Source: Streptomyces rimosus (GTDB taxonomy: Bacteria; Actinomycetota; Actinomycetes; Streptomycetales; Streptomycetaceae). From it: 64,000 bases of DNA. Below the pieces are notes generated by a model, which ran no database searches, was not told the origin of the DNA, and was given only the letters and a program-made list of their open reading frames with translations. The position numbers and the translations under genes were made by a program. The DNA lies in assembly GCF_008704655.1 (NCBI RefSeq), contig NZ_CP023688.1, forward strand, positions 4,030,001 to 4,094,000, given 5' to 3'. Positions 1 through 64,000 of this stretch are shown in pieces (positions within the stretch are counted from its first letter, which is position 1; each line of letters begins with the position of its first letter).

Positions 1-1550
1 CCACGGAGATCCACGACGACCTGGGCGTGCTGCTCGCGGACGCCCCCGCTGCGGGGGACGTGCGCGTACCGGCTCAGCGTGAGGCCGAAGGGGAGGCTCT
101 GCGGGAGCCCGTACGGATCGTTCCGCCACCCGTGCCGTCCGCCGCGCCGGGCCGGGGCGAGGAGACGCACGTACGGGACCGGAAGCCGGAAGCCGGGGCA
201 GGGACGGAAGCGGAAGCGGAACCCGAAGCGGAGGCGGGGAAGAAGGCCGGCGCGGGCGCTGCGGAGCCCACTGCCGCCGCCCCTCCGGACGAGGAGGACG
301 CGGACCGCGCCGGGCGTGGCGTGCGCCGCCGCTGGGCCGCCTGGGCCGCCCTGGCGGCGGTGCTGGCCGGTGCGGGCATCTTCACGGGCGTGCAGATGCT
401 GGACTCCGACGACGCCCCGGCGCTCCAGACGCACACCACCGGCGGCACCGCCGCGGCCTTCCGCCCCTGGCACACCCCGCTGATGCGGCGGCCCGCCGGC
501 CACCCGGCCGAGATGCCCTTCTGCACATACGGCGCCTCCGCCGACGCTCCTGCCCTCTTCTGCGTCGAGCGGGGCCTGAAGGCCGCGCGGGTCGATCCGG
601 GGACCGGCACGGTGACGTGGCGGCGCACGGGCGAGCCGGTGCGCGAGAGCGACACCCCGCCGGGCGCCCCGGTCTTCTCCGGCGGGCTGCTGTACGTACG
701 GTCCCCCGACGGCAAGCGGCTGGAAGCGCTCGACCCGTCGGCCGGCGGGCGGGGCGCGACGCGCTGGAGCAAGAGCCTGGCCGGGTACGGACCCGAGGTC
801 CGGTTCGTGGGCGGCGCCGTACTCCTGACGTCGGCGGACGGCATGGTCACCGCCCTGGACAGCGCCACGCACAAGGAACTGTGGCACCAGCGCTACCCGG
901 CGCAGCCGCTGGGGCAGTTCACCGCGTACGGGGACGGCCGTACCGCCTACGCGGCCACCGTCGCGGCCGACGGCGCCACCACCATGGTCACCGCGATCGA
1001 CCCGGCGCACGGCACGGTCCGCTGGGAGCGGCGGCTGCCCGGCTCGCTCACCGTGGTGGGCGCGGGCGCGTCCGGCTCGGTCTACCTGACCGCCGCCGAC
1101 CCGCTGATCGTCACCCGCACCGCGGCCGTCGTCCGCTACGACCCCGGTACCCACCGGGTACGGCGGCTGCCGCTGGCCGCGCCGGTGGACGACGCGGCGG
1201 CCGTGGTGCGCGGGGAGACGGCTTATGTGCTGGCGGCCGGCGGCACCCTCCAGGCGGTCGGCGACCGGCACTGGACCATGGAGACGTCGGTGAGCCGGGC
1301 TTCCGCGCCGGTGCTCGACCCGCGGGGCGAGCGGCTGTACTTCACCGGCGCCGACGGCCGGCTGCTGGCCGTGGACACCCGGCGCGGCGCGCTGCTCGGC
1401 CAGACGCCGCCCCGGCTGGCCACCGGCCGCAGCGGCTACCTGGAGAAGCTGCCCGCGCCGCTGCCGGACCCGCGGCACGGCCGGATCTACGCGGCCGCGC
1501 CGGACGGCTCGGTCTTCGCCGCGAACGCGGAGAACCCCGCCCGCTGGTGA
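1..1550 (+). CDS. PQQ-repeat membrane protein, C-terminal part (probable Ser/Thr kinase), 5' truncated
   Basis: The frame is open to the left window edge (codons before the GTG at 27 read TEIHDDLG), so the true start lies outside. What is visible: a Pro/Glu/Ala-rich juxtamembrane linker, a basic stretch and one membrane segment (about residues 103-124 counted from 27), then an outer domain with repeated beta-propeller blades (VDPGTGTVTWRR, LDSATHKELWHQ, IDPAHGTVRWER), which are PQQ/pyrrolo-quinoline-like repeats. In Streptomyces this linker-TM-propeller arrangement commonly follows an N-terminal Ser/Thr kinase domain; here the kinase is not in the window, so that part is inference. The gene converges on ilvD and its stop lies inside a stem-loop. 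Confidence 0.75.
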   Translation, partial: TEIHDDLGVLLADAPAAGDVRVPAQREAEGEALREPVRIVPPPVPSAAPGRGEETHVRDRKPEAGAGTEAEAEPEAEAGKKAGAGAAEPTAAAPPDEEDADRAGRGVRRRWAAWAALAAVLAGAGIFTGVQMLDSDDAPALQTHTTGGTAAAFRPWHTPLMRRPAGHPAEMPFCTYGASADAPALFCVERGLKAARVDPGTGTVTWRRTGEPVRESDTPPGAPVFSGGLLYVRSPDGKRLEALDPSAGGRGATRWSKSLAGYGPEVRFVGGAVLLTSADGMVTALDSATHKELWHQRYPAQPLGQFTAYGDGRTAYAATVAADGATTMVTAIDPAHGTVRWERRLPGSLTVVGAGASGSVYLTAADPLIVTRTAAVVRYDPGTHRVRRLPLAAPVDDAAAVVRGETAYVLAAGGTLQAVGDRHWTMETSVSRASAPVLDPRGERLYFTGADGRLLAVDTRRGALLGQTPPRLATGRSGYLEKLPAPLPDPRHGRIYAAAPDGSVFAANAENPARW

Positions 1551-1564
1551 GGCGGGCGGGGTTC
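1532..1564. terminator. Bidirectional stem-loop between PQQ protein and ilvD
   Basis: Perfect 13-bp inverted repeat (GAACCCCGCCCGC, 7-nt loop, GCGGGCGGGGTTC) that overlaps the stop of the left gene and sits 20 bp beyond the end of the convergent ilvD. Position and symmetry fit a shared terminator; there is no clear T-tract, as is common in Streptomyces. Confidence 0.7.
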
Positions 1565-1583
1565 CGGGGAGCCGTTACGGGGC

Positions 1584-3434
1584 TCAGCCCAGCTTCGTCA
1601 CGTCGCGCACCGCGCCCTTGTCGGCGCTGGTGGCCATCGCCGCGTAGGCGCGCAGGGCCTGCGAGACCTTGCGCTCGCGCTGCTTCGGCGCGTACACGCC
1701 GCCCAGCGCCTCCCGGCGGGCCGTCAGCTCCTCCTCGGAAACGAGGAGTTCGATGGTGCGGTTCGGGATGTCGATACGGATGCGGTCGCCGTCCTCGACC
1801 AGGGCGATGGTGCCGCCGGAGGCCGCCTCGGGCGAGGCGTGGCCGATGGACAGGCCGGAGGTGCCGCCGGAGAAGCGGCCGTCGGTGACCAGCGCGCACG
1901 CCTTGCCCAGGCCGCGGCCCTTGAGGAAGGACGTCGGGTAGAGCATCTCCTGCATGCCGGGGCCGCCCTTGGGGCCCTCGTAGCGGATGACGACCACGTC
2001 GCCCTCCTTGACCTTCTTGCCGAGGATCTTCTCGACGGCCTCCTCCTGCGACTCGCAGACCACGGCCGGGCCCTCGAACGTCCAGATCGACTCGTCGACG
2101 CCCGCGGTCTTCACCACGCAGCCGTCCTCGGCGAGGTTGCCCTTGAGGACCGCCAGGCCGCCGTCGGCGGAGTAGGCGTGGGCGAAGTCGCGGATGCAGC
2201 CGCCCTCGGCGTCCAGGTCGAGGGTGTCCCAGCGCTCGGACTGGGAGAAGGCGGTGGCGGAGCGCTTGCAGCCGGGGGCGGCGTGCCACAGCTCGACGGC
2301 CTCCGGGGACGGCGAACCCCCGCGCACGTCCCAGGTCTTGAGCCAGTCCGCCATCGAGGAGCTGTGCACGGTGTGCACGTCCTCGTTGAGCAGCCCGGCA
2401 CGGTACAGCTCGCCCAGGATGGCGGGGATGCCGCCGGCCCGGTGCACGTCCTCCATGTAGTACGTGCCGCCGGGGGCGACGTTCGGCGCGACCTTGGCCA
2501 GGCAGGGCACCCGGCGCGAGACGGCGTTGATGTCCTCCAGGTCGTAGTCGAGACCGGCTTCCTGGGCGGCGGCCAGCAGGTGCAGGATCGTGTTCGTGGA
2601 GCCGCCCATGGCGATGTCCAGGGCCATGGCGTTCTCGAAGGAGGCGCGGGAGCCGATGCTGCGCGGCAGCACGGTCGCGTCGTCCTCGTCGTAGTACCGC
2701 TTGGTGATCTCCACGACCGTACGGCCGGCGTTCTCGTACAGCGCCTTGCGTGCGGTGTGGGTGGCCAGCACCGAGCCGTTGCCGGGCAGCGACAGGCCGA
2801 TGGCCTCGGTCAGGCAGTTCATCGAGTTGGCGGTGAACATGCCGGAACAGGAGCCGCAGGTCGGGCAGGCGTTGTCCTCGATACGGAGGATGTCCTCGTC
2901 CGAGATGTTCTCGTCGACCGCGTCGGAGATCGCGTTGATCAGGTCCAGTTTGCGGACGGTGCCGTCGACGAGGGTGGCGCGGCCGGCCTCCATGGGGCCG
3001 CCGGAGACGAAGACGGTGGGGATGTTCAGCCGCATCGCGGCCATCAGCATGCCCGGGGTGATCTTGTCGCAGTTGGAGATGCAGATCAGCGCGTCCGCGC
3101 AGTGCGCCTCGACCATGTACTCGACGGAGTCGGCGATCAGGTCGCGGGACGGCAGCGAGTAGAGCATGCCGCCGTGGCCCATGGCGATGCCGTCGTCCAC
3201 CGCGATGGTGTTGAACTCGCGGGCGATGCCGCCGGCCGCCTTGATCGCCTCGCTGACGATCCGGCCGACCGGCTGGAGGTGGGTGTGGCCCGGCACGAAC
3301 TCGGTGAAGCTGTTGGCCACCGCGATCACGGGCTTGCCGAAGTCCTCGCGCGCTACGCCCGACGCCTGCATGAGCGCGCGGGCGCCGGCCATGTTGCGGC
3401 CATGGGTGACGGTGCGGGACCTCAGCTCGGGCAC
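1584..3434 (-). CDS. ilvD: Dihydroxy-acid dehydratase
   Basis: Catalyses dehydration of 2,3-dihydroxy-isovalerate and 2,3-dihydroxy-3-methylvalerate, the third step of valine and isoleucine synthesis (also feeding leucine and pantothenate). The 616-residue product has the usual IlvD length. The Fe-S ligand Cys is in CDKITPG (about 122-128), the second cluster in [11 protein letters not shown] (about 190-200), and the C-terminal [11 protein letters not shown] motif is present. I chose the GTG at 3434 ([14 protein letters not shown]) because GGGAG lies 9 nt upstream; an in-frame ATG at 3464 has GGGAG directly abutting it, which is too close. Monocistronic in this view. Confidence 0.97.
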
Positions 3435-3597
3435 GTGGATCCACTCCCTCGGGTGCGTGTACATCTCCCGTACGCCCGGTGCGCGTACGTATGTGAATCA
3501 GTCGAGACTACGCCCCGCCTCCAAGATCTGGACAGCGAATCCGGCATGTGAGACAGATGACCGCTGGGCGGACACCGCCGGGGGCGCTCCCGGCCGG

Positions 3598-4227
3598 TCA
3601 GGACCCGGTCAGATGCTGCTGCACCACCGGCGCCACCCGGGCGATGATCCGCTCCGGGTCCGCCGACGCCAGCGGCTCCAGCTTGATCACGTACCGCATG
3701 AGGGCCGTACCGACCAGCTGCGCCGCCGCCAGCTCGGCCCGCAGCTCGGCGTCCGGTACGGCCAGCTCGCCGGCGATCCGGCGCAGCAGCTGGCGGACGA
3801 CGAGCTTGCGGAAGACCGCGGCGGCCACGTCGTTGGTCAGGGCGCTGCGCACGATCGCCAGCAGGGGTTCGCGGGTGACCGGGTTCTCCCAGACGCCGAG
3901 GACGAAGCGGGTCATCCGCTCGCCCACGCCGTCCAGGCCGCCGTCGAGCACCGCCTCGGGGGCGTTCAGGGCGGGCGCGAAGGACATCTCGACCGCCGCC
4001 TCGAAGACCTGCTCCTTGGTGCCGTAGTAGTGGTGGACCAGGGCCGGGTCCACGTCCGCCGCCTTGGCGATACCGCGGATCGACGCCTTCTCGTAGCCAC
4101 GCGCGGCGAACTCGGCGCGGGCCGCCGTCAGGATGCGCTCGCGCGCGCCGGGGCCCTCCACGGAATCCGTACGGGAGGGGCGGCCGCGCCTGCGGGCACC
4201 CCCGGCCACGGCAGGGCCGTCCGTCAC
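3598..4227 (-). CDS. TetR-family transcriptional regulator
   Basis: Typical TetR N-terminal helix-turn-helix: [20 protein letters not shown], then [28 protein letters not shown], followed by an all-helical ligand-binding half. About 209 residues. The GTG at 4227 overlaps the stop of the upstream sugar-isomerase gene as GTGA, indicating translational coupling; a start at 4242 is also open. The basic N-terminus ([11 protein letters not shown]) is common in this family. Target and ligand cannot be told from sequence; the coupled isomerase-like gene is an obvious candidate partner. Confidence 0.9.
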
Positions 4228-5048
4228 GACCCCGGCACCCACGTCGGCGACGCCAGGTGGAGCCGGGTGAACGCCAGCGCCTCCGCGAGATCGGCCTCGC
4301 GCTCGGCGCCGGACATCGCCCGCCGGGTGTTGACCTCGACCACGATGTGCCCGCCGAAACCGGTGGCCGCCAGCCGCTCCAGCAGCTCGGCGCAGGGCTG
4401 CGAGCCGCGCCCCGGCACCAGGTGCTCGTCCTTGTTGGAGCCGTTGCCGTCGGCGAGGTGGATGTGCGCCAGGCGCTCGCCCATCCGGTCGACCATGTGC
4501 AGCGCGTCACTGCGGGAGGTGGCGGTGTGCGAGAGGTCGACGGTGAAGTGGCGGTAGTCGTCCTTGGTCGGGTCCCAGTCCGGCGCGTACGCCAGCATCT
4601 CGCGGTCCCGGTAGCGCCACGGATACATGTTCTCGACGGCGAATCTGACGTCCGTCTCGCTCTCCATCCGCCACACTCCGCGCACGAACTCGCGGGCGTA
4701 ATTGCGCTGCCACCGGAAGGGCGGATGGACGACCACCGTCGACGCGCCGAGCTTCTCCGCGGCGTTGCGAGCGCGCTGCAGCTTCACCCAGGGGTCCGTG
4801 GACCACACCCGCTGCGTGATCAGCAGGCACGGCGCGTGCACGGCCAGGATCGGCACCCCGTGGTAGTCGGAGAGCCGGCGCAGCGCCTCGATGTCCTGGC
4901 TGACCGGGTCGGTCCACACCATGACCTCGACGCCGTCGTAGCCCAGGCGCGCGGCGATCTCGAAGGCCGTCGCCGTCGACTCCGGATACACCGAGGCCGT
5001 GGACAGGGCGACCTTCGCATCCGGGATGCGCACCACTGGCTCCGTCAC
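4224..5048 (-). CDS. Sugar phosphate isomerase/epimerase-like TIM-barrel protein
   Basis: 274-residue AP-endonuclease-2/xylose-isomerase-like barrel. The metal-binding acids expected of the family are visible in order: VEVMVW near the N-terminus, [32 protein letters not shown], and VVEVNTRR near the C-terminus. Such enzymes isomerise or epimerise sugars and inositols with a divalent metal. The substrate is not deducible. It is the first gene of a two-gene unit with the following TetR gene (4-bp overlap). A nuclease role is less likely given the absence of DNA-repair context. Confidence 0.85.
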
Positions 5049-5093
5049 GAGGGACAGGGTACGGGCCGCCGCCGACGGGCGGGGGCCGCGCCC

Positions 5094-6026
5094 CTATGCC
5101 GGAGGCAGGTGGTCCAGATGGCGCAGGATCACGCCCTCGCGCAGCGCCCACGGGCAGATCTCCAGCGTGCGCACGCCGAACAGGTCCATCGCACCCTCCG
5201 CCACCAGCGCTCCGGCCACCAGCTGGCGCGAGCGGCCCTCGGAGACGCCGGGCAGCTTGGCGCGCTCCGCGCCGGTCATCGCCGCCAGCTTCGGCACCCA
5301 CTCCTCCAGCGCCTTACGGTCCAGCTCACGCTGGGTGTAGAGGCCCTCGGCGGACCGGGCGGCACCGGCGATACGGGCCAGCTGCTTGAAGGTCTTGGAG
5401 GTGCCCACGACGTGGTCGGGGGTGCCGAAGCGCGTGAAATCGCTCACCACCCGTGCGATTTCGGCCCGTACGCGCTTGCGCAGCGCCCGTATGTCCTCCG
5501 GTTCCGGCGGGTCGCCCGGCAGATCGCCCGCGGTCAGCCGGCCCGCGCCGAGCGGCAGCGACACCGCCGCGTCCGGCTCCTCGTCCAGCCCGTACGCGAT
5601 CTCCAGCGAGCCGCCGCCGATGTCCAGCACCAGCAGCCGCCCCGCCGACCAGCCGAACCAGCGGCGGGCCGCGAGGAACGTCAGCCGGGCCTCGTCCTCG
5701 CCCGACAGCACCCGCAGCCGTACGCCGGTCTCCCGCTCGACCCGGCGCAGCACGTCCTCCCCGTTGGCCGCCTCGCGGATCGCGGAGGTGGCGAACGGCA
5801 GCACGTCCTCGACGCCCTTGTCCTCCGCGACCTGTACTGCGGCCCGTACCGTGGCCACCAGCCGCTCCACGCCCGCCTCGGCGACCGCGCCGCCCTCGTC
5901 GAGGAGTTCGGCCAGCCGCAGCTCCGCCTTGTGGGAGTAGGCGGGCAGCGGGCGCGCACCCGGGTGCGCGTCCATCACCAGCAGATGCACCGTGTTCGAA
6001 CCCACATCGAGGACACCGAGTCTCAT
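5094..6026 (-). CDS. Ppx/GppA family phosphatase (exopolyphosphatase-like)
   Basis: 310-residue actin-fold phosphatase: phosphate-1 motif [15 protein letters not shown] at the N-terminus, [11 protein letters not shown] (the ATxAxR motif), and the second nucleotide/phosphate loop [15 protein letters not shown] around residue 130. This is the short form typical of actinobacteria (Ppx1-like), lacking the C-terminal HD-like domain of E. coli Ppx/GppA. Activity may be polyphosphate or pppGpp hydrolysis; sequence alone does not decide. The start [11 protein letters not shown] is at the expected place. It is transcribed toward the isomerase gene, 45 bp away. Confidence 0.9.
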
Positions 6027-6119
6027 ACGTTGAACCTACTCTCGCGTGGCCGGGAACCGACGGCGAGGCCCTGCCCGCAGGAAGGCGGATCCGCGTACCG
6101 GCCGCCTTACGCTGGAGTA

Positions 6120-6953
6120 GTGGCTAAGACGAACAAGGCGAAGCAGAACAAAGCCCTGAAGAAGGCGGAAAAGCAGCGCGCGGCACGGGAGGCGCAAGGG
6201 GCTCGGGCCGACGAGGTCGGCGGTCTGGACTTCGCCCGCGCCTGGGTCACCTTCCCCGACCCCGCCGACGACGAGCAGGTCTTCCGCTGCGACCTGACCT
6301 GGCTCACCTCCCGCTGGACGTGCATCTTCGGCAGCGGTTGCAAGGGCATCGAGGCGGGGCGCGCGGACGACGGATGCTGCACGCTCGGCGCGCACTTCTC
6401 CGACGAGGAGGACGAGCAGCGGGTCGCGGAGCACGTGGCGCGGCTCACACCCGACCTGTGGCAGTTCCACGACGTCGGCACCTCCACCGGCTGGACCCAG
6501 GAGGACGAGGACGGCGACCGCCAGACCCGGTGCTGGAAGGGCTCGTGCATCTTCCAGAACCGCCCCGGCTTCCCGGCCGGCGCCGGCTGCTCGCTGCACA
6601 TCCTCGCGCTGCGCGAGGGCCGCGAGCCCCTGGAGACCAAGCCGGACGTGTGCTGGCAGCTGCCGGTCCGGCGCACCTACGACTGGATCGACCGCCCCGA
6701 CGACACCCGCGTCCTCCAGGTCACCATCGGCGAGTACGACCGCCGCGGCTGGGGCCCCGGCGGCCACGACCTGCACTGGTGGTGCACGTCGGCGACCTCG
6801 GCACACGGCGCCGGCGAGCCGGTGTATGTGTCCTACGGGCCGGAGCTGACCGAGCTGATGGGCAAGGAGGGCTACGACCGGCTCGTGGAGCTCTGCGAGG
6901 AGCGCCTGGCGGCGACGCTGCCGATGGCGCCGCATCCGGCGGACCCCAAGTAG
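6120..6953 (+). CDS. Conserved Cys-rich cytoplasmic protein of unknown function
   Basis: 277 residues starting at GTG 6120 ([19 protein letters not shown]), with GGAG just upstream. A lysine-rich N-terminal helix is followed by a body with many cysteines (about 57, 68, 74, 86, 87, then RCWKGSC near 140-146, GAGCSLH, DVCWQLP and HWWCTS). The Cys/His spacing resembles metal- or Fe-S-binding proteins, but I do not recognise the family with certainty. Acidic stretches ([15 protein letters not shown]) are present; no signal peptide or membrane segment. It stands alone, convergent with the following gene and divergent from the phosphatase. Confidence 0.8.
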
Positions 6954-7003
6954 CGGTCGCTTCGGGGCCGTACGCCGCGCGCATCCGCTGATCAGCCCGC
7001 CGC

Positions 7004-8851
7004 TCAGCCCGCCGGTCCCGTCGTATCGGACGGTGACGGGCTCGGGCCCCTGGTCGGCTCCCCCGACGTCGGCGTGGGCGTGGGTGAGGGACTGGGGGTG
7101 GGCGACGCGGTCGGGTGGTGCGTCGGGTCCGGCGCCGGTGGGGTCGGCCTCGGGTCGGGATGGTGTCCGGGGCCGGGGCCCGGGGGCCGCCCGGGACCCG
7201 GCCGGTGGCCGCCCTCGCCCCACCCCTCCAGCGTCACCGTCGTGCCGCCGGGGGCAAGCGTGATCCGCGCGTTCCAGTAGCCGTCCGGTTCGCGGCCGTG
7301 GTCCACGGTCACCACGATCGTGACGGACTCGCCGGGGTCGAGCACTCCGCCCGTGCTGCTCAGCAGGAGCCACGGCGCGCCCGGCCGCGCCGACCAGTGG
7401 ACCGGCTCGCCGCCGGAGGCGGTGAGCGTGACGGCCGTGCCGAAGCCGCTCGGCCGGGCCGTGACGGTCAGCCGCCCGGGGCCGGTGCGGGAACGGTCCG
7501 GTTCACCGGGGCGCAGCGGCATCCCGTCCGCGCCGACCACCTGCACCGAGACGGCGGGCAGGCCGCTCGCTGCGGAGTGCGCTGCGCCGGGGGCCCGCGC
7601 GCTGCCCGCGTTCTCGTACGGGTCGCCGTCGAGCGCTCCGGAGCCGTCCGCCTCGCCGGCCGTCACCGACGGCCCCTCGGACTCGCCGGTCATCGGCGCG
7701 CCACGGTAGGCGGCCCACAGGGCGAGCACCGGCGCCGCCAGCACGGTGGCGAGCACGGTCGTGGTCACGGCCCGGGTCCGCGCCCGGCGCCGGCGGGTCG
7801 CCGGATCCTTGGGGCGGACGGGGAAGCCACGCCGGTCGTAGCGAGGAGAACCGTTTACGCCAGCGGAGCGGCCCACACGCCCGGAGCGCGGCGAGGCGCC
7901 CGCGCCCGCCACCCCCTCGGCGCGCCCCGAACGCGAGCTGCGCGCCGCCGCCATGGCCGTACGCACGGCCGTACGCGGGGCGGTGACCACCGACAACGCG
8001 CCATGCCCGAGCGGCGCGGTGCCCGGCCAGGGGCCGTGCGCGGTGACCCGCTCGGCCGTACGGCGGCACTCGGCACAGTCGTCCACATGCCGGACCAGCT
8101 CCCGGCGCAGCGCGACACCCAGCAGCATCTGGGTGTCTCCGGCGAGTTGGGCGACGTCCCGGCAGCGGCCGAACTCGACGACGGTGAGCGCGGCGCGGGT
8201 GCGCTCGACCTCGCAGGAGGCGGCCGCCAGGAGGGTGCGGGTGGCGACCAGGTCGCCTCCGAGGACGGCGGCCACCTCCTCGGTGGACAGGCGGTGGCGC
8301 ACGGACAGCTCCAGCGCCTCGCGCTGCTCGGGGGTCGTGCCGGCGGCCTCCGGCCAGGCCAGGGAGGCCAGTTCGCGGCGGCGGCGCGCCGCTTCGGGGG
8401 CGTCGCCGGGACCGGCCGGGGCGCCGAACTCGGTGGACGCGCCCGTACCGAAGGTGGTGACGCCCTGGTGCGTGGCGGGGTCCGTACCGGCCCCGGCGTC
8501 CGGGGCCGCTGGTTCCGCGGGAACCCCGGTACCGTGGTCCGCTCCGCCGTCCGGGGTCCGGTCCGCGAGCCGCCGCAGGCAGGCCCACCGGGCCAGCGCG
8601 TACAGCCAGGAGCGGTAGAGGGCGGTGTCGGGGGGCCGTCGGCCGTGGTGCCGGTCGGCGACGGCGAGCACCTCGCCGAGGACGGCGGTGGCCGCGTCGT
8701 GCTCGCACAGGACGGACAGACAGTAGGTGAACAGGCCGTCCAGGTGGGGTTCGTACCGCTCGGGGAGGCTCGGCAGGGCGCGGCGGCCGTCGCCGTGCGC
8801 CTGATGTGCGCCGGTGGCGTGCGTGGGGTGATCGGACCTGCTGCTCATCAC
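7004..8851 (-). CDS. Membrane protein: sigma-like region, zinc-finger anti-sigma motif, TM and BACON-like domain
   Basis: 615 residues. In order: an N-terminal helical region resembling ECF sigma factors (YEPHLDGLFTYCLSVLCEHD, YRSWLYALARWACLRRL, then a region-4-like segment EQREALELSVRHRLSTEEVAAVLG), a zinc-finger-like motif RHVDDCAECRR as in anti-sigma factors, one membrane segment near residue 345-365, and an outer Ig-like BACON domain (PWLLLSSTGGVLDPGESVTIVV), ending in a long Pro/Thr/Ser/Gly-rich tail. GTG 8851 or ATG 8848 may start it. The region-2 part is degenerate, so it is probably not a working sigma factor; a membrane-bound regulator or wall-contacting sensor is possible. Confidence 0.8.
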   Translation of the reverse strand: MMSSRSDHPTHATGAHQAHGDGRRALPSLPERYEPHLDGLFTYCLSVLCEHDAATAVLGEVLAVADRHHGRRPPDTALYRSWLYALARWACLRRLADRTPDGGADHGTGVPAEPAAPDAGAGTDPATHQGVTTFGTGASTEFGAPAGPGDAPEAARRRRELASLAWPEAAGTTPEQREALELSVRHRLSTEEVAAVLGGDLVATRTLLAAASCEVERTRAALTVVEFGRCRDVAQLAGDTQMLLGVALRRELVRHVDDCAECRRTAERVTAHGPWPGTAPLGHGALSVVTAPRTAVRTAMAAARSSRSGRAEGVAGAGASPRSGRVGRSAGVNGSPRYDRRGFPVRPKDPATRRRRARTRAVTTTVLATVLAAPVLALWAAYRGAPMTGESEGPSVTAGEADGSGALDGDPYENAGSARAPGAAHSAASGLPAVSVQVVGADGMPLRPGEPDRSRTGPGRLTVTARPSGFGTAVTLTASGGEPVHWSARPGAPWLLLSSTGGVLDPGESVTIVVTVDHGREPDGYWNARITLAPGGTTVTLEGWGEGGHRPGPGRPPGPGPGHHPDPRPTPPAPDPTHHPTASPTPSPSPTPTPTSGEPTRGPSPSPSDTTGPAG

Positions 8852-9070
8852 CCGGCGACGGTAGGGGGGTGATGCGGGGCCTATCGCGCCGCATGGCCTC
8901 TTTTAATCCGTACGGGTGGTCTTCTCGCTCGAAAGGGGACCCGAGGCCCTGGTTTCCCACTCGACGCTCTCGTTCACGTTCTGTACCGGCCGCCCGCACG
9001 CGCCCCACCGGTCCCTTCCCGTCGGCGCCGTCCGCCCGCGTTGTCACACCCCACGGCTACGGTGAACCCC

Positions 9071-10513
9071 ATGGCAACTCGTAAATCCTCGGCCAAGGAG
9101 CGGCCCTCGTACCGCTGCACCGAATGCGGCTGGACCACCGCGAAGTGGCTCGGCCGCTGCCCGGAGTGCCAGGCGTGGGGCACAGTCGAGGAGTTCGGCG
9201 GCGCCCCCGCTGTCCGTACGACCGCGCCCGGCCGCGTCACGACGGCCGCGCTGCCCATCGGCCAGGTGGACGGCCGCCGGGCCACCGCCCGCTCCACGGG
9301 CGTGGACGAGCTGGACCGGGTGCTGGGCGGCGGCCTGGTCCCCGGCGCCGTGGTACTGCTCGCCGGCGAGCCCGGCGTCGGCAAGTCCACCCTGCTGCTG
9401 GACGTCGCCGCCAAGGCCGCCAGCGACGACCACCGCACGCTGTATGTGACCGGCGAGGAGTCCGCGAGCCAGGTGCGGCTGCGCGCCGACCGCATCGGCG
9501 CCATCGACGACCACCTCTACCTCGCCGCCGAGACCGACCTGTCCGCCGTCCTGGGCCACCTGGACTCGGTCAAGCCGTCCCTGCTGATCGTGGACTCCGT
9601 CCAGACCGTCGCCTCCCCCGAGATCGACGGCGCGCCCGGCGGCATGGCCCAGGTCCGCGAGGTCGCCGGCGCCCTGATCCGCGCGTCCAAGGAGCGCGGC
9701 ATGGCCACCCTGCTGGTCGGCCACGTCACCAAGGACGGCGCCATCGCGGGCCCCCGCCTCCTGGAACACCTGGTCGATGTCGTACTGAATTTCGAAGGGG
9801 ACCGGCACGCCCGTCTGCGCCTGGTGCGCGGTGTGAAGAACCGCTACGGCACCACCGACGAGGTCGGCTGCTTCGAGCTGCACGACGAGGGCATCACCGG
9901 TCTGGCCGATCCGTCCGGCCTCTTCCTGACCCGCCGCGACGAGCCGGTGCCCGGCACGTGCCTGACGGTCACCCTGGAGGGCCGCCGCCCGCTGGTCGCC
10001 GAGGTGCAGGCGCTGACCGTCGACACGCAGATCCCGTCCCCCCGCCGCACCACCTCCGGCCTGGAGACCTCCCGCGTCTCGATGATGCTGGCCGTGCTGG
10101 AGCAGCGCGGGCGCATCGCCTCCCTGGGCAAGCGCGACATCTACAGCGCGACGGTCGGCGGTGTGAAGCTGACCGAGCCGGCCGCCGACCTCGCCGTGGC
10201 GCTCGCGCTGGCCAGCGCCGCCAGCGACACCCCGCTGCCGAAGAACCTGGTCGCGATCGGCGAGGTGGGCCTCGCGGGCGAGGTCAGACGGGTGACGGGC
10301 GTACAGCGCCGGCTGGCCGAGGCGGCCCGCCTCGGCTTCACCCACGCCCTGGTCCCGGCCGACCCTGGCAAGATCCCGGCGGGCATGCGGGTGCTGGAGG
10401 TGGCCGATGTGGGCGAGGCGCTGCGCGTCCTGCCCAGGCGGCCGCGCCGGGAGGCGCGCGAGAAGGCCCCGGCCGGACAGACCGGCCCGGGCGGTGATGC
10501 CCCTGCCTCGTGA
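9071..10513 (+). CDS. radA: DNA repair protein RadA (Sms)
   Basis: Branch-migration and recombination ATPase that processes recombination intermediates with RecA. 480 residues from ATG 9071. Zinc finger CTECGWTTAKWLGRCPEC (Cys 16, 19, 30, 33), Walker A GEPGVGKST (99-107), the RadA-specific KNRYG motif (256-260), and a C-terminal Lon-protease-like domain (VGGVKLTEPAADLAVALALA). All diagnostic elements are intact. It lies 209 bp upstream of disA in the same direction; a radA-disA pairing is common in Gram-positive bacteria. Confidence 0.97.
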   Translation: MATRKSSAKERPSYRCTECGWTTAKWLGRCPECQAWGTVEEFGGAPAVRTTAPGRVTTAALPIGQVDGRRATARSTGVDELDRVLGGGLVPGAVVLLAGEPGVGKSTLLLDVAAKAASDDHRTLYVTGEESASQVRLRADRIGAIDDHLYLAAETDLSAVLGHLDSVKPSLLIVDSVQTVASPEIDGAPGGMAQVREVAGALIRASKERGMATLLVGHVTKDGAIAGPRLLEHLVDVVLNFEGDRHARLRLVRGVKNRYGTTDEVGCFELHDEGITGLADPSGLFLTRRDEPVPGTCLTVTLEGRRPLVAEVQALTVDTQIPSPRRTTSGLETSRVSMMLAVLEQRGRIASLGKRDIYSATVGGVKLTEPAADLAVALALASAASDTPLPKNLVAIGEVGLAGEVRRVTGVQRRLAEAARLGFTHALVPADPGKIPAGMRVLEVADVGEALRVLPRRPRREAREKAPAGQTGPGGDAPAS

Positions 10514-10722
10514 GGCGATGCCCGCCACACGGGCGGCAGTCCGTCCCACGGGCGGACGGCGTGCATTTACAGACAGCCTCTAGCCTGGGCGCCGGTAGAC
10601 TTTGCCCCGGTCTCGCCTGTCAAAGAAGTCATGCCGTCGGCCCGCGCAGCCCGTGAGCTGCGTGACCAAGGCATCTGCCGGGCGGCCTGCGGCACCGACA
10701 GACCTTGCGACGGAGGAGTGCA

Positions 10723-11877
10723 GTGGCAGCCAACGACCGGGCATCGTCGTCTGGTGGCAGGTCCGGTTGGGGGCCGCCCACCCGGAGGTCGGGCGACAGC
10801 GGCGGTACGGACAGCCTGATGCGGGCCTCGCTGAGCGCCGTGGCGCCCGGTACGGCGCTGCGTGACGGCCTGGAGCGCATCCTGCGCGGCAACACCGGCG
10901 GCCTGATCGTCCTGGGGTTCGACAAGACCGTCGAGTCGATGTGCACCGGCGGCTTCGTGCTGGACGTGGAGTTCTCGGCGACCCGGCTGCGCGAGCTGTG
11001 CAAGCTGGACGGCGCCCTGGTCCTGGACAAGGACATCACCAAGATCCTGCGGGCCGGAGTGCAGCTGGTCCCGGACGCCTCCATCCCCACCGAGGAGACC
11101 GGCACCCGCCACCGCACCGCCCAGCGCGTCTCGATACAGGCCGGTTTCCCGGTCGTCTCGGTCAGCCAGTCGATGCGCCTGATCGCGCTGTACGTCGACG
11201 GTGAGCGCCGCGTCCTGGAGGAGTCGGCGGCGATCCTCTCCCGCGCCAACCAGGCCCTGGCCACCCTGGAGCGCTACAAGCTCCGTCTGGACGAGGTCGC
11301 CGGCACCCTGTCAGCGCTGGAGATCGAGGACCTGGTCACGGTCCGGGACGTCACCGCGGTCGCGCAGCGGCTGGAGATGGTGCGCCGCATCGCGACCGAG
11401 ATCGCCGAGTACGTGGTCGAGCTGGGCACGGACGGCCGGCTGCTCTCCCTCCAGCTGGACGAGCTGATCGCGGGCGTCGAGCCGGAGCGCGAGCTGGTCG
11501 CGCGCGACTACGTCCCCGAGCCGACCGCCAAGCGCTCCCGTACGGTGCCCGAGGCGCTCTCCGAGCTGGACGCCCTCAGCCACGCCGAGCTGCTGGAACT
11601 GCCCATCGTGGCGCGCGCCCTGGGCTACAGCGGCTCGCCCGAGACGCTGGACTCGGCGGTCTCGCCGCGCGGCTTCCGGCTGCTGGCGAAGGTGCCGCGG
11701 CTGCCGGGCGCCGTCATCGACCGGCTGGTCGACCACTTCGGCGGGCTGCAGAAGCTGCTCGCGGCGAGCGTGGACGACCTCCAGGCGGTGGACGGCGTCG
11801 GCGAGGCCCGCGCCCGGTCCGTACGGGAAGGTCTGTCCCGGCTGGCGGAGTCGTCGATCCTCGAACGGTACGTGTAG
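10723..11877 (+). CDS. disA: DNA integrity scanning protein DisA (diadenylate cyclase)
   Basis: Makes c-di-AMP from two ATP and links DNA integrity to second-messenger signalling. In Streptomyces c-di-AMP controls osmotic balance and development. 384 residues. Catalytic DGA (96-98) and RHR (129-131, in [10 protein letters not shown]) motifs are intact; a linker and a C-terminal helix-hairpin-helix DNA-binding region ([15 protein letters not shown] ... [16 protein letters not shown]) follow. The GTG at 10723 was chosen because GGAGG is 6 nt upstream. A TAGACT element at 10596-10601 may be a -10 box, but no convincing -35 accompanies it. Confidence 0.97.
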
Positions 11878-11922
11878 GGCTCACCGGCCGTACGCGCGGA
11901 GCCCGGACCGGTCCTCCGTCCC

Positions 11923-11950
11923 GCGTGCGGGCGCCCGTACGCCCGCACGC
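11923..11950. terminator. Stem-loop between convergent disA and epimerase genes
   Basis: Perfect 11-bp stem GCGTGCGGGCG / CGCCCGCACGC with a 6-nt loop, placed in the 104-bp gap between two convergent genes. It probably serves both. Confidence 0.65.
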
Positions 11951-11981
11951 CACCGGATCTCACCTCCCCCGCGCAGGAGTT

Positions 11982-12980
11982 TCATCCGCGCGGAATCTCA
12001 CCGCGCAAAAACGCCTCCTCCTTCTCCGGCGCCAGCCCGACCGGCTGCCCGGGCCGCAGCGGGGGCGGCCCGTCCAGCTCCTGGAGCCACGCCCAGGTGT
12101 CGGCCACCGTCTCCGCGACCGGCCGGCAGCGCAGCCCGGCGCCGAGCGCCTTGGCCGGGTTGCCGCGGTGGATGGCGTCGTACAGCTCGCCCGGCGGCAG
12201 CCAGACGGGCAGTTCCGTCCAGGGGGCCAGGCCCGCCGCGAGGATCTCCTCCGGTCCGCTCCAGCGCAGTTCGGCGTCCGATCCGGTGACCGCCACACAC
12301 GCCTCCAGCAGTTCGCCCATCGTGGCGTGCCCGGGTTCGCTGATGAGGTTGTACGGGCCACTCAGCCCGGTCTCCGCGGCGTGCAGGACCCATGCGGCCA
12401 GGTCACGGACGTCGATGTACTGAAGGCCCAGGTCCCGCGGGCCCGGCGCGAGCACCGGGCCGCCGCGGGCGATGCGCGTCAGCCACCAGGGAAGCCGGCC
12501 GATGTTCTCCCACGGCCCGAGGATCATCCCGGCGCGGGCCAGCACCGTGCGGTCCTCGCCGAAGGCCGCCAGCGCGGCCAGCTCGCCACCGCGCTTGTCC
12601 TCCGCGTACGCCACCGCTTCCGCGTCCGGTGAGCCGTCCACCAGGGGGCCGGCCTCGGTGTGCCCGGGTCCGGCCGGATGCCGGTACACCGAGCCGGTGG
12701 ACACGTACACGTACCGCCCGGCCCGGTCCGCGAGCAGCCGGGCCGCGTCGCGCACCGCGGTCGGCGCCCCGGCCCAGGTGTCCACGACGACGTCCCAGGT
12801 GCCGTCGGCGAGCGCGGTGAGGGTGGCCGCGTCGGTGCGGTCGCCGTGCACGACGGCCGTTCCCGGCACCGGGGCGTGCCGTCCCCGGTGGAAGACCGTG
12901 ACCTGCCAGCCGCGGGCCAGCGCGGCCTCGGTGACCGCGCGCCCCACGAACTCCGTTCCGCCCAGCATCAGTAGCTTCAT
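11982..12980 (-). CDS. NAD-dependent epimerase/dehydratase family protein
   Basis: 332-residue extended SDR-type protein. The N-terminal Rossmann motif is LLMLGGTEFVGRAV, the GxxxFxG variant seen in isoflavone-reductase-like and atypical SDRs. It is followed by DVVVDTWAG and YVYVSTGSVY; VAYAEDKRGGE around residue 145 could supply the Tyr/Lys pair. The substrate is unknown. It converges with disA and stands alone, with a 120-bp gap to the next gene on the same strand. Confidence 0.85.
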   Translation of the reverse strand: MKLLMLGGTEFVGRAVTEAALARGWQVTVFHRGRHAPVPGTAVVHGDRTDAATLTALADGTWDVVVDTWAGAPTAVRDAARLLADRAGRYVYVSTGSVYRHPAGPGHTEAGPLVDGSPDAEAVAYAEDKRGGELAALAAFGEDRTVLARAGMILGPWENIGRLPWWLTRIARGGPVLAPGPRDLGLQYIDVRDLAAWVLHAAETGLSGPYNLISEPGHATMGELLEACVAVTGSDAELRWSGPEEILAAGLAPWTELPVWLPPGELYDAIHRGNPAKALGAGLRCRPVAETVADTWAWLQELDGPPPLRPGQPVGLAPEKEEAFLRGEIPRG

Positions 12981-13100
12981 GCGGCCGACTGTGCCGGATC
13001 ATGGCCGGGCGGGCCATGGATGCACGCTCTCAGCGCAATCGACGCCGGAGCCGGGGGCGATGTCCGGCCACGTTCGAACGTCCGTCTTCCGGGCGGCGGT

Positions 13101-13928
13101 TCAGTCCTTGGCCAGTACGAACGACGCCCGCACCGCGGCCAGCCCGCCCACCTTGGCCTCGACCTGGTACGTACCGGGCCCGACCGGATCGGCCTGCGGC
13201 GTCGCGCACTCCGAGGTGCTGGGCCTGCGGTCCCACTCGACGGTCCGGGTGACCGAGCCGCCCGCCGGCACCTGTACGGGAGCGCTGCTGCCGCTGCCGG
13301 GCGGGCAGTCGCCGGAGGACCAGATCCGCTCGTCCTGGGAGGTCTCGGTTATGGTCAGCGCCGCATAGCCGCGGCCGAGGTCCACCTTGCAGGCGCTGTC
13401 GGCCGCGTTCTCGACCGTGACCTCGAACTTCGGCTTCTCGCCCGGCTCGTAGGTGTCCTTCAGGCTGCGCAGCTTCAACTTCGTGTCGTCCTGCGCGCAG
13501 TTCGGGAGCGCCGAGCCGGACGGTACGGTCACGGCGCCGCTGCCCACTCCTATGGGCGCGCCGCCGGAGCCCGAGGCGCCGCCGCTGCCGCCCGTACCAC
13601 CGCCGGAACCCGCGGCACCACCGTCCGAGCCGCCGGCGCCGCCGGAACCCGGGCCGGAGCCGCCGCTGCCGCCGCCCGACTCGTCGCGGCCGCCCGGCTT
13701 TTGGCTGTTCCCGGAATCCGTCGCGTTCGGCCCCGGCGTGATGGACGTGGCAGGACCCGGCGCGCCCTGCCCCTTGCCGTCGCCGCCGGCCTTGCCGTCG
13801 TCGCCGCTCCAGTTGAGGGCCCACACCACCAACAGGACGAGCAGGGCAAGGATGGCCAGCGCAACGGCCCTCCGCCGCCAGTAGATGGAGGAGGGAAGCG
13901 GCCCGATCGGATTGCGCAGAGATCCCAC
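13101..13928 (-). CDS. Membrane-anchored protein with Gly/Ser-rich linker and Ig-like outer domain
   Basis: 275 residues from GTG 13928 (VGSLRNPIGPLPSSIYWRRR). A short basic cytoplasmic tail precedes one membrane segment (about 20-40), then a linker of roughly 75 residues that is nearly all Gly, Ser and Ala, then a compact outer domain (SLKDTYEPGEKPKFEVTVEN ... GTYQVEAKVGG) with an immunoglobulin-like beta pattern and several cysteines. It looks like a wall-spanning tether carrying an adhesion or scaffold domain. I do not know its function. Its start region faces the divergent PAP2 phosphatase gene. Confidence 0.8.
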   Translation of the reverse strand: MGSLRNPIGPLPSSIYWRRRAVALAILALLVLLVVWALNWSGDDGKAGGDGKGQGAPGPATSITPGPNATDSGNSQKPGGRDESGGGSGGSGPGSGGAGGSDGGAAGSGGGTGGSGGASGSGGAPIGVGSGAVTVPSGSALPNCAQDDTKLKLRSLKDTYEPGEKPKFEVTVENAADSACKVDLGRGYAALTITETSQDERIWSSGDCPPGSGSSAPVQVPAGGSVTRTVEWDRRPSTSECATPQADPVGPGTYQVEAKVGGLAAVRASFVLAKD

Positions 13929-14157
13929 GCGGAAACTCTACGAGAGATCAGCTGTCACACCGGCCAGTACCCGCCGCACGAAGCTGCAACTTTTCAGATC
14001 ATCAGCACGGAAACGGGTCCCGCGCCGCCCGGGGCCGTGATCCCTTCGTGATCCCCGGCCGCCCGCACCCCCCGCCGGCCACCCCACTTTCGCCAGGGGC
14101 ACCCCTTGACGTTCGCCAGATGCAGCTTTGACGTAACAGTCCGTACCGTATGCGTTC

Positions 14158-14742
14158 ATGTACAGCACCGATCTCTATCGCGACGTCACCGACTTCGCGC
14201 ACGACACCCCTGGCTGGATTCATTCGCTGGCCGCCGGCGGCACGGAAGGCGGCATCCTGCTGCTCATGGCACTGGCCGTCGTCGGCTGGTGGCGGTCCCG
14301 AAAGGGGGAGGAGCGGCTGGTCGCGCTGGCGATCCTGGTGCCGATAGCCACGGCCGTCGCGTATCTGGTGAGTGAGATCGTCAAGAGCTTCGTGAACGAG
14401 GAACGGCCCTGCCGGGCCGTGGCGGGCGCCGCCGCCTCCATCGTCCCGTGCCCGCCGCAGGGCGACTGGTCCTTCCCCAGCAACCACTCCACGATCGCGG
14501 CGGCGCTGGCCGTCGGCATCGTGTTCGCTTGGCGCGCGCTGGCCTGGCTGGTGCTGCCGATCGCGTTGCTGACCGGCTTCTCGCGGGTGTTCGTCGGTGC
14601 GCACTACCCGCACGACGTGGTGGCGGGCCTGGCGCTCGGCACCCTGACCGCCACGCTGTGCGTGACGCTGCTCGCCGGGCCGCTGACCTCGCTGGTCGTC
14701 CGGCTGGCGGCGGGGCGCTGGAAGATATTGGTGCGGGCGTAG
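14158..14742 (+). CDS. PAP2-family membrane phosphatase
   Basis: 194 residues with several membrane helices and the three PAP2 signature motifs: KSFVNEERPCR (KxxxxxxRP), FPSNHS (PSxH variant) and SRVFVGAHYPHDVVAG (SRxxxxxHxxxD). Family members dephosphorylate undecaprenyl pyrophosphate or phospholipid phosphates at the membrane; an undecaprenyl-pyrophosphatase role in wall recycling is plausible but not proven. Two TTGACG hexamers (14106-14111 and 14128-14133) lie just upstream, but neither has a well-spaced -10. No ribosome binding site is evident, so a leaderless message is possible. Confidence 0.88.
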   Translation: MYSTDLYRDVTDFAHDTPGWIHSLAAGGTEGGILLLMALAVVGWWRSRKGEERLVALAILVPIATAVAYLVSEIVKSFVNEERPCRAVAGAAASIVPCPPQGDWSFPSNHSTIAAALAVGIVFAWRALAWLVLPIALLTGFSRVFVGAHYPHDVVAGLALGTLTATLCVTLLAGPLTSLVVRLAAGRWKILVRA

Positions 14743-14756
14743 CCCGCTTTCCGGCC

Positions 14757-14780
14757 GGGGGCGTCTCCGAGGACGCCCCC
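14757..14780. terminator. Stem-loop between PAP2 and PNPOx-like genes
   Basis: Nine-bp perfect stem GGGGGCGTC / GACGCCCCC with a 6-nt loop, in the gap of two convergent genes. Confidence 0.65.
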
Positions 14781-14794
14781 GCCGTTCCCGGTGG

Positions 14795-15277
14795 TTACGG
14801 CGCGTACCACTCCTCCTTGTGCCCGAAGCCGCGCCCGTTGTCGATCAACCGCAGCCAGTCCGGGCGGACTTCCCAAAGTGCGGTACGTTCCAGCGCCCCC
14901 GCGAGCCGGTCGTCGGCCGCGACGAAGGGGAAGCGCTCCAGATACGCACGCCACCCGGCCGCCCGGTCCGCTCCCGTCAGCCGGCGGCAGACGCCCCGGC
15001 CCTGCACCCCGGTGAGCGCGGTCCACTCCTGCCCGTCGCGCTGTGCCGTGAAGGCGACGCGGGCGCCGGGGCCGGTTCCGGCGGCCCGCGCGAAGGCCCT
15101 GCCGTGGCGGGTGGACTCTGCGGTGACGAGGACGAGCGAGGGCACCGGGCCGTCCGCCGTGGCGTACAGCACGGCGCACGCCTGCGGTCCCCCGTCGTCG
15201 GCGTAGGCGAGCGTCAGCGTCGTGTGCGCGGCCAGGGCCCGGCGGATCGTGGCCGGGCAGTCGCTTGCGGTGGTCAT
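14795..15277 (-). CDS. Pyridoxamine 5'-phosphate oxidase-like flavin-binding-fold protein
   Basis: 160 residues from ATG 15277 (MTTASDCPATIRRAL), chosen because GGGAG stands 7 nt upstream; a longer frame opens at 15310. The split-barrel pattern is visible: LTLAYADDGGPQACAVLYA, LVLVTAESTRHGRAFA, GARVAFTAQRDGQEWTALTG, then VCRRLTGAD. Family members bind FMN, F420 or heme and oxidise or reduce small substrates. The exact cofactor cannot be told. It is divergent from mutY, with 205 bp between their starts. Confidence 0.82.
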   Translation of the reverse strand: MTTASDCPATIRRALAAHTTLTLAYADDGGPQACAVLYATADGPVPSLVLVTAESTRHGRAFARAAGTGPGARVAFTAQRDGQEWTALTGVQGRGVCRRLTGADRAAGWRAYLERFPFVAADDRLAGALERTALWEVRPDWLRLIDNGRGFGHKEEWYAP

Positions 15278-15482
15278 CGCGGCTCTCCCGCCGGTCCGGT
15301 CGGCATCCACATCATGTGGACATCCTCACCCCGCGCGCCCCACGGGCCACGCACCGGGCCTCGTCACATCTCGTGAGAGGGCGCGGACCGGGCCGGACAT
15401 TCCGGCGAGCGGGTGGGCACTTCGTGGCGCGGGCCCGGTGCGTTTCACGGCGGAGCGCCGTCGTGCCAGGATCGGCAGTGCC

Positions 15483-16433
15483 ATGACTTCCACTCCTGCC
15501 GCCACCGGCGCCGCCCCTGTCACCGCCGCCGAAGAAGCCGCCCAAGGGGCCCGGCTGCACGGTCCCGTCACCGACTGGTTCGACGAGCACGCCCGCGATC
15601 TGCCCTGGCGCCGCCCCGAGGCGGGCGCCTGGGGCGTGATGGTGAGCGAGTTCATGCTGCAGCAGACGCCGGTCAGCAGAGTGCTGCCGGTGTACGAACA
15701 GTGGCTGGTGCGCTGGCCGCGCCCCGCCGACCTGGCGGCCGAGCCGCCCGGCGAGGCGGTGCGCGCCTGGGGCCGCCTGGGCTACCCGCGTCGCGCGCTG
15801 CGCCTGCACGCCGCCGCCTCCGCGATACAGGAGCGCCACGGCGGCGACGTACCGCGCGAGCACGCCCAGCTCCTCGCGCTGCCCGGCGTCGGCGAGTACA
15901 CGGCGGCGGCCGTGGCCTCCTTCGCGTACGGGCAGCGGCACGCCGTACTGGACACCAACGTCCGCCGGGTCTTCGCGCGCGCGGTCGGCGGCCGGCAGTA
16001 CCCGCCGAACGCCACCACCGCCGCCGAACGCAAGCTGGCCCGCGCGCTGCTGCCCGAGGACGAGCCGCTCGCGGCGAAGTGGGCCGCCGCCACGATGGAG
16101 CTGGGCGCGCTGGTGTGCACCGCCCGCAGCCCGGAGTGTGTGCGCTGCCCGATCTCGTCGCAGTGCACCTGGCGGCTGGCGGGTTCACCCGCGCACGACG
16201 GCCCCCCGCGCCGCGGCCAGACGTACGCCGGTACGGACCGCCAGGTGCGCGGCAAGCTCCTCGCCGTCCTGCGCGAGGCGGTCGGGCCTGTGCCCCAGGC
16301 CGTACTGGACGCGGTGTGGGACGAGCCGGTGCAGCGCGCGCGGGCGCTGGACGGTCTGGTCGCGGACGGCCTCGTGGAGCCGCTGGCGGGCGGCCAGTAC
16401 CGCCTGCCGCTCGGGCGCGGCGCGTCCTCATGA
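15483..16433 (+). CDS. mutY: A/G-specific adenine glycosylase MutY
   Basis: Removes adenine mispaired with 8-oxoguanine. 316 residues from ATG 15483. Catalytic Glu56 is in SEFMLQQT and the Asp in AVLDTNVRR (157); the helix-hairpin-helix is LPGVGEYTAAA (133-143). The 4Fe-4S ligands are Cys 212, 219, 222 and 228 (CX6CX2CX5C). The C-terminal MutT-like 8-oxoG recognition domain is reduced to a short stretch, as is usual in actinobacterial MutY. Confidence 0.96.
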   Translation: MTSTPAATGAAPVTAAEEAAQGARLHGPVTDWFDEHARDLPWRRPEAGAWGVMVSEFMLQQTPVSRVLPVYEQWLVRWPRPADLAAEPPGEAVRAWGRLGYPRRALRLHAAASAIQERHGGDVPREHAQLLALPGVGEYTAAAVASFAYGQRHAVLDTNVRRVFARAVGGRQYPPNATTAAERKLARALLPEDEPLAAKWAAATMELGALVCTARSPECVRCPISSQCTWRLAGSPAHDGPPRRGQTYAGTDRQVRGKLLAVLREAVGPVPQAVLDAVWDEPVQRARALDGLVADGLVEPLAGGQYRLPLGRGASS

Positions 16434-16789
16434 CGGGTGTGTGACGACGGACGGCTGTGTGACGACGGCCGTGTGACAGCTGACCCCTGTGCGCCGGGTG
16501 CCGGATGACGCCTCCGTGACGCCCGGTGCCCCGCCGCCCGCCCGGCCCGCGGCCCATGGCTCTTCCGGCCTCCCCCGCCGTCCCTCGCAAGAAGGACACG
16601 GGCCGGGACCCGGTCCGTCGCAGGTATGACACCCGGCCCGCTGTTACACAACCGACGGTTTTCCGTGCACTGCCTGTGGGGCCGACGCACATTACGCCGC
16701 AACACCCCCTCCGTAGCGTCTTCCTCGTGCTGGAGGTGACCACCGGCACGGTCAACGTGGGGAATCGCAAGCGGATCGGAGGCGTCGGG
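16434..16789. other. Non-coding region upstream of sigE with short tandem repeats
   Basis: 356 bp with no credible gene. The left end carries copies of GTGTGACGACGG (first copies within 16436-16480). The right end holds a possible promoter and the sigE ribosome binding site GGAGG (16778-16782, 7 nt before the ATG). In S. coelicolor the sigE promoter is activated by phosphorylated CseB, so a CseB site is expected here; I cannot define it. Confidence 0.5.
16692..16719 (+). promoter_or_regulatory. Candidate sigE promoter
   Basis: TTACGC (16692-16697), 16-nt spacer, TAGCGT (16714-16719), about 70 bp ahead of the sigE start. Only a moderate match to the vegetative consensus; the S. coelicolor counterpart depends on CseB. 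Confidence 0.3.
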
Positions 16790-17341
16790 ATGGCGACCAG
16801 CGGCGGCAAGGTACTGGACTTCGAAGAGTACGTGCGTACGCGGCAGGAGGCCCTGCTGCGCAGCGCCCGGCGCCTGGTGCCCGACCCGGTCGACGCCCAG
16901 GACCTGCTCCAGACGGCCCTGGTCCGCACCTACGGGCGCTGGGACGGCATCGCCGACAAGTCGCTGGCCGACGCGTATCTGCGCCGGGTCATGATCAACA
17001 CCCGTACGGAGTGGTGGCGCGCCCGCAAGCTGGAGGAGGTGCCTACCGAGCAGCTCCCGGACGCCAGCGTCGACGACGGCACCGAGCAGCGCGCCGACCG
17101 GGCCCTGCTGATGGACATCCTCGGGGTGCTCGCGCCCAAGCAGCGCAGCGTCGTCGTGCTGCGACACTGGGAGCAGATGAGCACCGAGGAGACCGCGGCG
17201 GCGCTGGGCATGTCCACCGGTACGGTCAAGAGCACGCTGCACCGGGCACTGGCCCGGCTGCGCCAGGAACTGGAGAATCGCGACATCGACGCGCGGATGC
17301 TGGAGCGCGGCGAGCAGGAGCGGGAGCGGTGCGCGGCCTGA
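16790..17341 (+). CDS. sigE: ECF sigma factor SigE (cell-envelope stress)
   Basis: 183-residue extracytoplasmic-function sigma factor directing the cell-envelope stress response (wall biosynthesis genes) in Streptomyces. Region 2 (EEYVRTRQEALLRSARRLV ... AQDLLQTALVRTYGRWDG) and region 4 (LAPKQRSVVVLRHWEQMSTE, then TAAALGMSTGTVKSTLHRAL) match S. coelicolor SigE closely from memory. The ATG at 16790 was chosen for the GGAGG 7 nt upstream. It is the first gene of sigE-cseA-cseB-cseC; no separate anti-sigma gene is present, in keeping with control by the CseBC two-component system. Confidence 0.95.
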   Translation: MATSGGKVLDFEEYVRTRQEALLRSARRLVPDPVDAQDLLQTALVRTYGRWDGIADKSLADAYLRRVMINTRTEWWRARKLEEVPTEQLPDASVDDGTEQRADRALLMDILGVLAPKQRSVVVLRHWEQMSTEETAAALGMSTGTVKSTLHRALARLRQELENRDIDARMLERGEQERERCAA

Positions 17342-18186
17342 CCGGCTGCGACACCGGCGGCTTGGCCAGAGGGACTGTGAGCGGGAGCGGTTTGACCAGG
17401 AACAGGTTGGCCGGAGGCGGGACGGCCGGGAGCGCGCCGGCCGCCCGGTGCCGGCCGAAAGGGCTGGGGCCGGGCCCGGGACGCCCGGCCTCCGAACGGC
17501 TCCGCCCGAAACACACGGCACGGCTCCGGTCCCGGCGGACCGGAGCCTTCCGCACGACCACCGGAGCGGCCATCGCATCGATGGCCGCCCTCTCGCTGTT
17601 GCTGGCCGGGTGCAATCCGGGCGGCGAGGGCGTACGGACCGAGGGTTCGGCGAGCAGCACCCCGGCGCCCAAGGGCCGCTCCGCCCAGGCGCCGTCCCCG
17701 TCCCCCTCCGCCTCGGTCGCGTACCGGAAGGTCGACGCGGTGGACCTGATGAAGCACGACCCGAAGGTCGGCGCGGACGTCAAGAAGTCCCTCGCCAAGC
17801 CCTGCGCCGCGGACGAGTACCCGGTCGAGGTGACCTACGCCAAGCTCACCGGCAGCAAGGACCCCGATGTCGTGGTCAACGTGATGACCTGCGCGGATTC
17901 GGTCGGCATCGGCAGTTACGTCTACCGCAAGGACGGCGGGGACTACGACAATGTCTTCGCCAACGAGCAGCCCTCGGTGTACGCCAGCGTCAACAAGGGC
18001 GAGCTGGAGGTCTCCAAACAGACCTACAACTCCGACGACAACCTGTGCTGCGCTTCCGGCGAGGATGTGATGACCTACCGCTGGACGGGTAGCCGCTTCG
18101 TCGAGTACGCCCGGTACCACACCGACTACAGCAAGACCGGGGGCACCGAGCCCGCGCCCGCGGACCCGACCGGACCGGAGGATTGA
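17329..18186 (+). CDS. cseA: CseA-like lipoprotein, negative modulator of the SigE system
   Basis: Lipoprotein expected to dampen CseC signalling from outside the membrane. The lipobox LLLAGC is clear near 17600, followed by a Ser/Pro/Gly linker and a globular domain with AYRKVDAVDLMKHDPKVG, DVVVNVMTCADSVGIGSYVY and DDNLCCASGEDVMTYRW. The start is uncertain: GTG 17329 has AGGAG upstream and overlaps sigE by 13 bp, but puts about 90 residues before the lipid Cys, far more than a signal peptide. GTG 17376 is little better. A GC-rich hairpin at 17423-17443 lies in the doubtful segment. Confidence 0.85.
   Translation: MRGLTGCDTGGLARGTVSGSGLTRNRLAGGGTAGSAPAARCRPKGLGPGPGRPASERLRPKHTARLRSRRTGAFRTTTGAAIASMAALSLLLAGCNPGGEGVRTEGSASSTPAPKGRSAQAPSPSPSASVAYRKVDAVDLMKHDPKVGADVKKSLAKPCAADEYPVEVTYAKLTGSKDPDVVVNVMTCADSVGIGSYVYRKDGGDYDNVFANEQPSVYASVNKGELEVSKQTYNSDDNLCCASGEDVMTYRWTGSRFVEYARYHTDYSKTGGTEPAPADPTGPED
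17423..17443 (+). terminator. Possible attenuator between sigE and cseA
   Basis: Seven-bp stem CGGCCGG / CCGGCCG with a 7-nt loop, 80 bp past the sigE stop. In S. coelicolor most sigE transcripts end just after sigE; this hairpin could do that here. It lies inside the longest cseA reading frame, which argues for a later cseA start. Confidence 0.35.
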
Positions 18187-18195
18187 GAACACCGC

Positions 18196-18906
18196 ATGGC
18201 CGATACCCATGTCCTCTTCGTCGAGGACGACGACGTCATCCGCGAGGCGACGCAGCTCGCCCTGGAGCGGGACGGCTTCGTGGTCACCGCCATGCCCGAC
18301 GGCCTGGCGGGACTGGAGGCGTTCCGCGCCGACCGGCCGGACATCGCCCTGCTGGACGTGATGGTGCCGGGCCTGGACGGGGTCAGCCTGTGCCGCCGCA
18401 TCCGTGACGAGTCGACCGTGCCGGTGATCATGCTGTCGGCGCGCGCGGACTCCATCGACGTGGTGCTCGGCCTGGAGGCCGGCGCCGACGACTATGTGAC
18501 CAAGCCGTTCGACGGCGCCGTGCTGGTGGCCCGGATCCGCGCGGTGCTGCGCCGCTTCGGGCACGCCTCGGGCCCGGACGGCTCGCACGCCGCCGGGTCG
18601 GAGGCGGCCGAGCCCGCCGAGGCCGTGCTGCGCTTCGGTGACCTGGAGGTCGACACGGAGGGCATGGAGGTGCGCAAAGGCGGCCGGCCGGTCGCGCTGA
18701 CGCCCACCGAGATGCGCCTGCTGCTGGAGTTCTCGAACTCGCCCGGCACGGTCCTCTCCCGCGACCGGCTGCTGGAGCGGGTGTGGGACTACGGCTGGGG
18801 TGGTGACACCCGGGTCGTGGACGTCCATGTACAGCGGCTGCGCGGCAAGATCGGCCAGGACCGGATCGAGACCGTCCGCGGCTTCGGATACAAGCTGAGA
18901 GGCTGA
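18196..18906 (+). CDS. cseB: Response regulator CseB (OmpR family)
   Basis: 236 residues. Receiver domain with acidic pocket FVEDDDVIREA, phospho-acceptor Asp54 (ALLDVMVPGLDG), and conserved Lys103 in TKPF. The C-terminal winged helix has VALTPTEMRLLLEF, WGGDTRVVDVHVQRLRGKIG and VRGFGYKL. Phosphorylated by CseC, it activates the sigE promoter. It begins 9 bp after the cseA stop and ends 8 bp before cseC, so the three are co-transcribed. Confidence 0.95.
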   Translation: MADTHVLFVEDDDVIREATQLALERDGFVVTAMPDGLAGLEAFRADRPDIALLDVMVPGLDGVSLCRRIRDESTVPVIMLSARADSIDVVLGLEAGADDYVTKPFDGAVLVARIRAVLRRFGHASGPDGSHAAGSEAAEPAEAVLRFGDLEVDTEGMEVRKGGRPVALTPTEMRLLLEFSNSPGTVLSRDRLLERVWDYGWGGDTRVVDVHVQRLRGKIGQDRIETVRGFGYKLRG

Positions 18907-18914
18907 CTCCTGCG

Positions 18915-20216
18915 GTGGTCAGGCTCGCCCTGCGTACGGGGCTGAGGTGGAAGCTCAGCGCCGCGATCGCGCTCGTCGGAGCGCTGGTCGCGATCGCGCT
19001 GAGCCTCGTCGTGCACAACGCGGCCCGCGGTTCGATGCTGGACAACAGCCGCGATGTGCAGACCGAGCGCCTCAACTTCACGCAGAAGATCTACGAAACC
19101 ACGCACCAGCTGCGCTTCGGCGCCAAGCTGGACGACCCGGCGCTGCCGAAGGCACTGCGTGACGAGGTCGCCAAGGGAAAGCGGGCGACCTATCTGGAGG
19201 ACACCGGCCAGACCACGCCCAAGGTGTGGGCGGCGGCACCGGTCGCGGGCGGCCGGGTGCTGTCCATCCAGGGCTACTTCCCCGACCGGTTCGCCGTGCT
19301 GGACGACCTCGACCAGGCGCTGCTGATCGGCTCGACGGCGGTCGTGGTCGGCGGCTGCGCGCTCGGCGTGCTGATCGGCGGACGGCTGTCCAAGCGGCTC
19401 CGCAAGGCCGCGGCGGCGGCCGGCAAGCTGGCCGACGGCGACACCTCCGTACGCATTCGGGACGAGGTCGGCGGGCGCATCCGGGACGAGACGGACGACC
19501 TGGCCTGGGCGGTGGACGCGATGTCCGACGCGCTCCAGAAGCGCATCGAGGCGGAGCGCCGGGTGACCGCCGACATCGCCCACGAGCTGCGCACCCCGGT
19601 GACCGGGCTGCTCACCGCGGCCGAGCTGCTGCCCCCGGGCCGCCCCTCGGAGCTGGTACGGGACCGGGCGCAGGCGATGCGCACGCTCGTCGAGGACGTG
19701 CTGGAGGTGGCGCGGCTGGACGGCTACGCGGAGCGGGCCGAGCTGCAGGACGTGGCGCTGGGCGAGTTCGTCACCCGGCGGGTGCGGGCCCTGAACCCGG
19801 ACATCAAGATCGACATCTTGCGGGACGCGGAGGTCTCCACCGACCCCCGGCGCCTGGAACGCATCCTGGGCAACCTGATCGCCAACGCGGCCCGGCACGG
19901 CAAGCCGCCGATCGAGGTCACGGTCGAGGGGCGCGTGGTGCGCGTGCGCGACCACGGCACCGGCTTCCCGGAGGCGCTGCTGCGCGAGGGCCCGAGCCGG
20001 TTCCGTACGGGCAGCAGCGACCGGGCCGGGCGCGGCCACGGGCTCGGCCTGACCATCGCGGCGGGCCAGGCGCGGGTGCTGGGCGCCCGGCTGACCTTCC
20101 GCAACGCGGACGAGCTGACGGACGGCTCGACCGGCGCGGTGTCCGTGCTGTGGCTGCCGGAGAACGCGCCGACGAGCACCGGCAGCTTCCCGGTCATCCA
20201 GCTGCCGGACCGGTGA
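18915..20216 (+). CDS. cseC: Sensor histidine kinase CseC
   Basis: 433-residue membrane kinase sensing envelope damage (cell-wall antibiotics and lysozyme in S. coelicolor). TM1 at about 12-34, a small outer sensor domain of roughly 100 residues, TM2 at about 136-156, a HAMP linker (KLADGDTSVRIRDE), then HisKA with His223 (ADIAHELRTPVTG), the N box NLIANAARHG, and the G box GRGHGLGLTIA. The start is GTG 18915. Last gene of the operon, converging on the VOC gene. Confidence 0.95.
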   Translation: MVRLALRTGLRWKLSAAIALVGALVAIALSLVVHNAARGSMLDNSRDVQTERLNFTQKIYETTHQLRFGAKLDDPALPKALRDEVAKGKRATYLEDTGQTTPKVWAAAPVAGGRVLSIQGYFPDRFAVLDDLDQALLIGSTAVVVGGCALGVLIGGRLSKRLRKAAAAAGKLADGDTSVRIRDEVGGRIRDETDDLAWAVDAMSDALQKRIEAERRVTADIAHELRTPVTGLLTAAELLPPGRPSELVRDRAQAMRTLVEDVLEVARLDGYAERAELQDVALGEFVTRRVRALNPDIKIDILRDAEVSTDPRRLERILGNLIANAARHGKPPIEVTVEGRVVRVRDHGTGFPEALLREGPSRFRTGSSDRAGRGHGLGLTIAAGQARVLGARLTFRNADELTDGSTGAVSVLWLPENAPTSTGSFPVIQLPDR

Positions 20217-20264
20217 CCGGGCGGTCGGACCGGAACCTCATCAGCACCCAGTCGCGTCGCTCGC

Positions 20265-20720
20265 CTACTCCACGCAGTCGCCCCACCCCTTGCTCAGGTC
20301 GAGCTGTTCGCTGGGCTGGGTGAGCGAGAACCAGTTGCCGGAGTCGTCGCGGAAGATCGCTTCGGTGCCGTACGGGCGCTCCTGCGGCTCCTGGAGGAAC
20401 TCGACCCCCTTGGCCTTCAGCGCCGCGTAGTCGGCCTTGACGTCGTCCGTCCTGAGCACCCCGGCGCCCATCAGCCCCTTGCTCACCAGCTGCTTCAGGC
20501 TCTCCCCGGCCTCCGGGTCCATGCCGGGCGGGCCGGGGACCATCAGCGTCAGCTCCACCTCCGGCTGGTCCTTCGCGCCGACGGTCAGCCAGCGCATGCC
20601 GTCCTCGCCGCCCATCCGCAGGTCCGTACGGACCTCCATGCCGAGCTTCTCGGTGTAGAACTCCTTCGCCCGGTCCTGGTCGAGGACCCATACGGTGGTG
20701 ATGGCCAAACCCTTGATCAT
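20265..20720 (-). CDS. VOC-family (glyoxalase/bleomycin-resistance fold) protein
   Basis: 151 residues from ATG 20720 (MIKGLAITTVWVLDQDRAKE), with GGGAGG 6 nt upstream. Two paired beta-alpha-beta-beta-beta units are visible: VLDQDRAKEFYTEKLGMEVRTDL and VKADYAALKAKGVEFLQEPQ ... AIFRDDSGNWFSLTQ. VOC proteins are metal-dependent isomerases, dioxygenases or ligand-binding resistance proteins; which applies here is unknown. The AraC gene just upstream on the same strand is probably linked. Confidence 0.88.
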   Translation of the reverse strand: MIKGLAITTVWVLDQDRAKEFYTEKLGMEVRTDLRMGGEDGMRWLTVGAKDQPEVELTLMVPGPPGMDPEAGESLKQLVSKGLMGAGVLRTDDVKADYAALKAKGVEFLQEPQERPYGTEAIFRDDSGNWFSLTQPSEQLDLSKGWGDCVE

Positions 20721-20787
20721 GACGTGCCTCCCATGGCTCGTGCGCGGTCTTCGCGCGTCCCCGGTTTCACCGTAGGCAGCCCGCCGA

Positions 20788-21357
20788 CTACCCGCCTTCT
20801 CCACGATTGCGGTCTCCCGGCCCGGTCCCGGCCCCCTTTCCGGCCCCCTTCCCGGGGCCTTCCCCCTCCCGGCCCTCGAAGGACTTGAAGCCGCCGGACC
20901 ACAGCAGGGCATAGCAGCCCGGTATCAGCCCGGCGCCCCGCCCGACGTGCCGTTTCCGGTAGTCGCTCGGGGTCAGGCCGGTCTGCTTCTTGAAGCGCGC
21001 GGAGAAGGTGCCCAGGCTGCCGAAGCCAACCAGCCAGCAGATCTCCGTGACGGAGAGATCGGCCGTACGCAGCAGTTCCTCGGCGCGCTCGATCCGGCGG
21101 CGGCTCAGATACTGGCCGGGGGTCAGGCCGTACACCTGCTTGAAGGCGCGGAGGAAGTGGAAGCGGGAATACCCGGCGTGCGCCGCGACCGCGTCCAGGT
21201 CCAGCGGGGTGGCCCAGTCGCGGTCCATCACGTCCTTCGCCAGCCGCAGCTGCCGGAGCCGCGCGAGGGGGACCGGGACGGTGGCGCCGCCCGCCGCGCG
21301 CCCGTCCGTCCGCCCGTCCCCCGTCCCGGTGGCGTCCACCGCCCCGTCGCCGTTCAC
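20788..21357 (-). CDS. AraC-family transcriptional regulator
   Basis: 189 residues with two AraC helix-turn-helix units: LDLDAVAAHAGYSRFHFLRA FKQVYGLTP, then LSVTEICWLVGFGSLGTFSA RFKKQTGLTPSDYRKR. There is no N-terminal sensor domain; instead a short Gly/Thr-rich start and a low-complexity Gly/Lys tail (PGKGAGKGAGTGPG). It lies 67 bp upstream of the VOC gene, a pairing common in Streptomyces. It is separated from the upstream exporter by a terminator. Confidence 0.9.
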   Translation of the reverse strand: MNGDGAVDATGTGDGRTDGRAAGGATVPVPLARLRQLRLAKDVMDRDWATPLDLDAVAAHAGYSRFHFLRAFKQVYGLTPGQYLSRRRIERAEELLRTADLSVTEICWLVGFGSLGTFSARFKKQTGLTPSDYRKRHVGRGAGLIPGCYALLWSGGFKSFEGREGEGPGKGAGKGAGTGPGDRNRGEGG

Positions 21358-21418
21358 ATTCCGATGCTGGCACGCACCACTGACAACGGCCCGGCGGCGG
21401 CTTGCCCGTAAGCACGAC

Positions 21419-21450
21419 AGCGGCCCCCGGCGTGTCCGCCGAGGGCCGCT
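21419..21450 (-). terminator. Terminator of the DHA2 exporter gene
   Basis: 14-bp stem with one mismatch (AGCGGCCCCCGGCG / CGCCGAGGGCCGCT) and a 4-nt loop, 23 bp past the exporter stop. Confidence 0.7.
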
Positions 21451-21472
21451 GGCCTGCGTTTTCAGTGCCGGA

Positions 21473-23170
<1,698 letters not shown>

Positions 23171-23225
23171 TTCCGAGTGACCCCCGTGACCTCGGCCCGG
23201 CCGATCGACGCAGGAGAACAGCAGC

Positions 23226-23831
23226 ATGGGCACACCGCACCCGCGCAGGGGCAACACCCGCCAGCGCATCCAGGACGTCGCCCTGGAGCTGTTCGCCGAG
23301 CAGGGGTACGAGAAGACCTCGCTGCGCGAGATCGCCGAGCGGCTGGACGTCACCAAGGCCGCGCTCTACTACCACTTCAAGACCAAGGAAGACATCGTCA
23401 TCGGCCTCTTCCAGGACCTGGGCCGGCCGATCGACGACCTGATCGAATGGGCCGGCACGCAGCCGCGCACCCTGGAGACCAAGCAGGAGATCCTGCGCCG
23501 CTACAGCGAGGCGCTGCGCTCCGCCGAGCCGCTGTTCCGCTTCATGCAGGAGAACCAGGCGGCCGTACGGGACCTGAGCATCGGGGAGACCTTCAAGCAG
23601 CGGATGATCCGGCTCACCGGGCTGCTCAGGGAGCCGGAGGCGGAGCTGACGGACCAGGTGCGCTGCATCACCGCGATCTTCTCGATGCACGCGGGCCTGT
23701 TCGCGATGCAGACGCTCGAAGGCGACCCCGAGGACAAGCGCAAGGCCATCCTGGAGGTCGCCACCGAACTGGTCACCGCGGCCCAGCCGGGGAGCCACGG
23801 TCAGACCCTGTCACCGGGCACCGCCCGCTGA
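23226..23831 (+). CDS. TetR-family regulator of the divergent exporter
   Basis: 201 residues. The HTH is QDVALELFAEQGYEKTSLRE, then IAERLDVTKAALYYHFKTKE. The C-terminal half is the usual helical ligand domain. AGGAGA is 8 nt ahead of the ATG. The divergent layout and the 23-bp inverted repeats in between make it the likely repressor of the DHA2 exporter and of itself. Confidence 0.92.
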   Translation: MGTPHPRRGNTRQRIQDVALELFAEQGYEKTSLREIAERLDVTKAALYYHFKTKEDIVIGLFQDLGRPIDDLIEWAGTQPRTLETKQEILRRYSEALRSAEPLFRFMQENQAAVRDLSIGETFKQRMIRLTGLLREPEAELTDQVRCITAIFSMHAGLFAMQTLEGDPEDKRKAILEVATELVTAAQPGSHGQTLSPGTAR

Positions 23832-23882
23832 GAACACTGCCTACCGGGGTATCCCCCGCTGAGGCACCGCCCGCCGGGCGGA

Positions 23883-24572
23883 TCAGACGCCGTCGCCGCG
23901 CGCCTTCAGGAAGGCGGTCGGCTCGACGCCGGAGCCGTAGTTCGGGCCGGTACGGACCTCGAAGTGGAGGTGGGGGCCGGTCGAGTTGCCGGTGCTGCCG
24001 GACTTCGCGATCTCCTGGCCGGTCTCCACGGTCTGGCCGACCTTGACCTCGGTGCTGGTCAGGTGCGCGTACTGGGTGTACGTACCGCTGTCGTGCTTGA
24101 TCACGATCGCGTTGCCGTACGCGGGGCCGTCGCCGCCGCCGTTCGGGCCGGCCTTGACCACGGTGCCCCCGTGGACGGCGTGCACGGCGGTGCCGCTGGG
24201 CACCACGAAGTCCTGGCCGCTGTGGTTGTGGGCCCAGTGCTTGCCGGCCAGCCCGAAGGTCATGCCCAGCGTGTAGTCGTCCACCGGCTTGACCCAGGAG
24301 CGGGCCTTCTCCTCGGCGTCCTTCTTGGCCTTCTCGGCCGCCTGCTTCTCCGCCTCGGCGGCCTTCTGCTGGGCGTCGGCCTGCGCGCTCACCGAGGAGC
24401 GGATGTCGGACGTGAGCCCGTTCAGCGCGATCGCCTGCGCGTCGCCGCCGGCCGCCATCGCCACCCCGGCGCCCATGGCGACGGAGATGCCCAGGCCCGC
24501 CGCGAGCACGGAGGTGCGGGTACGGAGAACGGACTTCGTCGTCGGGCGGTGCAGGGGGTGGTGCTTCGTCAT
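23883..24572 (-). CDS. Secreted M23-family metallopeptidase (LytM-like)
   Basis: 229 residues. A long twin-basic/hydrophobic signal region (SVLAAGLGISVAMGAGVAMA) is followed by an alanine/lysine coiled coil (about 60-90) and a C-terminal M23 domain. Zinc ligands: His117 and Asp121 in HNHSGQDF, and His203 in HLHFEV with catalytic His201. The complete ligand set suggests an active D,D- or interpeptide endopeptidase acting on peptidoglycan. I looked upstream for the c-di-AMP (ydaO) riboswitch that often precedes such genes in actinobacteria and did not find it. Confidence 0.92.
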   Translation of the reverse strand: MTKHHPLHRPTTKSVLRTRTSVLAAGLGISVAMGAGVAMAAGGDAQAIALNGLTSDIRSSVSAQADAQQKAAEAEKQAAEKAKKDAEEKARSWVKPVDDYTLGMTFGLAGKHWAHNHSGQDFVVPSGTAVHAVHGGTVVKAGPNGGGDGPAYGNAIVIKHDSGTYTQYAHLTSTEVKVGQTVETGQEIAKSGSTGNSTGPHLHFEVRTGPNYGSGVEPTAFLKARGDGV

Positions 24573-25149
24573 GCGGGAACTACCTCCGGAAAAGACGGGG
24601 TCCCGGCCGTCGACCGGGATCGCTCATCCTTGGTAACCGGAATCCGACATGTTGCCAATAGCCGCTTCTACTACCTCATCCCGTAGCAAAAGCCGGGGAA
24701 ATAAATCCCCGCCGGTACCCTCCGCCCCAGGTCTCAAACACACCGATCCCCTCCCTCTTCCGGCCGCTGCGCGCCTCCGCCTCCCGGGCCGTGACCTGCG
24801 GCTTTACCCGGCCGTACGAAGTCGCCCGGCACCCCGGCCGCCCTCCTCCCCGCCCGCGCCGGCCACCGCGTCCGCACCACCCCGCCGTACCGCGGAAAGC
24901 GTCCGCTATTCCGCGTAGTAGGCCGCCGGGGGCCTGTGCGGCATGTCACCGCGGCCCGGGTTCCCCCGGCCGCGCGGCGGGTCTTTCGCCGGTCCGTACC
25001 GGGACCAAAGGCCCCGTACGGAAACTCCCCGCGCGCCCCGCCCGCCCGTACGGCACCACCTGGCCGAGCGGCCTCCCGGGAACCGCCGACTCCTCTAGGC
25101 TGGACATCCGGCGGCGCCCGGCGCCGCACAGGTGATGGGGGATCACCGC
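24573..25149. other. Intergenic region between M23 peptidase and NACHT gene
   Basis: 577 bp with no gene I can support. The part next to the M23 gene is unusually AT-richer (24650-24710) and is probably its promoter and leader; TTGCTA and several TA-rich hexamers occur but none is well spaced. The right part is GC-rich and ends with a GGGGGA ribosome site at 25136-25142 for the NACHT gene. Nothing else is seen. Confidence 0.4.
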
Positions 25150-27762
25150 ATGGATCCAATGATCATCATGGCCCGGCTGGCACCGAAGGTCGTGGGCCCG
25201 CTCGTCAGGAAACTCCTCGTCCGGCCGGGGCCCGGCGCCTTCCTGGTGGGCCGGCCGTTACGGATCGCCCGCCTGGTCTCCTTCCGGGGCGAGCAGCGCA
25301 CCCTCGGGGAGCGCGAGGTACGGCGGATCGCCGCCAAACTGGTCGAGCGCGCCGTGACCCCGCTGCCCGGCGCCACCGGCCCGGCCCGCGAGCGGCCGGT
25401 GGCCCCCGACGAGGACCGGGCCGTGACGGACGCCCTCTCCCGTACGCTCTGGGCGCTCGGCGACCTGGACACCGAGATCGCCCAGGACGCCCGGCTGGAG
25501 GCGGGCGAACTCGCCCGGCAGCTGCGCCGGGCCGCCCCGGACGCCGCCCGCGAGCTGACCGGTGACGGCGCCGAGCTGCACTCCGTCCTCGTGGACACCG
25601 CGGCGCTGCACATCCTGAACCACTTCACCCAGCTGACCGGCTTCGTCGCGCGCACCGTCGTGGAGAACCGGCGCACCCTCGGCAGGATCGACGACACCGT
25701 CGGCGCGCTGGCCGCCCGGCTGCCGTCCCGGTCCGCCGAGGACGCCGCCTTCGAGGCGCAGTACGCCCTGGACACCGCCGTCCTCCACAGCCACCTCACG
25801 ATCTTCGGCCTGGATCTCGTGCACTCCCCCGACAGCTGGCCGCTGGACGCCGCCTACCTGGGCCTGCGCTGCGAGCCGGAACCGCCCGCCGCGGACCGCG
25901 GCGGCGCGCCCGAACCGGCCGTCCCCGCCGAGCACGCCCTGTCCGGCCTGTGCCGCGTCCTTGTCCGGGGCGTGGCCGGCTCGGGCAAGACCACGCTGCT
26001 CCAGTGGCTGGCCGTCGCCACAGCGCGCGGCGAGCTGCCCCCGGCGCTCCGCCGCGCGCTCTACGGCCGCGTCCCGTTCCTCCTGCCAGTACGCCGCTTC
26101 GCCCACCACGGCCTGCCCTCCCCCGGCGCCTTCCTGGCGGCCGTCTGCTATCCGGGCGCCGAAGCCCAGCCGCCGGGCTGGGCCGACCGCGTACTAAGGG
26201 CAGGGCGGGCCCTGCTGCTGATAGACGGCGTGGACGAGGCCCCGGAGGACAGGCGCGAGGCGCTGCGCCGCAAGCTCCGCGACTGGACCGCCCTGTATCC
26301 GGGCAACGTCTGGATCGTCACCTCCCGCCCCTCCGCCGTCCGCGCCGACTGGCTGACGGCCGACGGTTTCACCGAACTGTCGCTGGCCCCGATGAGCCGC
26401 GAGGACATCGCCGCGTTCATCCAGCGCTGGCACCGCGCCGCGGCCCAGCAGGCCCCCGACGACATGGACCGCCTGCCGCACTACGAACGCACGCTGCTCA
26501 ACGCCGTACGCATCACCCGCGACCTGGGCCGCCTCGCCACCAACCCGCTGATGTGCGGCATGATCTGCGCCCTGCACCGCGACCGCCGCGGCTATCTGCC
26601 CAACGGGCGCAAGGAGTTGTACGAGGCCGCCCTGTCGATGCTGCTGGAGCGGCGGGACCGGGAACGGGCCATGGGCACCACCGACGGCATCGACCTGCCG
26701 CGCCAGCCCAAGATCCAGCTGCTGCAGAAGCTGGCCCACTGGATGCTGGTCAACGGGCGTTCGGAGATGGACCGCGAGATCGCCGTCGACACGCTCGCAC
26801 AGCACCTGCCCGCCATCCCCGACGCCGCGCGCCAGGGAGACCCCGAGGAGATATACCGCCACCTGCTGAACCGCACCGGACTGCTGCGCGAACCGGCCCC
26901 CGGCACCGTCGACTTCGTGCACCGCACCTTCCAGGACTTCCTGGCCGCCCGCGCCACCGTGCAGCGCCACGACTTCGGGCTGCTGCTGAACCACGCCCAC
27001 CTCTCCGAGTGGGAGGACGTCATCCGCATGGCCGTCGCGCTGGCCCGCCCCGACGAGTGCGCGGCGCTGCTGAACGGCCTGCTCGCCCCGCGCCCCGGCA
27101 TCCGGGCCGCGGAGGCCCGGCACCGCAAGCTGCTCGCCGCGGCCTGTGTGGGACACGCCGCCGAGCTGGACCCGGAGGTACGCCACCGGGTGCGGCGCTT
27201 CACCCGCGACATGGTCCGCCCCAGCACCGTGGCCGGGGCCCGCGCGCTGGGCTGGATCGGCCCGATCGTCCTGGAGATGCTGCCGGAGCCGGCCGAGGTC
27301 TCGGACGACGAGGCGTATCTGCTCGCGGTCACGGCCACGTCCATCGCCGACGACATGGCGATCGACTACCTGGCCGGGCTGCGCAAGCGGACGTCCCCGG
27401 ATGTGCGGGCGCAGCTGGCCGGTGCCTGGCGGCGGTACGACACCGCACGCTACGCCCGGGAGATCATCGCCCACCTGGACCCGGACGAACTGTTCTTCCC
27501 CGTGGCGGACACGGAGGAGCTGCACGCCCTGCGGGAGCTCGGCGGCCGGCCGTACCTCCAGATCGCCGGGGAGTTCACGGTGGCCGAGCTGATCGACGGC
27601 ATCGTCCCGGCGGACGGCCTGGTGCGGCTCTGGCTGGCGTACGGCCTGGGGGCCTCGATGGCGTGGCTGGCCGCCTTCCCCCGGCTGGAGGAACTGCGGA
27701 TCAGCGGCAGGCTGCCGCCGGTGACCGGTGTTCCGGAAGGGATCCGCGTGGTCGAGCTGTGA
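25150..27762 (+). CDS. NACHT-domain STAND ATPase (candidate antiphage protein)
   Basis: 870 residues from ATG 25150 (in-frame starts at 25132 and 25135 also exist). The N-terminal helical region of about 240 residues resembles the NACHT N-terminal helical domains of actinobacteria. The P-loop is GVAGSGKTT (274-282), Walker B is [15 protein letters not shown] (355-369), with a sensor-like VTSRPSAVR and the typical winged-helix ending [14 protein letters not shown] (587-600). The C-terminal half is helical repeat-like. Bacterial NACHT proteins include characterised antiphage defence proteins, but most actinobacterial members are untested. No separate effector gene adjoins it. Confidence 0.88.
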
Positions 27763-28106
27763 TACCGCGGCCCTATGGGGCCGTACGCCTGCAAGAACGG
27801 GAGCCGTTCCCAGTCGCCGCCTTGGAGACTTCGGGTCGCGGAATATCTCCTTCCGCATTTGCGCCGGACATCGGCGGAGCAATCCGGAATGGCGATTTCC
27901 TTTTGCGCCGCGCGCAATAGCCGCGGCCGCTCCCGTACCGGCCGGAAGGCCCCGTCCGCGGTTACGGAAATCCGTCCGCACCCGCTGCGGAAATACGCTT
28001 CCACGCGGGCCGGTACACGGACACGGCAACGCCGCGGCCCGGAACCTGGAGCAGGTTCCGGGCCGCGGCGGGTGCCGTAGCGCTCAGGCGGCGGGCGCCG
28101 GAGGCG
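27763..28106. other. Intergenic region between NACHT gene and clpC
   Basis: 344 bp, no gene supported. Relative to the surroundings the part 27830-27990 is A/T-richer (GGAAATA, TTCCTTTTG). The right end holds the strong clpC terminator. Confidence 0.4.
28031..28069. terminator. Strong terminator after clpC
   Basis: Perfect 18-bp stem (28031-28048 with 28052-28069; core GCGGCCCGGAACCTG) and a 3-nt loop GAG, 37 bp beyond the clpC stop. It may also stop NACHT transcripts coming from the other side. Confidence 0.85.
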
Positions 28107-30626
<2,520 letters not shown>

Positions 30627-31134
30627 CGTTAATCGCTCCTCAGAGCGGTCAGGCAGTTAGGGGTCGGTCCCCTCCCTGTCCTTCCGCATGCTAGTCCCGT
30701 GGGACGGGACAGCTCATTCCAACTGCCGACATCCGTCCGGATCACCCCCGCGTCGGCGGGGAAATCTGCTGCCGAACAGCCGACATCTGCTCCAACCCGA
30801 TGGTGCGAGACGATGTTCCCGCAGGCCAGGCATATACGCCCCGGGTCAGTACGCCCGTGGCGAACGCACCCTTGACCGACACGCCCGCCCGGAGTCCGCC
30901 GCCGCTCCGGAAAAAGCGCTGCGCACGCCGCTGCACCGTCTCTTCCCACCGGTAATGTCTTACCCGCCGCCACTGACACTCCATGCGGCGCGGGCCTCTT
31001 CCCTCCGCTACGGGCGAACACCCGCGCGCCGTTCAATGCGCCGTCACGCCCCGCCCACCCCCTTCCCTGGCGACAGTACGTACCCGTACGTCAACCCAGC
31101 GTAACTTCTCGGGGCTTGGTGAGTTGCTCCGGGT
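30627..31134. other. Long upstream region of clpC
   Basis: 508 bp between the divergent starts of clpC and the 31135 gene. It contains the ClgR-box-like site (31006-31019), a repeated AGCAGAT motif with GTCGGC/TTCGGC near 30770-30800, and a doubled TACGTACCCGTACGTC stretch (31075-31092). I cannot place the promoter with confidence; the length suggests a long clpC leader. Confidence 0.4.
31006..31019 (-). promoter_or_regulatory. ClgR-box-like operator upstream of clpC
   Basis: The minus strand reads GTTCGCCCGTAGCG, which fits the Streptomyces ClgR consensus GTTCGC-Y-N4-GCG as I remember it. ClgR activates clp protease genes, so the place and strand make sense, although the distance to the clpC start is long. 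Confidence 0.6.
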
Positions 31135-31833
31135 ATGCCCGTCGCGATCCCGCGATCCCGCTTCCCCCTCGCCGCCGTACGGCAGTGGTACGAGGACGAG
31201 CTGCGCTGGCCGACCACCGGCACGGAGCCGGTGGAGCTGCTGACCGGGGAGCGCTTCGACGCCCTGGACCTGCCCGCCGACGCGGGCCGGGCCGTACTGG
31301 GGCGGGTGGGCCGCACGGGGCCCGTGGCGATCGACCGCAGCGGCACCGCCGGCCCCAGGATGCTCATGCTCGTGGCCGCCGGTGCGGCCGAGGAGCTGGC
31401 CGGTCTCCTGGAATGGCTGGAATGGGGCTCGCTGGGGCTGGATCTGACCGCGCGCGGCACCGGGGACCGGATGCCCGCGCCGTCACCGCCGCCGGCCCCG
31501 CACGCGCGGTGGCCGTGCGGAACCGGTCCGCGGGAGGCCGCGGGGTGGGTGCGGCCTCCCGAGCCGGGGTACGAGATCGAGGCTTGCCTGCCCACCACGG
31601 GGACGGGGGCAGGGCACGGGGGCCGCGGAATTCCCCTCGCTGATCGCCAGGGGCGCGCCCCCGACCTCGTACGACTCGTGAGCGCGGCGGCCACGGAATG
31701 CCACCGGGCCCGTTTGCTGCGCGGTCGTCAAGCTCGAAGACAAACAGATCGCGGGTACGGCGATCAGCCGTTCGCCTTCTCGAACGCCTCACGGATCTCC
31801 GCGGGCACCCGGCCGCGGTCATTGACGTTGTAG
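31135..31833 (+). CDS. Conserved Streptomyces hypothetical, primase/polymerase-N-like
   Basis: 232 residues from ATG 31135. The N-terminal part (LAAVRQWYEDELRWPTTGTE, then VELLTGERFDALDLPADAGR) resembles the opening of bifunctional DNA primase/polymerase-like small proteins of streptomycetes. The middle is Pro/Ala-rich. The last 70 bp run antisense into the end of lsr2, and the final residues look non-native, so a frameshift or an earlier true end is possible. No catalytic motif of a primase is seen; function unknown. Confidence 0.6.
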   Translation: MPVAIPRSRFPLAAVRQWYEDELRWPTTGTEPVELLTGERFDALDLPADAGRAVLGRVGRTGPVAIDRSGTAGPRMLMLVAAGAAEELAGLLEWLEWGSLGLDLTARGTGDRMPAPSPPPAPHARWPCGTGPREAAGWVRPPEPGYEIEACLPTTGTGAGHGGRGIPLADRQGRAPDLVRLVSAAATECHRARLLRGRQARRQTDRGYGDQPFAFSNASRISAGTRPRSLTL

Positions 31834-32096
31834 CCGTTCTCCTTGGCCCACGCGCGGATCTTCGCGGTGTCCTGGCTGCCGCCGGAAGACGCCCGTGCCT
31901 TGCCGCGGCCACCGGAACGGCCACCGGTCTTGCGGCCTGCCTTCACGAACTCGGCGAGCGAGTCGCGCAGCTTCTGGGCGTTGTCGTCGGACAGGTCGAT
32001 CTCGTAGGACTTGCCGTCGAGGGCGAACGTCACGGTCTCATGGGCCTCGCCGCCGTTGAGGTCGTCGACAAGAAGAACCTGAACCTTCTGTGCCAC
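31764..32096 (-). CDS. lsr2: Nucleoid-associated protein Lsr2
   Basis: 110 residues from GTG 32096 (VAQKVQVLLVDDLNGGEAHE), with AAGGGA upstream. The N-terminal dimerisation domain (ETVTFALDGKSYEIDLSD) is followed by a Gly/Arg linker and a C-terminal DNA-binding domain with the AT-hook-like RGR (94-96, NDRGRVPAEIREAF). Lsr2 silences AT-rich, often foreign, DNA and restrains secondary-metabolism clusters in Streptomyces. The upstream 156 bp are relatively AT-rich, which would suit autoregulation. Confidence 0.96.
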   Translation of the reverse strand: MAQKVQVLLVDDLNGGEAHETVTFALDGKSYEIDLSDDNAQKLRDSLAEFVKAGRKTGGRSGGRGKARASSGGSQDTAKIRAWAKENGYNVNDRGRVPAEIREAFEKANG

Positions 32097-32252
32097 CGGT
32101 TTCCCTTTCATCGAATGTGGATTACGACGGAAAGCAAACCGCTTTTCCGGGAAAAACACAAACCCCTGGGTAGGGTTCAGTTGCACGGCAGCCGGGGAAC
32201 GCTTGCTTCCACAGCTATGAGATAGGGGCGCGATTCGGACATAGAACGCTGA

Positions 32253-32771
32253 TCACAGGTGCAGAAGCATGCGGCTGTTGCCCAGGGTGTTGGGCTTCAC
32301 TCGTTCGAGACCGAGGAACTCGGCAACGCCCTCGTCATAGGAACGCAGCAGCTCGCTGTAGACATCGCCGTCGACGGGCGTCTCACCGATCTCCACGAAG
32401 CCGTGCTTGGCGAAGAAGTCGACTTCGAAGGTGAGGCAGAAAATGCGCCGCACTCCGAGCCAGCCCGCGGTGCGCAGCAGCTTGTCGAGGACTTGGTGGC
32501 CGACTCCGGTGCCCTTCAGGCGCGGATCGACGGCCAATGTGCGCACTTCGGCCAGGTCTTCCCACATGACGTGCAGGGCTCCGCAGGCGACGACCGCGGC
32601 GTCCTCGTCCCGCTCGGCCACCCAGAACTCCTGGATGTCCTCGTAAAGCGTCACGGTGGCTTTGTCGAGGAGGATGCCGTCCTGCGAGTAGGCGTCGATG
32701 AGGCTGCGTACAGCAGGTACATCGCTGGTCCTGGCGCGGCGGACGGTGACTCCATTGGATAGCGGCGGCAT
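32253..32771 (-). CDS. Amino-acid N-acetyltransferase (short N-acetylglutamate synthase-like GNAT)
   Basis: 172 residues. GNAT acetyl-CoA loop DPRLKGTGVGHQVLDKLL, preceded by VRTLAVDPR, followed by VRRIFCLTFEVDFFAKHGFV and ending MLLHL. This is the stand-alone form of the acetyltransferase half of ArgA, annotated in actinobacteria as amino-acid N-acetyltransferase and able to start arginine synthesis. The gene starts 9 bp after the BlaI-like regulator stop, so they are probably co-transcribed. Confidence 0.88.
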   Translation of the reverse strand: MPPLSNGVTVRRARTSDVPAVRSLIDAYSQDGILLDKATVTLYEDIQEFWVAERDEDAAVVACGALHVMWEDLAEVRTLAVDPRLKGTGVGHQVLDKLLRTAGWLGVRRIFCLTFEVDFFAKHGFVEIGETPVDGDVYSELLRSYDEGVAEFLGLERVKPNTLGNSRMLLHL

Positions 32772-32780
32772 GCGGCGACG

Positions 32781-33272
32781 CTATCGCCCCGAGTCGCCGG
32801 AACCCGCCGCGGGTACTTCCCCCGCATCTGCTTCCCCCGCATCCGCAGGTGCGGCGGCTTCGGGTTCCGCCCGCTCTGCTTGCTGCGCGGCCGGTGCGGG
32901 TTCCGCCGGTTCGTCGCCCTGCACCATCCGTACGGCATCCCGTAGCGCATGGCGCTGTTCCGGCGACATCATGCCGAAGAAGGCCACCAGAGCCGCCGCG
33001 GGGTTGTCACTCGCGGACCACGCTTCGTTCATCAGTGCGGCCGCGTAGGCGGCACGAGTGGAGACCGCCTCATATCGATAGGCGCGCCCTTCGGCTTCCC
33101 GGCGCACCCAGCCCTTCTGATGGAGGTTGTCCAATACGGTCATCACCGTCGTGTAGGCGATCGACCGTTCCTTCTGCAGGTCTTCCAGGACTTCCCGAAC
33201 GGTGACCGGGCGGTTCCACTCCCACACCCGCGTCATGACCGCGTCTTCCAGATCACCCAAGCGTCGTGGCAC
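32781..33272 (-). CDS. BlaI/MecI/CopY-family transcriptional regulator
   Basis: 163 residues. Winged-helix N-terminus characteristic of BlaI: RRLGDLEDAVMTRVWEWNRP, VTVREVLEDLQ, IAYTTVMTVLDNLHQKGWVR and GRAYRYEAV. The C-terminus is an Ala/Glu/Pro-rich tail of about 50 residues. BlaI-type repressors are released by proteolysis from BlaR-like sensors, but none is adjacent. Many streptomycetes keep this gene next to the acetyltransferase. Confidence 0.9.
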   Translation of the reverse strand: MPRRLGDLEDAVMTRVWEWNRPVTVREVLEDLQKERSIAYTTVMTVLDNLHQKGWVRREAEGRAYRYEAVSTRAAYAAALMNEAWSASDNPAAALVAFFGMMSPEQRHALRDAVRMVQGDEPAEPAPAAQQAERAEPEAAAPADAGEADAGEVPAAGSGDSGR

Positions 33273-33339
33273 ACCAGCACAATAGTGGGAGATGTCGCGA
33301 ATGCCGGTTCTTACCCGATTGATTTGCGCCGGAAAAAGG

Positions 33340-33376
33340 CCGTACGGCCCGGGACACGCGATCTCGGGCCGTACGG
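33340..33376 (-). terminator. Intrinsic terminator with T-tract
   Basis: 15-bp stem with one mismatch (33340-33354 and 33362-33376, core CCGTACGGCCCG), 7-nt loop; on the minus strand it is followed by CCTTTTT. A classical intrinsic terminator, ending transcripts of the small membrane protein before the BlaI gene. Confidence 0.85.
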
Positions 33377-33481
33377 GACGGATTCGGTGCGCACAGCCGG
33401 ACCGGCCGCCGAACGGACAAACGAATTCCGTCGGCGGCCCGGAACGGGCGGCAGCGGCCGGAGGGGTCCGGCCGGCGGCGG

Positions 33482-33661
33482 TCAGGCGCCGTGGGCCTTG
33501 GGCTCCTGGCGGGCGCCCTCGGCGCGGGCCAGCGCGGCGTCGACCGCCGCGTCCTCCTTGGACTTGTTCTCGCCGCCCTGGCTCTTCACGATCGTCACGA
33601 TGAGCGCGACGAACGCCACGGCCATCACCACGGGCGGTACCAGCGCTGCGACGTAATCCAT
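33482..33661 (-). CDS. Small single-pass membrane protein
   Basis: 59 residues from ATG 33661, with GAAGGAGG 9 nt upstream, a strong ribosome binding site. N-terminal membrane helix (MDYVAALVPPVVMAVAFVAL IVTIV) and a charged cytoplasmic tail (SKEDAAVDAALARAEGARQE). The same kind of small protein recurs in streptomycetes; function unknown. Confidence 0.8.
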   Translation of the reverse strand: MDYVAALVPPVVMAVAFVALIVTIVKSQGGENKSKEDAAVDAALARAEGARQEPKAHGA

Positions 33662-33707
33662 GACCAGGGGCCTCCTTCGGGAGTGAGGCTTCCAGAGTAC
33701 GCAGCGC

Positions 33708-34304
33708 TCAGGCGGTCCGGGCCGCGGGGGGCGGCGCCGGCTTGCGGCGTGGCGGGAACACCTCGCCCGGCGTGGGGACGGGACGGCCGGGGCGCGGCGC
33801 CTTCGGCTGCGGGCGCACCGGTGCGGGACGGGGCGCGGGCTCGGACTCCTTGGCGCCCCTCCCGCCCGGAAGCGCGCGCAGCCGGGCCCGTACGAACTGC
33901 TCGGCCAGGCTCTCGCAGCGGCGCAGCAGGGCGGTGCGGCGCTCGCTTTCGGCCGCTCCCCGGGCGCCCGCGACCAGCGAACGCAGGGCGGCGAGGTCGG
34001 CGGGGGCGGGATCGTAACCGACCGCCAGGGCCTCCTGGAGATGCGCCAGGTAGCCACTGGCGGAGCCGGGCAGGGCTTCGCGGTAGCGGACGAGGTCGGC
34101 GAGGAGGAAGGCGCGCAGCCGCCCGCCCTCGCGCGCCGCTTCGTCCACGGCCTCGGCCAGCCGCAGATATTCCTGGACCTCCTGGGCGCCGTCGGCGTCG
34201 TAGCCCGCCGGGGCGTCCGGGGCACCGGTCGTGTGGCGCGTCGGCCCGAGAGCGGCGGCGAGGGCGCGCCGCAGCACGCGCAACTCGTCGGCGCTGAAGG
34301 CCAT
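33708..34304 (-). CDS. Conserved hypothetical helical protein
   Basis: 198 residues from ATG 34304 (MAFSADELRVLRRALAAAL). The frame is also open at 34334. The body is mostly helical with many Leu/Ala/Arg (VQEYLRLAEAVDEAAREGGR, YLAHLQEALAVG, LLRRCESLAEQFVRARL) and the C-terminal 45 residues are Pro/Arg-rich and disordered. No known domain is recognised. It lies upstream of the small membrane protein, 46 bp away, on the same strand. Confidence 0.75.
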   Translation of the reverse strand: MAFSADELRVLRRALAAALGPTRHTTGAPDAPAGYDADGAQEVQEYLRLAEAVDEAAREGGRLRAFLLADLVRYREALPGSASGYLAHLQEALAVGYDPAPADLAALRSLVAGARGAAESERRTALLRRCESLAEQFVRARLRALPGGRGAKESEPAPRPAPVRPQPKAPRPGRPVPTPGEVFPPRRKPAPPPAARTA

Positions 34305-34486
34305 ACCGCCGCGGGATCCGTATGGCATAGGCATGGGCCGACCTTACGCCGTTGACGGACAAAATCCGCTTAACACCATTGGAATGCTGCAAGTGTCGCG
34401 GAACTCGCAGAGGGCAGCAAAAGCCTCATCAGTTAGAAGTAGGTACGTATAGGGGCCAAGTGGGAAATTCGCCATGCCATCCGGTC

Positions 34487-34547
34487 GGGACGGACGGCCC
34501 CGGGCCGGCGGCCGCCCGCCGGGCCGGACGGCCGGTCCGACCGTCCC
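34487..34547 (-). terminator. Extended hairpin after coaX
   Basis: Outer arms GGGACGGACGG (34487-34497) and CCGACCGTCCC (34537-34547) pair at 10 of 11 positions and enclose a very GC-rich, self-complementary centre. It starts 7 bp past the coaX stop and would end the pan-nad-coaX transcript. Confidence 0.6.
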
Positions 34548-34554
34548 GTACGGA

Positions 34555-35352
34555 TCAGCTCCGGGGAACGTTGCGCTCGTACACCAGGCGCAGCCCGATC
34601 AGCGTCAGCCACGGCTCGTGCTCGTCGATGACCGAGGACTCGCCGAGCACCATGGGGGCCAGCCCGCCGGTGGCGATCACCGTGACGTCGTCCGGGTCGT
34701 CGGCCAGCTCCCGCGCCATGCGCTGGACCACGCCGTCCACCTGTCCGGCGAAGCCGTACAGGATGCCGGACTGCATGGCCTCGACGGTGTTCTTGCCGAT
34801 GACGCTGCGCGGCCGGGCCAGTTCGATCTTGCGGAGCTGGGCGCCCTTGACGCCGAGCGCGTCCACCGAGATCTCGATGCCGGGGGCGATCACACCGCCG
34901 ACGTACTCGCCGCGCGCGCTGACCGCGTCGAACGTGGTGGCCGTACCGAAGTCGACCACCACCGCCGGGCCGCCGTACAGCTCCACCGCCGCCAGCGCGT
35001 TGATGATCCGGTCGGCGCCGACCTCCTTGGGGTTGTCCATGAGGATCGGCACGCCGGTCTTGACGCCCGGCTCGACCAGGACGGCCGGCACGTCGCCGTA
35101 GTAGCGCCGGGTGACCTCGCGCAGCTCGTGGAGGACGGAGGGGACGGTGGAGCAGATGGCGATGCCCTCGATGCCGTCGCCCAGCTCCTCGCCGAGCAGC
35201 GGGTGCATGCCCATCAGGCCCTGGAGGAGCACGGCGAGTTCGTCGGCGGTGCGGCGGGCGTCGGTGGAGATGCGCCAGTGCTCGACGATCTCCTCGCCGT
35301 CGAACAGGCCGAGGACGGTGTGGGTGTTGCCCACGTCGATGGTCAGCAGCAT
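34555..35352 (-). CDS. coaX: Type III pantothenate kinase
   Basis: Phosphorylates pantothenate, the first committed step to CoA; type III enzymes need a monovalent cation and are not inhibited by CoA. 265 residues of the actin-like fold: LLTIDVGNTHTVLGLFDG at the N-terminus, GADRIINALAA around 125, VDFGTATTFDAV around 147, and GGVIAPGIEIS. It is the last gene of the cofactor operon, 5 bp after nadC. Confidence 0.95.
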   Translation of the reverse strand: MLLTIDVGNTHTVLGLFDGEEIVEHWRISTDARRTADELAVLLQGLMGMHPLLGEELGDGIEGIAICSTVPSVLHELREVTRRYYGDVPAVLVEPGVKTGVPILMDNPKEVGADRIINALAAVELYGGPAVVVDFGTATTFDAVSARGEYVGGVIAPGIEISVDALGVKGAQLRKIELARPRSVIGKNTVEAMQSGILYGFAGQVDGVVQRMARELADDPDDVTVIATGGLAPMVLGESSVIDEHEPWLTLIGLRLVYERNVPRS

Positions 35353-35357
35353 CTGCG

Positions 35358-36374
35358 TCAGCGCTCCTCGCGCAGGTCGAGGCCGATGTCGAGGACCGGG
35401 GAGGAGTGCGTGAGCGCGCCCACGGCCAGGTAGTCCACGCCGGTCTCGGCGTAGGCGCGGGCGTTGTCGAGGGTGAGCCCGCCGGAGGACTCCAGGGCCG
35501 CCCGCCCGGCCACCAGCGCCACGGCCTCCCGCGTCTGCCCGGGCGTGAAGTTGTCCAGCAGGATCAGGTCGGCGCCCTCGGCGAGGACCGGCGGGATCTG
35601 GTCCAGCCGGTCCACCTCCACCTCGACCGGCACTCCGGGGAAGCCGCTGCGTACGGCCTTGAACGCCTCGGCCACGCCGCCCGCCGCGACGACGTGGTTG
35701 TCCTTGATCAGGGCCGCGTCCGAGAGGGACATGCGGTGGTTGACGCCGCCGCCGCAGCGCACCGCGTACTTCTCCAGGGCGCGCAGTCCGGGCGTCGTCT
35801 TACGGGTGTCGCGGACCTTGGCGCCGGTGCCCTCCAGGGCGTCGGCCCAGGCGCGGGTGGCGGTGGCGATGCCGGACAGGCGGCCCAGCAGGTTCAGGGC
35901 GGTGCGCTCGGCGGTCAGCAGGTCGCGGGTGCGGGCGGTGACGCTGAGCAGCTTCTGGCCGGCCGCGACGCGGTCGCCGTCCTCGACGTGCCGTTCCACC
36001 TCGAACTCGGTGGTGCACACCAGGGACAGCACGGCCTCGGCGACCCGCAGGCCCGCCACGGTGCCCGCCTGGCGGGCGGCGAAGTCGGCGGTGGCCACGG
36101 CCTCTTCGGGCACGGTCGCGACGGTGGTCACGTCCACGCCCTGGTCGAGGTCCTCCGCGAGGGCCACGTGGGCGATGTCCTCGACCTGTACGGGATCCAG
36201 GCCGGCTTCGACCAGGAGGGCGGCCAGGGCGGGGTCGAGGCCGCAGGCCGTCGGGTCGAGTTCGTACGCGTCGCCGTCGCCGCAGCCGCAGGAGTCGCCG
36301 CAGCCGCCGCCGGAAGCCGGGGCCTGGTCCTGACGTCCGATCTGGTGCAGGGGGAGGTCGTCGGGAGTGCTCAC
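35358..36374 (-). CDS. nadC: Nicotinate-nucleotide pyrophosphorylase (quinolinate phosphoribosyltransferase)
   Basis: Converts quinolinate and PRPP to nicotinate mononucleotide in de novo NAD synthesis. 338 residues from GTG 36374, which overlaps the nadB stop as GTGA. Core motifs: LTAERTALNLLGRLSGIAT, RDTRKTTPGLRALEKYAVRCGGGVNHR (shown split at its key residues R, K, T, H), LIKDNHVVAAGG, VEVEVDRLDQI and SGGLTLDNARAYAETGVDY. The N-terminus carries about 50 extra residues with the Cys-rich stretch GGGCGDSCGCGDGD (Cys 25, 29, 31), which is not part of the catalytic fold. Confidence 0.96.
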   Translation of the reverse strand: MSTPDDLPLHQIGRQDQAPASGGGCGDSCGCGDGDAYELDPTACGLDPALAALLVEAGLDPVQVEDIAHVALAEDLDQGVDVTTVATVPEEAVATADFAARQAGTVAGLRVAEAVLSLVCTTEFEVERHVEDGDRVAAGQKLLSVTARTRDLLTAERTALNLLGRLSGIATATRAWADALEGTGAKVRDTRKTTPGLRALEKYAVRCGGGVNHRMSLSDAALIKDNHVVAAGGVAEAFKAVRSGFPGVPVEVEVDRLDQIPPVLAEGADLILLDNFTPGQTREAVALVAGRAALESSGGLTLDNARAYAETGVDYLAVGALTHSSPVLDIGLDLREER

Positions 36375-38212
36375 TGGGTCGGCTCCGTTTCGGGCGCGGG
36401 TGCGGCGGTCGTCGCGGGGAACGCGGCGGTGTCGGTCGTACGGGTGTGCAGGGTGTGCGGGGGGCGGTGGGTGACCAGGAAGTGCCGCTGCCAGTGCGCA
36501 TCGTCCCGGTCGGCGTGGTCCTCGCGCCAGTGGCAGCCGCGGGTCTCCTCGCGGCGCATCGCCCCGGCGACCAGCACCCGGGCGACCAGCAGGAGGTTGG
36601 TGACCTCCCACGCCTCGACACCGGGCTCGGCGGGCTTGGGGCGGTCGGTGGGGGTGGCTTCCGGGGCGGCGGTCTGGGCCGCTGTGGTGGCTGCTTCGGC
36701 CGCGTCGCGCTGGAGGCGGGCGAGGGCGGTGGCGGCCTCGGTGAGGCTGGCGGCGGAGCGCAGCACTCCGGCGCCCGCGGTCATGATCCGCTGGATGGCG
36801 GTGCGTGCCTCGGGGGCGAGCAGCGGTACAGGGGCGGCGGCGGGCTCGACGGCCGGTCCCGGGCGGCGGGCGGGCGCGGACGTGATGTCGTCCGCGATGC
36901 GCTCCGCGAAGACCAGCCCCTCCAGGAGGGAGTTGGAGGCGAGCCGGTTCGCGCCGTGCACGCCGGTGCACGCGACCTCGCCGCACGCGTACAGGCCCGG
37001 CACGGTCGTCCGGCCGTACAGGTCGGTCCGTACGCCGCCGGAGGCGTAGTGCGCGGCGGGCGCGACCGGGATCGGCTCGGTGACCGGGTCGATGCCGTGG
37101 GCGCGGCAGGCGGCGAGGATGGTCGGGAAGCGCTCCTCCCACATGCGCGCGCCGAAGTGCCGGGCGTCCAGGTACATGTGCTCGGTGCCCCGCTCGTGGG
37201 CGCGCCTCATGATCGCCTTGGCGACGATGTCGCGCGGGGCCAGCTCGGCGAGTTCGTGCTGTCCGGTCATGAAGCGGATGCCGTCGGCGTCCACCAGGTG
37301 GGCGCCCTCGCCGCGTACCGCTTCCGAGATGAGCGGCTGCTGCCCCTCCGCGTCCGGGCCGAGGTAGAGGACCGTCGGGTGGAACTGGACGAATTCGAGG
37401 TCGGAGACCTCGGCGCCGGCGCGCAGCGCGAGGGCCACGCCGTCGCCCGTGGAGACGGCCGGGTTGGTGGTCGCGGAGAAGACCTGGCCCATGCCGCCGG
37501 TCGCGAGGACGACCGCGGGGGCGCGCACGGCGCCCACGCCGTCGTGCTGGCCCTCGCCCATCACGTGCAGGGTGACGCCGGCGGTGCGTCCTTCGGCGTC
37601 GGTGAGCAGGTCGAGGACGAGCGCGTTCTCGATGGTGCGCAGGCCCTGGGCGCGTACGGCGTCGACCAGGGCGCGGGAGATCTCGGCGCCGGTCGCGTCG
37701 CCGCCCGCGTGCGCTATGCGGCGGCGGTGGTGCCCGCCCTCGCGGGTGAGGGCTATCTCGTCGCCGCCGGGCGTGGTGTCGAAGCGCGCGCCGGTGGCGA
37801 TGAGGCGGCGGACGGCGTCCGGGCCTTCGGTGACCAGGGTGCGTACGGCGTTCTCGTCGCACAGCCCGGCGCCCGCCACGAGGGTGTCGGTCAGGTGCTG
37901 CTCGGGGGTGTCGCCCTCGCCGAGCGCGGCCGCGATGCCGCCCTGGGCCCAGCGCGTGGAGCCGTCGTCCAGGCGGGCCTTGGTCACCACGACGGTGCGG
38001 CGGCCCGCGGCGGCGCAGCGCAGGGCGGCGGTCAGGCCCGCGACTCCCGAACCGACCACGACGACATCGGCCTCGATGGACCAGCCGGGGGCGGGGGCCT
38101 GGAGGCGGAGGGTGGCGTGGTCGGAGGCGGTGGGCATGTCGGGGCCGGTAGGGCCGCTGGGGTTGTCGTGACCGATGGGGTCGTGGTGGCCGATGGGGCC
38201 GGTGCCGGTCAT
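36371..38212 (-). CDS. nadB: L-aspartate oxidase
   Basis: FAD enzyme oxidising L-aspartate to iminoaspartate for quinolinate synthesis. 613 residues. FAD-binding [17 protein letters not shown] near 50-66, the substrate-loop [17 protein letters not shown], the [11 protein letters not shown] motif, HPTVLY, and [20 protein letters not shown]. An N-terminal Gly/Pro/His-rich extension of about 40 residues precedes the FAD domain; the true start could be at the ATG giving [12 protein letters not shown]. It overlaps panC by 4 bp. The third enzyme of the path, NadA, is not in this window. Confidence 0.95.
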
Positions 38213-39234
38213 CGGGGCGCTCCGAATGTGAGGCGGATGTTGTCGATGAGGCGGGTGGTGCCGACCTTGGCGGCGACCGCGAGGACTGCCTCGCCCTCGT
38301 AGGTGTCCGGGACCTCGGTGAAGTCGGCCGGGTCGACGAGCGCCACGTAGTCGAGCGCGAGCGGCGGGTCGAGGCGGGCGGCGTCCTCCAGGACGGCGTG
38401 GGCCGCCGCGCGGGCCACCGCGGGGGCGTGCAGCGGGGTGGCGACGGCGTGCGCGAGGGCGTGCGCGTCGGCTGCCGCGCGGTCCTCACCGAGGGCGGCG
38501 AGCGCCGCGGAACGGTCGTGCGCGCGGTGTGCCGTGCGCGCCGTACAGGAGGCGCGGTCGCGCAGCGCTTCTTCGGCGGCGAGCCGGTCGCGGGCCGCGA
38601 ACAGGGCCCGGGACAGTGCCAGGGCGGTACGGCGCTCGGCGGCGGAGAGGTAGCGGTTGCGGCTGGAGAGCGCCAGCCCGTCGTCCTCGCGGACGGTGGG
38701 GACGCCGACGATCTGTACGCCGAAGTTCAGGTCGGTCACCATGCGCTCTATGACGGCCAGTTGCTGCGCGTCCTTCTGGCCGAACAGGGCCACGTCAGGG
38801 CGCGTGAGGTGCAGCAGCTTGCCGACGACGGTCAGGACGCCGTCGAAGTGGCCGGGCCGGCTGGCGCCCTCCAGGAGGTCGCCCATGGGGCCGGCGGCTA
38901 TCCGTATCCGCGGCGCCCCGCCCGGGTAGACCTCGTCGACGCCCGGCGCGAACACCACGTCCGCACCGGCCGCGCCGGCCAGCACGAGGTCCGCCTCCAG
39001 GGTGCGCGGATAGCGGTCGAGGTCCTCGCCTGCGCCGAACTGGAGCGGGTTGACGAAGACGGTGACGACGACGAGCCCGTCCGGCCCGGCCTGCTCGCGA
39101 GCGGCGCGTACCAGCGTCGCGTGTCCCTCGTGCAGAGCGCCCATGGTCATGACGACGGCCCGCTGCCCGGGGCGGTCCGGCAGGGCCCGCAGTTCGGCCG
39201 CGGTGTGTACGAGGCGGGGGCGCGGGGCGGTCAT
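38209..39234 (-). CDS. panC: Pantothenate synthetase
   Basis: Joins pantoate and beta-alanine using ATP. 341 residues: [19 protein letters not shown] (HIGH-like MGALHEGH at 31-38), [38 protein letters not shown], and [13 protein letters not shown]. After this comes an Ala/Arg/His-rich insert of roughly 50 residues (about 215-265), longer than in enteric PanC, before the C-terminal [12 protein letters not shown]. Overlaps both neighbours as ATGA, so expression is tightly coupled. Confidence 0.95.
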
Positions 39235-40208
39235 CGGTCGCCTTCTTCGGGGTGGTCGGGCCCCTGGTCCTCCTGGGGGCCGGTGCCTGGGTTTGCGGGG
39301 CCGGTGCCGATGTTCGCCAGGACGCCCAGCAGGTCCTCGGCCAGTTCCGGCTTCAGCAGGCCGTGCGCGAGGGCGCGGTCGGCCGTCGTACGGGCCATGG
39401 CGAGGTAGCCCTCGACGCTCTGCGGGGCGTGTTTACGCAGCTCGGAGACGTGGGCGGCGACCGTACCGGCGTCGCCGCGGGCGACCGGGCCGGTCAGTGC
39501 GGCGTCCCCCGAGCGCAGCGCGTTGTCGAGGGCGGCGCCCAGCAGCGGTCCGAGCATGCGGTCGGGCGCGCCGACCCCGGCGCGCCGGAGCAGTTCCATG
39601 GCCTGCGCCACCAGGGTGACCAGGTGGTTCGCGCCGATCGCGAGGGCCGCGTGGTAGAGCGGACGGGCGTCCTCCTCGATCCACTCCGGCTCCCCGCCCA
39701 TCTCGATGACCAGCGCCTCGGCGGCCATCCGCAGCGGTTCGGGCGCGGTGACCCCGAAGGAACACCCGGCCAGCCGCTGTACGTCGACGCGCGTGCCGGT
39801 GAAGGTCATCGCCGGGTGGAGGGCCAGCGGCAGCGCGCCGACGCGGGTGGCCGGGTCGAGGACGGCCGTACCGAACCGGCCCGAGGTGTGCACGAGCAGC
39901 TGCCCCGGCCGTACGGCGCCGGTCTCGGCGAGGCCCGCGACGAGCCCGGGGAGGGCGTCGTCGGGCACGGTGAGCAGCACCAGCTCGGCGCGCTCCAGCA
40001 CCTCGGACGGGGAGACGACCGGGACGTCGGGCAGCAGCGTCGCGGCGCGCCGTACGGACGCGTCGGAGACACCGGACACGGCGACCGGCCGGTGTCCGGC
40101 GAGCTGCAGCGACGCGGCGAGGGCAGGGCCGACACGGCCGGCGCCGACGACTCCGACGGTCAGCCGGGCGGGGCGGTCCTGGGCCTCGGTGGGTGGGATT
40201 GTGTTCAC
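39231..40208 (-). CDS. Rossmann-fold and DUF2520 protein
   Basis: 325 residues. N-terminal dinucleotide-binding motif [20 protein letters not shown], then [20 protein letters not shown] and [19 protein letters not shown]; the C-terminal DUF2520 half is helical ([35 protein letters not shown]). Its architecture is that of NADP-dependent beta-hydroxyacid or ketopantoate reductases. As the first gene of the operon, overlapping panC by 4 bp, it may supply or modulate pantoate; that is an inference. Confidence 0.9.
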
Positions 40209-40488
40209 GCGGCGGTGGCCTTCCGTTCCAGTCCGCGGGGGGTACCGGACGATTCGCTGGCCATGCTACGCGAGTGCTTCCGACGGCCTTCAGGGTCGTA
40301 CGCAGGGTGAGACGGCCGTCTCGTACCGCGTCTCCGAACGTTTTCCACAGGCCCGCCGGGCGGCCCCGGACGAGTTATCCACAGGGGTGGCAGGGGCGGG
40401 TCGGGACCCGTCATGGTTGGGGTGGAAGCGGGGCGGGAGCAGAAATCGAGGGGGGGATTGATTGAGGTGACGCGGGACGTACGAGCCC
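40209..40488. other. Region with two DnaA-box-like sites
   Basis: 280 bp upstream of the cofactor operon, no gene seen. TTTTCCACA at 40341-40349 and TTATCCACA at 40375-40383, in the same orientation 34 bp apart, match the DnaA box (TTATNCACA). The left end must hold the operon promoter. Confidence 0.55.
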
Positions 40489-40689
40489 TCAGGTGAGGGC
40501 CTGGCGTACGGCACGCCGAAAGCGGGCCAGCGGCCGGTCCGCCGACGGGGTGACGACGGCCCGGAAGCGGAGCCACTGGCGGATCTCACGCAGGGCCTGG
40601 AGGTCACCGGTGCCGGGCGGCGGGGGCGGAAGCTCGCCGCGCTGGGCGGCACGGTAAGCGTCGAGCATGTGCTGCTGGGATGCGTTCAT
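40489..40689 (-). CDS. Small conserved hypothetical protein
   Basis: 66 residues from ATG 40689 (MNASQQHMLDAYRAAQRGE); the frame also opens at 40698. Arg/Gln-rich and helical with a Pro run (ELPPPPPGTGD) and a basic end (RPLARFRRAVRQAL). No signal or membrane segment. Similar tiny proteins are found in other streptomycetes. Divergent from the ArsR-type regulator gene across the repeat-rich stretch. Confidence 0.6.
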   Translation of the reverse strand: MNASQQHMLDAYRAAQRGELPPPPPGTGDLQALREIRQWLRFRAVVTPSADRPLARFRRAVRQALT

Positions 40690-40725
40690 GGGCACCACAG
40701 TGGGGTTGCCCGGCGGCTGACGGCT

Positions 40726-40754
40726 CGTCGTTTGACGGGAGCCGTCAAACGACG
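40726..40754. promoter_or_regulatory. Perfect 13-bp palindrome
   Basis: CGTCGTTTGACGG (40726-40738), loop GAG, CCGTCAAACGACG (40742-40754). It lies between two divergent genes, so an operator is more likely than a terminator. The arms contain TTTGACGG. Confidence 0.6.
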
Positions 40755-40791
40755 GCGGTGCAGGTCAGGGGGTGCGCATCATTGACGGCGG

Positions 40792-40902
40792 GGCGGCACG
40801 GGCCGTTGGACGGCACGGGCCACCCGACAGCACGGGCCGTTGGACAGCACAGGCCGCCAGACAGCACGGGCCGTCCGACAGCACGGGCCGCCAGGCAGCA
40901 TG
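40792..40902 (+). repeat. 17-bp direct tandem repeat, six full units
   Basis: Six and a half units of 17 bp with consensus GACAGCACGGGCCGTYS start at 40792, 40809, 40826, 40843, 40860 and 40877, with a partial seventh at 40894. Units differ at only a few positions. No spacer, hence not a CRISPR. Confidence 0.85.
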
Positions 40903-40912
40903 AAGGCACGAC

Positions 40913-41128
40913 GAGGGGGTGGGTGGGGGCGGGGCGGGGGGGGAGGCCCCCAGAGGGTGAGGCGACAGGTGAGGCGACACGTGCGGAGGCCGCCGAGCAG
41001 GGAGCCCCGCACAACCCCACCGCACAAACACCCCCAGCCCCAGCCCCAGCACCGCCCCCACCGCACGCACACCCCCACCCCCAGCACCACCCCCAGCCCT
41101 CACACCACCACCCCACCCACCAGAAAAG
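40913..41128. other. Strand-asymmetric G-rich then C/A-rich tract
   Basis: 40913-40960 is a run of G-blocks (GGGGG, GGGG, eight consecutive G) able to form G-quadruplexes on the plus strand; 41010-41125 is almost free of T and rich in CCCC and CAC, placing G-blocks on the minus strand. It directly precedes the regulator gene at 41136. Confidence 0.6.
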
Positions 41129-41135
41129 ATTCCCC

Positions 41136-42254
41136 ATGAGCATCTGGATCGACATCGCGGGGCTGCCCCCCGAGCGTTTGGTATTCAGTCCCTCGCCGCT
41201 CGCCGAGTTGGGGTCTGCCCTGCACGCGCTTGCCGAGCCCGGCCACCATCCTGGGCTGCACGGCTGGACGACCGCGACGGCTAGCGCGCTCAAGGCCGAT
41301 CTGGCGGATCGGCTGCATGAGGCGGACTTTCTGTGGGGGCCTACGTTTTCGGACGTGACGATGGCGTTCGCCGCGGTCGCGGATGCGGCCGGGCAGCCCG
41401 GCACGACGCTTTCCGAGGATCTGGATCTTCTCGACCGGCTCGACGACGAGCTTTACGTGGACGCCGCGCTGGAGATCACCTGCTCCAGCGCGTACAGCCG
41501 CGGCGGGCCGTCGCCGCTGGTGAACGCGGAGAGCCGTCGGGCGGCGCTGGAGCGGGCCGCCGCGCGCGGTCCCCGGCAGTCCGAGTTCGCGCGGCGGCTG
41601 CTCGCCGATCCGCCTGCCGTACGGGCCTGGGTCCGCCGGCTGTTCGAGGACTGTGACCAGGCGTTCTTCGCGGACGTCTGGCAGCGGGTGCGGTTCCAGC
41701 TCGCCTCGGACGCGCGCCACAAGGCCGAGGTGTTGCGCCGTAAGGGCCTGGCGGAGGCGATGGCCGAGGTGTCGCCCGCGGTGTCGCTGGACGAGAAGCG
41801 TTCCCGCATCGTCGTCGACAAGCTCAGCCACGGCCACACCACGGCCACCGACCCGACTGTCGGCGCGGGTGTCACCTTCGTGCCGTCCTCGTTCGGCTGG
41901 CCGCACCTGATGGTGCTGCATGCGCCGGGCTGGCGTCCGGTGATCCACTATCCGATCGCGGCGCCGGAGCTGGCCGGTCCCGCCTCGGTCGCCCTGCTCG
42001 AATCGCGGCTCGACGCGCTCGCCCACCCGATGCGTCTACGGATGTGCCGCAACCTGGCCCGTACGGCTTACACGACCGGCGAACTCGCCGCCGTGCACGA
42101 GATATCCGCGCCGGAGGTGTCGCGGCACCTCGCCGTCCTCAAGAAGGCTGGCCTGCTCCAGACGCGCCGCCGTGGCCGGTACGTACAGCACCAGTTGGAC
42201 GTGCAGGTGGTGGCGCGTCTGGGCAGTGACTTCCTGGAGGGCGTGCTGCGCTGA
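41136..42254 (+). CDS. ArsR-type winged-helix regulator with DUF5937-like N-terminus
   Basis: 372 residues from ATG 41136. A long N-terminal domain (MSIWIDIAGLPPERLVFSPS, PLAELGSALHALAEPGHHPG) typical of streptomycete DUF5937 proteins is joined to a C-terminal ArsR helix-turn-helix (LDALAHPMRLRMCRNLART, LAAVHEISAPEVSRHLAVLK KAGLLQTRRRGRYVQ). No metal-binding Cys motif of classical ArsR is present. The ribosome site is weak (AAAAGA). Ligand and targets unknown; the upstream palindrome is a plausible own operator. Confidence 0.85.
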   Translation: MSIWIDIAGLPPERLVFSPSPLAELGSALHALAEPGHHPGLHGWTTATASALKADLADRLHEADFLWGPTFSDVTMAFAAVADAAGQPGTTLSEDLDLLDRLDDELYVDAALEITCSSAYSRGGPSPLVNAESRRAALERAAARGPRQSEFARRLLADPPAVRAWVRRLFEDCDQAFFADVWQRVRFQLASDARHKAEVLRRKGLAEAMAEVSPAVSLDEKRSRIVVDKLSHGHTTATDPTVGAGVTFVPSSFGWPHLMVLHAPGWRPVIHYPIAAPELAGPASVALLESRLDALAHPMRLRMCRNLARTAYTTGELAAVHEISAPEVSRHLAVLKKAGLLQTRRRGRYVQHQLDVQVVARLGSDFLEGVLR

Positions 42255-42281
42255 GAGAGCGCCTGTTCCGCGGCCGCCTCC

Positions 42282-42992
42282 TCAGTTCTCCTGAAGGAAC
42301 TTTTTGGCGAGCGCGTCACCACGGGACACAGCCTCGCTGTGGCTCTCGATGGGCGACGCCTTGGAGTTCTTGAACAGGATGTACGTGACGCCGGATTCGG
42401 CGCCGCCGGTGGCCGGGTCGGGGTCGATGCCGAGGCCCTTGGCCGCCGCGTACGACGCCTCGCCGATGATCTTTTCGGGGCCGGTGTCGCCGACGACGGC
42501 GTACTCGACCTTGTTGTTGTAGATGATGGCGACCACGCCGCCGCCCTTGATGCCCGCCGACTCGTAGTTCCAGATGCCGCTGACCGAGGGGACGACGACG
42601 TACGGCAGTTTCTCGGCGTTCAGCGGTTTGCCGTCGGACTGGTGGAAGCGGGTGTCCGCCTGGAACCAGGGGTCGGTGTCCTTGTTGCACTTGGCGGTGA
42701 CCTGGCCGTCGCAGTCGACGTCCATGTCCGCCTTCCAGAACACGGCGTTCTTCTTGCCGCAGACCGGGACGGTCGCCGGTGTCTCCTCGTCGGTGCGGTA
42801 CTTGCCGTTGGAAATCTGCGAACAGTTCTTGACCTTGGCGAGCAGGTCGGCGGCGCTCACCGACCCCTCGGTCACGCCCGGCCGGCTCGCGGCGGCGGGG
42901 ACGGCGGAGGGCTGGGCGGTGGCGGGCAGTGCCGCGGCGGCGAGCAGCGCGGTTCCGGCGGCGGTGGCGAGGGCGGCGGTACGTATACGCAC
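42282..42992 (-). CDS. Secreted GH75 chitosanase
   Basis: 236 residues with a clear signal peptide (MRIRTAALATAAGTALLAAA, cleavage near ATAQP). The mature part matches glycoside hydrolase family 75: NAVFWKADMDVDCDGQVTAK with the acidic catalytic region, TRFHQSDGKPLNAEKLPYVV, and VVGDTGPEKIIGEASYAAA with the second acid. Endo-hydrolysis of chitosan outside the cell is expected. The start is GTG 42992 with AGAGGGG upstream. A palindrome just upstream suggests chitosan-oligosaccharide control. Confidence 0.88.
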   Translation of the reverse strand: MRIRTAALATAAGTALLAAAALPATAQPSAVPAAASRPGVTEGSVSAADLLAKVKNCSQISNGKYRTDEETPATVPVCGKKNAVFWKADMDVDCDGQVTAKCNKDTDPWFQADTRFHQSDGKPLNAEKLPYVVVPSVSGIWNYESAGIKGGGVVAIIYNNKVEYAVVGDTGPEKIIGEASYAAAKGLGIDPDPATGGAESGVTYILFKNSKASPIESHSEAVSRGDALAKKFLQEN

Positions 42993-43009
42993 GGGAGGAC
43001 CCCTCTGTT

Positions 43010-43022
43010 AGGAAAGTTTCCT
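43010..43022 (-). promoter_or_regulatory. Palindromic operator of the chitosanase gene
   Basis: AGGAAAGTTTCCT, a perfect odd palindrome 17 bp ahead of the GTG start, flanked by TT and TA. It agrees with the operator I recall for CsnR-type ROK repressors of Streptomyces chitosanase genes. Confidence 0.65.
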
Positions 43023-43214
43023 TACGGAGCCCGCCCAATCTCCTCCCCTCCCCCACCCCCGTCAACCCCGCGCCACCTCTCGGCTCACCCCCAACACAAC
43101 GATCGCCGAAGCCCGTTCACCTCACCAACACCAACACCAACCGGACCAGCGATGGACCAGCGGTGGATCAGCGGTGGACCAGCGCCGAGCCAGCGATGCA
43201 CCACCCCCGCCCCC

Positions 43215-44252
43215 TCAAACCGCCTCAGCCTCAACCACCGAAGTCAGCGCCGGAGTAGGCACAACCCGCACCATCCGAAACCCCGCCCCCTCCAGCAACC
43301 CCTCGAACTCCGCAGCCGTACGCTCCCGCCCCTGAAGCATCATGAGCATCACGACATCCAGTGCGAAGGCCGGATGCGGCGTGCCGTCGGCGGGCAGCAC
43401 CGCGTCGATCACGAGCAGCCGGGTGCCGGGGGCCATGGCCCGGCGGACGGTGGCGAGGATGCGCAGGCAGTCGTCGTCGGGCCAGTCGTGCAGGATGTTC
43501 TTGAGCAGGTACAGGTCGCCGCCCTCGGGTACGGCCGTGAACAGGTCGCCGCCCTCGGTACGCCAGCGGCCGGCCAGCTCGGCGGTGTCGAGCAGGTGGT
43601 CGGCAACCGTTTCGGGCCGGTCGAAGAGCACCCCGGTCAGGCCCGGCGAGCGGGTGAGCACTTCGCGGAGCAGGCCGCCCCGGCCGCCCGCCACGTCCAC
43701 GACCGTCCCACTGTCCGGGAACGGGTAGCTCCCGGCGAGCAGTTCGTTCACCCCGCCGGTGAGGGAGGTCATCGCGGTGTCGAAGAGGCGGCTGGCGTCG
43801 GGGGTTTCGGCGAGGTGGGTGAAGAACGGGACCCCGTACGCGGCGTCGAAACCGGGTTGTCCCGTACGGAGGGTGTCCACGAGACCGCCGGCGGATCGCT
43901 GGTACATCTCGTCGGTGAACAACAGGACACCGGCGTGCCGGGAGCCCGGTACACCGGTACGCAGGTCCGCGCCGGCTTCCGTCAGGCCGAAGGTGCCGTC
44001 CGCGTTCTCGCTGAACAGGCCGCGTGTCGCGAGCAGTCGCAGGATGCGGCGCAGGGGGACGGCCCGGGTGCCGGAACGTTCGGCCAGCTCGTCGGCGGTC
44101 CGCGCGCCGTCGGCCAGGAGGTCCGCTATGCCGTGGAGGACGACGGCGCGCAGTGCGGACGCGTAGATGTGCCCGTACATGAGGTCGTGCAGCGACGACG
44201 TGGGGAAGTGGGGGTGGGAGGCGGCCGACGGAGTGACGGGAGTTGCTGTCAT
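43215..44252 (-). CDS. SAM-dependent O-methyltransferase (acetylserotonin/hydroxyneurosporene type)
   Basis: 345 residues from ATG 44252, with GGAGC 6 nt upstream. An N-terminal dimerisation/winged-helix domain (LHGIADLLADGARTADELAE, RILRLLATRGLF) is followed by a class I methyltransferase domain with GTVVDVAGGRGGLLREVL (SAM loop, about 185-202), DLYLLKNILHDWPDDDCLRIL (cited in part: catalytic-region His-Asp-Trp), and TRLLVIDAVLP. This is the O-methyltransferase type common in polyketide pathways, yet no biosynthetic cluster surrounds it. Substrate unknown. Confidence 0.9.
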   Translation of the reverse strand: MTATPVTPSAASHPHFPTSSLHDLMYGHIYASALRAVVLHGIADLLADGARTADELAERSGTRAVPLRRILRLLATRGLFSENADGTFGLTEAGADLRTGVPGSRHAGVLLFTDEMYQRSAGGLVDTLRTGQPGFDAAYGVPFFTHLAETPDASRLFDTAMTSLTGGVNELLAGSYPFPDSGTVVDVAGGRGGLLREVLTRSPGLTGVLFDRPETVADHLLDTAELAGRWRTEGGDLFTAVPEGGDLYLLKNILHDWPDDDCLRILATVRRAMAPGTRLLVIDAVLPADGTPHPAFALDVVMLMMLQGRERTAAEFEGLLEGAGFRMVRVVPTPALTSVVEAEAV

Positions 44253-44314
44253 GGATGAGCTCCTACCGTTGGGCGGTGTGCCGACGCCTCCCATTATCGG
44301 CGGTTTGCGCAGCT

Positions 44315-44347
44315 CAGGGCGGGTGTTATCGGTTCTGCCCCGCCCTG
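44315..44347 (-). terminator. Possible terminator after the response-regulator gene
   Basis: Nine-bp arms CAGGGCGGG / CCCGCCCTG with a 15-nt loop, 18 bp past the stop of the NarL-type regulator gene and before the methyltransferase start. Confidence 0.4.
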
Positions 44348-44364
44348 GTACCGGAAGGACTCCG

Positions 44365-45051
44365 TCAGGCCCCCGCGCCGCCCCCGGCCCGTACGAGCCC
44401 CGTCTCGTACGCCAGCACCACCGCCTGTACCCGGTCGCGCAGCTCCAGCTTCGTGAGGATCCGGCCCACATGGGTCTTGACCGTGGCCTCCGACAGCACC
44501 AGTTGGGCCGCGATCTCACCGTTCGACAGCCCCTGCGCGACCAGCAGCAGCACCTCCCGCTCGCGCTCGGTCAGCCGCCCGAGTTCCGGGCGGGACGGCT
44601 CGGCGGCGGCCGCCGGCAGCATCGGCGTGAACCGGTCCAGCAGCCGGCGGGTGGTGGACGGCGCGACCACCGCGTCCCCGCTCCGGACGGCGCGGATCGC
44701 GGCCAGCAGCTCGTTCGGCGGCACGTCCTTCAGCATGAAGCCGCTGGCCCCCGCCTTGAGCGCGGAGAAGGCGTACTCGTCCAGGTCAAAGGTGGTCAGG
44801 ATGAGCACCTTCGGCGCGTCCTCGTTCCGGCCGTCCGCGCAGATCCGGCGGGTGGTCTCCACCCCGTCCAGATTCGGCATACGGACGTCCATCAGGATCA
44901 CGTCGACCTTGGTGGACCGCAGCACCTCCAGGGCCTCCACGCCGTCACCGGCCTCGGCGACGACCTCCATGTCGGGCTGAGCGGCCAGCACCATACGGAA
45001 GCCGGTGCGCAAGAGCACCTGGTCGTCGACGAGCATCACGCGGACAGTCAT
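44365..45051 (-). CDS. NarL/LuxR-family response regulator
   Basis: 228 residues. Receiver domain starting [20 protein letters not shown], phospho-acceptor Asp in [15 protein letters not shown] (about 53), Lys region [12 protein letters not shown], and a C-terminal LuxR HTH ([39 protein letters not shown]). It forms a two-component system with the histidine kinase gene upstream on the same strand. Confidence 0.93.
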
Positions 45052-45150
45052 GGCAGGAGGTCCCTTTCAACGGCGGTGCGGCAACAGGGTACGGAGGTTG
45101 ATGCGTACGGGGGTAAGGGCGTACGGAGCGAACGCCGTACGGGACGGCGT

Positions 45151-45188
45151 CCAGCGGGAGGCGGAGCACCCAGCAGGAGGCGGAGCGC
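45151..45188. repeat. Two 19-bp tandem repeat units
   Basis: CCAGCGGGAGGCGGAGCAC (45151-45169) and CCAGCAGGAGGCGGAGCGC (45170-45188), differing at two positions, in the 217-bp gap between kinase and regulator genes; a further partial copy follows. Each copy holds GGAGG. Confidence 0.65.
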
Positions 45189-45268
45189 CCCGCAGGACGA
45201 CCGGCCCCCGACCATCGCCGCCCCTCCCCCGCACTCCCCCGACTCCCCCGCACTGCCCTGACGCCCCC

Positions 45269-46480
45269 TCACTGCCCCGACTTCAACGGCAGCACCGCGC
45301 TGATCCGGAAGCCCCCGCCCGGCCGCGGCCCCGCGTCCAGGCTGCCGCCGACCATGCCGACGCGTTCGCGCATGCCGATCAGGCCGTGGCCGAGGCCGTC
45401 GGCGCCGCCGCCCGTGTACAGCTCGTGCTGGGCGCCCCGGCCGTCGTCCTCGACCAGCAGGTCCAGCTCGCCGTCCTGGTAGGAGAGGCGGACCGTGGCA
45501 CCCACGTCCGGGCCGCCGTGCTTGCGGGTGTTGGTCAGCGCTTCCTGCACGATGCGGTACGCGGTCAGCTCGACGCTGCTGGGCAGCGGGCGCGGCTCGC
45601 CCACGACCCGGAAGTCGACCGGCAGCCCGGCACCCCGCACCTGGTCGATCAGGTCCGCCAGTTGCTCCACGCCGGGCTGCGGGACGTACTCGCCGCTCTC
45701 GGGCTGTTCGCCGGTGCGCAGCACGCCGAGCAGGCGGCGCATCTCGGCGAGCGCCTGCCGGCCGGTTCCGGAGATCGTCTCCAGGGCCTGTTTGGCCTGC
45801 TCGGGGGAAGCGTCCAGGACGTAAGCGGCGCCGTCGGCCTGGACGACCATCACGGACACGTTGTGCGCGACGACGTCGTGCAGTTCGCGAGCGATCCGGG
45901 CGCGCTCGGCGGCCACCGCGATGCGCGACTGCGTCTCACGTTCCTTCTCCAGGCGGGCGGCCTTCTCCTCCAGCTGGGCCCAGTACGCGCGGCGGGTCCG
46001 GACGGAGTCGCCGAGCACCCACGCCAGGACGAAGGGGACGGTGAGGAAGGCGATGGTGATCAGGCCCTGCCAGAGGCTGCGGTGCGGGGCCTCGTCCCCG
46101 CCGTACCGGACGGCGGCGATGGTCGGGCCGAGCAGCGCTCCGGCGAGGGCGGTGCGCGAGGCCCAGCGCCGGGTGCCCGAGGCGACCGTGTAGATGATCA
46201 CCAGCATGGCGAGGTTGGACGGCCTGGGCTGTACGTCGGCCCCGACCTGGCAGAGCCCGACCACGATCGTCAGCAGCAGCATCTGCCCGGGCGCCTTGCG
46301 CCGCAGCGCCACGACGAGGCACATCGCGATATCGACGAACGCGTCGGCGACGGTCCGCAGGTCGCTCTGCGTATCCGCCGACGCCACCAGCGTCAGGCTG
46401 CTGACACCGAACAGGAGGACCGCCCAGAAGGTGTCCACGCCGGTCGGATGCCTGCGGAAGAAGTCGTAGAGACGCTGCAC
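45269..46480 (-). CDS. NarL-type sensor histidine kinase
   Basis: 403 residues with about four or five N-terminal membrane helices ([69 protein letters not shown]), a coiled coil, and the HisKA_3 dimerisation region with His in [18 protein letters not shown], then an HATPase ([30 protein letters not shown]). No outer sensory domain, so it probably senses within the membrane, as in many Streptomyces NarL-type pairs. Confidence 0.92.
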
Positions 46481-46648
46481 GTCACCCAGCGTAGGCAGAG
46501 CGTATCGGCGGACGGGTCAACCGGACGGGCGATCCTGGGGGACGGGCCTACTCCGCAAGGTGGAGACGGGCCCGGGACCGTGGTCCCTGGCCCCGGCACA
46601 CCACCGGTTCCGGGGCCCGGGCCGGTCGGCCCCGCGTACCGTGGTGCG

Positions 46649-47668
46649 GTGACACACGACTGGTGCGGCTGGCGGGACGCGACGGAGCGGGCGCTGTACG
46701 GCCCCAGTGGCTTCTACACCCGCGGCGACGGGCCGGGCCCCGCCGGTCACTTCCGTACTTCCGTGCACGTATCCCCTCTGTATGCCGAGGCACTGGCCAC
46801 GCTGCTCTGCCGGGTCGACGCGGCGCTCGGCAGCCCGGCGGAACTCGCGCTGGTGGATGTGGGCGCCGGGCGTGGCGAACTGCTGACCGGCGTACTGGCG
46901 GCGCTCCCGGAACCGGTGTGCGCCCGCGTGCGCCCCTACGCCGTTGAACGCGCCCCCCGGCCCGCCGGCCTCGACGAGCGCGTCACCTGGCGCGCCGAGC
47001 TGCCCGCGCCCGGCTCCCTGACGGGCCTGCTCTTCGCCAACGAGTGGCTGGACAACGTCCCGGTCGATGTCGCCGAAACCGACGGGAACGGGGTGCCGCG
47101 GCTCGTCCTCGTGAGCCCGGACGGCACCGAACGGCTCGGCGACCCGGTGACCGGCGCCGACGCCGACTGGCTCGCCCGCTGGTGGCCCCTGCCGCACTGC
47201 GCTCCGGACCACGCCCCCGCCTCCGGGCTGCGCGCCGAGATCGGCCACCCCCGGGACGCGGCCTGGTCCCGCGCCGTACGCGCCCTGCGCGCCGGCCTCG
47301 CCGTCACCGCCGACTACGCGCACTCCCGCGACGCCCGCCCGCCCTACGGCACGCTCACCGGCTTCCGCGAGGGCCGCGAGGTCCGCCCCGTACCGGACGG
47401 CACCTGCGACATCACCGCCCACGTCGCCCTCGACGCCTGCGCGGGCCCCGGCGCCGAGCACCTCACCCAGCGGCAGGCGCTGCACGCCCTCGGCATCGAC
47501 GGCCGCCGCCCGCCCCTGTCCCTCGCCTCCAGCGACCCGGCCGCCTACGTACGGGCCCTCGGCGCGGCGGGCGCGGCGGCGGAGCTGACCGACCCGGCGG
47601 GCCTGGGCTCCTTCGGCTGGCTGCTGCAACCGGTCGGCGGCAGCTGTACGGGGCTGCTCACCAGGTGA
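46649..47668 (+). CDS. MidA/NDUFAF7-type SAM-dependent methyltransferase
   Basis: 339 residues from GTG 46649 ([20 protein letters not shown]). Family pattern: N-terminal [10 protein letters not shown] ... [23 protein letters not shown] loop [31 protein letters not shown] (the conserved NE motif) and [20 protein letters not shown]. The eukaryotic relative NDUFAF7/MidA methylates an arginine of the complex I subunit NDUFS2. It ends 37 bp before a NuoD gene, the bacterial NDUFS2 homologue, on the same strand. Confidence 0.9.
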
Positions 47669-47705
47669 CGGCCGGCGGCGGCCGGCGAGCTGCGAGACTG
47701 TTCCC

Positions 47706-48848
47706 ATGACGGAGACCACGGTCGGCATCGGCGGAGCGGCGGAGAGCACCGACATGGTGCTGAACATCGGCCCGCAGCACCCCTCCACGCACGGCGTGCT
47801 GCGGCTGCGCCTCGTCCTGGACGGCGAGCGCATCCGGCACGCCGAGCCCGTGATCGGCTATATGCACCGCGGCGCCGAGAAGCTCTTCGAGGCGCGCGAC
47901 TACCGGCAGATCATCATGCTCGCCAACCGCCACGACTGGCTGTCGGCCTTCTCCAACGAGCTGGGCGTGGTCCTCGGTGTGGAGCGGATGCTCGGCATGG
48001 AGGTCCCCGAGCGCGCCGTGTGGACCCGTACGCTCCTCGCCGAGCTGAACCGGGTGCTGAACCACCTGATGTTCCTCGGCTCCTACCCCCTGGAGCTGGG
48101 CGGCATCACGCCCGTCTTCCACGCCTTCCGCGAGCGCGAAGAGCTGCAGAACGTGATGGAGGAGATCTCCGGCGGGCGCATGCACTACATGTTCAACCGC
48201 GTCGGCGGCCTGAAGGAGGACCTGCCGGCGGGCTGGCTCGGGCGCGCCCGGCACGCCGTCTCCGAGGTCCGTTCCCGGATGGACGTCTTCGACCGGCTGG
48301 TCCTGGGCAACGAGATCTTCCGGGGCCGCACGCGCGGCATCGGCGTGCTGAGCCGCGAGGCGGTGCACGGGTACGGCGTGTCGGGGCCGATCGCCCGCGC
48401 CTCCGGTGTCGACTTCGACCTGCGCCGCGACGAGCCGTACCTGGCGTACGCCGATCTCCAGGACACGCTCAAGGTGGTCACCCGCGAGGAGGGCGACTGC
48501 CTGGCCCGCTTCGAATGCCTGCTGGAGCAGACCCACAACTCCCTCGACCTGGCCGACGCCTGCCTGGACCGGATCGCCGACCTGCCGCCGGGTCCGATCA
48601 ACCAGCGCCTGCCGAAGGTCCTCAAGGCCCCCGAGGGCGCGACCTACGCCTGGACCGAGAACCCGCTCGGCATCAACGGCTACTACCTGGTCTCCAAGGG
48701 CGAGAAGACCCCGTACCGCCTCAAGCTCCGCTCGGCGTCGTACAACAACATCCAGGCGCTGGCCGAGCTGCTGCCGGGCACGCTCGTGGCCGACATGGTC
48801 GCCATCCTCGGGTCGCTGTTCTTCGTGGTGGGCGACATCGACAAGTAG
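47706..48848 (+). CDS. nuoD2: NADH-quinone oxidoreductase subunit D, solo copy
   Basis: 380 residues of the 49-kDa subunit of complex I. N-terminal [20 protein letters not shown], then [20 protein letters not shown] (Arg55 here), [20 protein letters not shown], and the C-terminal [35 protein letters not shown]. No other nuo gene is near, so this is a second, unlinked NuoD as known in S. coelicolor. It may replace NuoD in alternative complex I forms. Probably co-transcribed with the methyltransferase. Confidence 0.95.
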
Positions 48849-48875
48849 GCGGCAGCGGCACGGGGGCGAGCGCCG

Positions 48876-49472
48876 CTACCTGCGCGGCTTCGGCCCCTCC
48901 CGGTGCCACGCCGTGACGCCGAGCTTGCCGGTGCTGCCCAGGTCGACCAGCTCGCGCACCGTCTGCGGCCGGCCGCCGTCCTCGGCCGGTGTGAGCGCCA
49001 GGTACGCGCCGTTCACCGCGCCGCCCGTCACGTCCGTGACCCGGTTGCGCCACATCAGTACGGCCGTGGCGTGCTCGCCCGGCTCGAGCGTCAGCGGCTC
49101 GGGGCCGACGTCGTCCACGATGTCCGAGCCGTGCGCGATCTTCACGTCCAGCGGCTTGCGGTGCTCGTCGAGGACGCGGACGCCCGGGTAGCCGTTGATC
49201 TTGTACGGGAGGGTGCCGCAGTTGGTCAGGGTGATCCCCATCGCGCGGGTGCCCATGGCGGCGTTCACCGGCAGCCCCTTGATGACGACGCCGTCCTCGG
49301 GGCAGGTGGGCGCGGTCCTGGAGGACTTGGCCGTGGGCTTCGGTTCCGATTGCGCCTTCGGTTCGGACGCCGACGAGCAGCCGGCCACGGCGAGTGCAGT
49401 GACGGCGAGGGCGGCAGCCAGGGCCGTCCGCGTCACCGGCCGGGCCGCTCTTCCGGTGCCTCGTCCGGCCAC
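48876..49472 (-). CDS. DUF4232-type secreted lipoprotein
   Basis: 198 residues. Signal peptide ALAAALAVTALAVAGC with lipid Cys32, then a Ser/Pro/Lys linker and a beta-rich domain with the DUF4232 pattern (MGITLTNCGTLPYKINGYPG, ATAVLMWRNRVT). Function unknown; such lipoproteins are numerous in Streptomyces. Convergent with nuoD2, 27 bp away. Confidence 0.82.
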   Translation of the reverse strand: MAGRGTGRAARPVTRTALAAALAVTALAVAGCSSASEPKAQSEPKPTAKSSRTAPTCPEDGVVIKGLPVNAAMGTRAMGITLTNCGTLPYKINGYPGVRVLDEHRKPLDVKIAHGSDIVDDVGPEPLTLEPGEHATAVLMWRNRVTDVTGGAVNGAYLALTPAEDGGRPQTVRELVDLGSTGKLGVTAWHREGPKPRR

Positions 49473-49593
49473 TGCCCACCCCCGCGTCCGCCCGGCGCCC
49501 GCGCGTCCCGTACGGCGCGCGCCACGCCCTGATCAAGTCGGACGCCAGCGTACCCGTATGCAAACGTCCCGCCTCGCCGTACGGCCCGCCGCC

Positions 49594-50295
49594 TCACGCC
49601 CCGAACAGCTTCCGGCATTCCTCTGTCCACCCCGTCACCTCGACCGGAACCGTCCGGTGCGCCTCCCACCGATCCCGGTCCAGCCGTAGCCGCCGCAGCG
49701 TGCGTGCCTCCCCGCGCACCGCGATGACCCGCACGCCGTCCGGTTCGTATCCGAGCTTGCGCGAGACGGCCAGGGACCGAGGGTTGTCCGTCATCGCGGC
49801 GGACGTCACGGAGTGCGCGCCGAGCTGTGCGAAGGCGAAGTGCAGGACGGCCGCGCGCATTTCCGTACCGATGCCCTGGTTCTGGTGGGCCAGCCCCAGC
49901 CAGGAACCGGTCTCCGCCTCCCGGGTCACGCCGAAGTCGGCGGCGGAGAGTTCCTGTATGCCCACCGGTTCGCCGTCCCGCGTCACGGCCAGGCCCAGCG
50001 CCCAGCGCTCCGGCCGCCATTGCGCGATCAGGCCGAGCTGGTGCTGGAAGGTGCTCCGCCCGCGCTCCTCCGGGGAACCATCCGTCCAGGGCACGCTGAA
50101 CGGCATCTCCGCCGGGTCGTGCACACCGTCAGCGGAGACCGCGGCGAGTTCGTCCAGCAGGGCGGTGTCCGGCAGGCGCAGTTCCAGACGCGGGGTACGG
50201 ATGCGGATGCCGTACGGGAGCCAGAAGCGGAACCCGTACTCCGGCCCGGGTTCTCCCGTACATGCTTCGTCTGCCATGCCTGCCGTGTCTGCCAT
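49594..50295 (-). CDS. GNAT-family N-acetyltransferase (RimJ/RimL-like)
   Basis: 233 residues. Begins with RIRTPRLELRLPDTALLDEL, contains ALGLAVTRDGEPVGIQELSA, GSWLGLAHQNQGIGTEMRAA (acetyl-CoA loop QNQGIG) and NPRSLAVSRKLGYEPDGVRV. RimJ-like proteins acetylate protein N-termini, antibiotics or amino groups of small molecules; the substrate is unknown. Two alternative starts are 18 bp apart (50295 and 50277). Lies 40 bp downstream of a TetR gene. Confidence 0.87.
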   Translation of the reverse strand: MADTAGMADEACTGEPGPEYGFRFWLPYGIRIRTPRLELRLPDTALLDELAAVSADGVHDPAEMPFSVPWTDGSPEERGRSTFQHQLGLIAQWRPERWALGLAVTRDGEPVGIQELSAADFGVTREAETGSWLGLAHQNQGIGTEMRAAVLHFAFAQLGAHSVTSAAMTDNPRSLAVSRKLGYEPDGVRVIAVRGEARTLRRLRLDRDRWEAHRTVPVEVTGWTEECRKLFGA

Positions 50296-50335
50296 GACGG
50301 AATGCTGCCGAACGTACGGCAGTCCGTCGACCGGA

Positions 50336-50959
50336 TTACCGCGCCCTCAGTCCCTCCAGATGCCGCCTCAGCACCGCGCGCTGCGCTTCCGGAGTGACGT
50401 ACTCCGGCTCCAGCATCGCCCGCAGATTGAGCCCGTCCAGCAGGGCGGACAGCCGCAGGCACTCCAGGTCCACATCCAGGTCGGCGGGCAGGGCGCCGGC
50501 TTCCTGCGCGCCGCGCAGCACCCGCGCCAGCAGGTCCCGCAGGCCGGTCTCCATCTCCAGCGCGCAGGCCCGCAGCTCCGGGCGGATACGGGCCGCCCCG
50601 CAGAACGCCATCCACAGGACCGCCTCCTGCCGCCGCTCCTCGTCCAGCGCCAGGAACTCGCCGATCAGCTCCTCGACCCGCACCGGACGTTCGTCGCGCG
50701 CCGCCGGGTCGAGGAGGCGGTCCACATGGGCGCGTACGCGCCCGTCGATACGCGTGCTCAGCTCGCGCATCGTGAAGAGCAGCAGTTCGTCGTGGTCGCG
50801 GAAGTAGTGCCGCACCGATCCGATGGCCAGCCCGGCCTCTTCGGCGACGTTGCGCAGCGAGGCGCCTTCCACTCCCTCCCGGCCGATCACGCGCAGCACG
50901 GCGTCGGCGACGGCCCGGCGGCGGGCCCCGGGATCAACGATCTTCGGCATGGTGGCCAT
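50336..50959 (-). CDS. TetR-family transcriptional regulator
   Basis: 207 residues. HTH with VADAVLRVIGREGVEGASLR NVAEEAGLAIGSVRHYFRDH, a DHDELLLFTM segment, and the TetR_C-type C-terminus found in BetI-like regulators. The ATG at 50959 or 50950 may start it; neither has a convincing ribosome site. It is divergent from the DUF1453-like membrane protein and a perfect 24-bp palindrome lies between, so autoregulation and control of that neighbour are likely. Confidence 0.9.
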   Translation of the reverse strand: MATMPKIVDPGARRRAVADAVLRVIGREGVEGASLRNVAEEAGLAIGSVRHYFRDHDELLLFTMRELSTRIDGRVRAHVDRLLDPAARDERPVRVEELIGEFLALDEERRQEAVLWMAFCGAARIRPELRACALEMETGLRDLLARVLRGAQEAGALPADLDVDLECLRLSALLDGLNLRAMLEPEYVTPEAQRAVLRRHLEGLRAR

Positions 50960-50982
50960 TGTGGCACGCCCGCGCTAAATTG

Positions 50983-51006
50983 TTTTTAGCTCGGCCGAGC
51001 TAAAAA
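50983..51006. promoter_or_regulatory. Perfect 24-bp palindromic operator
   Basis: TTTTTAGCTCGG followed directly by its reverse complement CCGAGCTAAAAA. It is 23 bp from the TetR start and 53 bp from the membrane-protein start, a classical TetR operator location, and strikingly AT-rich for this genome. Confidence 0.85.
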
Positions 51007-51059
51007 AGTCCCGGGCTGCCAAACGCGCCTACCTACCGGCACACACTCTTGGGGGAACA

Positions 51060-51569
51060 GTGAACGGCTGGCTGCTCGCGGCACTCATCGCCGCAGTCCT
51101 CGTCCTCGTGATCGTCAGGCGGCTGAAGGGCGAGCCGGTCCATGTGCACGAGCTCTTCGCGGGCCCGGTCGTCCTCACGGCACTCGGCATCGTCTTCATC
51201 GCCAAGGCCGACAACGTGACCGGGACCGACCTCGCCTGGGTGATCCCCGGCGCCTTCCTGGGGCTCGCGCTCGGCGCCGTACGCGGCTGCCTGGTCCACC
51301 TCGGCGAGCGGGACGGCACCCTGTGGCAGCGCTACACCGGCCGCACATTCGCCATCGTCATCGCGTCGCTGCTGGTCTCCGCCGGTTACGGCATCCTCGC
51401 CGAGCACATGGGCATGCACCCGTACGCCCGCCCCACCCAACTCACCATCGGTGTCAGCTTCCTGGGCGAGTCGCTGCTGATCTACTTCCGCGCGCGCAGG
51501 ACGGGCACGCCGTTCGCGCCGGAGTCGGACCGGAGCCCCCTCGACTCCCTGGTCCGCCGCCTGCGGTGA
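51060..51569 (+). CDS. DUF1453-like membrane protein
   Basis: 169 residues from GTG 51060 with GGGGG 4 nt before it. Five or so membrane helices: WLLAALIAAVLVLVIVRRL, FAGPVVLTALGIVFIAK, LAWVIPGAFLGLALGAVRG, FAIVIASLLVSAGYGILAEH and LTIGVSFLGESLLIYFRARR. It resembles DUF1453/CcdC-like proteins. Function unknown; control by the divergent TetR through the palindrome is likely. Confidence 0.8.
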   Translation: MNGWLLAALIAAVLVLVIVRRLKGEPVHVHELFAGPVVLTALGIVFIAKADNVTGTDLAWVIPGAFLGLALGAVRGCLVHLGERDGTLWQRYTGRTFAIVIASLLVSAGYGILAEHMGMHPYARPTQLTIGVSFLGESLLIYFRARRTGTPFAPESDRSPLDSLVRRLR

Positions 51570-51570
51570 G

Positions 51571-52119
51571 TCACGCGGCCGCGAGCAGGGCGGTCGCCAC
51601 CGCCTTGGCGCGCAGGGCGGGGGCGGCCGAGCGCTCGCGCAGGGCGGTGACCTGGGCGCCGTCGATCAGCAGGACGAGTTGTTCGGCGAGTTCGCGGGTG
51701 CCGCGGGTGTAGCCGGCGCCGGTGAGCAGTTCGGCGACGTATGAGGTCAGGGTGGCCTTGTGGGCGGCGGCGGCGCGGTGCGCGGCGCTGGCCGGGTCCG
51801 CGATCTCGACCATGGTGTTGATGGCGGCGCAGCCGCGGTAGTCGTCGGACGCGAAGCGCGCGGCAAGGGCGTCGAAGAGGGCGAGCGGCGTGCCGCCGCG
51901 CTCGGCGACCGCGGCGTGCAGCCAGTCGAACCAGCGCCGGCCATATCCGTCGATCATGGCCACGACCAGGTCGTCCTTGCTCGCGAAGTGGCGGTAGAAC
52001 GAGGCCCGGCCCACCCCGGAGGTGGCGAGCAGCCGCTCGACGCCGACGGCACGGATGCCCTCGGCGTAGAAGAGGTCCTCGGCTGCCCTGACGAGCCGTT
52101 CCCTGGCGTTGGTCGGCAT
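51571..52119 (-). CDS. TetR-family regulator of the divergent MFS transporter
   Basis: 182 residues from ATG 52119 (MPTNARERLVRAAEDLFYAE). HTH: GIRAVGVERLLATSGVGRAS FYRHFASKDDLVVAMIDGY. The C-terminus (LVLLIDGAQVTALRE) is that of TetR_C_6-like regulators. It converges with the DUF1453 gene (one bp between stops) and is divergent from the MFS gene. Two GATCGGTACC dyads in the shared region are its likely operators. Confidence 0.92.
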   Translation of the reverse strand: MPTNARERLVRAAEDLFYAEGIRAVGVERLLATSGVGRASFYRHFASKDDLVVAMIDGYGRRWFDWLHAAVAERGGTPLALFDALAARFASDDYRGCAAINTMVEIADPASAAHRAAAAHKATLTSYVAELLTGAGYTRGTRELAEQLVLLIDGAQVTALRERSAAPALRAKAVATALLAAA

Positions 52120-52150
52120 GCGGCCACGATAACCAACCTTGACCTCAGAT

Positions 52151-52202
52151 GGAACCGATCGGTACCGTCTCGCCATCCCAGCAGACGGTACTGATCGGTA
52201 CC
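52151..52202. promoter_or_regulatory. Twin TetR operators
   Basis: Site 1 GGAACCGATCGGTACC (52151-52166) and site 2 GGTACTGATCGGTACC (52187-52202), each a near-perfect 16-bp palindrome with one mismatched pair, start to start 36 bp apart, in the 104 bp between regulator and transporter starts. Confidence 0.82.
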
Positions 52203-52223
52203 ATTTCCTGAGCCGGAGACCGC

Positions 52224-53483
52224 ATGCCCCGCAACAGCGCGTCCCATCCACCGCCGTGCGCGCCCAGCGCTCCCAGCACGCCCACCGCACCGGCCTCATC
52301 GGCCGCCTCCGCCGCCTCCGGAAGCTGGCGCTTCCACGGCGCGGTGCTCGCCCTCGGTACGTTCGTCGTCGGCACCGACGCCTTCGTGATCGCCGGCGTC
52401 CTCCCCGACATCGCCGCCGACCTGCACATCGGCCTCGGCGCCGCGGGTCAGCTCGTCACCACGTTCGCCATCGGCTACGCGCTGCTCTCGCCCCTCCTGG
52501 CGGCGCTCACCGCGGGCTGGTCACGGCGTACGGTCCTGATCACCGCGCTGCTCGTCTTCGCACTCGGCAACGCGGCCACCGCCCTGGCCCCCACCTACCC
52601 GCTGGCCCTCGCCGCCCGCGTCGTCGCGGCGGCCGGCGCCGCGCTCTACACCCCGAACGCCTCGGCCACCGCCGCCGCCCTCGCGGGCGAGACGGCACGC
52701 GGGCGCGCCTTCGCCCTCGTGAACGCCGGGCTGACCTCCGCGCTGATCCTCGGCGCGCCGCTCGGTACCGCCGTCGGCGGCGCGTACGGCTGGCGCACCA
52801 CGATGTGGCTGGTCACCGTCCTGCCCCTGCTCGTCGTACCGCTGCTCGCCGCCCGCCTGCCGCGCGTACGCATCGACACCCCGCGCGGCCTGCGCCGCCG
52901 CCTCGCCCCGCTGGCGGACCGCCGCGTCCTGTACGCGCTGGCCGTCACCGTCGTCGTGTTCGTCGGGATCTACATTCCGTTCGAGTACATCAGCGCCGTC
53001 TACGCGCCCGTGCTCGGCCACGGCGCGGACGGCAGCGGTACGGACAGCACCCTCGCGGCGGTTCTCCTGCTGATCTTCGGCGTCACCGGTACGGCCGGGA
53101 ATCTCGTCGCCGGCCACCTGGCCGACCGCTTCGGCCCACGGCGGGTGATCCTCGGCGCCGCGCTCGCGCTCACCGTCGTCTTCGCGCTCGTACCGCTGAG
53201 CAGGGAGTGGCTGCCCGCCGCGCTGGTCGCGGTGGCGGTGTCCGGGTGGGTGTCGTTCTCGGTGACCACACCCCAGCAGTACCGGATCGCCGCGCTCGCC
53301 CCACAGGCCCAGGCCGTGGTCGTCTCCCTCAACGCGGCCGCCATCCACCTCGCCGTATCCCTGGCGGGCGGTCTGGGCGGCATCGGTGTGGAGACGGTGG
53401 GGGCGGCCCGCCTGCCGTGGCTGGCCGCCGGGTTCACGCTGGTCGCGGCCGTACTGACGGCGGTCGGACGCCGCCGTGAGTGA
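52224..53483 (+). CDS. MFS transporter, DHA1 (12-TM, AraJ/CmlR-like) family
   Basis: 419 residues, about 12 membrane helices. Features: LALGTFVVGTDAFVIAGVLP in TM1, ITALLVFALGNAATALAPTY, and AARVVAAAGAALYTPNASAT (motif C-like). An N-terminal low-complexity Ala/Ser/Pro stretch of about 35 residues precedes TM1; the start may be later than 52224. It exports sugars or drugs (family knowledge: chloramphenicol, arabinose polymers). Likely derepressed by the ligand of the divergent TetR. Confidence 0.92.
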   Translation: MPRNSASHPPPCAPSAPSTPTAPASSAASAASGSWRFHGAVLALGTFVVGTDAFVIAGVLPDIAADLHIGLGAAGQLVTTFAIGYALLSPLLAALTAGWSRRTVLITALLVFALGNAATALAPTYPLALAARVVAAAGAALYTPNASATAAALAGETARGRAFALVNAGLTSALILGAPLGTAVGGAYGWRTTMWLVTVLPLLVVPLLAARLPRVRIDTPRGLRRRLAPLADRRVLYALAVTVVVFVGIYIPFEYISAVYAPVLGHGADGSGTDSTLAAVLLLIFGVTGTAGNLVAGHLADRFGPRRVILGAALALTVVFALVPLSREWLPAALVAVAVSGWVSFSVTTPQQYRIAALAPQAQAVVVSLNAAAIHLAVSLAGGLGGIGVETVGAARLPWLAAGFTLVAAVLTAVGRRRE

Positions 53484-53490
53484 CAGCAGT

Positions 53491-53518
53491 CGGCCGCCGT
53501 CACGGGTGACGGCGGCCG
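53491..53518. terminator. Shared terminator, MFS and coiled-coil genes
   Basis: Perfect 13-bp stem CGGCCGCCGTCAC / GTGACGGCGGCCG with a 2-nt loop GG, 8 bp past the MFS stop and 76 bp past the convergent gene stop. Confidence 0.75.
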
Positions 53519-53594
53519 GATGCCGATCGCTGTTTGCCGGCCGCTGCCTGCGGCTCGTGCAGCGGGGCGGGCTCCTCGGAAGGTGCGGAAACGA

Positions 53595-55058
53595 TCAGGA
53601 AGAGACCGCGCTGCGCAGCTCCACCAGGTCGATCTGCTCGGTCTCGTCGTGCGCGGTCAGGTCGATGACCTCACCGTCGCCTTTGCCGGAGTCCTCGGCC
53701 GCGGACGCTTCCTCGGCCGCGCCGCCGTCCGACGCCTTGACGGCGTCAGCCTCCCCAGCCACCTCCGTCGCAGCCGCCTCCGCCGCCTCGTCCCCGGTCT
53801 CGCCGGGCTTCGAGCCGGTCGCGGACTCCGGGCCGCTCTCGGGCTTCCGGCCGCTCCCGGACCGCACCTCGTCCGTCGTACGGGCCCGGCCGCGCGCCGA
53901 CTGTTCGGCGACCGCCTCGTCCCCGACCACGTCGGCCAGGTCCTCCTCCAGCTGCCGGGCGGGCTTCGCGCGGCGCGGCACGGCCGACGGCACGCCCGGG
54001 CCCGGGCCGGTCGGCGCCGTCCCGTTCCGTACGGCGCCGGTGCCCGTGGCCGTACCGAAGAAGTCGAAACCGCCCTGTACCCGGGAGGCGGGCAGCCGCG
54101 GCACCTTTACGGGCGGGACGACGGCCGCGGCGGCCGGTACGGGACGCAGATTCGGCGCCGGCCGCGCGGTCTGCCGCCCAGCCTGCCGGCCGGCGTCCCG
54201 CGCGTCGGCGTCGGCGGGGCTCCGGTCACCGGCGGGGGTGTCGCTGGCGGAGACGGCGTTCGCGTCCTTACCGGCGGCGGCCACAGCATCGCCCGGCCGC
54301 GAACCGTCGGATTCCGTACCGGACTGCTCCGAACCGTCAGGCTCCGAACCGGTCGGCTGCGTGTCGGCGGCCGTACGGGGGCGGCCCTGCTCGGCCGAGG
54401 GCTCCGTGGCCGCCACGGGATTCCCCTGGCCGTCCTCACCGTCCTGGGCCGGTACGCGTTCGGCCGGTCCGTGCCCGGCCTGGCGGGCCGCGTTGCGCGA
54501 CAGCTGCCGCAGCGCTTCCGCCGCCCGGTGGTACATCACCGCGGTGAGCGTGCCCGGCACGCCGTCCGGGCCGTCCCCGGCCGTCAGCTCCCCGGCAGGC
54601 GTGCCGGCCTCGATGGCGAGCAGCCGACGGCCTTCCAGCGCGCTGGCGCGCTCGGTCTCGGCGGTGGCGTAGCGGCGCAGCAGCTCGGCGTGCTCGCTGC
54701 GCAGCCGGGCCAGCTCGGCCCGCTTGGCCCGCAGCTTGGTGTCGAGCCTGCCGCGTATCTCGCGGGACTCCTCCAGGTCCGTTTCGAGCTCGGCTATCCG
54801 CTCGTCGGTCTTCCACTCGTCCCGCACCCGGGCGGTCTTCAGCTCGGCGACGCTCTTGCCGGCCGTACGGTCCCATGCGCGCAGCAGGACGGAACCGGTG
54901 ACCGCGGCGGCCGCCGCGCCCGTGGCGAGCGCGCCCTGTACCAGGTCATCACCGACGAACCAGACGCCCGAGGCGCAGGCTAGGGACACACCGGCGACCG
55001 TCACAGGGGGAAGAAGCCGGTGCAGGGGTGGCGAATGGCGGTGGCGTCCTCGTGGCAT
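53595..55058 (-). CDS. Two-TM coiled-coil protein with long acidic C-terminal tail
   Basis: 487 residues from ATG 55058 (MPRGRHRHSPPLHRLLPPVT). Two closely spaced membrane segments (VTVAGVSLACASGVWFVGDD, ALATGAAAAAVTGSVLLRAW) are followed by a predicted coiled coil (DERIAELETDLEESREIRGR, LDTKLRAKRAELARLRSEHA, ELLRRYATAETERAS) and then roughly 250 residues of disordered Pro/Ala/Glu/Asp/Gly sequence. It resembles conserved streptomycete proteins that may act in polar growth or cell-wall assembly, but nothing specific is recognised. Confidence 0.78.
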   Translation of the reverse strand: MPRGRHRHSPPLHRLLPPVTVAGVSLACASGVWFVGDDLVQGALATGAAAAAVTGSVLLRAWDRTAGKSVAELKTARVRDEWKTDERIAELETDLEESREIRGRLDTKLRAKRAELARLRSEHAELLRRYATAETERASALEGRRLLAIEAGTPAGELTAGDGPDGVPGTLTAVMYHRAAEALRQLSRNAARQAGHGPAERVPAQDGEDGQGNPVAATEPSAEQGRPRTAADTQPTGSEPDGSEQSGTESDGSRPGDAVAAAGKDANAVSASDTPAGDRSPADADARDAGRQAGRQTARPAPNLRPVPAAAAVVPPVKVPRLPASRVQGGFDFFGTATGTGAVRNGTAPTGPGPGVPSAVPRRAKPARQLEEDLADVVGDEAVAEQSARGRARTTDEVRSGSGRKPESGPESATGSKPGETGDEAAEAAATEVAGEADAVKASDGGAAEEASAAEDSGKGDGEVIDLTAHDETEQIDLVELRSAVSS

Positions 55059-55122
55059 GGCCTGAAACTTACCGTGCGTGCGGGACCTATGGGGCCCCGC
55101 CCGCCGCTTCGTTTCATGGTGG

Positions 55123-56166
55123 TTACTTCTTTGCCAGTCCCTTCGACTCCAGATATGCGCGCGCGACATCCGCCGGCTTCTGCCGTTCCGCGTCGACCTT
55201 GCGGTTCAGGTCGATCAGATCGCCGGTCGTCAGCTTGTCCGTGAGCTTGCCGAGAGCCGCCTCGATCTCCTTGTCACCGGCGCTCTTCGCATTCACCACG
55301 GGCAGCACATTGTCGGCATTCTGCAGCTTCTTGTCGTCCTTCAGCAGCACCAGGCCGAAGTTGTCGAGCGTGGCGTCCGTGGTCGTGGTCAGCACCATCT
55401 GGTCCGTGCCGTCCTTGACCGCCTGCTTGGCCTGGGTGGTGCCGACGCCCTTCGGGTCGATGCCCGCCACGGCTATGCCGTACGTCTTCTCCAGGCCCGG
55501 CTTGCAGAACGGCCGCGTCTCGCACTCCTCGCCCGCCGCCAGCTTGACCTTCTGCTTCGAGCGGCCGAGGTCGGAGAGCGTCTTCAGCTGATGGCGGTCG
55601 GCGAATTCCTTGGTCACCGCGAACGCGTTCTGGTCGGTGGCCGCACCGGCCGGCAGCACCTTCAGTCCGCGGGGTCCGGCGAGCGCCTTCAGGGCCTCGA
55701 CCGTCTTGCCGATGTCGCTGGAGGCGACGGGCTTCGCGTCGGGTCCGTTCTTCTTGGCGTTGAGGAATTCGGCGAGCGTCGAGGCGTATTCCGGTACGAC
55801 GTCGATCTGGCCCTTCTCCAGCGCCGGTTCGTACAGCTCGCGATTGGCGAGCGTCTTGACGGTGGCGTGGTATCCGGCGTCGTTAAGGATCTTGGAATAG
55901 ATCTCCGCGAGCACCTTCGACTCGGTGAATCCCGCCGAGCCGATGACGATGTCCCCCTTACCGCCGCCGCTCTGCGCGCCGCCCTTCTCCTCCAGGCTCT
56001 TTCCGCCGCAGGCGGCCAGCCCGCCTGCTAGCGCGGCCACGGTGCCCGCGACGAGCACGGCACGCAGCGCGCGGGCCGGTCTCCGGCCGCGGCCGGGCCT
56101 GTGGGCGGGGTGATGGCTGTGGGCAGGGTGATGGCTGTGGTGCTGGCTGTTCGGGTCCTGGTTCAT
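55123..56166 (-). CDS. Glycine betaine/choline-type ABC substrate-binding lipoprotein
   Basis: 347 residues of the OsmX/OpuC-like QAT family. Lipobox LAAC with Cys53 after an unusual His/Pro-rich N-terminus (HHSHHPAHSHHPAH). Mature motifs: IVIGSAGFTESKVLAEIYSK, PEYASTLAEFL, GTDQMVLTTTTDATLDNFGL, and LTDKLTTGDLIDLNRKVD. Binds compatible solutes such as glycine betaine, carnitine or choline for osmoprotection. Downstream of two permease genes. Confidence 0.92.
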   Translation of the reverse strand: MNQDPNSQHHSHHPAHSHHPAHRPGRGRRPARALRAVLVAGTVAALAGGLAACGGKSLEEKGGAQSGGGKGDIVIGSAGFTESKVLAEIYSKILNDAGYHATVKTLANRELYEPALEKGQIDVVPEYASTLAEFLNAKKNGPDAKPVASSDIGKTVEALKALAGPRGLKVLPAGAATDQNAFAVTKEFADRHQLKTLSDLGRSKQKVKLAAGEECETRPFCKPGLEKTYGIAVAGIDPKGVGTTQAKQAVKDGTDQMVLTTTTDATLDNFGLVLLKDDKKLQNADNVLPVVNAKSAGDKEIEAALGKLTDKLTTGDLIDLNRKVDAERQKPADVARAYLESKGLAKK

Positions 56167-56325
56167 ACCGGTTCACCATCCAAGGAGGAGAGAGGAAGTT
56201 CTTGTGCGGGCCCGGGACCTCGGGGCCCGTCATCGCCGGGCGTCCCGGGCCTCGGGCTCCTGATCACCTCGGCCCCGGGACACGTCATCCGCGGCCCGGG
56301 CCGTCCCACCGGGTGCCGGTCCGGC

Positions 56326-57054
56326 TCACGCCGGGCTCCCGGCCGGTGTCGCGTCGTCGGCCGTCGTACGGGACTTCCGCGACCGGCTCCGGCCGCGGCG
56401 CATCGGGTCGAAGGCCCGGTCCGTCAGCACCAGCAGCCCTTCGACCAGCAGCGCCAGCACGGCCACCAGCACCGCGCCCGCCACCACCTGCGGCGTGTTG
56501 TAGTTGCCGAACCCGGCGGTGATGATGCGGCCGAGGCCGCCGCCGCCCGCGAGCGCGGCCAGCGTGGCCGTGGCCACCACCTGGACACCGGCCGAGCGCA
56601 GCCCCGTCATGATCAGCGGATACGCGAGCGGCAGCTCGACCCGCAGCAGCAGCTGCGGCCCCGACATGCCCATCCCCCGCGCCGCCTCGACCACGTCCCG
56701 GTCGGCCTCCCGCATGCCCACATACGCGTTGGTCAGCAGCGGCGGCACCGCGAACAGCACCAGCGCGATGATCGTCGGCCAGTCCCCCGCCGTACCCAGC
56801 GGGCTGAGCGTCAGCAGGACCAGTACGGCGAACGTCGGCACCGCGCGGCCCACGTTGGAGATGTTGACGGCCAGCGCCCCGCCCTTGCCGATGTGACCCA
56901 GATACAGGGCGACCGGCAGGGCTATCAGACAGGAGATCGCCAGGCACAGCGCGCTCAGATAGACATGCTCGCCGAGCCGGTGCCACACCCCCTTCTCGCC
57001 GGCCCAGTTGGCCGAGGTCGCCAGCCAGTCCCACGCGCCCGTTATCGCGTCCAT
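56326..57054 (-). CDS. ABC transporter permease (osmoprotectant type)
   Basis: 242 residues with five or six helices (VYLSALCLAISCLIALPVAL, AVPTFAVLVLLTLSPLGTAG, LRSAGVQVVATATLAALAGG, VLVAVLALLVEGLLVLTDRA). EAA-type loop: EAARGMGMSGPQLLLRVELP. It begins 3 bp after the other permease stop, so the two are coupled. A basic C-terminal tail (RRGRSRSRKSR) follows. Forms a heterodimeric channel with the second permease. Confidence 0.93.
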   Translation of the reverse strand: MDAITGAWDWLATSANWAGEKGVWHRLGEHVYLSALCLAISCLIALPVALYLGHIGKGGALAVNISNVGRAVPTFAVLVLLTLSPLGTAGDWPTIIALVLFAVPPLLTNAYVGMREADRDVVEAARGMGMSGPQLLLRVELPLAYPLIMTGLRSAGVQVVATATLAALAGGGGLGRIITAGFGNYNTPQVVAGAVLVAVLALLVEGLLVLTDRAFDPMRRGRSRSRKSRTTADDATPAGSPA

Positions 57055-57057
57055 CGC

Positions 57058-57792
57058 CTAGGCCACCGCCTTCTTCGCCCGCCCGGCGGCCCGCCGCTCG
57101 CGCCGCGCCCGGGAGCGCGCCCGCGCCTGCGCCCGGGTCCACGGCGTCAGCAGCCGCTGGAGGCCGAGGAGGAGCACGTCGGCGACGACCGCCAGCAGCA
57201 CGCACAGCACCGAGGCCGTCAGCACCTCCGCCTTGAAGAAGCCCTCCATGCCGCTGGATATGAGGTTGCCGAGGCCGCCGTAGCCCACCACGGCGCCGAT
57301 CGTCGTCATCGCGACCGTCGAGACCGTCGCGATGCGCAGCCCGGCCGTCAACGCGGGCAGTGCCAGCGGGAGTTCGACGCCGAACAGCAGCTTCACCGGG
57401 CCGTACCCCATGCCGCGGGCCGCCTCGCGCACCTCCTGCGGCACGGACTCCAGTCCGGCGAGGATGTTGCGTACGAGGATCGTCAGCGAATACAGCACGA
57501 GGCCCGTGACCACGACGGCCGCCGAGACCCCGAATATGGGGGTCAGCAGGGCGAACATGGCCAGCGACGGGACCGTGTACAAAATCGTCGTCAGCCCGAG
57601 GACCGGGCCCGCGGCGGTCCGCCAGCGGCGGGCGACGAGCGCCAGCGGGAAGGCGATCAGCAGCCCGATGACGACGGACACCAGCGTGATGCCCACATGC
57701 TGGACGGTCGCGTCCAGCAACTCCTGACTGCGCGTCCGGACATACTCACCGCAGATCCAGTCGTTCGCTTCCAGACAGCTCTGCGCACCCAC
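57058..57792 (-). CDS. ABC transporter permease (osmoprotectant type)
   Basis: 244 residues from GTG 57792 preceded by a strong GGGAGGTGA. Membrane helices include VGITLVSVVIGLLIAFPLAL, LGLTTILYTVPSLAMFALL and ASVLCVLLAVVADVLLLGLQ; the coupling loop is EAARGMGYGPVKLLFGVELP. The C-terminus is Arg-rich. First gene of the permease-permease-binding-protein unit, divergent from the ATPase gene. Confidence 0.93.
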   Translation of the reverse strand: MGAQSCLEANDWICGEYVRTRSQELLDATVQHVGITLVSVVIGLLIAFPLALVARRWRTAAGPVLGLTTILYTVPSLAMFALLTPIFGVSAAVVVTGLVLYSLTILVRNILAGLESVPQEVREAARGMGYGPVKLLFGVELPLALPALTAGLRIATVSTVAMTTIGAVVGYGGLGNLISSGMEGFFKAEVLTASVLCVLLAVVADVLLLGLQRLLTPWTRAQARARSRARRERRAAGRAKKAVA

Positions 57793-57990
57793 CCGCGGTC
57801 ACCTCCCCCGCCCTGTCGCTCACATTTTCGGTGACTGTCTGCGACCCTATCCCCCACCACTGACAATCCAACCGGCCCGCCATCCAGTCGTAACAAGACG
57901 CCTGCGAAGGAACGGATTCCGCGGGTATCAGCCGAGGAGCGCTCCGTGCGTCTGCCCGGCCGGCGACCGTTCACACTGGGGGACCCCACC

Positions 57991-59169
<1,179 letters not shown>

Positions 59170-59207
59170 CCGTACGGGGCGCGGGAGAAGGCGGGGCGGG
59201 CGCGCGT

Positions 59208-59227
59208 GCCGTACGGGAGCGTACGGC
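59208..59227. terminator. Small stem-loop between ATPase and DUF3180 genes
   Basis: GCCGTACG / CGTACGGC, 8-bp stem, 4-nt loop, in the 65-bp gap of two convergent genes. Confidence 0.45.
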
Positions 59228-59234
59228 CGCCGGC

Positions 59235-59726
59235 CTACGCCGGGCTCGCGCCCCCCGTGCCCGTCTCGTCGTCGTCCTCCGGAAGCTTGCACACCCGCTC
59301 CAGGAAGATCGCGGCCACCACCACCGCCGCCCCCGTCAGGACCGAGAAGCCGGCGTAGATGGCCTGGTCCCGGCGGGGGTCCACGTCCATGCCGGTGGAC
59401 AGCAGGAAGACGCCGACGCCGCCGTACAGACCGGACACCAGGGACGCCACCAGGGCGCTCGCCTGGCCAAAGACGACGGCGCGGGCGGCGACCAGCGGAT
59501 CGACGCCCTTGGCGCCGGGCTCGCGGGCGCGCTGGGCGTTCAGCCGGGAGCGCAGGGACAGGGCGGTGGCGGCCAGGACGGCGGCGATCAGGGCCAGCAC
59601 GATGGGCGCCGCCAGGGGCACGCCGGGGAGCGTGCCGAGGGCGTCCCACAGCCGGGCGCCGGCCCACGCCAGCACCCCGGCCGCCAGGAACAGCCCGACC
59701 AGCACCTTGATGTGTAGCTGCTTCAC
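59235..59726 (-). CDS. DUF3180 membrane protein
   Basis: 163 residues from GTG 59726 (VKQLHIKVLVGLFLAAGVLA). Four membrane helices: LHIKVLVGLFLAAGVLAWAG, PIVLALIAAVLAATALSL, SALVASLVSGLYGGVGVFLL and AIYAGFSVLTGAAVVVAAIF. It matches the actinobacterial DUF3180 family, whose gene regularly follows folK. Function unknown; the fixed position after folK suggests a link to folate or to the later-acting wall genes. Confidence 0.85.
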   Translation of the reverse strand: MKQLHIKVLVGLFLAAGVLAWAGARLWDALGTLPGVPLAAPIVLALIAAVLAATALSLRSRLNAQRAREPGAKGVDPLVAARAVVFGQASALVASLVSGLYGGVGVFLLSTGMDVDPRRDQAIYAGFSVLTGAAVVVAAIFLERVCKLPEDDDETGTGGASPA

Positions 59727-59831
59727 CGAGCGCTCGCCCCTCGTGCCTTCGTTCTCGTACGTGTGCCGCTGTCTTAACGACCGCCCCGGCGGTCCCGGTT
59801 CCTGGACAGCCGCCACGCGCTGCCGGAACCG

Positions 59832-60425
59832 CTACTCCGGCAGCCGCAGCTCCAGGTCCACCCGCGGCGTCACGCCCTCGCGGCCGACCGCCGAGAGCAG
59901 CTCCACCACCGCGCCGCGGCCCGGAACCTCCGCCTCCGGGTCCACGTCGTGCCACGGCACCAGCACGAAGGCGCGCTCGTGGGCGCGCGGGTGGGGCAGG
60001 GTGAGCAGCGGGTCCTCGGAGACCACGTCCTGGTACGCGAGGATGTCCACGTCGATCGTGCGCGGGCCCCAGCGCTCGTCGCGGACGCGCTCGAAGGCTT
60101 CCTCGATGGCGTGCCCGCGCTCCAGCAGCGAGCTGGGCGGCAGCGTCGTCTTGATGAGCACCACGGCGTTGAAGTACGTGGGCTGGGAGCCCGGGTCGAC
60201 GCCCCACGGCTCGGTCTCGTAGACCGGCGAGACGGCCTTGACCCGGACGCCCGGGGTGTCCTCCAGGGCGTCGATGGCGCCCTGGATGGTCTCCAGGCGG
60301 TTGCCGAGGTTGCTGCCGAGGGAGATCACGGCGCGCTTGGGGTTGGAGAGGGTCACGTCCGCCGCGTCCACCCGCTCCACCACGGACGTGGGCACCGGCT
60401 GAACGGTCGGGTCACTGCTGGTCAT
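59832..60425 (-). CDS. folK: 2-amino-4-hydroxy-6-hydroxymethyldihydropteridine pyrophosphokinase
   Basis: HPPK transfers pyrophosphate from ATP to the pterin just before FolP acts. 197 residues: AVISLGSNLGNRLETIQGAI, then VSPVYETEPWGVDPGSQPTY FNAVV, RWGPRTIDVDILAYQD (the metal-binding DxD), LTLPHPRAHERAFVLVPWHD. The ATG overlaps the folB stop as ATGA. An N-terminal extension of about 25 residues is present. Confidence 0.96.
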   Translation of the reverse strand: MTSSDPTVQPVPTSVVERVDAADVTLSNPKRAVISLGSNLGNRLETIQGAIDALEDTPGVRVKAVSPVYETEPWGVDPGSQPTYFNAVVLIKTTLPPSSLLERGHAIEEAFERVRDERWGPRTIDVDILAYQDVVSEDPLLTLPHPRAHERAFVLVPWHDVDPEAEVPGRGAVVELLSAVGREGVTPRVDLELRLPE

Positions 60426-60781
60426 ACTCGGCTCCGGGTGATGGTGATGGTCACGTCGTCAAAGGGGACGGTGATCGGGGCGTCCGGCTTGTGGACGACC
60501 ACCTCCACCTCCTGCACCCCCTCGTGCTTGAGGCACTGACCGGCGATGCGCTCCGCGAGCGTCTCGATGAGGTCGACCGGCTCGCCCTCGACGACGGCCA
60601 CGACCTCCTCCGCCACGACGCCGTAATGCACGGTCTTCGCGAGGTCGTCGGTCGCCGCCGCCGGGCGGGTGTCCAGACCCAGCAACAGGTCCACGATGAA
60701 GGTCTGGCCCTCCTCGCGTTCCCGGGGGAAGACCCCGTGGTGCCCTCTGGCCTTCAGCCCACGCAGCGCGACACGATCCAC
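60422..60781 (-). CDS. folB: Dihydroneopterin aldolase
   Basis: Cleaves dihydroneopterin to the hydroxymethyl pterin and glycolaldehyde. 119 residues from GTG 60781 (VDRVALRGLKARGHHGVFPR), chosen for GGGAG 10 nt upstream; GTG 60790 is in frame but too close to it. Catalytic-site Glu/Tyr/Lys are in HHGVFPREREEGQ, VHYGVVAEEV and VHKPDAPI. Coupled to folK by a 4-bp overlap. Confidence 0.95.
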   Translation of the reverse strand: MDRVALRGLKARGHHGVFPREREEGQTFIVDLLLGLDTRPAAATDDLAKTVHYGVVAEEVVAVVEGEPVDLIETLAERIAGQCLKHEGVQEVEVVVHKPDAPITVPFDDVTITITRSRV

Positions 60782-61199
60782 GCGAATCACACTCCCACTG
60801 GTCCCATTGGCACCTCTGGTACCACTGATCGTCGGAATTCCGGGCGGGGGCCGAGGACTCGTCCGGCACGCCGCCCTGTCATCGAATCTACCTGCGAGCA
60901 CCGACAGTGCTTGCCCACGGGGGCCGTGGGCAAGGCCCCCCGACGCTGCCGGGCGGCACCGCCGAGCGGTCGGGCGGCCGTCCGCGCGGCCACTACCCGG
61001 GCCTTCGCGGTCCCACCCCTACCCTTGCAGCACTTGGCTCGAACGGGTGCGCAGAAGTCGACCTTGCTGACGCTTCCCGCTGACGGTCCGGGCCGTCGTC
61101 CACCCTGGTCCGGACCTGACGGCGGCCCCGGCAGGACCACAGCTCGACCACACAGCGCCCGCGAAACTCCCCGAAGACTTCACGCGGGTTTCACGTTCG
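60782..61199. other. Gap splitting the folate genes in two transcription units
   Basis: 418 bp with no gene I can support. It contains the stem-loop at 60910-60934 and, downstream of it on the minus strand, TAGATT at about 60889-60884, a possible -10 for folB-folK. Nothing else is evident. Confidence 0.4.
60910..60934 (-). terminator. Terminator after folP-NTF2 unit
   Basis: Perfect 11-bp stem CTTGCCCACGG / CCGTGGGCAAG with a 3-nt loop, about 265 bp past the NTF2-like stop and 129 bp before folB. It could act in either direction. Confidence 0.6.
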
Positions 61200-61688
61200 T
61201 CAGCCGCCCACGCTTCCGGCCCCCGGCCCGTCGCCGTCGCCGGTCTCCCCCGCTTCCCCGTCCTCGTCGTCCCGGTCCGCCAGGACGGGCGAGCCGTGGT
61301 GCGACCAGACCCGCCAGCCCTCTTCCGTACGCCGGAAGACATTGGTCGCCACGACCAGCTGGCCGATCAGCGGCCCGACCGAGCCGTCCTCCTCCGCGGG
61401 CCCGCCGCTGAGGATGTTCTCGGTGCAGGTCACCAGCGCGGTGTCGCCCATGACGTCGATCTCCACGTCCGTCAGGAAGAACTGGATGTACTCGGTGTTC
61501 GCCATGATCAGGGCGTACGAGCGCAGCACCTCGCCGCGCCCGCGCAGCACCGGCCAGCCCGGGTGCACCACGCTCACCTGGCCGTCCATCCACATCTCGG
61601 ACATGGCCGCGTGATCTCCGCGCTCCATGGCCTCGTACAGGTCGGTGTTCGCCTGCTCGACCAGCTCGATGTCCGTACGTGGACTCAC
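61200..61688 (-). CDS. NTF2/SnoaL-like protein
   Basis: 162 residues from GTG 61688, which overlaps the folP stop as GTGA. Cone-shaped NTF2 fold: TDLYEAMERGDHAAMSEMWM, VVHPGWPVLRGRGEVLRSYA, DVEIDVMGDTALVTCTENIL, then ATNVFRRTEEGWRVWSHHGS PVLA. The C-terminal 25 residues are acidic and Gly-rich. Such a gene sits between folP and folB in many actinobacteria; it may isomerise or hydrolyse a pterin-path intermediate, which is unproven. Confidence 0.87.
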   Translation of the reverse strand: MSPRTDIELVEQANTDLYEAMERGDHAAMSEMWMDGQVSVVHPGWPVLRGRGEVLRSYALIMANTEYIQFFLTDVEIDVMGDTALVTCTENILSGGPAEEDGSVGPLIGQLVVATNVFRRTEEGWRVWSHHGSPVLADRDDEDGEAGETGDGDGPGAGSVGG

Positions 61689-62605
61689 ACCGCTCCCGTC
61701 GCGTCCGCCGCTCCCGCGGCGCCCGTCACACTCGTCCCGCCCGTCTCCCGCACCGCGCCCTCCACGGCGCGCGCGACCCGTACCGCGTCCGCGCTCGCCC
61801 GTACCTCGTGGACCCGCACCGCCCAGGCTCCCTCCCGCGCGACCATCGCCGAGACCGCGGCCGTCGCCGCGTCCCGCTCCCGGGCCGGCGGCGGGGCGGC
61901 GTGCGCGTCCCCTGCCAGCACCCTGCCCAGGAAACGTTTGCGCGAAGCGGCCACCAGCAGCGGACGGCCCAGCTCCCGCAGCCGGGCCAGGTGCGCGACC
62001 AGTTCGAGGTCGTGCGCGGCCTCCTTGGCGAAGCCCAGCCCGGGGTCGATCACGATGCGCTCGGGGCCGATGCCGCCGGCCACCGCCCGGTCCAGGCTCT
62101 GCCGCAGCTCGTCGACGACCTCGGAGACCACGTCCCCGTAGACGGCCCGGTTGTTCATGTCGATGGACCGGCCGCGCCAGTGCATGACCACGAACGGCAC
62201 CCCGGCCGCGGCGACCACCGGCACCATCGCCGGGTCGGCCGCGCCCGCGCTCACGTCGTTGACCAGCCGCGCACCCGCCGCGACGGCCTGCTCGGCGACC
62301 GAGGCCCGCATGGTGTCCACCGAGACCGTGACCCCGGCGGCGCACAGCTCCCGTACGACCGGCACGACCCGGCGCAGTTCCTCCGCCTCGTCCACCCGCG
62401 CGGCGCCCGGCCGCGTGGACTCGCCGCCCACGTCCACCAGGTCGGCGCCCTGCGCGACCAGATCGAGCCCGTGTTTGACGGCCAGCTCGGTGTCGAACCA
62501 CTGCCCGCCGTCGGAGAACGAGTCGGGCGTCACGTTCACCACGCCCATCACCGCGCAGCGGTCCCAGTCCGGAAGTCCGGCCACCCGGCCGCGCAAGGTA
62601 CTCAT
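61685..62605 (-). CDS. folP: Dihydropteroate synthase
   Basis: Condenses pterin pyrophosphate with p-aminobenzoate; the sulfonamide target. 306 residues: CAVMGVVNVTPDSFSDGGQW (near 18-37), LVDVGGESTRPGAARVDEAE, VSVDTMRASVAEQAVAAGAR LVNDVSAG, MVPVVAAAGVPFVVMHWRG, IDPGLGFAKEA, and LLVAASRKRFLG near 215. A C-terminal Ala/Thr/Gly-rich tail. No folE (GTP cyclohydrolase) is visible inside the window; it may lie beyond the right end. Confidence 0.96.
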   Translation of the reverse strand: MSTLRGRVAGLPDWDRCAVMGVVNVTPDSFSDGGQWFDTELAVKHGLDLVAQGADLVDVGGESTRPGAARVDEAEELRRVVPVVRELCAAGVTVSVDTMRASVAEQAVAAGARLVNDVSAGAADPAMVPVVAAAGVPFVVMHWRGRSIDMNNRAVYGDVVSEVVDELRQSLDRAVAGGIGPERIVIDPGLGFAKEAAHDLELVAHLARLRELGRPLLVAASRKRFLGRVLAGDAHAAPPPARERDAATAAVSAMVAREGAWAVRVHEVRASADAVRVARAVEGAVRETGGTSVTGAAGAADATGAV

Positions 62606-62674
62606 GGCTCCAGCCTAGGCGTGTGGGGTACGGGGCCGCCCACCCCGGTCAGGGGCGGGCGGCGTACCCGGTTC

Positions 62675-64000
62675 TTACGCGGCGGTCCCGACCGCGTCCG
62701 CGGTGATGGGCTCGTCCTTGTGCGCGCACGGCTGCGGCTCGGCGGGTGCCTTGCGGCGCAGCGCCCGGGGCAGTCCCAGCTCCAGGTACCCCTCGGCCTG
62801 TAGTGCGGCCAGGCCGATGCGCGGGATGTCCCGGCTGTTGCGGAAGACCACGAAGCGCGGCTCCCAGCGGGGCTGGAACTTGTCGTTGAACTTGTAGAGC
62901 GATTCGATCTGGTACCAGCGGGACAGGAAGATCAGCATCCCGCGCCAGATCCGGATGACCGGGCCCGCGCCCAGCTTCTCGCCGCGCTCCAGGGAGGAGC
63001 GGAAGACCGCGAAGTTCAGCGACACCTGCTTGATCTTCAGACCGGGGGCCGCCTGGAGGGAGGCGACGATCAGCAGCTCGTTCATGCCGGGGTCGGCGGA
63101 GCGGTCGCGGCGCATCAGCTCCAGCGAGATGCCGTCCTTGCCCCACGGTACGTAGTGCTGCATGGCCTTCAGGTCGCCGAACGGGCCGGGCGCCTCGCCC
63201 TCGGCGGGCGCCAGGTGGGCGGTGGCGATCACCGCGTCGCCGTCCTTGTCCGCGTCGATACGGCCCAGCGCCATCGAGAAGCCGCGCTCGGTGTCGGTGT
63301 CGCGCCAGGCGTCGGCGGCCTTCTGGATACGGGCCAGCTCCTCGGGCTCCAGGTCGCGCACCCGCCGTACCCGGGTCTCGTAGCCGTTGCGCTCGATGCG
63401 CTTGACCATCTGGCGTACGTTGCGCATCGAGCGGCCCGTGAGGGTGAAGTCCGCCACGTCCACGATCGCCTCGTCGCCCAGCTCCAGCGCGTCCATGCCG
63501 GTCTCACGGGTCCAGACCTGGCCGCCGGTCTCGCTGCAGCCGGTGACGGCCGGGGTCCAGGAGTGCGCCCGCGCCTCCTCCATGAAGCGCTCGATGGCGC
63601 CCGGCCACGCCTCCACGTCGCCGATCGGGTCGCCGCTGGCGAGCATCACGCCGGATATGACCCGGTAGCAGACCGCGGCCTTGCCGGTCGGCGAGAAGAC
63701 CACGCCCTTGTCGCGGCGGAGCGCGAAGTAGCCGAGGGAGTCCCGGCCGCCGTGCTTGGCCAGCAGCTCGCGCAGCTTCTCCTCGTCCTCCTCGGTGAGC
63801 CGGGCGGCCGGGTGCTCGGGGCGGAAGGCCAGGTAGGCGGTGGTGGCGACGGTCAGCAGGCCGAGGGCGCCGAGGGAGTAGCCGACGGTGTAGTCGACGT
63901 TGTTCACGTACCGGACCGGGCCCTCGAAGCCGAACAGGCCCCACAGGACGTGCTTGATCCGCTCCCACACCGACGGATCACCGACGATCTTGTGCGGGTG
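62675..64000 (-). CDS. Lysyl-phosphatidylglycerol synthase-like protein (MprF/LysX catalytic domain), 5' truncated
   Basis: The frame stays open to the right edge (upstream codons read HPHKIVGDPSVWERIKHVLW), so the start is outside. At least 441 residues visible. A membrane helix (VGYSLGALGLLTVATTAYLA) precedes the cytosolic DUF2156 acyl-transferase domain with two GNAT folds: LGYFALRRDKGVVFSPTGKA, GVMLASGDPIGDVEAW, SMRNVRQMVKRIERNGYETR, WGKDGISLELMRRDR, PGMNELLIVASL. It transfers lysine or another amino acid from tRNA to phosphatidylglycerol, which protects against cationic peptides. No lysyl-tRNA synthetase domain is seen in the visible part. Confidence 0.85.
   Translation of the reverse strand, partial: HPHKIVGDPSVWERIKHVLWGLFGFEGPVRYVNNVDYTVGYSLGALGLLTVATTAYLAFRPEHPAARLTEEDEEKLRELLAKHGGRDSLGYFALRRDKGVVFSPTGKAAVCYRVISGVMLASGDPIGDVEAWPGAIERFMEEARAHSWTPAVTGCSETGGQVWTRETGMDALELGDEAIVDVADFTLTGRSMRNVRQMVKRIERNGYETRVRRVRDLEPEELARIQKAADAWRDTDTERGFSMALGRIDADKDGDAVIATAHLAPAEGEAPGPFGDLKAMQHYVPWGKDGISLELMRRDRSADPGMNELLIVASLQAAPGLKIKQVSLNFAVFRSSLERGEKLGAGPVIRIWRGMLIFLSRWYQIESLYKFNDKFQPRWEPRFVVFRNSRDIPRIGLAALQAEGYLELGLPRALRRKAPAEPQPCAHKDEPITADAVGTAA

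Follow-up and report, generated by a model that had tools for sequence, protein, structure and literature searches.

A MidA/NDUFAF7-family methyltransferase gene linked to nuoD2 in Streptomyces, and its predicted target arginine in a second complex I

Complex I arginine methylation and the nuo2 genes

Assembly of human complex I needs NDUFAF7, and the Paracoccus enzyme considered below is the main, complete complex I of that bacterium. NDUFAF7 was reported to dimethylate Arg85 of NDUFS2 (PMC3829151), and the methyl-arginine was placed in an HRGXE motif, beside cluster N2 (PMC3750175, PMC8042128). The same arginine was described as unmodified in E. coli, dimethylated in Paracoccus and replaced by Thr in T. 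thermophilus (PMC3750175, PMC8042128); in Paracoccus it is Arg65 of Nqo4, equivalent in position and symmetrically dimethylated (PMC3750175). When NuoD has no such arginine, a NuoB arginine fills the same space, as T. thermophilus Arg83 does (PMC8042128), and the effect of methylation itself, apart from that of the arginine, was left open in the same paper. That the alphaproteobacterial homologues of NDUFAF7 are the methylating enzymes was proposed on bioinformatic and structural grounds (PMC9006661).

A second nuo cluster without N-module genes was described in Streptomyces (PMC3765725), and the presence of nuoA2, B2, D2 and H2-N2, with nuoD2 separate, is already published (PMC3765725, PMC8388888). 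The locus described here belongs to the same subunit set; what these two papers relate of nuo2 includes no methyltransferase link, no Arg/Thr switch and no exchange of Tyr for Trp. A complex I form without the NADH module was considered ancestral (PMC11238625, PMC3765725); Nuo2 is alike in the absence of this module, yet it shares its cell with another nuo operon, separate from its own. Among the open-licence matches listed, no title or opening of an abstract concerned a MidA gene together with nuoD2 in actinobacteria. Compared with eukaryotic NDUFAF7/MidA and NDUFS2 Arg85, the methyltransferase studied here is of the same family (PF02636/COG1565) and its predicted target is the equivalent arginine; however, it is bacterial, its gene is linked to that of its predicted substrate, the methyltransferases of its class lie on a long branch, and it would serve a second complex I, the main one of the same cell having no target arginine.

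The methyltransferase, nuoD2 and their arrangement

In the window, that is, the whole stretch of 64,000 nucleotides of S. rimosus DNA that was analysed, a gene for a SAM-dependent methyltransferase of the MidA/NDUFAF7 family (46649..47668, forward strand, 339 aa, GTG start, TGA stop; hereafter MT) is followed, after an intergenic gap of 37 bp (47669..47705), by nuoD2 (47706..48848, forward strand, 380 aa, ATG start), which encodes a paralogue of NADH-quinone oxidoreductase subunit D recognized by PF00346 and the NCBIfam NuoD models. These coordinates agree with the original prediction, at which the methyltransferase was said to end 37 bp before nuoD2 on the same strand. Directly upstream of MT, on the opposite strand, lies a two-component pair composed of a LuxR-type response regulator (44365-45051) and a HisKA_3 kinase with DUF7134 (45269-46480). 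Moreover, panC and a DUF2520/Rossmann gene are found on the reverse strand at 38209-40208 of the window, about 6 kb from MT.

Pfam detected PF02636 (Methyltransf_28) alone in MT, with 65.3 bits against a curated cut-off of 23.3, and this is the one PF02636 match of the genome; none of the NCBIfam models matched MT. When the single sequence was searched against the PDB at E up to 1, only 1zkd (1.4e-8) and the NDUFAF7 homologue 5ztz (1.7e-5), which we take to be Dictyostelium MidA, were retrieved. With a profile of 27 MT sequences, 4f3n (3.9e-25), 1zkd (2.3e-17) and 5ztz (MidA, 1.1e-10) were matched and the next match was at 0.063, i.e. all three significant matches are COG1565/MidA proteins; the profile relationship to solved MidA-family structures spans most of the length of MT, and several of its relatives are named “SAM-dependent MidA family methyltransferase” by one source. 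MT carries an 11-residue element which is presumably its SAM motif, the sequence NEWLDNVP and a C-terminal CDITAHV; we take the SAM motif and the E..D and TAHV elements to be family-defining for MidA/NDUFAF7. Of the 48 MTs of the class 47 or 48, and of the 30 from other classes 29 or 30, retain E132, D135, D222 and T256, which 1zkd has as well; the glycine positions are mostly retained, and R75, N131, H225 and H258 are variable. Judged by its sequence, MT belongs to the MidA/NDUFAF7 (PF02636, COG1565) family. The NDUFAF7/MidA type first assigned to it is therefore upheld by the significant profile matches, and no clustering outside the family was seen in the PDB profile search.

NuoD2 reached 237.6 bits with PF00346 and 374.8 with the NCBIfam model NF004739 NuoD (cut-off 360), lying under the cut-offs of TIGR01962 and NF008974, and its similarity to NuoD/NDUFS2 is full-length. 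The nuo2 run of the same genome, at 5.153-5.164 Mb, reads A2 B2 C2 H2 I2 J2 K2 L2 M2 N2, where M2 was read from a stretch within a longer frame. As PF00346 is found in NuoD1 and NuoD2 only, the nuo2 cluster is without a D, and we infer that NuoD2 is the D subunit absent from it. C2 and H2 overlap, so that between A2 and N2 there is no room for E, F and G. The CC, GAC and VPGC cysteines are retained in NuoB2, and hence cluster N2 is expected in Nuo2.

Both MT and NuoD2 are found in 99 of 101 congeneric genomes; the two others, G028 without NuoD2 and G050 without MT, are fragmented drafts of about 1,300 and 1,770 contigs. The adjacency is kept across these related genomes, MT and nuoD2 lying within 1.5 kb of each other in 84 of the 101, where 42 pairs are in tandem with MT first (this genome included), 40 are convergent and 2 are in tandem with NuoD2 first. 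In 13 genomes the genes are more than 1.5 kb apart (2-18 kb, and 2.97 Mb in one), and in 2 they are on different contigs. Adjacency is the rule in Streptomyces and an operon is not: a strict operon model for the genus is rejected because of the 40/101 convergent and the 2 NuoD2-first pairs. Of the originally predicted operon-encoded modifier of an alternative NuoD, the tie to NuoD2 is retained, by co-occurrence, gene order and the residue switch described below, and the strict operon is given up.

The class (Actinomycetes) was surveyed in 148 genomes, of which 64 were matched by PF02636 and 62 by NuoD2 at 1e-95, giving 57 genomes with both genes, 7 with MT only, 5 with NuoD2 only and 79 with neither. 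After reading the neighbourhoods, MT was added in G119 and G222 and a NuoD2-type gene in seven more genomes (broken into frames in G192), and the counts became 63, 3, 6 and 76; the re-reading was directed mainly at discordant genomes and at those with extra PF00346 matches, so that this corrected table leans towards agreement. The MT-only genomes are G114 and G202 (72 and 80% complete, each with a NuoB2-type match) and G166; those with NuoD2 only are G115, G179, G192, G210, G221 and G231. G210, G221 and G231 are 97-99% complete and keep the NuoD2 Arg, and no MT was found in them, either nearby or by PF02636. Among the 129 genomes with at least 90% completeness the respective counts are 54, 1, 3 and 71, and with one genome per family 23, 1, 2 and 13 (Fisher p 2e-7, a value that ignores relatedness). 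Within family f17, both genes are present in 5 of 10 genomes and neither in the other 5, and f33 has two genomes with both and one with neither; f5, f9, f13, f34, f38 and f39 have at least one genome with a single gene of the pair.

Outside Streptomyces, 52 genomes of the class have coordinates for both genes, on the same contig in 47 and on different contigs in 5. MT is upstream on the same strand in all 47 same-contig pairs, and the PF02636 match lies within 1 kb of NuoD2 in 11, at 1-5 kb in 33 and farther in 3. At L180 and L194, from two other families of the class, panC and DUF2520 are found beside MT, as neighbours common to the window, and MT is separated from nuoD2 by unrelated genes for a P-type ATPase, a P450, an aminotransferase and a PH-domain protein. 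With panC and DUF2520 as common neighbours, inherited synteny may explain part of the linkage.

The phylum survey covered 149 genomes, with PF02636 in 49, of which 43 are outside the class. For 30 of these 43, the MT locus was inspected together with its 1.5-kb flanks, and a nuo2 gene or D2 was found there in 8 (G256, G261, G247, G369, G329, G371, G298, G365) and in none of the other 22. NuoD was also located in 17 non-class genomes, one per family, and in 8 of them (G365, G256, G371, G283, G345, G369, G248, G261) no more than 12 kb separate MT from nuo2 or D2. In G365, G256 and G371, MT is the next gene after nuoN2 on the same strand and closes a nuo2 operon in which D2 is present; the A2-to-N2 run was seen in full in the first two (L453, L455), and the contig of the third (L456) begins at C2. 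In G283 and G345, MT is found on the same strand at about 6.5 and 12 kb past nuoN2, and it adjoins D2 or C2-D2 (within about 1.6 kb), convergently or divergently, in G369, G329, G298, G247, G248 and G261. A NuoD with Arg is present in 16 of the 17 MT-bearing genomes, the remaining one (G326, two PF02636 matches) showing only a Thr-type NuoD. Thirteen MT-less non-class genomes comprise 7 with an Arg NuoD (in HRC, HRS or HRGF contexts), 1 with a divergent NuoD, 3 without a NuoD match and 2 with only Thr (in G262, among the fragments read). The link between MT and NuoD2 is looser outside the class than within it. G326 and G166 both have PF02636 genes and no Arg-type NuoD was found in either; contamination or another substrate are both possible.

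In a quick MT tree with a single outgroup sequence, the MTs of the class are on one long branch beside six from other classes, with a support of 1.0; of these six, four adjoin D2. The class clade itself has a support of 0.08. Perhaps, when D2 moved out of the nuo2 operon in the class, MT moved with it.

Residues at the arginine and quinone sites

The Arg55 codon of NuoD2, the predicted methylation site, is at 47868..47870 on the forward strand and was assigned by alignment to NDUFS2 and to the T. thermophilus chain. The residue is the R of HRG in the context YMHRGAEKL, part of an 11-residue stretch, and the 10-residue motif with Arg55 that NuoD2 had been said to keep can be read in the translation. 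In the alignment with mouse NDUFS2 it falls on the R of LHRGTEKL, and the T. thermophilus residue at this motif position, counted on the printed chain, is Thr64. Its equivalents are human NDUFS2 Arg85 and Yarrowia Arg121 (PMC3829151, PMC8042128). The target had been expected near the HRG-EKL motif; the arginine stands as the site, and its position is inside the HRG-EK motif rather than near it.

The main NuoD of the same genome reads YLHTGIEKN, its Thr lining up with Thr64 of T. thermophilus. Reciprocally, NuoB1 has an Arg aligned with T. thermophilus Arg83, and NuoB2 a Thr aligned with that of mitochondrial NDUFS7. Among distinct readable sequences, the NuoD2 site is Arg in 154/154 (101 from the genus, 53 from the class); from genus and class loci together, the NuoD1 site is Thr in 84/84 and the NuoB switch column is Arg in 61/61 NuoB1 and Thr in 50/50 NuoB2, counts at which matches below 90 bits were dropped and from which 1 NuoD2 and 11 NuoB1 fragments without the motif are absent. 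Loci L269-L297 are outside this count and were read separately, showing 13 NuoD1 with HTG and 3 NuoD2-type genes with HRG, together with distant NuoD-like genes below 95 bits to both NuoDs, of which four were read, 1 with HKG and 3 with HRG. The reciprocal pattern indicates that NuoD2 matches NuoB2 rather than NuoB1, and, with Arg in NuoD2 and Thr in NuoD1, NuoD2 would offer a substrate that NuoD1 does not. This inter-subunit Arg/Thr switch is the strongest evidence suggesting a tie between MT and NuoD2. That NuoD2 serves as a spare subunit of the main complex is disfavoured, since in all sequences counted the two NuoDs carry different residues at the arginine site, and so, reciprocally, do NuoB1 and NuoB2.

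Other states of the site were encountered as well. At L439 (G281), the NuoD reads HRGVEK and the neighbouring NuoB carries Trp at what seems to be the Arg83 column (QADGMIVAGW), so that the switch has a third state there. HRS replaces HRG in NuoD copies of L447, L463 and L467 and in the NuoD2 of G210 (L378), and no methyltransferase was found around these on the stretches read; G371 and G281 have HRS-type NuoD copies with MT elsewhere in the genome. A preference for HRG over HRS or HRC where MT is present was seen, with exceptions, and is not claimed.

The quinone head group was reported to be ligated by T. thermophilus Tyr87, equivalent to Yarrowia Tyr144 (PMC8042128). NuoD2 has Trp78 in this place (codon 47937..47939, forward strand), thus lacking the head-group tyrosine by which a complex I subunit D may be recognized, and the site is Trp in 154/154 distinct NuoD2 and Tyr in 84/84 NuoD1. 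Outside the class, Trp is found in Arg-type NuoDs of many genomes, with and without MT, and Arg-type NuoDs with Tyr include those of the MT-bearing G243, G258, G268 and G281. With Trp for Tyr, NuoD2 is to be regarded as a NuoD paralogue whose quinone chemistry is not presumed; Nuo2 may act on another quinone or pass its electrons to an acceptor of a different kind.

Proposed role of the methyltransferase and competing explanations

From the family, gene order, co-occurrence and residue pattern observed, we consider it likely that MT is the actinobacterial MidA/NDUFAF7, symmetrically dimethylating Arg55 of NuoD2 for the assembly of Nuo2, with the main complex I independent of it. Nuo2 would be a second complex I without an N-module, composed of A2 B2 C2 D2 H2-N2. 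MT would methylate Arg55 before or during the docking of NuoD2 onto NuoB2, and the methylated side chain would then reach over the N2 iron-sulfur cluster of NuoB2, locking the two subunits together during assembly; being bulky and less polar, it may give stability to N2 and to the subunit interface, in line with what has been argued for the mitochondrial enzyme. The main complex I would need no MT, its NuoD having Thr and its NuoB supplying the arginine. Against this reading, Arg at the site is also found where MT is absent (in the NuoD2 of G210, G221 and G231 and in 7 of the 13 MT-less non-class genomes), and MT is present without NuoD2 in G166 and with only a Thr-type NuoD in G326; the convergent or distant pairs of Streptomyces and the looser linkage outside the class count against it as well. 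The NuoD2s keeping Arg without MT suggest that the need for the arginine extends beyond the complexes in which it is methylated, E. coli being another such case.

It is unlikely that MT and nuoD2 merely share an old, stable neighbourhood (panC, DUF2520, MT, nuoD2) with no functional link and with the target of MT elsewhere. The panC and DUF2520 genes beside MT at L180 and L194 and about 6 kb away in the window, the unrelated genes between MT and nuoD2 at these two loci and the 40/101 convergent Streptomyces pairs agree with it; the joint presence and absence over 148 genomes and within f17 and f33 speaks against it, and a panC neighbourhood leaves unexplained why MT ends the nuo2 operon or adjoins D2 in other classes. 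A slightly smaller chance is given to methylation of another Nuo2 protein or site, be it another NuoD2 residue, NuoB2 or NuoC2, as linkage and co-occurrence point to the complex and name no residue, and Arg55 persists in some NuoD2s without MT. Yet the known substrate residue of NDUFAF7, as reported, is this very arginine (PMC3829151, PMC9006661), and it is the residue at which the counted NuoD2s have Arg and the NuoD1s Thr.

It was also proposed for Wolbachia MidA that such a protein acts as a DNA or general methyltransferase on gene expression, m4C and m6A marks having been reported after its expression in E. coli (PMC12455994). That MT works in this way is highly improbable: the Wolbachia result was called preliminary by its authors (PMC12455994), and a general role explains neither the dependence on NuoD2 nor the residence in nuo2 operons. 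Going beyond Arg55 methylation, MT, the NuoD/NuoB Arg/Thr exchange and the Tyr to Trp change could tentatively be regarded as one insulation system, preventing D and B subunits from being swapped between the two complexes I, with the terminal site of the second one not reducing quinone in the usual way; we hold this wider interpretation as rather doubtful.

In this genome, one cell harbours two complexes I, one with the arginine and the linked enzyme and the other with neither. MT could be deleted to probe the predicted methylation, leaving the main respiratory complex untouched. Moreover, NuoD2 stands out as a D subunit of complex I in which the quinone tyrosine is absent, and a substrate prediction is gained for many actinobacterial genes of the MidA family.
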